Source of the DNA: a candidate division WOR-3 bacterium
GTDB lineage: Bacteria; SDB-A
Assembly (NCBI GenBank): GCA_016926475.1
Contig: JAFGON010000056.1
Location: 1 to 39,640, forward strand
Direction: 5' to 3'
Length of the DNA: 39,640 nt
Part shown: positions 1-39,640 of the stretch, one piece after another
How positions within the stretch are numbered: the stretch's first letter is position 1
Layout of the letters: every line of letters starts with the position of its first letter
The notes under the pieces: generated by a model
Seen by the model: only the letters and a program-made list of their open reading frames with translations
Told to the model about the DNA's origin: nothing
The model's database searches: none
Position numbers and translations under genes: made by a program

Positions 1-35
1 ATTTTATCAGCGCTCACAAACCATTTTTATCGGCA

Positions 36-1466
36 TCATCCTTTGTATCTCACATTGAGTTCTTTAGCCGCCATCGTCTCATCGAGCCTTTTAACAGGTG
101 TTTTGACGGGACATTGGAGGATTTCGTCAGGGTTTTCTCTGGAAGTCGAGTCAATCTCTTTCATCACTTCTATGAACGAATCCAGCGTTTTTTTGGACTC
201 CGTTTCGGTGGGTTCTATCATCAGGGCTTCGCTGACTATAAGGGGGAAATATATGGTAGGAGCGTGAAAACCCCTGTCGAGAATTGCTTTTGCGATGTCG
301 AGAGTCTTGACGCCGTGCTTTTTTTGAAAATCTCCCGAAAACACTGCTTCGTGCATACAAGTTTTGTCATAGGGAAGCTTGTAGTTGTCCCTGAGGCAAA
401 CCCTGACATAGTTTGCGTTGATGATAGCCTTTTCGGACACATCTTTTAAACCGTCTATTCCCATTCTTAAAAGGTAGCAATACGCTTTCAAAATCACTCC
501 GAAATTTCCGTAAAAAAAATGAACTGGTCCTATTGAATCTTCCGATTCGTTTTCGAGAACCCACTTTCCATTTTTCATCAGCACACGCGGGGTAGGCAGA
601 AAAGGCGACAGCGCTTTGACGACTCCTATTCCTCCTCCACCGGGTCCACCGCCTCCGTGTGGTGAAGAAAATGTTTTGTGAAGATTGAAGTGAATGATAT
701 CCACCCCAAGTTCGGCCGGCTTGACCCTGCCGAGCAGCGCGTTCAAGTTCGCGCCGTCCATATATACTATTCCGCCTTTATCGTGGACAACAGAGCATAT
801 TTCTCTGAGATTTTTTTCATACAAACCCAAAGTGTTCGGGTTCGTCACCATAAGCGCTGCGGTCTCTTCGTCAAACTGTTCGAGTATGTCCTTGGGGGTC
901 AAAATGCCATCGTTCGAAGATTTGACCGTGACGACCTGGTAACCCGCCAAAGCTGCCGTAGCAGGGTTAGTGCCGTGAGCAGTGTCCGGGACAAGTATTT
1001 TTTTTCTCTGTTTTCCCATTTTGGAAAAATAAGCCCTGACTATGAAAATTCCCGTCAACTCACTCTGGGCGCCTGCGACCGGCTGAAGAGTTACTGAGTC
1101 AAACCCCGTGAGTTCAGCGAGGAATTTTTGGGCGTCTCCAACAACCTCGAGGGATCCCTGAACGTATTGGTCTGGGACAAGAGGGTGAATTGAAGCGAAC
1201 CGTGGATTGGCGGCGGCGTCTTCGTTTATCTTGGGATTGTATTTCATCGTGCAGGAGCCGAGCGGATAGAGATTTTTGTCGACATGATAGTTCATCGTAG
1301 AAAGGTTGACAAAATGCCTGACAACCGAACTCTCCCCCGTCGAGGGGATGTTTGGAGGGGTTTTACGCAGATATTTTTTTGGTATTTGGGTTTTGGTGTC
1401 GGAAGGAACCGAGGTGTAGTTCTCCGGCTTTGATTGTCCTATTTCAAAAAGCAAGGGTTCACGCAT
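36..1466 (-). CDS. gcvPB: Glycine dehydrogenase (decarboxylating) subunit 2
   Basis: This is the C-terminal half of the glycine cleavage P-protein, in the two-subunit form. With GcvPA it binds glycine on PLP, releases CO2 and passes aminomethyl to the lipoyl arm of GcvH. The 476-aa length fits GcvPB. The PLP-lysine motif NLHKT lies at 261-265 (Schiff-base Lys about 264), followed by the glycine-rich loop HGGGGPGGGG; DTAHGTNPA lies near 161-169. The ATG start follows GGAGGATAA. No gcvPA, gcvH or gcvT is present between it and uvrB; downstream bases 1-35 hold too little sequence to call the next gene. It has its own candidate promoter (1522-1550), so it is probably not strictly co-transcribed with uvrB. 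The identification is secure. Confidence 0.96.
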   Translation of the reverse strand: MREPLLFEIGQSKPENYTSVPSDTKTQIPKKYLRKTPPNIPSTGESSVVRHFVNLSTMNYHVDKNLYPLGSCTMKYNPKINEDAAANPRFASIHPLVPDQYVQGSLEVVGDAQKFLAELTGFDSVTLQPVAGAQSELTGIFIVRAYFSKMGKQRKKILVPDTAHGTNPATAALAGYQVVTVKSSNDGILTPKDILEQFDEETAALMVTNPNTLGLYEKNLREICSVVHDKGGIVYMDGANLNALLGRVKPAELGVDIIHFNLHKTFSSPHGGGGPGGGGIGVVKALSPFLPTPRVLMKNGKWVLENESEDSIGPVHFFYGNFGVILKAYCYLLRMGIDGLKDVSEKAIINANYVRVCLRDNYKLPYDKTCMHEAVFSGDFQKKHGVKTLDIAKAILDRGFHAPTIYFPLIVSEALMIEPTETESKKTLDSFIEVMKEIDSTSRENPDEILQCPVKTPVKRLDETMAAKELNVRYKG

Positions 1467-1521
1467 TTATCCTCCACACAATACGCTGTATTTTGTCATT
1501 GAGCAGTTGAAAAAACACATA

Positions 1522-1550
1522 ATTTTACACCTTTAAGGCTTTCAACTCAA
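1522..1550 (-). promoter_or_regulatory. Candidate sigma70-type promoter for gcvPB
   Basis: On the minus strand a TTGAGT -35 (1550-1545), a 17-base spacer and a TAAAAT -10 (1527-1522) lie about 55 bases upstream of the gcvPB ATG, predicting a leader of roughly 50 nt. The rest of the 166-base gap (1467-1632) holds one imperfect GC-rich hairpin near 1578-1606 without a clean U-run. I see no glycine riboswitch motif. Confidence 0.45.
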
Positions 1551-1632
1551 ATTATTTTTTTCCGAAAGAACAAGGCACCGGAATTGACCCTGCGCGGGTT
1601 CTGGCAGCACTTTTCAACTGGAGCACAAATAT

Positions 1633-3645
1633 TTACGCCCTCGAATTATCCTTTTTAAACAGTTTTTCTTTAAGCTTTTTCACCCTGTCCCTCAGTGCGG
1701 CAGCTCTCTCGAACTCGAGTTCTTCCGCCGCTTTTTTCATTTCCTTTACCAAATTCTCAACCTTTTCTATAATCTCAATATTTGTCATAGAAGCCCATTC
1801 TTCATCGGAGAAAGTTTCAGAAAATTTCTTTTCCCTGACCTCGGCGATTGATGTTGCCGCCATTATTTCATCTCTCGTCTTTATGATAGATTTCGGTGTT
1901 ATCCCGTTTTTTCTGTTGAAATCTTCCTGAATTATCCTCCTCCTATGCGTCTCTTTGAGAGCTCGCGCCATCGAATCCGTGATGCTGTCGGCGAAGAGCA
2001 TTACCTTTCCGCACAGGTTCCTCGCCGCCCTTCCCGCGGTCTGTACTATGGACGTCTCGCTCCTGAGAAAACCTTCTCTATCCGCGTCGAGTATCATAAC
2101 AAGTCCGACTTCGGGCAAATCCAGACCTTCTCTCAGAAGATTGACCCCGACAATGACATCGAAATCACCGAGTCTGAGAGATCTTAAAATTTCAACTCTG
2201 TCCAGGGATTTTATTTCCGAGTGCAGATAGGCGACCCTCAGGTCTTCCTGTCTTAGAAAATCCGCGAACTCTTCCGCTGATTTCTTTGTCAATGTAGTTA
2301 TTATTACCCTCTCTCCTTTGCCAACGCTCTCTCTAGTCTTTTGAAGAATGACGTCTATCTGGTTTTTTGTCGGAGAAACTTCTATCAGGGGATCAACTAA
2401 ACCTGTAGGCCTGACTATGAGTTCCACAATGTTGTCTTCAGCTCTCTGTTTTTCATGCAGAGCGGGAGTAGCGGACATATACAGAACATTACGGGCCAGT
2501 CCCATGAATTCTTCGAATTTCAAGGGTCTGTTGTCGAGAGCAGAGGGGAGCCTGAACCCGAACTCTATCAGAGTTTGTTTTCTCGATCTGTCTCCGTGTT
2601 CCATGGCTCTTATCTGAGGTATAGTGGCGTGCGATTCGTCTATGACGACCAGAAAATTTTCGGGAAAATAATCTATAAGACACCAGGGTTTGGAGCCCGG
2701 AGGCCTTCCCGAAAGGTGTCTTGAATAGTTTTCTATGCCCTGGCAGTAGCCGAAATTTTCAATCATCTCGATATCCGACAAAGTCCTCTGCTTGAGCCTT
2801 TGGGCTTCCAAATTCCTCCCTGCGATTTCGAAGTATTCTATTCTCTGGACGAGTTCCTTTCGGATGTTGTCCAAGGCGCGCGGAATGCCCTCTTTTTCTA
2901 TTAAATACTGCTTTGCCGGGAAAATAACCGCTTCGTCAATTTCACCTGCGGTTCTGAAATCCGGATATGTCATCATGGTTATCTTTTCCACGCTGTCTCC
3001 GAAAAATTCGAACCTCATAAATTGTCTGTCCTCGTAAGCGGGGTATACGTCCATAACGTCGCCTTTTATTCTGAAAGAACCGGGAGCGTTCTCTATTTCA
3101 TTTCTCGCGTAATGAATTTCGACGAGTTTTTTCGCCAGCTTTTGCGGGTTAAGTTTCTCCTCTTTACAGACCCGAACAACTCCCTCTCTGAAAACTTCCG
3201 GCGAACCGATATTGTATATACAGGAAACCGAAGCCACTATTATTACGTCTTTTCTCGACAAAACCGACGCGGTGGCTTTCAGCCTCAGCCTGTCTATAGC
3301 TTCATTTACGCTGGCGTCTTTTGCTATGTAAGTGTCGGTCTGCGGGATATATGCTTCAGGCTGATAGTAGTCGTAATAGCTTATGAAATACTCGACTGCG
3401 TTGTCGGGGAAAAAACAAGAGAGTTCGGCGTATACCTGAGCCGCGAGTGTTTTGTTGTGAGAAATTACTAGGACCGGCTTTTGAATCTTTTCTATCAAAT
3501 TAGCCAAAACAAAAGTTTTACCCGAACCTGTCACCCCGAGGAGAACAGCTTCTTTTTCTCCGCTTTTGAATACTCTCGTCAAGTCTTCTATCGCTTCGGG
3601 CTGTCCGCCTGCGGGTTTCATGTTTGAGACCAATTTGAATTTAAT
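1633..3645 (-). CDS. uvrB: UvrABC system protein B, probable ATT start
   Basis: UvrB is the helicase-like damage-verification subunit of nucleotide excision repair; it is loaded by UvrA and recruits UvrC. Walker A GVTGSGKT is at about 37-44, the beta-hairpin region (YYDYYQPEAY onwards) at about 90-120, the DESH box is central, and a C-terminal UVR domain (ELEFERAAALRDR) lies in the last 35 residues. Length is about 670 aa. The first ATG/GTG/TTG is a TTG at 3633, which would cut the protein to MVSN and remove the conserved F-K-L of UvrB N-termini. An in-frame ATT at 3645-3643 restores (M)KFKLVSN and sits 6 bases after AGAGGAG, whereas the TTG is 18 bases away. I therefore choose ATT. It lies 2 bases after the stop of the upstream membrane-protein gene, implying coupling. 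Confidence 0.93.
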   Translation of the reverse strand: MKFKLVSNMKPAGGQPEAIEDLTRVFKSGEKEAVLLGVTGSGKTFVLANLIEKIQKPVLVISHNKTLAAQVYAELSCFFPDNAVEYFISYYDYYQPEAYIPQTDTYIAKDASVNEAIDRLRLKATASVLSRKDVIIVASVSCIYNIGSPEVFREGVVRVCKEEKLNPQKLAKKLVEIHYARNEIENAPGSFRIKGDVMDVYPAYEDRQFMRFEFFGDSVEKITMMTYPDFRTAGEIDEAVIFPAKQYLIEKEGIPRALDNIRKELVQRIEYFEIAGRNLEAQRLKQRTLSDIEMIENFGYCQGIENYSRHLSGRPPGSKPWCLIDYFPENFLVVIDESHATIPQIRAMEHGDRSRKQTLIEFGFRLPSALDNRPLKFEEFMGLARNVLYMSATPALHEKQRAEDNIVELIVRPTGLVDPLIEVSPTKNQIDVILQKTRESVGKGERVIITTLTKKSAEEFADFLRQEDLRVAYLHSEIKSLDRVEILRSLRLGDFDVIVGVNLLREGLDLPEVGLVMILDADREGFLRSETSIVQTAGRAARNLCGKVMLFADSITDSMARALKETHRRRIIQEDFNRKNGITPKSIIKTRDEIMAATSIAEVREKKFSETFSDEEWASMTNIEIIEKVENLVKEMKKAAEELEFERAAALRDRVKKLKEKLFKKDNSRA

Positions 3646-3647
3646 GG

Positions 3648-5417
3648 TCAGCTCCTCTTTCTCTTCTCCTCCAAAAACCAGACAACGACAGCGGCAGCGC
3701 AGATGAAAATAGCCGCCGGAAAAAAATCCTGGACAAAGATTTCTTTTCTCCCATCAATAATCGTGTTTTCTATATTCTGCCCAAAATTCAAAAAAGAGTC
3801 CAGTTCCCACACCCGGGCATTTACTGCAGCCAGACAAAAGCTTTCCGGGGTTGTCCAGTCTTGGACTCTGAAAGAGGCTGTGTCCGACAAATCACCTTCC
3901 GACGCTGTAATAATGTGCGAACCCGCTTCAATTTCAGGCAGGAAAAAATAAAATTTTTCCCTTTCCTCCGCCGCATACTGTATTTCTGAACCGTCTAAAC
4001 GGACTTCGGGTTTTTCCAAAGAATAAACCCAAAAATTTACCGCTTCATCCGTCGAGAAAAATCTTTTGGAAAGAGAAATCCTGACAGTTTTACCCCTTCT
4101 TCCAATTGCCCACGAGACTGTATTTTCCAGAAAATTTTCAGCGAAATCTCTCGCTTCTCCTCCCGAAAAATACCAACCTGAAAAGCATCTGTGAGCCACT
4201 GTAATAAGAGCCGCACCTTGCCTCGACCCAACAGAAAGAACAGCCCCTGAACGACAGGACAATAGAGCATTGGTCCCTGGGTAAGGTTTTGTGAAATTCT
4301 CGGCTAACATTCCTTCGCAGTCCAAGGTTTTAGTCAGTTCATGTTCTTTGCCCATATCCGTTTGAAAAACCTCTTCAATCGGCGATTCTTCGATTTCCGC
4401 TGAAGTCTTCTGAACCCAAAGAACAACGCATTCTTGTCTCCAACGGTACTCCGAATCGAAAGGGTTTTTTTCGGATATCCAAACGACAAGGGAGTAATTT
4501 TCCGGGTTGAAGCCGCTGTTTACAGTCCGCTCCTCAGTGCCGTCAAAAAAAAACGCCTCTTCCCCCTGCCCTTGGACAAAAACCGATAATTGCAACTCGG
4601 ATTTTTTTGAAAGGAGCCTTCTTATCGCGCCGACTTCCCAGTCTGGCGCATCCGCATAAATCACAGCGGGAAGAATTTCCGCGTTCACGGAAAAATCAAA
4701 AAAATCCTCGCTGGTCGATGTTAAAAACGCCAACCTGTGGTTTCCGTTTTCAAGTCCATAGATGTTGTATTCAAAGTTTTTGTGTTCATTTGTCTTCATT
4801 TCTATTTGGAAAGATTCAACTGCTATTCCGTCTTGCCTCACCCATAAAGTTTCAAGGCAAGCTTCTCCGGCGTTGACGAGACTGATGCTGAAGCATGAAG
4901 TATCTCCCGGTAATACTATGGAAGGCCCGCCGACAATGGACACGTATGTCCTCTTCATTTTCTGAACCAAAAAAAATACTTGCTGCGCTTTCAAAAAAGC
5001 GTCATGAGCAAAACCGCCGAGCGAAATCTTTTCACACAGACAGAAAATTTTACCTCTTTGGACTCCTTTCAATAGGTATAATTCGAGAAGGGCTCTGTCT
5101 GTCACCTCTCCTTGAAGGTTTTTGTCCGGATCTCCCGCCTCGTAAAAAGTGTCACCGGCGAGAAAATAAATCCTGCCTCCGAACCTGTCCCTGAAAACAT
5201 TCTCGTTCTCCCAAAAAAGATTGCTGTTGTTGCCTTCAACCAGAAGAATCGGCGGAAAGGTCTCTGTTTGACCTCTTGAAAAGACATTTTTTGAGAGGTA
5301 TGCAACCAAAAAAACCGAAAAATAAAAAACTGCTCTCACAAAGAATTCCCATGAAAATTTCCGGCTGACGATCAAAGATGCCGCCGTTAGAACAATTGCA
5401 GCGGCAATAAAAATCAT
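3648..5417 (-). CDS. Membrane protein with GATase1-like/BatA-type architecture
   Basis: Unnamed 589-aa protein. Two hydrophobic segments lie at the N-terminus (about 2-18 and 28-44) and one near the C-terminus (about 565-582), followed by the basic tail EEKRKRS, so most of the chain probably faces the periplasm. The middle begins with a CARDB-like beta segment, then the stretch AVIYADAPDWEVGAIRRLL, which resembles the class-I glutamine-amidotransferase-like domain of large BatA/VWA-associated membrane proteins; no catalytic Cys-His pair was identified. Its start overlaps the upstream lipoprotein stop as ATGA, and uvrB follows after 2 bases. Function is unknown. An envelope sensor or assembly role is only an inference from topology. 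Confidence 0.75.
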   Translation of the reverse strand: MIFIAAAIVLTAASLIVSRKFSWEFFVRAVFYFSVFLVAYLSKNVFSRGQTETFPPILLVEGNNSNLFWENENVFRDRFGGRIYFLAGDTFYEAGDPDKNLQGEVTDRALLELYLLKGVQRGKIFCLCEKISLGGFAHDAFLKAQQVFFLVQKMKRTYVSIVGGPSIVLPGDTSCFSISLVNAGEACLETLWVRQDGIAVESFQIEMKTNEHKNFEYNIYGLENGNHRLAFLTSTSEDFFDFSVNAEILPAVIYADAPDWEVGAIRRLLSKKSELQLSVFVQGQGEEAFFFDGTEERTVNSGFNPENYSLVVWISEKNPFDSEYRWRQECVVLWVQKTSAEIEESPIEEVFQTDMGKEHELTKTLDCEGMLAENFTKPYPGTNALLSCRSGAVLSVGSRQGAALITVAHRCFSGWYFSGGEARDFAENFLENTVSWAIGRRGKTVRISLSKRFFSTDEAVNFWVYSLEKPEVRLDGSEIQYAAEEREKFYFFLPEIEAGSHIITASEGDLSDTASFRVQDWTTPESFCLAAVNARVWELDSFLNFGQNIENTIIDGRKEIFVQDFFPAAIFICAAAVVVWFLEEKRKRS

Positions 5418-6436
5418 TTTACGACATTCTCAATGAAAAGCTTTGCTCCGTCGGGAAGTGAGTAAGCCCGGTAATAATTCAATTCGACCAAGAATTCAGG
5501 AGCTGTCGAATCGGTCTGGAAAAGCGAAGCTCCCGCCACGCTCAAGGTCTCAGAAACTGTCGAAAACGCTACCGCGGTGTAGGACCCTCTTTCCAAAAAA
5601 GGAACCGAGCATTTTCCTTTCTCGCAACTTACTATATCTACGACATCTGATGAATCGTTCAAAACCGCCACATAACCTTCAAAAAGAGTGTCTTCAAGAG
5701 AAAAATAAATGTTTTTAGAAAGACCTTTGGTCCCGCGCGCAATCCTGAAATTGCCTATTCCCCTCATCCTGTTGCCGGCGATATCAGTAAAACCAGACAA
5801 TACATAAGAATACAGTTTTTTCAATGAGGATAAAGAGTCTCCCGCCTGCGCAAATGTTATTTTTATCTGTGTGAAGTCCGTGCTGAACTCAATGTCCAAT
5901 TCGGGCTCAAATAAAGCCCCGTTGAATATTTTGTCAATGGCGAGGGCTGTGTCTATGGGTTCTGAAAAGGAGACCACCACAGAAGAATCGAGGCCACCTT
6001 CAAGGTTGAAAACCATAGGAAAGACAGAGACGAGGACAGGCGGAGATGTGTCCTGGGCAGAAGACCCTTTAAAAGTCTTCTCCACGGGTCTAATGTAGTT
6101 CCCCGAAATATCCGTCGCGCTGTCGCAGGTCAAAATGTATTCTATAGTGTCCATTGCGTAAGTCGTCAAGTGAACCGTGATTTCGTCTTGTCCCAGAACC
6201 GAGGCGATTACCGTCACTGTTTCGCCTGTTAAAGCGCTGAATATGGTGAACTGGGAAGCTCTGACGAAAGTCTCTCTCGACATTTTCTCGGAAAAAACAC
6301 AGTCCACGTGATTCCTGTCTAAGGCGATCACTCCGGAAATTTTTGGCGCCCACCTGTCGGGACTCGTAGGAAGAGCTCTTCTCCCGCAAGCTTGCAATGC
6401 TGAAAGAATCAGAATAAAAACATAGACCCTTTTCAT
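5414..6436 (-). CDS. Lipoprotein with SbsA/Big_5 Ig-like domains
   Basis: A 340-aa exported lipoprotein. The signal peptide is followed by lipobox SALQAC with Cys17 as the predicted lipidated residue. Two repeats look like bacterial Ig-like SbsA (Big_5) domains: each has a V..FSEKM or VSFSEPID strand, a central beta segment and the end motif D.SGNYI or DIAGNRM, at about 35-125 and 135-230. The C-terminal third resembles a carboxypeptidase-regulatory-like beta-sandwich. Such proteins are usually structural envelope components. The ATG overlaps the upstream protease stop by 4 bases and its own stop overlaps the next ATG, so the three are one unit. No enzymatic residues are evident. Confidence 0.8.
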   Translation of the reverse strand: MKRVYVFILILSALQACGRRALPTSPDRWAPKISGVIALDRNHVDCVFSEKMSRETFVRASQFTIFSALTGETVTVIASVLGQDEITVHLTTYAMDTIEYILTCDSATDISGNYIRPVEKTFKGSSAQDTSPPVLVSVFPMVFNLEGGLDSSVVVSFSEPIDTALAIDKIFNGALFEPELDIEFSTDFTQIKITFAQAGDSLSSLKKLYSYVLSGFTDIAGNRMRGIGNFRIARGTKGLSKNIYFSLEDTLFEGYVAVLNDSSDVVDIVSCEKGKCSVPFLERGSYTAVAFSTVSETLSVAGASLFQTDSTAPEFLVELNYYRAYSLPDGAKLFIENVVK

Positions 6437-7089
6437 AAACCGAGCACCGTCGATGCCAAAAACTGGATCACATGATAAAAAGGCTTCCTGAAAAACACAA
6501 AGACGAGCATCAGGAGCGCTATACCTACAAAACCGTTCAAAGAAAGGTACCTCTCTCTGATTTTCGGGCTCATGAAATAAGAGAGGACTTTAGATCCGTC
6601 GAGAGGCGGTATAGGGAGGAGGTTCACCAAAGCGAGCATGATGTTTATGAGGACGAAAATCTGTAAAATGGAAAACAGCAGAACGAAAAATTTCTCGAAT
6701 CCGCCCAGGGCTATTCCCTGTCCAGAGAAAATAACATACAACACTCTGAAAAGTATTCCAGCTAAAACCGCCATCGATATATTGGAAAATGGACCGGCCG
6801 CCGCCACTACTGCCATGTCTCTTTCAGGATTTTTTAGGTTATAAGGGTTTACGGGTACCGGTTTTGCGGCGGCAAAAATAAAAGGGGATCCTGTTATTAC
6901 GAGAAAAACAGGCAGCAATACACTCATAAAAGGGTCTATGTGAGGCAATGGATTCAATGTCAGCCTGCCCATTTTTTTCGCCGTGGGGTCTCCTCTCCAG
7001 AGAGCCGCGAGACCGTGAAACACTTCATGCACAACCGCTGAAAACAGCAGAATTATCAACTGCATCACAAAAATACCCGGTTTATCCAT
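6433..7089 (-). CDS. Site-2 protease family (M50) intramembrane metalloprotease
   Basis: A short M50-type polytopic membrane protein of about 218 aa. The zinc motif HEVFH lies at about 21-25 in the first membrane helix, and the second motif NLLPIPPLDG contributes the third ligand (Asp about 164). It has five or six hydrophobic segments and no PDZ or CBS domain, as in the compact YwhC/Rip2-like branch. Substrates cannot be inferred. I place the start at the ATG at 7089, which follows AAGGA at good spacing and overlaps the upstream HD gene stop by 8 bases; a TTG 21 bases earlier is less likely. It is in the HD-protease-lipoprotein-membrane protein-uvrB run. Confidence 0.88.
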   Translation of the reverse strand: MDKPGIFVMQLIILLFSAVVHEVFHGLAALWRGDPTAKKMGRLTLNPLPHIDPFMSVLLPVFLVITGSPFIFAAAKPVPVNPYNLKNPERDMAVVAAAGPFSNISMAVLAGILFRVLYVIFSGQGIALGGFEKFFVLLFSILQIFVLINIMLALVNLLPIPPLDGSKVLSYFMSPKIRERYLSLNGFVGIALLMLVFVFFRKPFYHVIQFLASTVLGL

Positions 7090-8065
7090 CGTTGTCCTTG
7101 AGGTTGACAAGCCTTGCGTTTTCCAGTGGCCAGATTTTGCTTTGGCTCCACTTGCCGGGTTTGATGTCGTCGATTTGTTCCTTTATTATCTGCATTCTCG
7201 ACTCAAAAAAATCTATGAGGTGGACGAGCCATGCCTCGGGAGTCTTTGGAGGCTGGGGAGACCCGTATTCTCTCTTTCCGTGGTGGGACAAAACTATATG
7301 AAGTAAATTTTTTATCTTAGAGGAAGGCTCAAAGCCGTCGCCTCTGAGCGCTTCATTTTGTATTATGGAAGCGCCCATATATATGTGCCCGAAAAGTTCA
7401 CCCGCGTCCGTCACTGCGGGAACGCCGCCTTTTTTGACGGAGTATTCTCTGATCTTGCCTAAATCGTGCAGTATTATTCCAGATATGACTACATCTCTGT
7501 CGATAAAAGGATAAAGATTTTCTATGCTTTCCTCTATTTTCAGCATTCTCCAAACGTGCTCGAGAAGCCCTCCTATGTAAGGGTGGTGTATCTCGACCGA
7601 CGCCGGCGCGGTTTTAAATTCATCCCCGTAATCGTCCAACAGCTTCAAAGTCAGATTTCTGACCTCATCCGATGAAATCGACCTTGTTGTGCCGACAAGA
7701 TAGTTAAACATATCTTCTGTGTCGAGAGAAGTGACCTTTAAAAGGTTTTTTGGATTGTAATCTTCGTCCTGTGAACTCGCGATTCTGATCGTCCCTATTT
7801 TAATCTGGGGTTCTCCCTGATACTCGTTTACCGAACCTTGTATTTTAACGTGAGTTCCTTCAGGAATTTTTTCGAGAATCGTGTAAAGAGGATCTGTTCC
7901 GTAAACAGGAGACGAATTTATATCTCCAGTTTTGTCGCCGAATACGGCTTGAATTGATTTCCAATGATTTTGTCCTTCTCCTTGCCTGAACTTGAATTTT
8001 TTGAGGACCGCGTAAAAAGAAGTCTGTTCGTTGGCATCGAGATCTTTTAAGCTCTTTATCTCCAA
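7082..8065 (-). CDS. HD-domain 3'-5' exoribonuclease, YhaM-like
   Basis: 327 aa. An N-terminal OB-fold nucleic-acid-binding domain (about 15-96) precedes an HD metal-dependent phosphohydrolase domain with ligand candidates His160/161, His170, His200-Asp201 (ILHDLGKI), His261-His262 and Asp285. OB plus HD in this order is the layout of the Firmicute YhaM/CBF1 3'-5' exoribonucleases, so RNA or ssDNA trimming is the best guess; substrate is unproven. The start is TTG at 8065 after AGAGGTAG. It is the first gene of an overlapping five-gene run ending at uvrB. The tRNA promoter on the opposite strand begins only 12 bases upstream of this start. Confidence 0.85.
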   Translation of the reverse strand: MEIKSLKDLDANEQTSFYAVLKKFKFRQGEGQNHWKSIQAVFGDKTGDINSSPVYGTDPLYTILEKIPEGTHVKIQGSVNEYQGEPQIKIGTIRIASSQDEDYNPKNLLKVTSLDTEDMFNYLVGTTRSISSDEVRNLTLKLLDDYGDEFKTAPASVEIHHPYIGGLLEHVWRMLKIEESIENLYPFIDRDVVISGIILHDLGKIREYSVKKGGVPAVTDAGELFGHIYMGASIIQNEALRGDGFEPSSKIKNLLHIVLSHHGKREYGSPQPPKTPEAWLVHLIDFFESRMQIIKEQIDDIKPGKWSQSKIWPLENARLVNLKDNDG

Positions 8066-8077
8066 ATCAACTACCTC

Positions 8078-8106
8078 TTGACTTGAGTTTGGATATTAGG
8101 GATAAT
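8078..8106 (+). promoter_or_regulatory. Promoter of the CAT-anticodon tRNA
   Basis: TTGACT (8078-8083), a 17-base spacer and GATAAT (8101-8106) place the transcription start about 3-5 bases before the tRNA 5' end. The match and spacing are good, and it is separate from the divergent HD gene start at 8065. Confidence 0.7.
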
Positions 8107-8115
8107 TCCCCCTTC

Positions 8116-8189
8116 GGCGGCATAGCTCAGTAGGTCAGAGCAGTGGAATCATAATCCACGTGTCCGGGGTTCGACTCCCTGTGCCGCCA
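8116..8189 (+). tRNA. tRNA-Met (CAT anticodon), probably elongator
   Basis: Full cloverleaf. The acceptor stem GGCGGCA/TGCCGCC, D-arm GCTC/GAGC, anticodon stem GTGGA/TCCAC with loop ATCATAA (anticodon CAT), T-arm CGGGG/CCCTG with TTCGACT, and discriminator A are all visible. CCA is not encoded. The G1-C72 pair and the absence of three consecutive G-C pairs at the base of the anticodon stem argue against initiator tRNA. tRNA-Ile2 (lysidine-modified CAT) cannot be fully excluded by eye. It lies convergent to infB, whose stop codon starts at 8191. Confidence 0.93.
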
Positions 8190-8190
8190 A

Positions 8191-10332
8191 TTACAATTCC
8201 CTTATCAAAGTAACTGTTTCGTAGCATTCTATGATATCGCCTTCTTGGGCTTCTGACAGGCCTTCAATCCCGATACCACACTCAAAATTTGTTTCGACTT
8301 TTCTGACGTCGTCTTTAAATCTCTTGAGCGAGATTATTTTTCCTGTGTGAAGCAATTCCCCTTTTCTTTTCAACCGAGCCATAGATCCCCTTTTAACTTC
8401 TCCGTCGAAAATATAGCTCCCGCAGATAACTCCTGTTTTGGATATCACAAAAACGTTTCTGATCTCCGCCTTCCCGATGGTTTTTTCTTCGTATTCCGGA
8501 GCGAGTAACCCACTCATCGCTTTTCTTATTGAATCTATCGCTTCGAAAATTATGTTGTATGATTTTATGATTATGCCTCTCGCGGCAGCCAATTTTGCCG
8601 CTTCACTTCTGACGGAAACATTGTAAGCGACAATGATAGCTCCTGATGACTGTGCTAGCAAAACATCATTTTCGTTGACGGGTCCGACGGCTTTGTGGAC
8701 AATTGTAATGGTAATTTCGTCTTGGGGAAGCCTCGCCAAACCGTCCGCCAGGGCTTCGAGAGACCCTCCGACGTCGCATTTGAGAATCAGGTTCAGTTTA
8801 TTCTGCTCTCCGCTCTCAAGGGCGTTTTTGAAGGCTTCCGCCGTGAAAGCTTTGGTCCGGCTCTGCTGTACCTTTTCGACGAGAACTCTTTTTCTCGCTA
8901 TTTCTCTCGCTTTTCTCTCTTCACCTACCACTTGAAAAGTGTCGCCGACGTCAGGCAGCCTGTCAAAACCCATTATCTTTACCGGAGTAGAGGGATAGAC
9001 TTCCTCTACTTTTTCCTCGTATTCGTTGAACATCGCCCTGATTCTTCCCGAAGAGCTGCCTGCTATAAAAGCGTCTCCAATTCTGGCAACCCCCTCGGTT
9101 ATCAGAATATCGGCTATCATACCTCTCCCCTTTTCCACCGAAGCTTCGATTACAGCGCCTCTGGCTTTTGATTCGATGGAGGTTTTCAAATCGAGCATTT
9201 CCGCTTCTATCAGAATCGCGTCGAGGAGATCCCCGATTCCTTCTCCGGTTTTTGCTGAAATCGGGACGCTTTGAGTCTTGCCCCCGTAATCTTCGACCAT
9301 CACTTTGTGTTCGAGAAGCTGCTGCTTCACCTTTTCGACGTTCCCTTTTCCGAGGTCGATTTTGTTCAACGCCACTATTATAGGGATTCCGGCGGCTCTT
9401 ACGTGGTCTATTGCTTCGATTGTCTGGGGTTTCACGCCGTCGTTCACCGCGACGACTAAAACGCATATATCCGTGAGTTGAGCTCCTCTTGCTCTCATCG
9501 CGGTGAATAGTTCATGCCCGGGAGTATCCAAAAAAGTTATTTTCTCTTTGTTGTGAAATACTTCGTAAGCGCTTATATGCTGAGTTATCGAGCCGACTTC
9601 CTGCTCGGCAACCCTGCTTCTTCTTATGTAGTCGAGAAGAGATGTCTTTCCGTGGTCCACGTGACCCATGACCGAAACTATTGGGGCTCTTTTTTGCAAA
9701 ACTGCTGAGCTCTCTTCTTCGAGAATTTCTTTCTCGAGGATGTCTTCCCCCCATTCAGGAAGGAGTTCGACTTCGTAGCCGAATTCATCGGCTACGGCAG
9801 ATATAACGTCTATGTCGAGTCTTTGGTTTACCGAGACTACAAGCCCCAGGGAAAGGCAAATTGAAATTATCGCGTTCGGTTCAGTCTCGAGTCTTTTGGC
9901 GAGTTCCGTCACCGACATAAACTCGCTTACCCTGAGTATTTTTTTGTCCTCTTGGACTTCTTCAGAAGCAATTCTGACTTCAACTTTCCTTTTCTTCCGT
10001 TTGTCGCCGCTTCGTATCTGATGCAGAGTTTGGGTCAACTTATTGTCGACGACAACTTTATCCACCGTTTTCTTTCTTCTTTTAGTTTTTCTGCCGTCTT
10101 TTTTCTTATCTGATACCGCGTCGCCTTCACTCATCTTCTTTTTTTTCTCTTCTTCCAGTCTCGCCGCTTCGCGTTCTTCCTCGAACCTTTTTTTGACGGC
10201 TCCTTCCATTTCCGGAAGCATTGTGCTCATGTGGTTTTTTACTTCATACCCAAGGTTTTGAAGCAAATTGACCAACGCCACAGATGTCAATCCATATTCT
10301 TTTGCAGCCTGGTATATTCTTTTATTCCCCAT
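8191..10332 (-). CDS. infB: Translation initiation factor IF-2
   Basis: GTPase that delivers initiator fMet-tRNA to the 30S subunit and promotes subunit joining. Residues 1-50 form the IF2 N-terminal helical domain, a highly charged Lys/Glu linker runs to about 125, a second IF2_N module lies at about 130-180, and the G domain follows: G1 GHVDHGKT 223-230, G3 DTPGH 269-273, G4 NKID 323-326. EF-Tu-like domain II, IF2 domain III and the fMet-tRNA-binding C-terminal domain complete the 713 aa, within the usual length range for a short-linker IF2. The ATG follows a GGGGGAT Shine-Dalgarno. It lies 27 bases after nusA, the usual pairing. Its stop is one base from the 3' end of the opposing tRNA, and I see no terminator between them. 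Confidence 0.97.
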   Translation of the reverse strand: MGNKRIYQAAKEYGLTSVALVNLLQNLGYEVKNHMSTMLPEMEGAVKKRFEEEREAARLEEEKKKKMSEGDAVSDKKKDGRKTKRRKKTVDKVVVDNKLTQTLHQIRSGDKRKKRKVEVRIASEEVQEDKKILRVSEFMSVTELAKRLETEPNAIISICLSLGLVVSVNQRLDIDVISAVADEFGYEVELLPEWGEDILEKEILEEESSAVLQKRAPIVSVMGHVDHGKTSLLDYIRRSRVAEQEVGSITQHISAYEVFHNKEKITFLDTPGHELFTAMRARGAQLTDICVLVVAVNDGVKPQTIEAIDHVRAAGIPIIVALNKIDLGKGNVEKVKQQLLEHKVMVEDYGGKTQSVPISAKTGEGIGDLLDAILIEAEMLDLKTSIESKARGAVIEASVEKGRGMIADILITEGVARIGDAFIAGSSSGRIRAMFNEYEEKVEEVYPSTPVKIMGFDRLPDVGDTFQVVGEERKAREIARKRVLVEKVQQSRTKAFTAEAFKNALESGEQNKLNLILKCDVGGSLEALADGLARLPQDEITITIVHKAVGPVNENDVLLAQSSGAIIVAYNVSVRSEAAKLAAARGIIIKSYNIIFEAIDSIRKAMSGLLAPEYEEKTIGKAEIRNVFVISKTGVICGSYIFDGEVKRGSMARLKRKGELLHTGKIISLKRFKDDVRKVETNFECGIGIEGLSEAQEGDIIECYETVTLIREL

Positions 10333-10359
10333 CTATCCCCCTAAAATTTATACTCAAAT

Positions 10360-11616
10360 TTACATCTCCGAAATTTCGCTTATTTCGTCGATAGCTTTTC
10401 TTATCGCGGGGATGTCTTTCTCTTTAATTTCCTCGACAGCGAGAATCTCTTCGTCAGTCGCGTTGTTAACCGAGAGCAAATCCTCAAAATTATTGGACAG
10501 GATTTTTATGACCCTTTTGGGAAGAGAGGTGAGCTTGTCCGGTTTTGTCTTTTTTAGAAATTCGTTTCTGCGGGTCTCCTTAACCGAAGTAATGCTCGAT
10601 ATGTCAATTTTCCAACCGGTCAATTTACTCGCGAGTCTGGCGTTTTGTCCGTTTTTTCCTATTGCGAGAAGATACTGTTCGTCGGAGACGACCACGAAAG
10701 CTTTTTTCTCCGCCTCGTCAAGTCTAATCTTTTCTATAACCGCGGGAGCTAAAGCCCTGCTGATGAAAATTTCCGATTCAGGGGACCAGAGCACAATATC
10801 GATTTTTTCTCCGCTGAGCTCTTTGACAATCGATTGAACTCTAGACCCTTTCATCCCCACGCAAGCTCCCACGGGGTCGATTCTCTCGTCTTTCGATGAA
10901 ACTGAGATTTTCGCTCTTTCCCCGGGATCCCTTGCGACAGACATAATTTTTATTATTCCCTCGTATATCTCAGGAACTTCATTTTCAAAAAGTTTAACCA
11001 AGAATTCATTACTCGTCCTTGAAAGAACGACATAAGGGCTTTTTTGCTTTTCTTGAATGTCGAGTATCAGAGCTTTTATCCTCTGCCCCTGGTGCCATCT
11101 TTCTTTTGAGATCTGGTCTTTGCCGGACAACATTCCTTCAGACTTACCCAAATCTACTATTATGGAGTTTTTACCGACCTGCTGGACTTGTCCGCTGACA
11201 ATTTCTCCTATTTTCACCTTGAACTCCGCCAAAACCCTCTCTTTTTCGGCTTCTTTGATTTTTTGACCGAGCAATGTTCTTATGTTGAGAATATTGCCTT
11301 TGCTAAGTTCTTTTATGCTGAGGGATTTTTTGACCTTGTCTCCCAGAACAGCGGCGGGTTCTATTTCGTGAGCTTCTTGCAGAGAAATTTCCAGATCGGG
11401 TTCTTCGACCTTTTCAACGACTTCAAGCTCCATAGAGGCGTCTATTTCGCCTTTCTCGCTAATTTTAACTTCTACTCCATCGACTCTTCCATGAATTTTT
11501 TTAAACGCCGCTATCAGGGTTTCTTCGATTGCTTTTTGAAGCACCGATTCGTCAAGATCTTTATCCATAGATATTTCTTTAATTGTGTCGATTATTTCAT
11601 CTCCGGTGTTGATCAC
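10360..11616 (-). CDS. nusA: Transcription termination/antitermination factor NusA
   Basis: NusA binds RNA polymerase and modulates pausing, intrinsic termination and rRNA antitermination. The N-terminal RNAP-binding domain spans about 1-130, an S1 domain about 135-200 (VSGQVQQVGKNSIIVDLG), KH1 about 230-290 (GMKGSRVQSIVKEL) and KH2 about 305-345 (IGKNGQNARLASKLTGW). A C-terminal tail of about 70 residues replaces the long acidic repeats of gammaproteobacterial NusA. The start is GTG, four bases after AGGAGG. It is the first gene of nusA-infB. The usual upstream rimP is not here; instead a 245-base divergent region with palindromes separates it from a plus-strand lipoprotein gene. Confidence 0.95.
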   Translation of the reverse strand: MINTGDEIIDTIKEISMDKDLDESVLQKAIEETLIAAFKKIHGRVDGVEVKISEKGEIDASMELEVVEKVEEPDLEISLQEAHEIEPAAVLGDKVKKSLSIKELSKGNILNIRTLLGQKIKEAEKERVLAEFKVKIGEIVSGQVQQVGKNSIIVDLGKSEGMLSGKDQISKERWHQGQRIKALILDIQEKQKSPYVVLSRTSNEFLVKLFENEVPEIYEGIIKIMSVARDPGERAKISVSSKDERIDPVGACVGMKGSRVQSIVKELSGEKIDIVLWSPESEIFISRALAPAVIEKIRLDEAEKKAFVVVSDEQYLLAIGKNGQNARLASKLTGWKIDISSITSVKETRRNEFLKKTKPDKLTSLPKRVIKILSNNFEDLLSVNNATDEEILAVEEIKEKDIPAIRKAIDEISEISEM

Positions 11617-11670
11617 TTGACCTCCTCAACAAAAAAAAGGTAAACTCCGGCTTTTATAGCTTTTCAGACT

Positions 11671-11687
11671 ATTTTCAATTTGAAAAT
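11671..11687. repeat. Perfect 8-bp palindrome near predicted nusA start site
   Basis: ATTTTCAA and TTGAAAAT form a perfect dyad around one central base at 11679. It lies just downstream of the candidate nusA -10 box, near the predicted transcription start. It could be a repressor operator, or a chance dyad in AT-rich DNA. Confidence 0.45.
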
Positions 11688-11689
11688 TT

Positions 11690-11718
11690 ATTATACGAAT
11701 TGTAAATCTACCATTTAA
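11690..11718 (-). promoter_or_regulatory. Candidate promoter of nusA-infB
   Basis: On the minus strand a perfect TATAAT -10 (11695-11690) is preceded at 17 bases by a weak TTAAAT -35 (11718-11713). A start near 11683 would give a leader of about 65 nt before the nusA GTG. A 10-bp inverted repeat brackets the -35 box. Confidence 0.5.
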
Positions 11719-11733
11719 AAGAGAGATTTACAA
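11700..11733. repeat. 10-bp inverted repeat bracketing the nusA -35 box
   Basis: TTGTAAATCT (11700-11709) and AGATTTACAA (11724-11733) are perfect inverted arms separated by 14 bases. The left arm lies in the spacer between the nusA -10 and -35 boxes and the -35 lies in the loop, an operator-like arrangement. Together with the palindrome at 11671-11687 it gives two dyads in one promoter region. Confidence 0.6.
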
Positions 11734-11790
11734 CCGACATTTCTGCGATTCGAGATTTATCCCTTTAAAATTATTTTCTGCTAAATAAAA

Positions 11791-11819
11791 TTGACAAAAA
11801 GGCAAAATACTGTTAAAAA
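11791..11819 (+). promoter_or_regulatory. Promoter of the plus-strand lipoprotein gene
   Basis: A perfect TTGACA -35 (11791-11796) is followed at 17 bases by TAAAAA (11814-11819) carrying an extended -10 TGT. The coding start at 11862 follows AGGAGG (11850-11855) with a 6-base spacer. Confidence 0.6.
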
Positions 11820-11861
11820 CCTTAGAATAATATAACCTGTGAGTAAACAAGGAGGAAATGA

Positions 11862-12338
11862 ATGACGAAAAAAATCGCGATTGGTGTAGTATTAGGTCTG
11901 GCTCTTATAGCTACCTTCGGTTGTTTCAAAAAGAGCTCTAGCCCCACAGCGGTAGTAAATGAATTTGCCGCGGCAATGAAAGCCGGCGAATACGAAAAAG
12001 CAGTGGGATACATGTCTGAAAATTCCGTCAACAAGGCTTCAGAAGCTTTTGACATGATTTTCTCTCTGGCTGAATCCGACCCGAGCATGAAAGAAGAAAT
12101 GGAAAAAGAACTCGGTATCTCAATTGATGAATTCAAAGCAATGGACGCCAGGCAGAGATTGGCTAAGATCCTTTCCATGTCGCCTGAAGAAAATCCTTTT
12201 AAAGAAATGGAGTACGAAGTCCTATCCGAGACAATAGACGGTGAAAAAGCCACGGTCAAAGTCAAAACAGGCGACGAAGAAGATGAAATATATCTTATTC
12301 AGGAAAACGGCGCCTGGAAAATTGACATGGAAATGTGA
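11862..12338 (+). CDS. Small lipoprotein, DUF4878-like
   Basis: 158 aa. A lysine-rich signal peptide ends in lipobox ATFGC with predicted lipidated Cys21. The mature part begins with a helical segment (PTAVVNEFAAAMKAGEYEKA) and ends in a short beta portion closing with NGAWKIDMEM, as in DUF4878 and related NTF2-like lipoproteins. No catalytic residues are evident and no function is known. It is monocistronic: it has its own promoter and a strong AGGAGG ribosome site, and a perfect hairpin terminator lies about 20 bases after the stop. It is flanked by divergent nusA and a convergent phosphodiesterase gene. The isolated strong expression signals suggest an abundant envelope protein, which is inference. 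Confidence 0.85.
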   Translation: MTKKIAIGVVLGLALIATFGCFKKSSSPTAVVNEFAAAMKAGEYEKAVGYMSENSVNKASEAFDMIFSLAESDPSMKEEMEKELGISIDEFKAMDARQRLAKILSMSPEENPFKEMEYEVLSETIDGEKATVKVKTGDEEDEIYLIQENGAWKIDMEM

Positions 12339-12357
12339 TATATCGATATTCTACTTT

Positions 12358-12391
12358 AAAGGCGGAGAAAATTTTCTCCGCCTTTTTTTTT
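12358..12391 (+). terminator. Rho-independent terminator
   Basis: Perfect 28-base palindrome at 12358-12385, with 14-base arms whose core is GGCGGAGAAAA paired with TTTTCTCCGCC. On the plus strand it runs into a tract of eight or more T. It ends the lipoprotein transcript; the minus side has only a short T stretch, so it may work less well for the convergent operon, whose last gene ends at 12390 inside the T tract. Confidence 0.95.
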
Positions 12392-12914
12392 ACAGTTCTA
12401 TGTGGTCTGCCTCAGAAAAATTTCCGTTTTCGTCTATGAGCATAAAAGATATTTTCTTGGCAGAAAACTCAACAATCCCCAGGCTCACGTCCAAAAACTT
12501 TTTTGCTTTCATAAGTTCTTCTTCTCTCTGAAAAAAACCCACTGTCAGGTGTTTGCGAAAATCACGGTCGGGGTTGAAATACGAAGGAAAAACTGATGCC
12601 AAAGTCCTTCTAATCTCATCCGTCTCGCCTTTGTCTTCTGGTTTGAGCCATAGAACGTATCCACCGTTTGCGAAAAAACCTGTTGAACGGAATTTTATAT
12701 CAAAAGGAGAAAAACAAGAGATTTTTTCTTCGATAACACTTTTTTTCAACTTCCATTCCATTTCACCCATGAACGGTATGTCGGATATAGTTATATGGGG
12801 AGGAAAAGTTCCGAAAAACACGTCGTACATCTTTCTGAAGAGGTTTATTCTTTCAGCTCCTTCGCCTTCGATGATAATCCCGAGCGCGCTGTCACCTTTT
12901 TTTAAAGCTCTCAT
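12390..12914 (-). CDS. 2H phosphodiesterase superfamily protein (LigT/ThpR-like)
   Basis: About 174 aa with two H-x-T motifs, HIT at 40-42 and HLT at 122-124, in the spacing of the 2H superfamily (2'-5' RNA ligase, cyclic phosphodiesterase). Between them YVLWLKP is the usual strand. These enzymes open 2',3'-cyclic or similar phosphodiesters in RNA or nucleotides; the substrate cannot be assigned. I choose the ATG at 12914 because it overlaps the Nudix stop as ATGA; an upstream start at 12953 would overlap Nudix coding sequence by more than 40 bases. It is distinct from the ThpR gene at 27017. It is last in the glycan/Nudix run. Confidence 0.75.
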   Translation of the reverse strand: MRALKKGDSALGIIIEGEGAERINLFRKMYDVFFGTFPPHITISDIPFMGEMEWKLKKSVIEEKISCFSPFDIKFRSTGFFANGGYVLWLKPEDKGETDEIRRTLASVFPSYFNPDRDFRKHLTVGFFQREEELMKAKKFLDVSLGIVEFSAKKISFMLIDENGNFSEADHIEL

Positions 12915-13405
12915 CTGATTTTCAAGAAATCTTCGATAGCTCGTCTGTTGCAATCAAAAGGGATAACCGGAAGATTATCAAAATGAAAAATTTCCGCTTC
13001 CTGGGCGTCGTCTCCCGCTCGCAGTCTGCCCCCCTTTATTTTCGCCCAAAACACTGCGACCAAGACATCTCCGTAGAATTTTGAGGGCTGCCTGTAAAGG
13101 CCTATCAGTTTTTTCGGTTCGACTGACAATCCCGTCTCTTCTGAGACCTCCCTTTCACAGGTCTCTTCAGGCGTCTCTCCTGATTCCATGAAGCCGGATG
13201 GCAAAGCCCAGCGACCTTTTCCAGGTTTGAACTTCCTCTTGACGAGAATAATCCTGTTCTCTACCGTCACTATAGCGGCGCTTGCTGGTATCGGGTTTTT
13301 ATATTGTATGTACCCGCAACGTCTGCAGCACCGCCTGTAGCTACCCCCAATTTTACTTCTCGACATCTCATTCGAACAGAAAGGGCAAAATTTAAAATCC
13401 GCCAA
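12911..13405 (-). CDS. Nudix hydrolase with N-terminal zinc ribbon
   Basis: 164 aa. Cysteines at 7, 10, 27 and 30 (CPFC and CRRC) form a zinc ribbon as in NudC-like and ADP-ribose pyrophosphatase-like Nudix proteins. The complete Nudix box runs from Gly71 through Glu77, Arg85-Glu86 and Glu89-Glu90 to Gly92, so the metal-binding glutamates are intact. It should hydrolyse a nucleoside diphosphate linked to another moiety. NudC-type NAD(H) or capped-RNA activity is possible, but the protein is shorter than NudC. The start is TTG after AAAGGA. It follows the glycosyltransferase by 4 bases and overlaps the 2H gene. Confidence 0.88.
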   Translation of the reverse strand: MADFKFCPFCSNEMSRSKIGGSYRRCCRRCGYIQYKNPIPASAAIVTVENRIILVKRKFKPGKGRWALPSGFMESGETPEETCEREVSEETGLSVEPKKLIGLYRQPSKFYGDVLVAVFWAKIKGGRLRAGDDAQEAEIFHFDNLPVIPFDCNRRAIEDFLKIR

Positions 13406-13409
13406 ATTT

Positions 13410-14534
13410 TCAAATCCTTTGTGACAGTCTTTTGTAAAGCTTCTGAAGTTTCAGTTTCTCTTTGTCCCATGAATAATTTTCGTTTTTTTCATCCAGGTTG
13501 CGCAACAACTCCCTTCGAAAATCATCATCCGACAACACTTTTTTTATCCCTTTCGCGATGCTTTCCTCGTCTGTTTCGTCCACGCAAACCCCGATTCCCT
13601 CATTTGCTATAAGCTCCCTCATTACCGGATGATTAGAACCGACTTGCGGAATTTTCAGGCATGCGTAGTCGAAAACTTTGTTCGCAGACGAAAGCCTGTT
13701 GTTTAAGCAATCCCCTGAAATCAAGGACAGCCCGACATCTGCGTCCTCGAGAGAGCAGGCGAGGTTTTCGGGCTCAACCCATCCCCCGAAAACCACATTA
13801 GCGCCAAAATTTTTCGCCAGAGCTTCAAACCTCTTTCGTTCTTTTCCTTTCCCATAGATAAAAAGAGAAGCTTGCTCGATTTTCCCGAAAGCCTTGATGA
13901 CTTGGTCAACTCCCCTGCCTTGAACGAGCGCGCTGTGATAGACAATTTTCGGCGAAGTCCTCTTTCGGGCTATTGAAAAGCCTGACCTGTGAAGTTCACT
14001 GGCGTTCATAAGAACTATCGGATCCAATTTTAGTTTTCTGAACCTTCTCAGCATTCTCGATATATGCCGGTTCACGGCGATAATCACATCAGCCCTACTG
14101 GCGAAAAAAGATTCGACATTCGACCAAAATATTCTTTTTAAAGTGTTATTTTTCAATTCTTTGACACCCGCAGCGTATTCGTGGCTGTCGTAGACCAAGA
14201 GGCATTTTCTCAACCTTGCCAACAAAAACCCGACAGGCAGAGTGTTTACGTCATGACAATGGATCGCCCATGGTCTTATGCTGTAAACGTTACCCAGAAC
14301 CTTCAGCCAAAAAGCCGCGAATCTAAGAGGAGTAGAAACAAAAACACCTGATTTGACTTCAACAAACCTGCCTTTTTCTGGAATTTTACGTCGCATTTTC
14401 TTAAAATACGGGAAGAACACCTCGACATCAAAACCAACTTCGGAAAGAGCGTTCACCTCTCTTATCACTCTTCTGTCTTCGGTGGCGATAGAAAACACAA
14501 CCATGATGATTTTCTTATTGTTAATCGAATGCAA
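13410..14534 (-). CDS. Family 4-like glycosyltransferase
   Basis: A GT-B fold retaining glycosyltransferase of about 374 aa. The N-terminal Rossmann half starts with IIMVVFSIATEDRRV and contains HCHDVNTLP and YDSHEY. The C-terminal nucleotide-sugar half has the KIVYHSALVQGRGVD strand and the NRLSSANKVFDYACLKIP region, which corresponds to the GT4 motif that grips the donor diphosphate. Acceptor and sugar are unknown; a cell-surface polysaccharide is likely from the neighbours. I place the start at TTG 14534, six bases after GGAG and overlapping the deacetylase stop by 14 bases; an internal ATG at 14504 has no ribosome site. Confidence 0.85.
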   Translation of the reverse strand: MHSINNKKIIMVVFSIATEDRRVIREVNALSEVGFDVEVFFPYFKKMRRKIPEKGRFVEVKSGVFVSTPLRFAAFWLKVLGNVYSIRPWAIHCHDVNTLPVGFLLARLRKCLLVYDSHEYAAGVKELKNNTLKRIFWSNVESFFASRADVIIAVNRHISRMLRRFRKLKLDPIVLMNASELHRSGFSIARKRTSPKIVYHSALVQGRGVDQVIKAFGKIEQASLFIYGKGKERKRFEALAKNFGANVVFGGWVEPENLACSLEDADVGLSLISGDCLNNRLSSANKVFDYACLKIPQVGSNHPVMRELIANEGIGVCVDETDEESIAKGIKKVLSDDDFRRELLRNLDEKNENYSWDKEKLKLQKLYKRLSQRI

Positions 14535-15855
14535 CTTCGTCTCCGGCAAAAAGATTTATTTTGAATTCACGCCTTCCGATTCGCCCGATATCGCCTCTAC
14601 CCCTTATTACGGGAGTAAAATCGATAGTTTTTGAAAACAGCACCGCTTCTTTAAGGTCTGACCCGGCTCTAAGGGCATTTTTCTCCTCGATCGCTGTCAA
14701 GTGTTGTCTGGAAAACAAGTATTCATCTAAATCCGACAAAGTCCCAATCCAAGCTCCCTCTCTCTTTGATTCTTCTATGACCCTTTCATAGATTCTTGAG
14801 AAAATTCCATTGAACATTTGGGAAAACATCCTCTGGTGCCAGAGAAGGTTTAAGATACCGCCCTGGCTTTTTATCGAATTGACGTGTTCTTCAGAGTATT
14901 TCTCTCCAGCCAAAATTGCCATGTCGGTCAGGGTTATCGGAAATTCCCTTATTTTCAAATACCTTGAAAAACCCGTGTGCCAAGGGTAGTAGTATGAGCA
15001 GGAAGGCCTGATAAGTTCCCATTTTCTCGGATGTGCCACGGAAGAATCGTAGGAAAAACCTTCAAGGTCTGCTGTATAAAGAATGTTTTCATCTTCTATG
15101 AGATAGTGGTACCTGATTCCTTTGATTTGATTTCCTGACGCCCTTTCGATTATTTTCCTTTCGGTTTTAAGCTTTTCCGGTTTTCTCTTCGACTGCAGAC
15201 TCGCGTGCAAAGCGATTTCCCAGCCGTCTTTCCTAAGTTCTTCCAAAAAACCGCTCATTTTCTTCAGGTTGTAACGCCTCCCATGTTCGTCTCTTTTCAC
15301 CGTGAGGAAAAAAAACGTGGACTTGACTCCGATGTTCTGTTCGTAATCCTTAAGCTTTTCAAGGCAATAATAAGGGTCGTCTTTGGGATGGAGCAAAAAA
15401 TAAACCGCCCTTTTAAAATTATAGTCATGGGTTTTCCGAATGATGTTCCTGATAAAATTAGTCAAAGAAAAAAATCTGGTCCTGTCGACATCGTGAGTCA
15501 GGACGACCGCGTAGGGCGATTTAAGAGGCCATCTCGATACAAAAAGAGCCTTTTCAGGAAAATTTTCGGATATGATTTTCGAAATATTGTCAGCGAAGTT
15601 CTCTAAAAAATAGCCGGAATCCATACTTCTCCCCTGGAATCCTTCAAAGACAGAATTGAGAGCGCTCGAGTCAATAGCCATGGCTTTCTCTCTCATAACC
15701 TTGTTGGCGCCTTCCGTGAAAACGACGTCACACGGCAGCTTTTGGACAAATCGGAAAACGATTCCGGACAATTCCAGCGCTGTTTTTACCAGGCCTTTCA
15801 ATTCCGGTTTTCTTTTCAGCGAAAGAGACGGATCGAATATTTTTATTATCTCCAA
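14521..15855 (-). CDS. Polysaccharide deacetylase-like protein
   Basis: 444 aa. A region of about 115 residues precedes a NodB-like (CE4) domain. Motif 1, THDVD, is at 120-124 (Asp122 and Asp124), the second conserved block starts at IALHASLQS, and a later RYHYL strand fits the family. The layout resembles the longer polysaccharide deacetylase proteins of surface glycan clusters that carry a DUF7033-type N-terminus. It would remove N- or O-acetyl groups from a glycan or lipid-linked sugar; activity is not certain because motif 2 deviates from H-x3-H. The start is TTG at 15855, overlapping the acyltransferase stop by 10 bases; its ribosome site is weak, so the start is uncertain. Confidence 0.78.
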   Translation of the reverse strand: MEIIKIFDPSLSLKRKPELKGLVKTALELSGIVFRFVQKLPCDVVFTEGANKVMREKAMAIDSSALNSVFEGFQGRSMDSGYFLENFADNISKIISENFPEKALFVSRWPLKSPYAVVLTHDVDRTRFFSLTNFIRNIIRKTHDYNFKRAVYFLLHPKDDPYYCLEKLKDYEQNIGVKSTFFFLTVKRDEHGRRYNLKKMSGFLEELRKDGWEIALHASLQSKRKPEKLKTERKIIERASGNQIKGIRYHYLIEDENILYTADLEGFSYDSSVAHPRKWELIRPSCSYYYPWHTGFSRYLKIREFPITLTDMAILAGEKYSEEHVNSIKSQGGILNLLWHQRMFSQMFNGIFSRIYERVIEESKREGAWIGTLSDLDEYLFSRQHLTAIEEKNALRAGSDLKEAVLFSKTIDFTPVIRGRGDIGRIGRREFKINLFAGDEVAFD

Positions 15856-16715
15856 AGCCTGGAATACCTGTTCAGTTTCAGACCGAAACCGGCTTTGAAA
15901 AGTGAAATAGATCTGGTGTTGGCGCCGCAGAGGTCGAATTTTCTGCCTTTTGATACTTCTTCGAATATGGACCTTTGTAAAAGCATGGCGTTCGCACCAA
16001 TTTCCAGACCGCTTTGAGAGGAACCCGCAATCCAGTCATAGCTCTTTTCACTGCCTGTCAAAGACGCCCTGAAAGCTATAGGCCTGCCGTTGGGGTCCGT
16101 GGCGGTTCTTAATTTCAGAACAGATAGCTCTTCGGCTTTTCTCGCCATTTCGATGATGTATTTTTTGTCGTAAGGGGGTTTTCTCCCGTGTCTTTTGTAC
16201 GATGAAAAAAGCAGTTCGACCAGTTCTTCTTTGTCTTCCCAATCCTCAAAAAACCGCGCTTCATTCTCCGCCTTTTTTATCTGCTTTAACTCTTCTCTTT
16301 CAATAGACGCCTTATCCCAATCCAGAGAAGCCACGTATGTGTATAGGATTTCAGCTTTAAACCCGCACCAGATAAACGGCCTGACGTCAAAAATATCTGG
16401 GGATGCCAATATGACGGTTTTTTTCGGCAAAATCTCAGAAATTTTTTCTACGGCACAGAGATAGTGCCTTTCAAAACTTTTTCCTGTATTTTCTCCCTCT
16501 ACAGAGACAACACAGCTATAAGGCAAAGTTGGAACAGCAGTCATTTTCTGACCTTTGGAAAACGTGTAAAAAAGAATTTCAATTTTTTGTGTCTTGGCGC
16601 TGAAAAAACCTGTTTTACAGCCCAAGAGTTCGCCTGCCCTTCTGACAAGCTCACGATGAAAAATACCTTCTTCAGGAAACTTTTCAAAACAATCAGAAAT
16701 AATTTCAACTTTCAT
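15846..16715 (-). CDS. FemAB/BioF2-like GNAT acyltransferase
   Basis: About 289 aa with two GNAT-like halves. The C-terminal half ends in FDLCGANTRSISLFKAGFG, the typical closing motif of Acetyltransf_6 (BioF2-like) proteins of exopolysaccharide clusters; before it, FRASLTGSEKSYDWIAG matches the conserved strand. It probably acylates a sugar or peptide on a lipid-linked intermediate. I choose the ATG at 16715 (MKVEII). The longer reading from 16757 would run through the divergent flippase start and the shared -10 palindrome. There is no Shine-Dalgarno before 16715, and the predicted transcription start is only a few bases upstream, so translation may be leaderless. First gene of the glycan run. 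Confidence 0.75.
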   Translation of the reverse strand: MKVEIISDCFEKFPEEGIFHRELVRRAGELLGCKTGFFSAKTQKIEILFYTFSKGQKMTAVPTLPYSCVVSVEGENTGKSFERHYLCAVEKISEILPKKTVILASPDIFDVRPFIWCGFKAEILYTYVASLDWDKASIEREELKQIKKAENEARFFEDWEDKEELVELLFSSYKRHGRKPPYDKKYIIEMARKAEELSVLKLRTATDPNGRPIAFRASLTGSEKSYDWIAGSSQSGLEIGANAMLLQRSIFEEVSKGRKFDLCGANTRSISLFKAGFGLKLNRYSRLWR

Positions 16716-16725
16716 GACAAATGCA

Positions 16726-16733
16726 ATTATAAT
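16726..16733. promoter_or_regulatory. Palindromic bidirectional -10 element between divergent genes
   Basis: The sequence ATTATAAT reads TATAAT on both strands. On the plus strand (16728-16733) it predicts a start near 16740, one or two bases before the flippase ATG. On the minus strand (16731-16726) it predicts a start near 16718, about three bases before the acyltransferase ATG. A TTTTCA -35-like box lies 17 bases away for the minus direction; the plus -35 is weak. Confidence 0.5.
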
Positions 16734-16741
16734 AACCTTCG

Positions 16742-18178
16742 ATGAATCTGAAAACACTTCTTAGACATATATTCATATATTCAGCCGGAGCTGTATTTTA
16801 CCAGATAGTAAACATACTGTCAGTAAAAACGTACACAAACATTTTCACCCTTGAAGAATACGGAATTATATCCTACCTGCTGACTTTCATAGCTCTGATA
16901 TCCACTTCTTTCAGCGGCATACAAATTTCCAGCGCTCTCGGCCGCTTTTATACTGACAAACAATTTTCAAACGAAAAAAAATTGATATTTTCCTCCTGTT
17001 TTTTCGCCCTTTTTCTATTTTCATTTACGACTTTTACTCTTTCCGGTGCGGTAATTTTCCCTCTAAAGAGCGCACTTTTCCCAAAAATATCCAGCTCTTT
17101 GGTTCTCATTTTACTTTTGGTCTTCAGCTTTTTAAGCACCCAGGAAAAGTTTCTCTCCCTCTTTTTCAAGTGGGACCTCAACCCTAAACTTTATATCGTT
17201 TTTTATAACTTTTCTCCTCTGTTCTCTCTCGTCCTCGTACTTGTATTTTCAGCGTTCATGAAAGATGCGGCTCGGAGTTTCATGTCCGGTATAACACTTG
17301 CTTCTTTGATCACCGCAATTGTCCTTCTTTTACTGTTGAGAAAAAACTTTGTTTTCGTGATCGACAATAACTGGATAAAAAAGGTCTCGCTCTTTGCTCT
17401 TCCTCTGATACCCTACACAAGCACTTTGCTCGTTCTCACTTTTGCCGACAGATTTCTCATAAGATACTTTATCGGATACGAATCGGTGGCAATATATTCT
17501 TTAGGGGCGAAAATCTCCGCTGTCATATCAGCCGTGTCTTCAGGTTTCAGAAACGCGTGGGGACCTTATTTTTACAGCACTTATTCAGAAATAGATTCTG
17601 GGAAAAACTACGCGAGGGTTTTTGATCTTTTCAATTTCTTCGCGGTCGGGACCATGCTGTTTGTGGTTTTTTTCTCAGATCAAATCATATCAATGCTTTC
17701 CACGGAACAGTATTATCCTGCAAAAACAATCGTCCCTTTTCTAATCGTCAGCAATATTGTCTTCAACCTGCAATACTTTTTACTTGGAATATACATCAAG
17801 AACAAAACCATATATTTGACCTATTCCACGCTTATAGGAATAGTTTTAAACCTGACTCTCGACATATTTCTGATTCCGAAATTCAAACTGCAAGGTGCGG
17901 CTATCGCGACAATGGTATCGTTTTCCGTTATGTTCATTATCAACATGGTTCTGTCCCAAAGACTGTATAAAATACCATATAGGATAAAATTCAATTTGAT
18001 CTCTTTTACGCCTTGGGTTCTTTTATGCCTTTTCTGGAACTCTTTTTTCGTCAACTATTTAGGTTCGACAATCCAGATTGTTCTGATCCTTTCCCTTTAC
18101 ATCTTCATAAACAACAAGACTCACGTATTCAGCTTCAGGGAAATCGCGGACAGGATAAAAAAACTGCCAAAAAAATAA
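16742..18178 (+). CDS. Polysaccharide flippase (Wzx/MATE superfamily)
   Basis: A 478-aa polytopic membrane protein with about 12-14 hydrophobic segments and short charged loops. It matches the oligosaccharide flippase/lipopolysaccharide biosynthesis family (MOP superfamily): N-terminal YSAGAVFYQIVNILS, a central ADRFLIRYFIGYESVAIYSLG block and a later KFKLQGAAIATMVS block are family hallmarks. It would move an undecaprenyl-linked oligosaccharide to the outer face of the inner membrane. It diverges from the acyltransferase-deacetylase-glycosyltransferase set, which suggests a joint role in a surface glycan. No ribosome site precedes the ATG. The 68-base gap to the convergent tsaB shows no clear terminator. 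Confidence 0.88.
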   Translation: MNLKTLLRHIFIYSAGAVFYQIVNILSVKTYTNIFTLEEYGIISYLLTFIALISTSFSGIQISSALGRFYTDKQFSNEKKLIFSSCFFALFLFSFTTFTLSGAVIFPLKSALFPKISSSLVLILLLVFSFLSTQEKFLSLFFKWDLNPKLYIVFYNFSPLFSLVLVLVFSAFMKDAARSFMSGITLASLITAIVLLLLLRKNFVFVIDNNWIKKVSLFALPLIPYTSTLLVLTFADRFLIRYFIGYESVAIYSLGAKISAVISAVSSGFRNAWGPYFYSTYSEIDSGKNYARVFDLFNFFAVGTMLFVVFFSDQIISMLSTEQYYPAKTIVPFLIVSNIVFNLQYFLLGIYIKNKTIYLTYSTLIGIVLNLTLDIFLIPKFKLQGAAIATMVSFSVMFIINMVLSQRLYKIPYRIKFNLISFTPWVLLCLFWNSFFVNYLGSTIQIVLILSLYIFINNKTHVFSFREIADRIKKLPKK

Positions 18179-18246
18179 AAGCAACTCTATACATTAAGAC
18201 GCCAAACCCGTGATTCATGCAAATGATGCAGTCGCAAAAATAAAAT

Positions 18247-18912
18247 TTAAACACCTGCCGGAGAAGGATTTATATAGTCTGGAACCATGGACGAAGCTTC
18301 CAGAATTTTCGTGTAAGGATTGTCCCAGAGTTCAAAAAGGCTTGAAGCCAGCTCTTCGAATTGCCCTTCTCCCACAGGAGAAGCAATATACCCGGATTCA
18401 TTCAAAAACGAAGAGATTTTATTGTCTATGTCTCCCGCGACCACGAACTCTTTGGTTACAATTTTCTCTTTCAGGGAATCGATTTTGAGAGACTCTGTCA
18501 AGAAAATCGGCGCCAACCCGGTTTTAGAATTTTTAAAAAATCCGCAGTAAAATTCGCCGGCTCTGGCTTCTCTGACCGAAAGTATGTATTCTGAAATTTT
18601 CCTGTGCTTCCAGGCGAGGGCGTAGAGTGTGTTAATGCCCTTAATTTCAATTTTCGTCCCCAGATAAAACGCTTTTAAAAACGCCATCCCCACTCTCAAT
18701 CCAGTGAAAGATCCCGGACCGGTTACTATAGCGGCTCTATGAATATTCTGCGCTTTCATGTTAAGAGATTTCAACGCTTTCTCCATAATCAACACTACAT
18801 CTTCTCCACCCGCCCTCTTCGAATGCCTGGATATGAGAATTTCGCTACCGCAGGGATTTTTAACCGAAAGCGCGATCCCCTTCGAAGAAGTGTCTATTCC
18901 CATGAAACTCAA
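18247..18912 (-). CDS. tsaB: tRNA t6A synthesis protein TsaB
   Basis: TsaB (YeaZ) is the scaffold partner of TsaD in the threonylcarbamoyl-adenosine (t6A37) complex with TsaE. The ASKHA-fold N-terminus MGIDTSSKGIALSV and the signature GPGSFTGLR at 65-73 are clear; the 221-aa length is typical. The C-terminus is divergent, as usual. TTG at 18912 overlaps the tsaE stop as TTGA and lies 7 bases after GGAGAG, so it is preferred over the ATG three codons later. It follows tsaE directly; tsaD and tsaC are not in the window. It is the last gene of the 20-kb minus-strand run. Confidence 0.92.
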   Translation of the reverse strand: MSFMGIDTSSKGIALSVKNPCGSEILISRHSKRAGGEDVVLIMEKALKSLNMKAQNIHRAAIVTGPGSFTGLRVGMAFLKAFYLGTKIEIKGINTLYALAWKHRKISEYILSVREARAGEFYCGFFKNSKTGLAPIFLTESLKIDSLKEKIVTKEFVVAGDIDNKISSFLNESGYIASPVGEGQFEELASSLFELWDNPYTKILEASSMVPDYINPSPAGV

Positions 18913-19355
18913 ACAGTTCTCTCCAATCGGGTTATGTTTACTTTTCTGCCCTTGCCCTTTTCAATGAATTCGATAAGAATCTGCCATCGAGGTACGGGAA
19001 GATATCTATCTTCGAGTTTGTCCGCCCATTCGACGAGTTTTAAAGCGCTTGAAACTATTATTTCATCCCAATCCATAAAGGATAGATCTCCCTTGTCCTT
19101 CATCCTGTATAAATCTATGTGATATATCCCCACTTCCCCTTCGTAGTAATTTACAAATCCAAAAGAAGGGCTTGTTACCTTGTCTCTTACACTAAAATAT
19201 GAGCATATGACCTGAGCGCTGAACGTCTTGCCAGCTCCGAGAGGTCCTACAAGAGCCACAAAATCGTCTTTCGACAGGCTTTTACAAAAAGACTCTATTT
19301 GATTTTTCATGGAAATTATGTCGGGAGCCAGGAAATGAATTTCAGGAAGAGGCAA
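18909..19355 (-). CDS. tsaE: tRNA t6A synthesis ATPase TsaE
   Basis: P-loop ATPase that drives turnover of the TsaB-TsaD t6A complex. Walker A GPLGAGKT is at 37-44, SPSFGFVNYYEG matches the conserved SPTF segment, HIDLYRM carries the D-x-Y-R motif and VEWADKLEDRYLP fits the conserved WxE/WPE-like region. The 148-aa length is typical. The start is TTG at 19355, overlapping coaX by 14 bases; the next Met (codon 16) would remove the first conserved strand. It precedes tsaB with a 4-base overlap, consistent with a shared complex. Confidence 0.94.
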   Translation of the reverse strand: MPLPEIHFLAPDIISMKNQIESFCKSLSKDDFVALVGPLGAGKTFSAQVICSYFSVRDKVTSPSFGFVNYYEGEVGIYHIDLYRMKDKGDLSFMDWDEIIVSSALKLVEWADKLEDRYLPVPRWQILIEFIEKGKGRKVNITRLERTV

Positions 19356-20064
19356 CGGCGATACCTTCTAAAACAAGGTAGGGAAAGTATTCTCCTTTTT
19401 CGACCCAATTTTTGACGATTTCTCCCCCCCCTCCGGTGATTATCAAATCCGGAAGTATTCCGGTGTCATTTTTAATCTTTTCGAGGGAGAGCTCAACAGC
19501 TCCTTTAACCGAAAAATAGACTCCGTTGGAAACAGACTGAAACGTTGTCGAGGCGACAGGGAGTTTGATTTCAAGTTTTGTATGATCGATTTTTCCAATA
19601 CCGGCGCAGGAGGAAAGAGATTCAGTCATCATCTGTATTCCCGGCATGATGAAACCTCCGCGAAAGATTCCGTCTCTGTCGACAAAATTGAATGTCATCG
19701 CGCTTCCGCTGTCTACTAGGACAAACGGAGGTTGTTTCCTGACCATTGCTCCGATGATCGCCAAAATTCTGTCAAGGCCGATTGTCTCTTCGTCAAGCCC
19801 TTCCATGGGCACGTGTTTTAAAATTTTTCTGTCGAGTATTTTAATATCATCGGTTTTGACTGATTCAGAAAGCAGTCTTATCCACTGAAATGATTTTTCA
19901 GGCACAACTGACGATATGGTTATCGAATCGAATCCCTGAGGCAAAGGAGGAATACTGTTCGGGACTTCAGTGAAGGTTTTGCAAAGTTTGACTCGCGGAG
20001 GTGTCCCCGTCAGCAGAGCGAGCTTGTGGTTCGAATTCCCTATGTCCAGAGCGACTATATTCAA
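19342..20064 (-). CDS. coaX: Type III pantothenate kinase
   Basis: First step of coenzyme A synthesis: phosphorylation of pantothenate. The type III (CoaX, ASKHA fold) signature is clear: DIGNSNHKLAL at 7-17 binds phosphate, GLDRILAIIGA is the dimer/pantothenate region, VDSGSAMTFNFVDRDG lies near 116-131 and GGFIMPGI follows. 240 aa is normal, although slightly short. It starts with TTG overlapping the rplI stop as TTGA. In many genomes coaX sits next to birA; here it follows ribosomal protein L9 and precedes tsaE. Confidence 0.94.
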   Translation of the reverse strand: MNIVALDIGNSNHKLALLTGTPPRVKLCKTFTEVPNSIPPLPQGFDSITISSVVPEKSFQWIRLLSESVKTDDIKILDRKILKHVPMEGLDEETIGLDRILAIIGAMVRKQPPFVLVDSGSAMTFNFVDRDGIFRGGFIMPGIQMMTESLSSCAGIGKIDHTKLEIKLPVASTTFQSVSNGVYFSVKGAVELSLEKIKNDTGILPDLIITGGGGEIVKNWVEKGEYFPYLVLEGIAVASS

Positions 20065-20519
20065 TTATTCTCTTCCTTCCTTATGACCCAAACGGGCAAA
20101 TTCACCTCAGTTTCTGAGTGAAGAACAATTTTAACGGTGTGGCTGCCCAGTTTTTTTATGTGTTCATTCATGAATACATTGTGCCGGTCTATCTCTATGC
20201 CGTGTTGTTCCTTCAGTAGCCTCGCTATGTCTCTCTCGGTTACGGATCCATAAAGCTTTTCCATGGGCGAAGCTTTAGCTTTGATCGTGATGCTCTTTTC
20301 TTCTATCATTGAGGCAAGTTCTTCCGCTTCGGCTTTCCCCTTCATCGCTTTTTTCAGCCTCTGCTGTCTTAATTCCTCTACCATTTTCAAAGCGCCGGGA
20401 GTGGCTGCAACAGCGAGTTTCTTAGGTAAAAGGTAATTTCTGGCGTAACCCTTCTTTACGTTTACCACATCCCCTGTTTTGCCGAGTTTATCAACCACGT
20501 CTCTTAAAACTACTTTCAC
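20061..20519 (-). CDS. rplI: 50S ribosomal protein L9
   Basis: L9 binds 23S rRNA through its N-domain and extends from the ribosome by a long helix. The N-terminal signature MKVVLRDVVDKLGKTGDVVNVKKGYARNYL-type block is complete (about residues 1-31, with G-Y-A-R-N-Y-L-L-P intact), followed by the charged connecting helix and the C-terminal rRNA-binding domain. Length 152 aa. The start is GTG shortly after GAGGAGGAG. It is in the conserved rpsF-ssb-rpsR-rplI order and overlaps coaX. Confidence 0.97.
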   Translation of the reverse strand: MKVVLRDVVDKLGKTGDVVNVKKGYARNYLLPKKLAVAATPGALKMVEELRQQRLKKAMKGKAEAEELASMIEEKSITIKAKASPMEKLYGSVTERDIARLLKEQHGIEIDRHNVFMNEHIKKLGSHTVKIVLHSETEVNLPVWVIRKEENN

Positions 20520-20528
20520 TTCTCCTCC

Positions 20529-20738
20529 TCACCTGTAATATTCAATGACGCTCGGCATCAATCCGGAGTTTTTGCATTTTTTTATGGCTTTGCTGACCTT
20601 CCTCTGATGAAGTGAGCAGAGACCAGTAATTCTCCTGGGAAGAATTTTTCCGCTTTCCATGATGAAATTCTCCAACTTCTCGACGTCTTTGTAATCGATT
20701 GTATCCTTTTTCTCTTTACACAAAATGCACACCTTCAT
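20529..20738 (-). CDS. rpsR: 30S ribosomal protein S18
   Basis: Small-subunit protein that binds with S6 in the 30S platform. 69 aa. The core DYKDVEKLENFIMESGKI and LPRRITGLCSLHQRKVSKAIK is well conserved. The N-terminus has CILC and, with the later C-x2-H (CSLH), forms a potential zinc-binding (C+) S18 variant. The ATG follows AGGAGG with a 7-base spacer. Located between ssb and rplI with 9 and 21 base gaps. Confidence 0.97.
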   Translation of the reverse strand: MKVCILCKEKKDTIDYKDVEKLENFIMESGKILPRRITGLCSLHQRKVSKAIKKCKNSGLMPSVIEYYR

Positions 20739-20759
20739 ATTTGTTCCTCCTAAAATTTA

Positions 20760-21209
20760 TTAAAACGGAATATCGTCTTCCTCGTTTTGAGAGGTTTCGT
20801 TGTATACATAATCCGAAGTTTCACCACCGGAAACTTCAAAAGAGGCGTTAGAAGCAAAAACAAGAGGATATATCCTCGAAGCCGTCACGTCAAAAGCTTT
20901 TATGTTTTCTTTTTCAGGCGTGTTGTATTTATAACCTCTAAGTCTTCCTTCGACGATGACCGGTGTGCCCTTCTGAAGATTAGCTTGTACTTTATCAGCC
21001 AAGAAATCAAAAGCTGTAACTCTGATGAAAAACGTGTCCGGGTCAGCCCATCCGTCTCCACTCTTAGATCTCTTGGGAGTACTCACGGCTATGGCGAAAG
21101 AAGCGAACTGCTTGCCGCTTTGCGTGAATTTTACTTCCGGGTCCGACGCCACTCTCCCTGACAGTATCAAAAAGTTGATATTCGGAACCCTGATTTTTCC
21201 GTCAGGCAT
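20760..21209 (-). CDS. ssb: Single-stranded DNA-binding protein
   Basis: Homotetrameric ssDNA-binding protein of replication and repair. An OB fold (about residues 8-115, NFLILSGRVASDPEVKFTQSG and KGTPVIVEGRLRGYKY) is followed by a linker and the acidic tip NEEDDIPF used to recruit partner proteins. About 149 aa from the ATG at 21209, which overlaps the rpsF stop by 8 bases and follows AAGGAG at 6 bases; a TTG nine codons upstream is less likely. It sits between rpsF and rpsR as in Firmicutes, which suggests coupled expression with ribosomal proteins. Confidence 0.96.
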   Translation of the reverse strand: MPDGKIRVPNINFLILSGRVASDPEVKFTQSGKQFASFAIAVSTPKRSKSGDGWADPDTFFIRVTAFDFLADKVQANLQKGTPVIVEGRLRGYKYNTPEKENIKAFDVTASRIYPLVFASNASFEVSGGETSDYVYNETSQNEEDDIPF

Positions 21210-21513
21210 TTGCTTTCTCCTTTTCAGGTTCTTCAACCCGGACGACGAAATGTCTTAAAATCTCCGGTTTCATGTTTAAATAGCGTCTGTACCCCTCGAT
21301 AAAAGAAGGCGAAGATTTGAATATATTAAAAATGTAACTGCTTTGGATTTTTTTGTTGTTTTTCACTACGAGTTCTTTTTTTCCAGCTTCTTTTTGAGAA
21401 AGGACTTCGCCCTGGTTTTTGGACACGTAATCTTTTATATCCTCGAGGATTTCTCTCAATTTTTCATCGCCTATTCTCGCGTCAATTATGAGAAGGTTTT
21501 CGTACTTATTCAT
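21202..21513 (-). CDS. rpsF: 30S ribosomal protein S6
   Basis: Partner of S18 in the 30S platform. 103 aa with the ferredoxin-like S6 pattern: KYENLLIIDARIGDEKL at the N-terminus, a middle KKELVVKNNKKIQSSYIFNIFK block corresponding to the usual G-x-R-x-L-A-Y region, and the C-terminal ILRHFVVRVEE strand. The central motif is more divergent than in model bacteria. The ATG overlaps the pth stop by 8 bases, with AAAGG and AGGAGG upstream. Confidence 0.93.
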   Translation of the reverse strand: MNKYENLLIIDARIGDEKLREILEDIKDYVSKNQGEVLSQKEAGKKELVVKNNKKIQSSYIFNIFKSSPSFIEGYRRYLNMKPEILRHFVVRVEEPEKEKANA

Positions 21514-22093
21514 CCTTTTGTTCCTCCTTTGAACATCTCAGTCTGTTATATTTGTTCATGGCGTAATCAATGCCTTTCAAAGCCCAGTCTTCCAATGCTT
21601 CGGCGGCTTTGCATAAGGTCTCCCTGAGTTTTATTTCTTGAGCTTCATCGAATGGGCTCAGGACGAAATCAGCGGGATCTTCCCCCTCAGGGAGAGGACC
21701 TATACCTATTTTCAGGCGTTGGTAGGTTTTTCCAGCCCATGTCTGAATTGACAAAAAACCTTTATGCCCTCCGCTGCTACCCGATCTCCTGAACCTCAAA
21801 TTTCCGAGTTCGATTTCAAAATCATCGGCTACAAAAAGTGATTTTTTAAGGTCATCTTCTTTCATGCCAATTATCCCGAGCACCTCGCCGCTTGTGTTCA
21901 TGAACTTCTGCGGCTTCACGAGTTCGAGTTTCACGCCCCCGAGATCGACTATGGATTTATGATAATCCGGTCTCTTAAGCCATTTTCCTCCAAAGGACTC
22001 GGTAAATCTGTCCAGAGCCATCATCCCTGCGTTATGCCTCGTCATTTGATATCTCTTCCCAGGGTTTCCCAATCCGAAGACAAATAACTTCAT
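21506..22093 (-). CDS. pth: Peptidyl-tRNA hydrolase
   Basis: Recycles peptidyl-tRNA released by stalled ribosomes. The N-terminus FVFGLGNPGKRYQMTRHNAG contains catalytic His20 and Asn10; the VKPQKFMNTSGEV block and VADDFEIELGNLRFRRSGSSGGHKGF carry the catalytic Asp and substrate-binding residues. 195 aa is the usual length. The start overlaps the rplY stop as ATGA. The order prs-rplY-pth is classic. Confidence 0.97.
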   Translation of the reverse strand: MKLFVFGLGNPGKRYQMTRHNAGMMALDRFTESFGGKWLKRPDYHKSIVDLGGVKLELVKPQKFMNTSGEVLGIIGMKEDDLKKSLFVADDFEIELGNLRFRRSGSSGGHKGFLSIQTWAGKTYQRLKIGIGPLPEGEDPADFVLSPFDEAQEIKLRETLCKAAEALEDWALKGIDYAMNKYNRLRCSKEEQKDE

Positions 22094-22734
22094 TCCTCTT
22101 TTGCTTCTGCGGATTCCGCACCTTCGGCGCTCACGGCAGTTTCAGCTTCAGTTTTTTCTTCAGCGGCTTTGGCTGCTTTTGGAGCAATAACAGCCGCTAT
22201 AAGCTGATAGGATTCGTTCAGGCACCGAGCGTTTTTGAATTCAATATCCTTGACATGGATCTTGTCTCCCATTTTCAAGGAACTGACATCCAATTCTATA
22301 TTATCTGGCAAATTGTCGGGAAGAGCCTCGATATGTAGTTCCCTCAATGAAATTTCGAGTATACCGCCTGTCTTCACTCCTTCTGGAGTCCCTTTTGTGA
22401 CAACCGGCACTGTCACTTTTAACGCTTCTTTCGCGTGAATGAGCTGTAAATCCAAATGGATAAGCCTGTCGGTCATAGGGTCTTTCTGGTACTCTTTGAT
22501 GATTGTCATCATGTTGTCGCCGCTTTCGTCTTTAAAACTCAATTCTATGATCGCGGGTTCCCCTTTTAGCTTCCTTAGCAAAGGCACCATGTCGTCTCTT
22601 TTGACCAAAAAATGTCTGTTCTTCTCTTTGTGCCCGTAGACAACCCCCGGAATTAAATCATTTTTTCTCGAGGATTTAGCTTTGTTCTTACCCATGGTTT
22701 CTCTTTTTTCCACTTCAATACTAAATCTATGCAT
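22090..22734 (-). CDS. rplY: 50S ribosomal protein L25/general stress protein Ctc
   Basis: Binds 5S rRNA. The 214-aa protein is the long TL5/Ctc form: an N-terminal L25 domain (about 1-95, with IPGVVYGHK) and a C-terminal beta-rich domain (about 100-190), then an Ala/Glu-rich tail (KAAEEKTEAETAVSAEGAE). The ATG follows AGGAG. It sits 15 bases after prs and overlaps pth. The low-complexity tail is common in this family. Confidence 0.95.
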   Translation of the reverse strand: MHRFSIEVEKRETMGKNKAKSSRKNDLIPGVVYGHKEKNRHFLVKRDDMVPLLRKLKGEPAIIELSFKDESGDNMMTIIKEYQKDPMTDRLIHLDLQLIHAKEALKVTVPVVTKGTPEGVKTGGILEISLRELHIEALPDNLPDNIELDVSSLKMGDKIHVKDIEFKNARCLNESYQLIAAVIAPKAAKAAEEKTEAETAVSAEGAESAEAKEE

Positions 22735-22749
22735 ATATCACTCCTTTTT

Positions 22750-23673
22750 TTATGAGAAAAGTGAACTTAACGAAGCCTCTTCGTGGATTCTCAGAATAGC
22801 CTCACCAATAATCGAAGATACGGAAACTTCCTTGAAAAAACTTCTGGTTTTATCTTGGGTGACCGGAATCGTGTCCGTATATACGAATTGCTCTATAGGC
22901 AAGTTTTCCAGTTTCTCCATAGCGTTTTGCGAAAGCAGGGGATGAACGCAAAACACGTATATTTTCTTTGCACCATTCTCAAGTGCGGTTTTAACGGCGT
23001 TCTCGATTGTGGTTCCAGTATCGATAATATCATCGACTATCAAGACATTTTTCCCCTTGACGTCCCCAATGAGGTTCAATTTGTGCCTCAAAGGAGTTTT
23101 ACCCCTTTTGTCTATTACAGAAAGAGGCAAGTCCCCGAGCTGGTTGGCGAAAAATCTCGCCTTCGCTATCCTCCCCAGGTTTGGAGACAAAACAGCGAGG
23201 TCTGAAATATTCAAATCCGAAAAGTATTTCACTGCGATGTAGGAACTGTAGAGATGGTCGAAAGGGATGTTGAAAAAACCCGAGAGTTGTTCGGTGTGAA
23301 GGTCGAGTGTGACTATTCTGTCAGCTCCTGCTTTGGATATGATATCAGATATCAGCTTAGCTGATATGGGAACCCTCGGTTCATCCTTCTTATCCTGTCG
23401 GGAATAGCCGAAATATGGCATTATCGCCGTCGTCCTTCTCGCGGAAGCTCTTTTAGCGGCGTCTATGAGCAAAAGCAGTTCAACGATGTTTTCCGCCGGC
23501 GGAAATGTCGATTGTAGTATGAATACATCGTCTCCTCTTATGCTTTCCAAAATCCTCACCCTGACTTCACCGTCTGGATACCTGTCAACTTTAGACCTTG
23601 TCAGATCTGTTTTAAGGTAGTCGCAAACACGATGTGCAAGCGTGACATTGCTGTTTCCGTTAAGTATTTTCAT
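22750..23673 (-). CDS. prs: Ribose-phosphate pyrophosphokinase
   Basis: Makes PRPP from ribose 5-phosphate and ATP for nucleotide, histidine and NAD synthesis. About 307 aa. PDGEVRVRI, the MPYFGYSRQDKKDEPRVPISAK flexible loop (residues span about 95-116) and the PRPP-binding motif VLIVDDIIDTGTT are conserved; all catalytic features of class I PRPP synthase are visible. I choose the ATG at 23673 (MKILNGNSNVTLAHRV); an earlier start would read back into the tRNA gene. Only 18 bases separate the tRNA-Gln 3' end from this ATG, and the AAAAGGA ribosome site lies in them. PRPP may also feed the UbiA-type enzyme at 28673 (inference). Confidence 0.95.
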   Translation of the reverse strand: MKILNGNSNVTLAHRVCDYLKTDLTRSKVDRYPDGEVRVRILESIRGDDVFILQSTFPPAENIVELLLLIDAAKRASARRTTAIMPYFGYSRQDKKDEPRVPISAKLISDIISKAGADRIVTLDLHTEQLSGFFNIPFDHLYSSYIAVKYFSDLNISDLAVLSPNLGRIAKARFFANQLGDLPLSVIDKRGKTPLRHKLNLIGDVKGKNVLIVDDIIDTGTTIENAVKTALENGAKKIYVFCVHPLLSQNAMEKLENLPIEQFVYTDTIPVTQDKTRSFFKEVSVSSIIGEAILRIHEEASLSSLFS

Positions 23674-23691
23674 AATCCTTTTTTTATTTTT

Positions 23692-23763
23692 CTGGGGCGG
23701 GTGGATTCGAACCACCGTATGCGGGAACCAAAATCCCGTGTCTTACCACTTGACGACGCCCCA
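23692..23763 (-). tRNA. tRNA-Gln (TTG anticodon)
   Basis: Complete 72-base cloverleaf on the minus strand. The acceptor stem TGGGGCG/CGCCCCA, anticodon stem CGGGA/TCCCG with loop TTTTGGT (anticodon TTG), T-arm GGTGG TTCGAAT CCACC and discriminator G are all clear, and the weak 1-72 pair (T-A) is typical of Gln tRNA. CCA is not encoded. Its 5' end directly abuts the ispE stop codon (23764-23766), with prs 18 bases downstream, so it must be cut from a polycistronic transcript. Confidence 0.97.
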
Positions 23764-24633
23764 TCATACTGACAAATCCCACACAGAATTCCATCTTTCT
23801 CTCGGATTTGCCGAAAAAATCATAACCTCGTTTTCCCTAATTCCCTTATTTAAGAAAAGCAAAGCTTTCTCGGCGTCTTTATTCTCGCTAAAGAAACCGT
23901 ATATCGCCGAACCCGAACCGGACATCAACGCGAAATCCGCTCCGGCTTCGAGAAGCGTGTTTCTGTAAAACTCCAATTTCGAGTAACTTTTAAAAACAAC
24001 AGACTCAAAATCGTTGCAGAGGATTTCACCTCTGAACTGAAAAGTTTTTCTTTTATACTTTTCATGCTCATCTGTCAAGTCATAAGATTGATAGGCGGTT
24101 TTTGTTGAAATTCTCTCTTTTGGAATGATCAGGACATATCTTCCGCCAAAAGTCTTCTCTCCAAAAGCGAGCATATCTCCCCTGCCTTCCGCTCTCGCTC
24201 TTCCCCCTTTCAAAAAAAACGGCACATCGCTTCCTGTCGCAAGAGCAGTCTCTTCCATTGTTCTTTCTTTTCCCTTCTCATCCACGTTTTCAAAAGCATA
24301 GAGCAAAGCGACCGCCGCGTTTGAAGATCCCGCGCCAAGACCGGTTCCTGCAGGAATTTTTTTGTAGAGTTCGACATGAAAAAAAGGGATTTCGGGGTGT
24401 TTTCTTCTCGCCGCCGCGAGAGCTATCAGAACGAGATTATTATTACCGGCGGGAACTTTTTCTCCGCTGACAGACAGAGTATCCTTTCCCCATGACTGTC
24501 TGAAAACAATCCTGTCGCCTAAATCAAGGGATTGAAAAGTCGTCTTGATTTCGTGGTACCCATCGTCTCTTTTGCCGATGATTTGAAGAGAAAGGTTTAC
24601 TTTAACTGGACATATAAAACGGTTGATCTTCAT
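23764..24633 (-). CDS. ispE: 4-diphosphocytidyl-2-C-methyl-D-erythritol kinase
   Basis: MEP (non-mevalonate) isoprenoid pathway enzyme that phosphorylates CDP-methylerythritol. GHMP kinase of 289 aa: Lys11 in CPVKVNLSL is the conserved N-terminal lysine, the ATP loop PAGTGLGAGSSN lies at about 94-105, and LMSGSGSAIYGFF is the C-terminal glycine-rich motif. SDVPFFLKGG contains the catalytic Asp. It ends exactly at the tRNA-Gln 5' end. The order ispE-tRNA-Gln-prs-rplY-pth resembles conserved neighbourhoods. Upstream is GGGP synthase, another isoprenoid enzyme. Confidence 0.96.
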   Translation of the reverse strand: MKINRFICPVKVNLSLQIIGKRDDGYHEIKTTFQSLDLGDRIVFRQSWGKDTLSVSGEKVPAGNNNLVLIALAAARRKHPEIPFFHVELYKKIPAGTGLGAGSSNAAVALLYAFENVDEKGKERTMEETALATGSDVPFFLKGGRARAEGRGDMLAFGEKTFGGRYVLIIPKERISTKTAYQSYDLTDEHEKYKRKTFQFRGEILCNDFESVVFKSYSKLEFYRNTLLEAGADFALMSGSGSAIYGFFSENKDAEKALLFLNKGIRENEVMIFSANPRERWNSVWDLSV

Positions 24634-24644
24634 AAAATCCCGGA

Positions 24645-25385
24645 TTACGACCCATGAGCGGCGAGCACCATCTCTTTCAAGATGGAAATATCCTTTTCGA
24701 TCGCGGTTCCTACAACAATTAGGTCAGCGCCAGATTCCACCTTTTCCGACACTTGTTCCGGTTTGTTTAAACCGCCCCCGACAATCACCTTTCCAGAGCA
24801 AATCTCCCCTGCTTTGGTGATGTATTCACGGGGAACCGTCTCTTTTGCGCCGCTTCCTGCTTCGAGGTACACATTCTTCATTCCCATGTACTCTGCCGCC
24901 ATCACGTGAGCCACGAATATTTCTTTCTTGTCTCTCGGGACGGGGTTGGTGTTGCTTATAAATTCCACGGCGGTCTTTTTCCCAGACTCTATGAGAATAT
25001 AAGCAACCGGAATGCTCTCAAGGTTGTATTTGTTCACGAAAACAGCGTTTTCTAGTTGTTCTTCTATGAGCCACCTCGAATTCCTCCCTGAAATCAGCGT
25101 CAGGAAAAATACCGCGTCAGCTTCCGGAACTATGAATTTTGAGTTTCCCGGAAATATAATCACAGGCAAGCCTGATGTACTTTTCAAGTCGAGAACGAAT
25201 TTTCTCAGAGAATCCGTGAAAAGCGTCGATCCTCCAACTAAAATTCCATCGCTTCCAGAATTTTTAATGCTCTGAGCAATAAAAGCCACTTTGCTGAGGT
25301 CGATTTTATCTGGATCGAGCAACGGAAAAAAAAGCGCTTTTTTGCCACGGTCAATCTTATGAACCAGGTTGTTCCAAGTGTTCAT
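24645..25385 (-). CDS. Geranylgeranylglyceryl phosphate synthase family (PcrB/GGGPS group)
   Basis: 246-aa TIM-barrel prenyltransferase. The family joins sn-glycerol 1-phosphate to a polyprenyl diphosphate by an ether bond: geranylgeranyl in Archaea, heptaprenyl in Bacillus PcrB. Hallmarks seen: LLDPD at 22-26 (Mg-binding Asp), GGST at 51-54, FPGN at 78-81, YLEAGSGA at 173-180, VGGGL at 202-206 and VVGTAIE at 224-230, all phosphate-binding loops. The dispersed features look more like the GGGPS group found in Bacteroidetes-type bacteria than like short PcrB, but chain length cannot be read by eye. The ATG has a strong AGGAG site inside the recX end, giving a 29-base overlap. No glycerol-1-phosphate dehydrogenase (EgsA/AraM) is in the window. 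Confidence 0.9.
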   Translation of the reverse strand: MNTWNNLVHKIDRGKKALFFPLLDPDKIDLSKVAFIAQSIKNSGSDGILVGGSTLFTDSLRKFVLDLKSTSGLPVIIFPGNSKFIVPEADAVFFLTLISGRNSRWLIEEQLENAVFVNKYNLESIPVAYILIESGKKTAVEFISNTNPVPRDKKEIFVAHVMAAEYMGMKNVYLEAGSGAKETVPREYITKAGEICSGKVIVGGGLNKPEQVSEKVESGADLIVVGTAIEKDISILKEMVLAAHGS

Positions 25386-25971
25386 CTTTCTCCTCTTTGA
25401 TTGTGTCGGCAGTTTTTCGCGCGATTTCCAGGGAAAACCCTCTGTTCAAAAGAGCCGATACGATATTTTTTCTTCTCTTTTTCTTTTCTGCCACGGCAAG
25501 AGCAAGAGAAAACTCGTCTCTTGAAACGGCTTTCTCAAAGAAAATTCGGATTGTTTCTTCCTCTATGCCTCTTTCTTTCATTTTTCTCTTGATGTAATAA
25601 CCGCCGGCGGGTTTTATTTCCGTGAATTTTTTCAGCATATTTTCAGCGATGCAAAAATCATCCAAAAAACCTTTTCTCTTGAGAATTTTTACAGTTCTCT
25701 TCACAGAAATATGAGAAAAATTCCGAGAGAGCAGCTTTTCAGAAAGCTCCTTCTCGGTAAGGTCGCCGTAAGACAACAAAACATAAGCTTTTTCCAGAGC
25801 TTTTAACGTCTCATCTTTTGTCTTCAGAAAATACAATTCTCTGCCAGAGACGCTCGCGCCTTTTTTCCATTTGTCAAACAAAACGTCCGTAGAATATTCC
25901 GATCCGTCGTCTATCTTCAAAGTCCACCCTCTCTTGTTTTTTTCGACGGACTCAATGGTGTTTTCATTCAA
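25357..25971 (-). CDS. recX: Regulatory protein RecX
   Basis: Inhibitor/modulator of RecA filaments. 204 aa of tandem three-helix repeats, with YVLLSYGDLTEKELSEKLL near 62-80 corresponding to the RecX repeat 1 consensus, followed by RKGFLDDFCIAEN and the C-terminal ALLNRGFSLEIARKT repeat. It follows recA by 3 bases, as often seen. The start is TTG at 25971; an in-frame stop lies two codons upstream, so no longer reading is possible. Its 3' end overlaps the GGGP synthase start by 29 bases, a long but plausible overlap because the downstream ribosome site is strong. Confidence 0.9.
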   Translation of the reverse strand: MNENTIESVEKNKRGWTLKIDDGSEYSTDVLFDKWKKGASVSGRELYFLKTKDETLKALEKAYVLLSYGDLTEKELSEKLLSRNFSHISVKRTVKILKRKGFLDDFCIAENMLKKFTEIKPAGGYYIKRKMKERGIEEETIRIFFEKAVSRDEFSLALAVAEKKKRRKNIVSALLNRGFSLEIARKTADTIKEEKDEHLEQPGS

Positions 25972-25974
25972 GAA

Positions 25975-27015
25975 CTATTTCTCCCTAATCTCAATACCTA
26001 ATTCTTTTCTTATCGCGTTTTCAAGTTCGGAAGAGATTTCGGAGTGCTCTTTTAGGTAGTTTCTCGTGTTTTCCTTGCCTTGACCGATGTTCTCATCCTT
26101 GTACGAATACCATGTTCCGGATCTCTTCAACAGGTTTAATTCAAGAGCTTTGTCGATTATTTCACCATGCTTGGATATTCCTTCGTTGAAAAGAATGTCG
26201 AAATGGGCTTCTCTAAAAGGAGGAGCGACTTTATTTTTGACTACCTTGACGATTATCTCGTTTCCCACAGCTTGATCCGCTACTTTGAGCGTTCCTATCC
26301 TCTTGATCTCAAGCCTGCAGGAAGAATGAAACTTAAGCGCGAGCCCACCCGGTGTAGTAGTCGGATTCCCCATCATTATGCCGATTTTGTATCTAACTTG
26401 GTTTATGAAAACCGCGGCGGTTCCGCTTTTGGAAACTCCTCCTGTCAATTTCCTCATCGCCTTTGACATCAACCTCGCTTGAAGCCCGATTTGCGCGTCG
26501 CCCATCTCTCCGTTGAGTTCGTCGGCAGGGACAAGAGCGGCGACAGAATCGACGACGAGAATATCCAATCCTCCTGACCTCACGAGTAAATCCGAAATTT
26601 CAAGCGCCTGCTCTCCTGTGTCCGGTTGAGAGACTATAAGATCTTCTACGTTGACGCCCAATTTCTCCGCGTATACAGGGTCAAGAGCGTGTTCAGCGTC
26701 TATGTACGCCGCTTTACCTCCCGCTTTTTGAGCGTTGGCAACTATATGAAGAGCCAAGGTGGTTTTCCCGGATGCTTCTTGACCGAAGATTTCCGTTATT
26801 CTTCCCCTCGGAATCCCTCCGACTCCAAGAGCTGCGTCGAGCGTCAGAGAACCCGTTGGTATAGCCGGAATTTCAACTTTGGTGTCGTCCCCAAGCCTCA
26901 TGATGGAACCTTTGCCAAATTGTTTTTCAATCAATTTCATAGCGCTTTCTATCGCTTTTTCTTTATCCGAAAAATTTTCTCTCCCCAGAGCTTCCTTACC
27001 CGCAGATTTTGCCAT
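25975..27015 (-). CDS. recA: Recombinase A
   Basis: DNA strand exchange and SOS coprotease. 346 aa. Walker A GQEASGKT is at about 78-85, [14 protein letters not shown] is Walker B, and the L1/L2 DNA loops ([22 protein letters not shown] and the [21 protein letters not shown] region) are intact. The ATG follows AAGGAG with a 6-base spacer. thpR lies immediately upstream, with its stop one base from the recA start, and recX follows: the common thpR/ligT-recA-recX order. I saw no clear LexA box, and the gene is deep inside a long run, so any SOS promoter would be internal. Confidence 0.98.
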
Positions 27016-27016
27016 T

Positions 27017-27544
27017 TCAGTCTCCTTTCAGGAAAAAGCGGTCGAGTTCTTTGTAAACAGCGCCACCCGGCGTGAGAACGCTGCTGTATAGGACAAAAGA
27101 GTTGATTTCGAAAACGTCATCGGTCAGCTCTCTAAATTTCATTTGGTCCGGTTTTCCTTTGAAACGCGCCAAGGTGACATGGGGAAAATATCTCCGTTTG
27201 TCCTTTTCAATTCCTGCTTCACCCAATTCTTCTTCAAGTTTATCAAAAACACGCATAAAACTTTCTTTGCCTTCGGCGATACCCACGCATCCCACCTTGT
27301 TCCCGAGAATACAGTACAAACCCAATCTGGCTTTGAAGCAAATCACGGACGAAGCCGTTTTTTCGGCGGGATCCTTGAGAAGCTGAAGATTTTTTTCCGC
27401 GACATCACCCAGAAATTTCAGTGTCACATGTATGTTTTCTTTAGCGACCAAAGTCGAATTTCGCGATTTCAGATTTTCAGACGAAAACTCCCAAAGACTT
27501 TTTCTGACACTTTCCGGTATATCAAATGCGAAAAAAAGTCTCAT
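27017..27544 (-). CDS. thpR: RNA 2',3'-cyclic phosphodiesterase
   Basis: 2H superfamily enzyme (LigT/ThpR) that hydrolyses 2',3'-cyclic RNA ends to 2'-phosphates. 175 aa with the two catalytic motifs HVT at about 39-41 and HVT at about 122-124, and [12 protein letters not shown] at the N-terminus. Its place directly before recA is a conserved neighbourhood (often cinA-ligT-recA). The ATG lacks a clear ribosome site and lies 17 bases after pilT. A second, more divergent 2H protein is encoded at 12390-12914. Confidence 0.92.
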
Positions 27545-27561
27545 CTAAACAACAAAAGGCG

Positions 27562-28662
27562 TCAAGCCGAAAAATCTTCCCAGCCTCTGTCGGAAGTGCT
27601 TTGAATTCCTCTTAGCCTGAGTTTGAATTCGTCAGGATTACTGACGTTTTCTATGGCGTCTTCGTAGGAGACAATGCCTTTTTCGTAAAAGTTCATTATT
27701 GACTGGTCAAAGCTCTGCATCTGGTATTGAGCCCCTTCGACAATAGCCTGTGGAACTTTCAGAGTTTCGAGAGGATCGAGTATGTATTCCCTTATTGTTG
27801 GAGTGTTGATCATTACTTCAGCCGCCGGCACACGCCCTCTTCCGTCAGCTCTGGGAATCAGACGCAGAGAAATGACTGCCACGAGAGTTGTAGAAAGCAA
27901 AACCCTTATGTGCTGCTGCTGATGAGGAGGGTAGAAAGAGATGACCCTGTTTATTGTTTCAGCCGCGTTGAGAGTGTGAAGGGTAGACATGACAAGATGT
28001 CCGGTATCCGCGGCTTTCAAAGCGGTGTCAATAGTGTCCATGTCCCTTATTTCTCCGACAAGAATCGTATCCGGATCCTGCCTCATGGCTTGTCTGAGAG
28101 CGAGGGAGAATGAATTGGTGTCGGTCCCTATTTCTCTCTGGCTGATCACGCTTTTTTTATCGGTGAACAAAAACTCTATAGGATCTTCGATTGTTATGAT
28201 GTTCTTTGAGACATGTTCGTTTATGTAGTCTATCATTGCGGCGAGAGTGGTCGATTTTCCGCTTCCTGTAGTTCCAGTACAAAGAATCATTCCCCTCGGT
28301 TTCATGCACAGATCCTTGAGAACCGCAGGGAGGTTCAACTCTTCAAGAGGTCTGACGTGCATGGGAATGGTTCTAAGAGCGAGGGCTATGCTGGATCTCT
28401 GGAGATAAGCGTTCACCCTGAACCTGGCTAATCCGGGAACTCCGACACCAAAGTCGAGTTCCTTGTCCCTTGCGAATTTTTTCTGCTGCTCCGGAGTCAT
28501 GAGCTGGACGATCACGGTTTTGAGCTCTTCCGGAGAAAGAGGGGGGTGTTTCATCAAATTGAGTTTTCCCGATATTCTGAGAATTGGCGGGCTTCCAGCT
28601 TTCAGATGAAGGTCAGAAGCCTCTTTTTCCACCATCTGCTTCAGAACTGCCTTTAAATTCAT
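27562..28662 (-). CDS. pilT: Type IV pilus retraction ATPase PilT
   Basis: Hexameric secretion-type ATPase that depolymerises type IV pili for twitching motility. About 366 aa. Walker A GTTGSGKS is at 130-137, the Asp box ITIEDPIEF at about 155-163, the Walker B-like ILVGEIRD at about 200-207 and the His box STLHTLN at about 226-232; the AIRNLIRE-like PilT signature is replaced by AIVEGAQYQMQSFDQSI. The ATG at 28662 follows GAGGAG, which preserves the typical MNLKAVLKQMVEKEASDLHL start; the reading from 28695 is too long. No other pilus gene is nearby. Confidence 0.93.
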   Translation of the reverse strand: MNLKAVLKQMVEKEASDLHLKAGSPPILRISGKLNLMKHPPLSPEELKTVIVQLMTPEQQKKFARDKELDFGVGVPGLARFRVNAYLQRSSIALALRTIPMHVRPLEELNLPAVLKDLCMKPRGMILCTGTTGSGKSTTLAAMIDYINEHVSKNIITIEDPIEFLFTDKKSVISQREIGTDTNSFSLALRQAMRQDPDTILVGEIRDMDTIDTALKAADTGHLVMSTLHTLNAAETINRVISFYPPHQQQHIRVLLSTTLVAVISLRLIPRADGRGRVPAAEVMINTPTIREYILDPLETLKVPQAIVEGAQYQMQSFDQSIMNFYEKGIVSYEDAIENVSNPDEFKLRLRGIQSTSDRGWEDFSA

Positions 28663-28672
28663 AAAAAACTCC

Positions 28673-29566
28673 TCACTTAAAAACTTCAGGGTCAATAATA
28701 ACTGTCAAAATCACAAAAATGCTGTATAGCAGCAAATTGACGAGAAAAGGTCGATCTGAATATATCACTTTTTCAGGCATCTCACCTTCCTTTTGAAGAT
28801 GCACAACGAACAGATATCTAAATATACCATATATCACAAAAATAGTGGAATAGGGCAATAAAATTGCTCCTTTTTTTTCCGCCGTGTAAATCGCGTAAGT
28901 AACTATTGTGGCAGAAGCGACAACTATTATCATTTGGTCGAGGAGTTCTTTAGTGTAGTGCTTCAGCACTTCTCTGTGAGACTCGTTTCTCTCCATGAAT
29001 ATTTCCTGCCTTCTCTTGATAAGACCAAGAAAAAGAGAGAGAAGCAGAACGGTTATCAGAAACCAAGATGATATCGGAACATCTATGGCGAAAGCCCCTC
29101 CGACAGCTCTAATGACAAAGCCGAGAGCGATTATCATCACGTCCACGATCACAACTTTTTTTAGCCATAGAGAATAAGCGAGCGTCATCATGGTGTAAGC
29201 CGCCACAGCCCCGGGCATTTTCCAGTCTAAAACACCGTACTTGTGAGAAAAATAAATCCATGGAATGTTCGTCAGAAAGAGTAGGGCTAAAACAAAAATG
29301 AAAGCAGATAAGGGTTTTATCCTGCCTGATGCTATGGGCCTTTTTGATTTTACCGGGTGAAGCCTGTCTTTTTTAAGATCTATTATGTCGTTTACAACGT
29401 AGACGAAACTCGACGCTCCCAAAAAGGCAAAAAATCCAGAAAAAGAAAGAACGGAGGGTTCGAGCTGTGTGAATTTCCTTGTGAATACAAGCGCCGCGAA
29501 GACGAATATATTCTTAATCCACTGTTTAGGCCTTAATTCTTCAATTAAAGCCGCTGTTCCTTTCAT
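28673..29566 (-). CDS. UbiA-family prenyltransferase, decaprenyl-phosphate phosphoribosyltransferase-like
   Basis: A 297-aa membrane protein with about eight hydrophobic segments. The first Asp-rich motif NDIIDLKKDR is at 59-68, and the N-terminal LRPKQWIKNIFVF plus KSKRPIASGRI resemble decaprenyl-phosphate phosphoribosyltransferase (DPPR synthase, Rv3806c-like), which joins PRPP to a polyprenyl phosphate. The wider UbiA family also includes digeranylgeranylglyceryl phosphate synthase, the partner of GGGPS, so that alternative remains open. The ATG has AAGGAT upstream and overlaps the lipoprotein gene by 26 bases. prs, ispE and GGGP synthase lie in the same co-directional run. Confidence 0.8.
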   Translation of the reverse strand: MKGTAALIEELRPKQWIKNIFVFAALVFTRKFTQLEPSVLSFSGFFAFLGASSFVYVVNDIIDLKKDRLHPVKSKRPIASGRIKPLSAFIFVLALLFLTNIPWIYFSHKYGVLDWKMPGAVAAYTMMTLAYSLWLKKVVIVDVMIIALGFVIRAVGGAFAIDVPISSWFLITVLLLSLFLGLIKRRQEIFMERNESHREVLKHYTKELLDQMIIVVASATIVTYAIYTAEKKGAILLPYSTIFVIYGIFRYLFVVHLQKEGEMPEKVIYSDRPFLVNLLLYSIFVILTVIIDPEVFK

Positions 29567-30089
29567 ACAAATCCTTTCTCATTTTAGTCCAAGACGAACT
29601 CTCGCCACCGAGGTCTTCAATCCTCTCTATGCTCCATACCCCGGATAGGTCCGAGACCATGTAAAATAAAATGAGACCCTCGGCTTGCGAGTCTCCGTAA
29701 AATTCGTAATCGTAGTAAAAAAATGCGCATGAATCCGTTGAATCCCTTTGAACGGCAGACAAGACCAGCATAGGGGATTGTATTTCGGAAAAGAGAATGT
29801 TCGCGTATTCTCCCTCCTTGTTTTTGTCCCAATTTTCGAAAAGACCGCCGCTTCCCAAGGTATCGGGGTAATAGGGGACAAAAGAATAATTCGAAGTGAG
29901 AGTTCTGGAGTAATTAGCGGCGCTCTTTCTTTCTATGCTGTTGACGAAATTCATGACAGAAATTCCCGGCGAAAATGGCTCCACCCAGAAATCAGACCCT
30001 ATCGGGTCCTCGGCTTCTCTTGGTGAAAAAAGAGTGCAGGAGAGCAACAGGGTTAAAACCATAACAGAGAATAAAAACTTGCTTCCCAT
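29541..30089 (-). CDS. Lipoprotein, NTF2-like type; paralogue of the 38473 gene
   Basis: 182 aa. The signal peptide ends in LLLSC with lipidation predicted at Cys18. The mature part begins SPREAEDP, then runs through a Tyr/Phe-rich segment (SFVPYYPDTL) and ends with WSIERIEDLGG followed by WTKMRKDL. The arrangement (short Pro-rich linker, helical N..N..I segment, an F-V-x-Y/F-x-P/D motif, terminal Trp-rich strand) recurs in the protein at 38473-39012 and is characteristic of small lipoproteins in several FCB and candidate phyla. No function is known. Its start overlaps the barrel gene by 37 bases. Confidence 0.7.
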   Translation of the reverse strand: MGSKFLFSVMVLTLLLSCTLFSPREAEDPIGSDFWVEPFSPGISVMNFVNSIERKSAANYSRTLTSNYSFVPYYPDTLGSGGLFENWDKNKEGEYANILFSEIQSPMLVLSAVQRDSTDSCAFFYYDYEFYGDSQAEGLILFYMVSDLSGVWSIERIEDLGGESSSWTKMRKDLYERNSGFN

Positions 30090-31717
30090 TGATCATCGCC
30101 TTTGTTGTCTATAGTGTTCCGCAGATCCAAAACTATCTCGCCTCTCGATCCAGAATACTCCAAACCAATCCCCGCGTATCCTTTAAGCGAATAAGATTCA
30201 AGACCTCCAATTGTTTCCCCCTCCGCCCGAAAAACAGCTTTTTCGACGATTCCGCAAAATGGCTTGATAAATCTCTCAAAATTCCCTATTCTCACCCCAG
30301 AAAGGATATCAAAATCTCTTATGTACCTGTTTCTCAAAAAATACCATTTTCCGCTTCCGGTTTCATCCGTTTTTTTGTAGCCTCCCCTGTCCTGAATGGA
30401 CAGTGTTCCGTCGAAAAATAAAGCGATTCCCGGATAAATCTCCAGATCCGTCTCCAGGGTATTTTCGTATTTTCTGAAAAGTACGTTTTTGTCGCTCGAA
30501 TACAGGAAAAAAGTGTAGTCTGTTTTGATTGTCGATCTCTGCCTGATTTTAAAAAAGTCGCACGGCCTGAAAAAAGCTCCTGCCGACACACTGTAAGTTC
30601 TGTGTTCGGTGTTGCTTTCGGAATAATAACGAGACAAATAAATAGTTCTGTTGTCCCTGTAAAAAAAAGAACCTTCGGCGTTGATCCTGTCGGTCAGATA
30701 GAATATAAAATTCAAACCAGCGCCGCGATCTGACACGTCGTAGTCGCCGGAAGACTCGAGAGAAGCCTGGTCAAACCTATATATAGACATATAGCCGCTG
30801 GCGTTTCCGGAAAATTTTTCAGCCGAGAACGACAAAGAGCAGAACAACTTGGAAGTCAATATATTTTCGTCGCCTAATTCCGGTCTTTTGTGAAAACCAA
30901 ACCCCTGCGAGAAATCCGCCTTTAACGTGAAGATCTTGTAATAAGCGTTTGAATACAGACCGGTTTGGACGAAAAGGTTTTCCTCCGAAGATAAACCGCT
31001 TTCCGGATATCTCTTAGAGTAGTATTTTGCCTGCCAATAACTCTGAGCCGCGCCGAATTCAGCGGCAAAAAAATCCCACCTGCCTTCGGAAAATAACTCG
31101 TATTTGTTGAACCTTGTCCTGCCCGCAGTCGCCGGGTAAGATTCGACTTCAACTTTTCCTTCGAGGTAATTTTGAAACCTGCTCGTGAGAACAGAAACAT
31201 CGGCTTTTGCGCTGTATTTTTTAGTTAAATTTTTTATCTCAGCCGTCAGTTCGGACAGCATGTTAATAAACGAAAGCTTTTTACGCGCTTCAATTCCAAA
31301 AGAGACTCCAGGGTTTGAGGTCTGTGAAAATGAATCCGATCTCGCCGAATAAGTCTCCAGAGATGGGGCAACTGTAGTCCTGAAAGAAAATCCTCTCAAT
31401 TCGGCGTCTCTCGCCAGAGATAGTTTGAATGTCTGAAAGGTTGTCGTCGCCGAGGTGTTTTTTATCCTGGAAAAATCCGCCGTCACTGCAATTATGTTGG
31501 CGTCCTTTCTGGACAGCAAAGAAAAATTGTACTTTTCATCAAGAGAGCCTGAAACGAGATTTCTTTTCCCGCTCCAAGAAGCCTCGGGATCGATTCTGTA
31601 ATTCCATTTCTCAAATGAATTTCTCAGCAGTAAATTTGAAGAGAGGATGTTGTTTTTAAACAAAGTGAAAGTTTCTATGTTTAGAGAAAAACTCATCAGT
31701 ACGAATAAAAAGGTCAT
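30053..31717 (-). CDS. Predicted outer-membrane beta-barrel protein
   Basis: 554 aa, not recognised as a named family. A hydrophobic N-terminus (MTFLFVLMSFSLNIETFTLF) may be a signal peptide. The remainder is dominated by alternating hydrophobic/polar strands rich in Tyr, Phe, Ser and Arg with short turns, and it ends in YSLLWF, a C-terminal aromatic as used for BAM recognition. This is the pattern of an outer-membrane beta-barrel of roughly 16-20 strands, judged by eye. It overlaps rsmA as ATGA. Cargo or partners are unknown. A lipoprotein follows directly, perhaps a functional pair, though this is inference. Confidence 0.7.
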   Translation of the reverse strand: MTFLFVLMSFSLNIETFTLFKNNILSSNLLLRNSFEKWNYRIDPEASWSGKRNLVSGSLDEKYNFSLLSRKDANIIAVTADFSRIKNTSATTTFQTFKLSLARDAELRGFSFRTTVAPSLETYSARSDSFSQTSNPGVSFGIEARKKLSFINMLSELTAEIKNLTKKYSAKADVSVLTSRFQNYLEGKVEVESYPATAGRTRFNKYELFSEGRWDFFAAEFGAAQSYWQAKYYSKRYPESGLSSEENLFVQTGLYSNAYYKIFTLKADFSQGFGFHKRPELGDENILTSKLFCSLSFSAEKFSGNASGYMSIYRFDQASLESSGDYDVSDRGAGLNFIFYLTDRINAEGSFFYRDNRTIYLSRYYSESNTEHRTYSVSAGAFFRPCDFFKIRQRSTIKTDYTFFLYSSDKNVLFRKYENTLETDLEIYPGIALFFDGTLSIQDRGGYKKTDETGSGKWYFLRNRYIRDFDILSGVRIGNFERFIKPFCGIVEKAVFRAEGETIGGLESYSLKGYAGIGLEYSGSRGEIVLDLRNTIDNKGDDQWEASFYSLLWF

Positions 31718-32538
31718 TTTTTCCCGAGCCTTATGGAGATTTCCGCAAAATCAACGGGGCTGATTTCTTGGGGTCTTTTGTGAAGATAACCTTCCACGAG
31801 AGCCAACTCTTCTTTTGCGTAGAATTCTTTGAGGTTGTTCAAAAGAATTTTTCTTCGATGCCTGAAAGAGCTCTTGACTATTTTTTCAAAATCCCCTCCG
31901 ACAAAATCGGGGTTTTGTGGCTCTTCTGCGAACAATATTCTCACGGTCGCGGAAAATACATCCGGTTTGGGGAAAAAACACTCTTGCCCAAGCTTCGTCG
32001 TCACTTTAATTTTCGAGTAAAATCCGAACAAAACTGACAGTATTCCGTAGTTCTTTGAATTCACCGGCGCGGTGATTTTTTCCGCTACTTCTCTCTGCAA
32101 TGTAAAGACACAACCCCTCAAATAACCTCTCATCAGCAGAGAGTATCTGAGTATCCTCTTGCTGATATTGTAAGGCAAATTGCCCACGAGAAAGTTCTTC
32201 CTATCTGAAGGATTTTCCGCCTTTCCCCCTTTTAAAATTTCTTTCGGGTCAATTCTCAGGAAGTCACCCTCCAGGACCACTGCCTTCTGGCCATATTTCT
32301 CCTTTAGATACCCGGCGAGTGCGCGGTCTTTCTCCACGAGGACCAAATCATCAGTGTTTTCAGCCAGGTGAGAAGTCAATGCCCCTGTCCCCGGACCAAT
32401 TTCAATTATTCTCAGATTTTTCTCGAAAGGTACTGCATCGCAAATTTTTTTCGCGGCATTTTTATCCACGAGAAAATTCTGCCCAAGCGACTTTTTAGGC
32501 TTGGCTCCTATTCTCGCCAGTTCAGCCGGTGTTTTCAT
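31714..32538 (-). CDS. rsmA: 16S rRNA dimethyladenosine transferase
   Basis: KsgA/RsmA dimethylates two adjacent adenosines in helix 45 of 16S rRNA as a late assembly check. 274 aa. The family start KKSLGQNFLVDKNAAKKI, SAM motif IEIGPGTGALT and the catalytic VGNLPYNIS (NLPY) are all present. The ATG overlaps the tatD stop as ATGA. tatD-rsmA adjacency is common. Confidence 0.97.
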   Translation of the reverse strand: MKTPAELARIGAKPKKSLGQNFLVDKNAAKKICDAVPFEKNLRIIEIGPGTGALTSHLAENTDDLVLVEKDRALAGYLKEKYGQKAVVLEGDFLRIDPKEILKGGKAENPSDRKNFLVGNLPYNISKRILRYSLLMRGYLRGCVFTLQREVAEKITAPVNSKNYGILSVLFGFYSKIKVTTKLGQECFFPKPDVFSATVRILFAEEPQNPDFVGGDFEKIVKSSFRHRRKILLNNLKEFYAKEELALVEGYLHKRPQEISPVDFAEISIRLGKK

Positions 32539-33311
32539 TTTCCTTTCATTTTGGAAAACAGTTTTTTTGCGTTTTCTTCAATTTTAAAAGCTGTCTCTTC
32601 TTCATCCCTGTCCAGCAATAAAGAAGCAAATTTGAGGACATCCCTTATTCTTGACGGTTCGTTTGTCTTGCCCCTGTGCGGTTCGGGGGACAAATAAGGA
32701 CAGTCAGTCTCCAGCACTACATTTTCGGTTCCAACGTATTTGAGGACATCCTTTCGGTCGGCTTTTTTAAAAGTCAATATACCGTTGAAGGACAGAAAAT
32801 AACCTCTGTCAACGCATTCACGGGCTTGCTCTTTGTCGCCCTCAAACGAATGCAGGACAGCTCTGACAGAAGGGTAATTTGCCAACACCTCAAGAGTTTT
32901 TTCAATAGCGTTTCTCGAGTGAACCACTACCGGAAGATTCGCGGACACCGCACACTGGATCTGCCTCTCGAATGCTTCGATCTGGTCATTTATTCGAGCA
33001 AATCCATAATAAAGGTCTAATCCGATTTCACCTATCGCCAACAATTTCTCGCTGTTTAAAAATTTTTCGTCGCTCATCCAGAATGGAGTTTTGAGAAAGA
33101 ATTTTTCTGCGTAGTGCGGATGGCAGCCAGCCGTGAAGAAAATGCCCTCTCTGTTGGCGGCGATTTCCCTCGCCGTCTCGACCGACTCTTCATCATAGGC
33201 AACTACTACGATTTTGTGGACACTTGCTTTTATCGCTCTGTCCAATACCCCGTCGATATCGTTGAAAAGTCTTGGATCCTGAAGGTGCGCGTGAGTGTCG
33301 GTAACAGTCAT
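32535..33311 (-). CDS. tatD: TatD family metal-dependent hydrolase
   Basis: TIM-barrel metal-dependent nuclease (3'-5' exonuclease/deoxyribonuclease family). 258 aa. Motifs: DTHAHLQDP at 5-13 (H-x-H), GEIGLDLYY, VVHSRNA, LHSFEGD and LETDCPYLSPEPHRG, i.e. all family metal ligands. The ATG overlaps the VanZ-like gene stop. Its exact substrate is unknown, although DNA repair or RNA processing roles are established for the family. Grouped here with rsmA. Confidence 0.94.
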   Translation of the reverse strand: MTVTDTHAHLQDPRLFNDIDGVLDRAIKASVHKIVVVAYDEESVETAREIAANREGIFFTAGCHPHYAEKFFLKTPFWMSDEKFLNSEKLLAIGEIGLDLYYGFARINDQIEAFERQIQCAVSANLPVVVHSRNAIEKTLEVLANYPSVRAVLHSFEGDKEQARECVDRGYFLSFNGILTFKKADRKDVLKYVGTENVVLETDCPYLSPEPHRGKTNEPSRIRDVLKFASLLLDRDEEETAFKIEENAKKLFSKMKGK

Positions 33312-34159
33312 CTGAGCTCGATCCTCTCTATATTCAAAACAGTCAGCTTCTCGGGTTTTGAGAGGAATATTGAGACGCCATTTATTTTGAAATCAGAGCC
33401 AAGTGTTTCTTCTCCGTTTCTGAATTGAGAAAGATCCAAAGAATACGTTTGGTAAAATGTGTCTGTTCTGAACTCACCGTAAAATCTTCCTTTGTCAGAC
33501 CTCAGCTGAATATGGCAGACGGTCTCTCTTGAAGACTTTACTCTAACGAACATCTTTTCATACCCGCTCCAATCGGCAGGAAGAATGTTCGATTCTATGT
33601 TTGACCACATGCCGTTTGGAAAAGCGGTGAATATCATTTCATCGTCTTTTATTGAGATTTCAGCTTCTTTTCTCGCTTTCCAGGCTTTTGTGTAAAAAGG
33701 GGCGCTTATATCGTCCAAAACCGGAAATCGGGATTTCATGAGGTCTTGCCTTACAATCAGGCTCGCAAGGTCGTAAAAGGACGCGTAAAGAAAAAACACC
33801 GAAAATACCGCTCCCCACAAGAAATTTTTTCTTCCTTTAAGCAAAATAAGAGCGCTGATGCTACCCATGGCGCTTCTCGCTATGTCGTCAAAACCCGCAT
33901 GCCGGTCTGCGTAAAAAAGCTGGAGAATTTCAACGGCGCATGCCGCAGCAACAGGGAGAGCAAAAGCCAGAAAAATCATCAATCCGGATTTCTTATTTCG
34001 GGCTAAAAAAAAAGTCACCAAACCAGAAATGAAAAAGTGCGAGGAATTAAAGACCGCCCCCAGATATATATTGTCCCCGTTCTGACCGGGTAAAAGCGGG
34101 AGCGCTAACACTGAAAATATCAACCCCCACTTGAGTATTTTAAGAAAATGTTTTTTCAA
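33308..34159 (-). CDS. VanZ-family membrane protein with C-terminal beta-sandwich domain
   Basis: About 283 aa. The N-terminal 130 residues have four or five hydrophobic segments with the VanZ signature: SSHFFISGLVTFF, then the AVEILQLF and RHAGFDDIARSAMGS block. The remainder after the last membrane segment is a soluble portion of about 135 residues with the look of a carbohydrate-binding-type beta-sandwich (NGMWSNIES, YEKMFVRVKS, YSLDLSQF). The start is TTG at 34159, five bases after AGGAGG and overlapping the queE stop as TTGA; an earlier ATG at 34183 has no such ribosome site. VanZ proteins are membrane proteins of unclear biochemistry. The fusion suggests an exposed sugar-recognition part, as inference. 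Confidence 0.75.
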   Translation of the reverse strand: MKKHFLKILKWGLIFSVLALPLLPGQNGDNIYLGAVFNSSHFFISGLVTFFLARNKKSGLMIFLAFALPVAAACAVEILQLFYADRHAGFDDIARSAMGSISALILLKGRKNFLWGAVFSVFFLYASFYDLASLIVRQDLMKSRFPVLDDISAPFYTKAWKARKEAEISIKDDEMIFTAFPNGMWSNIESNILPADWSGYEKMFVRVKSSRETVCHIQLRSDKGRFYGEFRTDTFYQTYSLDLSQFRNGEETLGSDFKINGVSIFLSKPEKLTVLNIERIELR

Positions 34160-34794
34160 ACCCCCCTCCTGCCGGGTTCCCATATAATTTTGTGAAGCTG
34201 CAGCTGAAGCCTCGCGTCTATCCCTGAAAAGATGAGCCAGCGCGCCAACTCCCTGGGTTTGACCTTTTCAAATACCGGAGAGAAAATTAAATTAACCCTT
34301 CCTGAAAGATCACGATTTGCTATAGTTCGCGCAGCGGCTTCAAAATCCTCTTCTCCCGCAACGACAAATTTTACGTCGTCTGTTTTTTTTAATATATCAA
34401 AGTTCGACCAGAGCATTTTTTCGCTCATCCCCGACAAGGGAAGCTTGCTATCGAGGGAGATGTGAATCCTCCTGTCCAATTTGCCGATGTCTATGCTCCC
34501 GTTGGTCTCCACCACGATGAAATACCCTCTTTTCAAAAGTTCTTTCGACAGAGGGTAAATATCCTCCTGAAGAAGAGGCTCTCCGCCGGTTAAAAGAACC
34601 TTTTTCACGCCGAACTCGTCTACTTTTTTCAACACGTCGGCAACGGACATCATTTCACCTTCATCAAAAGCATAACTTGTGTCGCACCAAGAGCATCTGA
34701 GGTTACAGCCCGTGGTTCTTACGAGCACAAAAGGAAACCCGGCGTAAGAAGATTCTCCGAGTATCGATCTGAATATCTCACAGATCTTGAGCAT
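34156..34794 (-). CDS. queE: 7-carboxy-7-deazaguanine synthase
   Basis: Radical-SAM enzyme that converts carboxytetrahydropterin to 7-carboxy-7-deazaguanine on the path to queuosine. 212 aa. The cluster motif is C-x3-C-x2-C at Cys30, Cys34 and Cys37 (CNLRCSWCDT); KVLLTGGEPLLQ is the SAM-binding glycine motif. The ATG overlaps queC by 17 bases; no clear ribosome site, so it is probably coupled. queD and folE are not in the window. Confidence 0.95.
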   Translation of the reverse strand: MLKICEIFRSILGESSYAGFPFVLVRTTGCNLRCSWCDTSYAFDEGEMMSVADVLKKVDEFGVKKVLLTGGEPLLQEDIYPLSKELLKRGYFIVVETNGSIDIGKLDRRIHISLDSKLPLSGMSEKMLWSNFDILKKTDDVKFVVAGEEDFEAAARTIANRDLSGRVNLIFSPVFEKVKPRELARWLIFSGIDARLQLQLHKIIWEPGRRGV

Positions 34795-35470
34795 ATTTTG
34801 TAGTGTCTTTTATGCCTGCTTTAATAAAAGCGTCTCTTCTTATCTTGCAGCTGTCGCATTTACCACACGCCTTCCCTTCTTTCGTGGGATTGTAACAGGA
34901 ATGAGTCAGAGAAAAATCGACGCCCAGTTCGCTTCCGAGTTTGATTATTTCGTGTTTTCTCATTTTAGAAAAAGGAGCTTTGATCGAAAGTTTTGCGTCT
35001 TTGAAAAAGTATCCTGTTCCGAGATTCACAGTTTTCTGAAAACACTCTGTGAATTCAGGTCTGCAGTCGGGGTAGCCCGAATAGTCAATCGCGTTCGCGC
35101 CGTAATAAACCGCCTCAGCTCCGGAGACTTCAGCCCAAGCGGAGGAGATTGAAAGAAATATCAGGTTCCTCGCCGGGACATAAGTATTAGGAAGTTTTGA
35201 CCCAATTTCCTTGTTGTCTGGCACTTCAAGAGAAAGGTCCGTAAGGCTTGAACCCTTTAATGAAGAGAGGTCGATACTGAAAATTTTCACGGGTTCGCAG
35301 CCCTGAGACCGAGCTACTTTTTTTGCCGATTCAATTTCAATTCGATGCCTTTGCCCGTAATCAAAAACCATGGGCAAAGCGAGCATTTTTTCCTTCTTGA
35401 TCACAAAAGCAAGGAGGACTGAGGAATCCAGCCCTCCGGAAAGTAGAACAACTGCTTTTTTTGGTATCAA
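34778..35470 (-). CDS. queC: 7-cyano-7-deazaguanine synthase
   Basis: ATP-dependent amidation/dehydration of carboxy-deazaguanine to preQ0. 230 aa. PP-loop SGGLDSS is at 11-17; the zinc site is C-terminal (CYNPTKEGKACGKCDSC, four cysteines). Starts with TTG overlapping the Xaa-Pro peptidase stop as TTGA. It precedes queE in a two-gene queuosine block. I see no preQ1 riboswitch upstream, and overlap leaves no room for one. Confidence 0.96.
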   Translation of the reverse strand: MIPKKAVVLLSGGLDSSVLLAFVIKKEKMLALPMVFDYGQRHRIEIESAKKVARSQGCEPVKIFSIDLSSLKGSSLTDLSLEVPDNKEIGSKLPNTYVPARNLIFLSISSAWAEVSGAEAVYYGANAIDYSGYPDCRPEFTECFQKTVNLGTGYFFKDAKLSIKAPFSKMRKHEIIKLGSELGVDFSLTHSCYNPTKEGKACGKCDSCKIRRDAFIKAGIKDTTKYAQDL

Positions 35471-36645
35471 ATTCTCATGAACCTCGACTTTGTCAGGACT
35501 TCACAAGACGTGTCCGTAACCAAAACGTCGTCTTCCAGCCTGCAGCCTCCATAACGGGTGTGGTAGACTCCTGGTTCAATCGTGAAAACCATTCCTTCTT
35601 CAATTTTTAGCGGTTTAAACCTTTTGAGCATTTTTTCGTCTTTCGGCTTTGTGACTATTCTGCCGGGGTCATGGACATCAAGACCTATCCCGTGCCCCAA
35701 AGAATGCGGCATGTTCATGCCGGCTTTTTTTATTACCAGGTCTGCAGCTTCGGCAATTTGATGAGCGAAGACGCCAGGTTTCACGACTTTGATCGCTTCT
35801 CTTTGCGCGTTCTCGACGGTGTGGATCATTTTTTCCTGGATTTTCGACAGTTTTCCCAAAGAAAAACTGACTGTGACGTCGCTTTTGTACCCTTTGTAAG
35901 TGACTCCGAAATCCACGAGAGACAATCCCGGTTTCACCAATTTTCCTGAACCTGCCCTCGGGTTGGTGTGGATAGACCAGGACCTGTCGGGGTTGGCGAC
36001 AATTGTCTCGAAGGACACCGAATCGCAGCCGTATTCCAGAGCTTTCATCTCGACGAACAGAGAGAGGCTGTTTTCCCTGAAGTTCTCGTTTTTTTTGTTT
36101 TTTTTCAAGTATTTCTCTATGTCCTGAATTATCGTATTTGTTATCTCGCAGGCTTTCTTGAGAAGTTTTATCTCTCCCTGAGACTTATGCATCCTCAATC
36201 GGTTTATAAAATAATCTGCTGATTTCTTGGGTGAGTCGAATACGACGATTTTAGCCCCTTTCAGTCTTTTCTTGTAGTATTTGTGTTCCAAATACCCTAC
36301 CGTGTTTTGCAGTTCTATCGTGTATTTATCACCCAAAATATCTTTCAGCGTCGTCTCGAGCGCTGCGAAGTACGACCCTCCCTTTTTTCCGAAATCGACT
36401 ATCTCCTCGACTCCGGCGACCTTTTCGGCCATTATCACATCCCACGGTATGAGTATTCTCCTCCCGGAGGCCAAAATTATCAACATAGCGTCCTCGGGAT
36501 GACCTGAAAAATATCTCAGCGAAGAACTGCGTCCGTTTTCGAAATCCTGAATGAGAAAAGCGTCAACTCCCTTTTGTTTTAAATGCTCACAGAAGCTTTC
36601 GAGTTTTTCCCGGGTTATCGAAACAAATTTTCTGCCTTTTTTCAT
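35467..36645 (-). CDS. Xaa-Pro aminopeptidase family (M24) metallopeptidase
   Basis: 392 aa. An N-terminal creatinase-like domain (about 1-160) is followed by the pita-bread M24 catalytic domain. The five metal ligands are visible: Asp in VDFGVTY, Asp in KSDVTVSF, His in SLGHGIGLD, Glu in FTIEPGVY and Glu in CRLEDDVLV. It should remove an N-terminal residue before proline, or act as a dipeptidase; the PepP/PepQ distinction cannot be made by eye. The ATG overlaps the upstream barrel gene as ATGA. Confidence 0.93.
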   Translation of the reverse strand: MKKGRKFVSITREKLESFCEHLKQKGVDAFLIQDFENGRSSSLRYFSGHPEDAMLIILASGRRILIPWDVIMAEKVAGVEEIVDFGKKGGSYFAALETTLKDILGDKYTIELQNTVGYLEHKYYKKRLKGAKIVVFDSPKKSADYFINRLRMHKSQGEIKLLKKACEITNTIIQDIEKYLKKNKKNENFRENSLSLFVEMKALEYGCDSVSFETIVANPDRSWSIHTNPRAGSGKLVKPGLSLVDFGVTYKGYKSDVTVSFSLGKLSKIQEKMIHTVENAQREAIKVVKPGVFAHQIAEAADLVIKKAGMNMPHSLGHGIGLDVHDPGRIVTKPKDEKMLKRFKPLKIEEGMVFTIEPGVYHTRYGGCRLEDDVLVTDTSCEVLTKSRFMRI

Positions 36646-37157
36646 ATTGTCAACCTCAATCCAACTTTGCCAAGTACGCCGACATGTGTTTTGTCCTCTT
36701 CATCAACAGTATAGGATGAACCCTGGGCTCCGAGTTCCAAAAAAACAGAACTCTTTCTCGTGAGGGTGTAATCAAACCCTACCAAACCTTGTCCCCCATA
36801 GGCGGAGGAGACGTCCTTTCTGTCATCTTGCATGCATACGCCAAGATGCCCGCCCAAACCAAGGTAAAACCTGTATGAAGTCCTGTCGTTGCCGTAAAAT
36901 TTAACTAAAAAATCAAAGGAAGGGTAGAACCAAGAAAATTTCTCATCGTCTTTAGCGGTCAGGTATACCGCCGGTCTGAGGTAAAAATTTCCGAGTGGGA
37001 AAAGCATCTCCGCTCCAAAAGCCGGAGCGTTTTCTATCGCCCCTCCTGAAAAACCGAGAGATATTTTCTGGGGTTGCTCCCAGTAGTATTCAAGCTCAGG
37101 TACAGGTTCCGCCATTAAAAACAACGGGACGAAAATCGCGATAACTATAATTTTCAC
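36642..37157 (-). CDS. Small predicted outer-membrane beta-barrel protein
   Basis: 171 aa, family not recognised. A short hydrophobic signal (MKIIVIAIFVPLFLMAEP) precedes alternating Tyr/Phe/Gly-rich strands (for example FYLRPAVYLTAK, RFYLGLGGHLGV, GLVGFDYTL), consistent with an 8-10-strand barrel such as OmpA/OMP_b-brl types. The start is GTG, five bases after AGGAGG. It lies 45 bases after pyrC, the widest gap in the long run, so an internal promoter here is possible but I see no convincing one. Confidence 0.6.
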   Translation of the reverse strand: MKIIVIAIFVPLFLMAEPVPELEYYWEQPQKISLGFSGGAIENAPAFGAEMLFPLGNFYLRPAVYLTAKDDEKFSWFYPSFDFLVKFYGNDRTSYRFYLGLGGHLGVCMQDDRKDVSSAYGGQGLVGFDYTLTRKSSVFLELGAQGSSYTVDEEDKTHVGVLGKVGLRLTI

Positions 37158-37202
37158 AGGTCCCTCCTTTTAACAAACATTTCCATATTTTTAATCTTAC
37201 TC

Positions 37203-38480
37203 TTAAATTCTTTCTGCGTCGAAGACCATTTTGCCGTCCAAAAAAACTTTGTAAGCGAAAACCGGCATTGTCACCCCTTCAAAGGGAGTATTTCTCGGTT
37301 TTCCCACAAATTTTTCCGCTCTGACTCTTGTATTTTTCAACTTCCAAACCGTCACATCCGCGGTCATCCCCGGCAGAATTCGTCCGAGTTTCAGGTTAAA
37401 TCTGTCGGCTGGATTCGACGTCACAAGGGCGACAGCCTTTTCAACTCCGGTCTTTTCGGCGATTTTCCCGAACACTACGCCTCCGAGAGTTTGAAAACCT
37501 ATGACTCCTTTGGGTACATCAGAAAGCCGCGCTTTTTTTTCCTCAGCGGAATGACCGGCGTGGTCCGTAGCGATCATACCGATTGTCCCGTCGCAAATAC
37601 CTTCTAAAATCGCGTTTCGGTCCCTTGGGTTTCTGAGAGGAGGGTTCATCACCGCGTTTCCCGCCATTTTTTTCAACCTCTGGGCTGTGAAAAATATATG
37701 ATGAGGCGTCGCGTCGGCGCTGACGTCGAGATTCTTCTTTTTTGCACGCCTGATAAGTTCAACAGACATTCTCGAAGAGACGTGCGTAAAATGTATTCTG
37801 CCGCCATTCTTTTCTATGGATTCAATGTTCTTCAACACGCATCTGCTTTCACTTTCAGGGTCAACTCCTTCGACGCCGAAATACTCAGACCACTTTCCTC
37901 TTAAAACAACTCCTACGCCGATTGTTTTCTCGTCTTCAGGGTGTTGAATGATTATCCGGTTGACGGCTTCAGTTTTCTTTACGGCTTCAAGAAATATTCG
38001 CTCTCTGACGGGCATTCCGTCGTCGCTGAAAGCTATCGCCCCCTCTCTCGACATGCCTTCCAAATCGTTGATTCTCTTTCCCTTCAGACCCGCGCTCACT
38101 GCCCCTATAGGGAAAACCCTGCACAGGGATTTTCTCGAAATCAACGCCATGAGTCTTTTTACCTTTTCTGGAGAGTCGATGACCGGTTTTGTGTTAGCCA
38201 TGGCGAAAACAGTCGTTATGCCTCCGGAAAGTGCAGCTGCAGTAGCGGAGGCTATATCGTCTTTGTATTCGAATCCCGGTTCTCTTAAATGAGCGTGGAT
38301 ATCAATAAAACCGGGTGTGACGACGCAGTTAGTTGAGTCGATGAGGATTGAACCGGAAATGCTCCCCGGAGGGAGCAGGTCCAATATTTTTCCGTTTTGT
38401 ATTACTACATCGCCAACAAATCCGGGAGACGGAGGATCGGGAACAACCAGCCCTCCCGAAATTACTGTCAGATCAGCCAT
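37203..38480 (-). CDS. pyrC: Dihydroorotase
   Basis: Pyrimidine synthesis: cyclises carbamoyl aspartate to dihydroorotate. 425-aa class I (multifunctional-type) amidohydrolase. The zinc motif HAHLREPG is at 62-69, FSDDG at about 151-155, His in IIQHPED near 180, HFTHVS near 230 and the catalytic Asp in ATDHAGH near 306. The usual DHAPH reads DHAGH here (Pro to Gly), with the Asp and both His kept. NPPLR is conserved. The ATG overlaps the lipoprotein stop by 8 bases. Confidence 0.93.
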   Translation of the reverse strand: MADLTVISGGLVVPDPPSPGFVGDVVIQNGKILDLLPPGSISGSILIDSTNCVVTPGFIDIHAHLREPGFEYKDDIASATAAALSGGITTVFAMANTKPVIDSPEKVKRLMALISRKSLCRVFPIGAVSAGLKGKRINDLEGMSREGAIAFSDDGMPVRERIFLEAVKKTEAVNRIIIQHPEDEKTIGVGVVLRGKWSEYFGVEGVDPESESRCVLKNIESIEKNGGRIHFTHVSSRMSVELIRRAKKKNLDVSADATPHHIFFTAQRLKKMAGNAVMNPPLRNPRDRNAILEGICDGTIGMIATDHAGHSAEEKKARLSDVPKGVIGFQTLGGVVFGKIAEKTGVEKAVALVTSNPADRFNLKLGRILPGMTADVTVWKLKNTRVRAEKFVGKPRNTPFEGVTMPVFAYKVFLDGKMVFDAERI

Positions 38481-39012
38481 TAACCATGTCTCTCCAAGTT
38501 GTTATTTTCCAGTCGGTGCCGAACTTGGAAAGATAAAATATGACTTTCCCCCTGACCAACTCTCCATGGATGACCGGCGGGTCGAAAGTATAATCGCGCG
38601 TTATTACAGCGTTGAAAGAATCCGTGTAATATACCCCGGATCCGATGAAAACCGGAACGATGACTTCACCTGTTTCTTGCATGGACAAAAAAATCGCCTC
38701 TGTTGAATTTTTCTCTTCTTCGTATCCCCACTGATACTGGTAAATTCCAAGAGCGGCGAGATACTGTTCAAAGCCTTCGTCGTACGGGTCAAAGTAGAAA
38801 ACAAAACTCGCGGAGTCAAGGCAGGACAAATAGAGGTCAAGGTCTAATATTCTGTATGAAATGGTCAGGTTCTGTAAAACCTTTTCGGGTGTATCCGGTT
38901 TTACCGGGTCGTCGCTCCCGCTCGGTGGAGCCATTAGCGGAGAAAAAGGGTTGACGCAACTGTGAAAGAAAATCGCGTTCAAAAAGAGCAAGAAAATTAT
39001 TTTCCAATTCAT
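38473..39012 (-). CDS. Lipoprotein, NTF2-like type; first gene of the long run
   Basis: 179 aa. Signal peptide with lipobox AIFFHSC, predicted lipidated Cys19, then a Pro-rich linker (SPLMAPPSGSDDPVKPDTP) and a mature domain with a helical TPEKVLQNLTISYRILDLDLYLSCL segment, a strand SFVFYFDPYD and a C-terminal WKITTWRDM. It shares length, layout and the F-x-F-x-P-type motif with the lipoprotein at 29541-30089, so it is a probable distant paralogue. Role unknown. It overlaps pyrC by 8 bases. A 7-bp inverted repeat (39019-39046) and a weak promoter-like pair lie just upstream. Confidence 0.72.
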   Translation of the reverse strand: MNWKIIFLLFLNAIFFHSCVNPFSPLMAPPSGSDDPVKPDTPEKVLQNLTISYRILDLDLYLSCLDSASFVFYFDPYDEGFEQYLAALGIYQYQWGYEEEKNSTEAIFLSMQETGEVIVPVFIGSGVYYTDSFNAVITRDYTFDPPVIHGELVRGKVIFYLSKFGTDWKITTWRDMVNG

Positions 39013-39018
39013 TTAAAC

Positions 39019-39046
39019 CACGATGAGCATTTTATATTCCATCGTG
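39019..39046. repeat. 7-bp inverted repeat upstream of the long minus-strand run
   Basis: CACGATG (39019-39025) and CATCGTG (39040-39046) are perfect arms with 14 bases between. The spacer holds a minus-strand TATAAA (39036-39031), with TTGCTT (39058-39053) 16 bases away as a weak -35. The dyad could be an operator or a hairpin in the 5' leader of the 39012 gene. Confidence 0.5.
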
Positions 39047-39067
39047 AAACCAAAGCAAGCTTTTTTT

Positions 39068-39096
39068 TTGAACTTTTCTGTTTATTAAGGTATAAT
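39068..39096 (+). promoter_or_regulatory. rRNA promoter P1
   Basis: TTGAAC (39068-39073), 17 bases, perfect TATAAT (39091-39096), predicted start near 39103. It is 5' of P2, giving tandem promoters as in many rRNA operons. Confidence 0.7.
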
Positions 39097-39128
39097 AGTT
39101 CAGCAAATAAAAAATTTTATTTTAGAGC

Positions 39129-39157
39129 TTGACAAAAAAATTATTTTTCTCTATATT
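39129..39157 (+). promoter_or_regulatory. rRNA promoter P2
   Basis: Perfect TTGACA (39129-39134), 17-base AT-rich spacer, TATATT (39152-39157), predicted start near 39164. The spacing and -35 are ideal; it lies about 98 bases before the 16S 5' end. Confidence 0.8.
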
Positions 39158-39163
39158 GGATTT

Positions 39164-39254
39164 TGTATTTTCGATCTTTGACAATAGAATAGTGTGTGCG
39201 TGGGATTCCTATACTTTTTTCTTTTGCAAGACAAATTCTTCGATTATGAAATTT
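39164..39254 (+). promoter_or_regulatory. rRNA leader with boxA-like element
   Basis: The leader between P2 and mature 16S holds TCTTTGACAA (39175-39184), which resembles the boxA/antitermination element of rRNA leaders. The remainder contains T-rich tracts (39214-39226 and 39251-39259). NusA, encoded at 10360, acts with such elements in other bacteria. Confidence 0.5.
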
Positions 39255-39640
39255 TTTTCGGAGGGTTTGATCCTGGCTCAGGACTAACGCTGGCGGCGTG
39301 TCTTAGCCATGCAAGTCGAACGGAAACCTTTCTTGACGCAAGGATGGATAGGTTTTAGTGGCGTAAGGGTGAGTAACACGTGAGTAAACTACCCTCAGGA
39401 AGAGGATAAGCCGGGGAAACCCGGTCTAATACTCTATAACAACTTCCGAAGGCATCTTCAGAAGTTTAAAGATGGCCTCTGCTTGCAAGCTATCACCTGA
39501 GGATGTGCTCGCGCCCCATTAGCTTGTTGGCGAGGTAAAGGCTCACCAAGGCGATGATGGGTAGCCGGCCTGAGAGGGTGAACGGCCACACTGGCACTGA
39601 GACACGGGCCAGACTCCTACGGGAGGCAGCAGGCTAGAAA
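39255..39640 (+). rRNA. rrs: 16S ribosomal RNA, 5' portion (cut by window end)
   Basis: Bacterial 16S rRNA, approximately positions 1-386 by E. coli numbering. GGGTTTGATCCTGGCTCAG is at the 5' end, CATGCAAGTCGAACGG follows, GTGAGTAACACGTGAG is present, and the highly conserved ACTCCTACGGGAGGCAGC lies near the right edge. The base at E. coli position 10 is G rather than A, and the site after GGCAGCAG reads GCTAGAAA instead of the common TGGGGAAT. The mature 5' end is placed by alignment to the conserved start; the 3' part is outside the window. Confidence 0.97.

Follow-up and report, generated by a model that had tools for sequence, protein, structure and literature searches.

A group II geranylgeranylglyceryl phosphate synthase in a WOR-3-like bacterium, and candidate genes for prenyl ether lipids elsewhere in its genome

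Could a bacterium of a WOR-3-like lineage make ether-linked prenyl lipids, and which enzymes would act beside its geranylgeranylglyceryl phosphate synthase (GGGPS)? The question arises from a GGGPS-type gene that the original prediction placed beside ispE and in the same run as a UbiA-family gene, the pair that in Archaea makes the ether lipid core. The stretch of DNA analysed (hereafter, the window; 39,640 nt) makes up the whole of contig C56. The assembly (G000) comprises 106 contigs totalling 2.15 Mb, is estimated to be 100% complete and 0.27% contaminated, and was searched family by family. Our phylum sample consists of four genomes from two genera of a small WOR-3-like phylum (G000–G003, of which G000 is the genome of the window).

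Sequence evidence fixes the family of the gene. Its reading frame is intact from an ATG start, encodes 246 aa (Table 1) and exceeds the cut-offs of NCBIfam PRK04169.1-2 (274.9 bits; cut-off 247), TIGR01769 (194.1 bits; cut-off 161.55) and Pfam PcrB (145.6 bits; cut-off 23.9). It is the only GGGPS copy in the genome, and since its counterparts in the three related genomes are 60–74% identical and stand in the same gene order, it is not a chance open reading frame.

Model scores, the ranking of PDB structures and phylogeny all place the enzyme in group II, on the bacterial IIb side with Flavobacterium johnsoniae 4JEJ, rather than with PcrB (heptaprenylglyceryl phosphate synthase, group Ib), with which it shares a superfamily and, by prediction, prenyl transfer to glycerol-1-phosphate (G1P). 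Group II structures head the ranking (4JEJ, 169 bits; 4MM1, 158 bits), followed by group I 2F6U (40 bits) and PcrB 3VZX (33 bits), and the score on the PcrB model PRK04169.1-1 is 38.8 bits (cut-off 260). In the tree (24 sequences, the Paenibacillus row being a long branch), a split with support of 100/100 sets group II apart from the GGGPS of haloarchaea and the PcrB proteins of Listeria and Paenibacillus; our sequence falls among bacterial sequences with 4JEJ, leaving M. thermautotrophicus outside (94/95), although branching among the bacterial sequences is mostly without resolution. Clustering with PcrB only, named beforehand as the outcome that would speak against the idea, is thus ruled out by model score and tree split alike.

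The conserved Asp, two Tyr, Glu and last-phosphate-loop Thr expected of a group II GGGPS are all present, and in the alignment D24, Y129, Y173, E175 and T227 of the window enzyme are identical to D29, Y134, Y178, E180 and T232 of 4JEJ; the proposed chain-length limiter, I90 in 4JEJ, is likewise matched by I85. Roles of these residues, including the limiter, follow PMC9385802, in which Y134, Y178 and E180 are numbered as MtGGGPS, whereas on the aligned chains these numbers are F. johnsoniae chain positions. W141 of the Mt chain, a hexamer-ring residue placed via a mutant chain, corresponds to F142 in the window enzyme. Together with HMM scores and PDB ranking, this residue map bears out the earlier observation that the enzyme is of the GGGPS type and that its signature loops are intact. 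As the best solved match, 4JEJ shares the catalytic residues, the limiter Ile and the bacterial side of the tree with our enzyme, but the two are distant in sequence and the linkage to ispE and recX is that of the window gene within its phylum.

Table 1 Features of the window and of the DGGGPS candidate's surroundings
Feature	Coordinates	Strand	Basis or occurrence
ispE (CDP-ME kinase, MEP isoprenoid pathway)	23764..24633	-	TIGR00154 160.9 bits, cut-off 138.7; synteny
GGGPS, group IIb, 246 aa	24645..25385	-	NCBIfam, PDB ranking, tree, active-site map
recX	25357..25971	-	Pfam RecX_HTH1 34.5 bits; synteny
recA	25975..27015	-	TIGR02012 526 bits
UbiA-family prenyltransferase, decaprenyl-phosphate phosphoribosyltransferase-like	28673..29566	-	PRK12324.1-2 216.5 bits; 8j8j/8j8k
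PAP2 phosphatase gene directly before DGGGPS candidate	L073:487-1844, L074:93-1453		Two genera

The gene belongs to a run, entirely on the minus strand, of recA, recX, GGGPS, ispE, prs, rplY and pth, in which the start of GGGPS overlaps recX by 29 nt and its end lies 11 nt from ispE. The position beside ispE was correctly described, and the order recA-recX-GGGPS-ispE also occurs in the other three genomes of the phylum (4/4). Beside GGGPS in 11 more distant loci, none of the window's neighbours was found, bar one weak partial prs match (L023), so the ispE adjacency reads as a lineage trait and as weak evidence of function. The same gene order and a 60% identical GGGPS appear on LKUE01000033.1, whose record is classified in the same taxonomic family as this lineage but is titled Desulfuromonas sp. 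SDB, a name that looks wrong.

The UbiA-family gene of the original prediction is real and in the same run, but four genes (recX, recA, thpR and pilT) separate it from GGGPS and it belongs to another subfamily. Its score on the PRK12324.1-2 model falls just short of the NCBIfam cut-off (234), and the DPPR synthase structures 8j8j/8j8k (103 bits over residues 5–275) are the sole solved relatives. With these models and structures closest, it is ruled out as a DGGGPS partner, and the supposed GGGPS-UbiA pair of the window falls away; the gene product resembles decaprenyl-phosphate phosphoribosyltransferase (8j8j) in sequence, its predicted function. Upstream of it, all four genomes carry a small putative lipoprotein gene and a 554-aa reading frame without a Pfam match.

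Three UbiA genes are present in the genome, and a better DGGGPS candidate, which probably adds a second chain, is the one on contig C32. Among UbiA families it is closest to DGGGPS: its best solved match is MjDGGGPS 6M31 (E 1.9e-16 over the full length; runner-up 0.0038), and both Asp motifs are present, NDLTDLEED (NDxxDxxxD) and KDIEDYKGD (DxxDxxxD) together containing all six of the acidic or Asn residues found in the MjDGGGPS motifs (N62/D66/D70 and D180/D183/D187; PMC9385802). It scores 123.3 bits on PRK12882, 112 on PRK12884 and 106 on PRK12883, the best of these being far under the equivalog cut-off of 296, which no gene in any of 41 genomes passed. C32 is unlikely to be a foreign contig: in tetranucleotide composition it is no further from the window (0.153) than other stretches of G000 are (0.138–0.189), and its gene order is repeated in G003. 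The third UbiA gene (L075, G000:C29:35000-42244, ends at 4723) is present in all four genomes, each time near glycosyltransferase-like, polysaccharide deacetylase-like and adenosine deaminase-family genes, with LpxL-like and GT9-like reading frames upstream; its nearest UbiA models are of the chlorophyll synthase type, matched weakly (61 bits of 212).

Across the 41 genomes, GGGPS scores over its cut-off in seven, and the six best DGGGPS-model scores fall in five of these seven plus one other (G009). The associated Fisher p of 1.6e-4 is indicative only, because the score threshold was chosen with the data in view and each related genome was counted on its own; in two of the six best hits (G006 and G012) the second Asp motif departs from its strict form. 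The top score overall (186.5 bits; L080, G009:C153:2352-3182) comes from a genome that is 82% complete and in which GGGPS was not found.

In both G000 and G003, which represent two genera, a nucleotidyltransferase gene (GlmU-like by reading) is followed by a PAP2 phosphatase gene and then by the DGGGPS candidate, while profile searches of G001 and G002 found neither a DGGGPS candidate nor a matching nucleotidyltransferase, a gap that may reflect loss or missing assembly (estimated completeness 94% and 100%). This distribution bears on the main rival reading, according to which only a mono-prenylglycerol is made that, once its phosphate is removed, serves as a carrier or as a minor lipid, with a second chain being optional. 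Retention of GGGPS in the two genomes lacking the candidate and the PAP2 gene before it in the other two are consistent with such a product, for which Bacillus offers a precedent: there PcrB and YvoF lead to acetylated heptaprenylglycerol, an acetyl donor to lipoproteins (PMC12345273). We nonetheless regard it as rather unlikely, since the candidate is present in G000 and G003, the window enzyme is of group II and outside the PcrB group, and the gaps in G001 and G002 are possibly a matter of incomplete assembly.

What would supply the G1P? Consistent with the original observation that no G1P dehydrogenase (G1PDH) was seen near GGGPS, none was recognised among the scanned window genes, and genome searches with PF13685 and full-length NF002022 matched only a 152-aa reading frame that, by eye, looks like PurE. 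A G1PDH, if present, should be detectable by such a search, as G1PDH-type proteins of other genomes score 98–134 bits on PF13685, and NF002022 gives 190–268 bits for three of these proteins. Weak hits in G002 and G003 were reading frames of the same size as the PurE-like one, and those elsewhere proved to be an iron alcohol dehydrogenase (G001), AroB (G010, G012) and a glycerol dehydrogenase (G026). Among the 41 genomes, G1PDH-grade hits were confined to four (G020, G030, G038 and G040, the last by PF13685 alone), none with GGGPS over its cut-off; conversely, none of the seven GGGPS genomes has one.

Absence of any G1P source had been proposed as grounds for rejecting ether-lipid synthesis. 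What was found is that the genome lacks a known G1P dehydrogenase, which by itself is no refutation, since engineered E. coli without G1PDH still produced G1P ether lipids and Cloacimonetes MAGs carry GGGPS, DGGGPS and geranylgeranyl reductases without G1PDH or CarS (PMC7852524). The missing dehydrogenase would be explained if sn-glycerol-3-phosphate (G3P) were the acceptor, giving an ether lipid of bacterial handedness for which G1P is not needed, and the Cloacimonetes GGGPS did take G3P too in an assay (PMC7852524). This is unlikely, however, given that Y129, Y173 and E175, the proposed residues of G1P stereospecificity, are kept and that G1P is preferred by the GGGPS enzymes tested (PMC9385802).

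The remaining partners proposed for a genome search were recovered in part: a geranylgeranyl reductase-family gene was found, while G1PDH and CarS (CDP-archaeol synthase) were not. The reductase-family gene (G000:C96) is assigned at family level only by TIGR02032 (181.6 bits; cut-off 158.8), a model whose cut-off is passed in all four genomes of the phylum; a second reductase-like gene (G000:C74) was set aside because it matches the FAD-binding protein family PRK11445 (374 against 303 bits). For CarS, G000 has no PF01864 match, and hits in G001 and G002 are reading frames between uppS-like and dxr-like genes, CdsA by eye; bacterial CdsA is able to stand in for CarS (PMC7852524). The C20 donor is putative only, because the sole E-polyprenyl synthase (short-chain prenyl synthase) found in G000, on contig C93, is over the FPP synthase subfamily cut-off but under that for GGPP synthase. 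PlsY is present in 4/4 genomes.

Since other contigs carry a DGGGPS-like UbiA as well as a gene of the geranylgeranyl reductase family, the ether-linked prenyl lipids suggested at the outset are plausible for this genome. Our preferred reading, to which we give a probability of about 0.6, is that some archaeal-type prenyl glycerol ethers would be made by GGGPS, then by the C32 DGGGPS candidate and the reductase-family enzyme, beside ordinary PlsY ester lipids. Based on knowledge of these families and on the Cloacimonetes pair (PMC7852524), GGGPS would form the first ether bond between a C20 prenyl group, supplied as Mg-bound diphosphate, and the C-3 hydroxyl of G1P; the C32 enzyme would probably attach the second prenyl chain; the reductase-family enzyme may saturate the chains; and head-group steps would fall to bacterial enzymes. 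Against this reading stand the lack of a G1PDH and of a CarS match in G000, the two sister genomes without a DGGGPS candidate, the position of the candidate far under the equivalog cut-off, and an E-prenyl synthase that passes the FPP but not the GGPP synthase model. A catabolic direction, in which GGGPS and DGGGPS dismantle archaeal lipids from the surroundings, is very improbable: on chemical grounds, an ether bond formed from an allylic diphosphate is unlikely to be undone in vivo by reversal of the reaction, and GGGPS lies in a conserved housekeeping run next to ispE rather than among catabolic genes. That idea was raised for G1PDH-less bacteria (PMC6431249), and G1P uptake systems do exist in marine bacteria (PMC12718374).

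The finding is thus real and was correctly spotted, is ordinary in kind, and had its partner gene misidentified. GGGPS and DGGGPS without G1PDH form a pattern already published for FCB bacteria (PMC7852524, PMC6431249) and repeated here. The Cloacimonetes pair is active in vitro and in E. coli, and other FCB genomes also combine GGGPS with DGGGPS (PMC7852524); in the sections of the FCB survey used here, which name candidate division WOR-3 as one of the phyla covered, both enzymes occur in 12/12 phyla and G1PDH in only two (PMC6431249), and on G1PDH in Cloacimonetes these sections and PMC7852524 disagree. Our genome shares with the described systems GGGPS, a DGGGPS-like UbiA, the reductase family, the bacterial ester route and the lack of G1PDH and CarS, but GGGPS and the DGGGPS candidate are not co-localised in G000, the candidate follows a PAP2 gene, and one E-prenyl synthase was found where Cloacimonetes have two. 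The sections of PMC7852524 and PMC6431249 used here do not describe a linkage of GGGPS to ispE, a PAP2 gene paired with DGGGPS, or sister genomes lacking DGGGPS. A more speculative and rather doubtful proposal for the phylum is that prenyl glycerol ethers are built without glycerol phosphate from a known G1PDH, through a new G1P route or from G3P with bacterial handedness, and that G001 and G002 make a GGGPS-only single-chain lipid or carrier.

The G1PDH gap repeats the open question of how bacterial GGGPS enzymes are supplied with G1P. A small WOR-3-like phylum joins the bacteria in which core genes of archaeal lipid synthesis coexist with the bacterial pathway, a point relevant to the question of mixed membranes in nature. 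Its sister genomes, of which some have a DGGGPS candidate and others none, provide a natural comparison for GGGPS acting alone.
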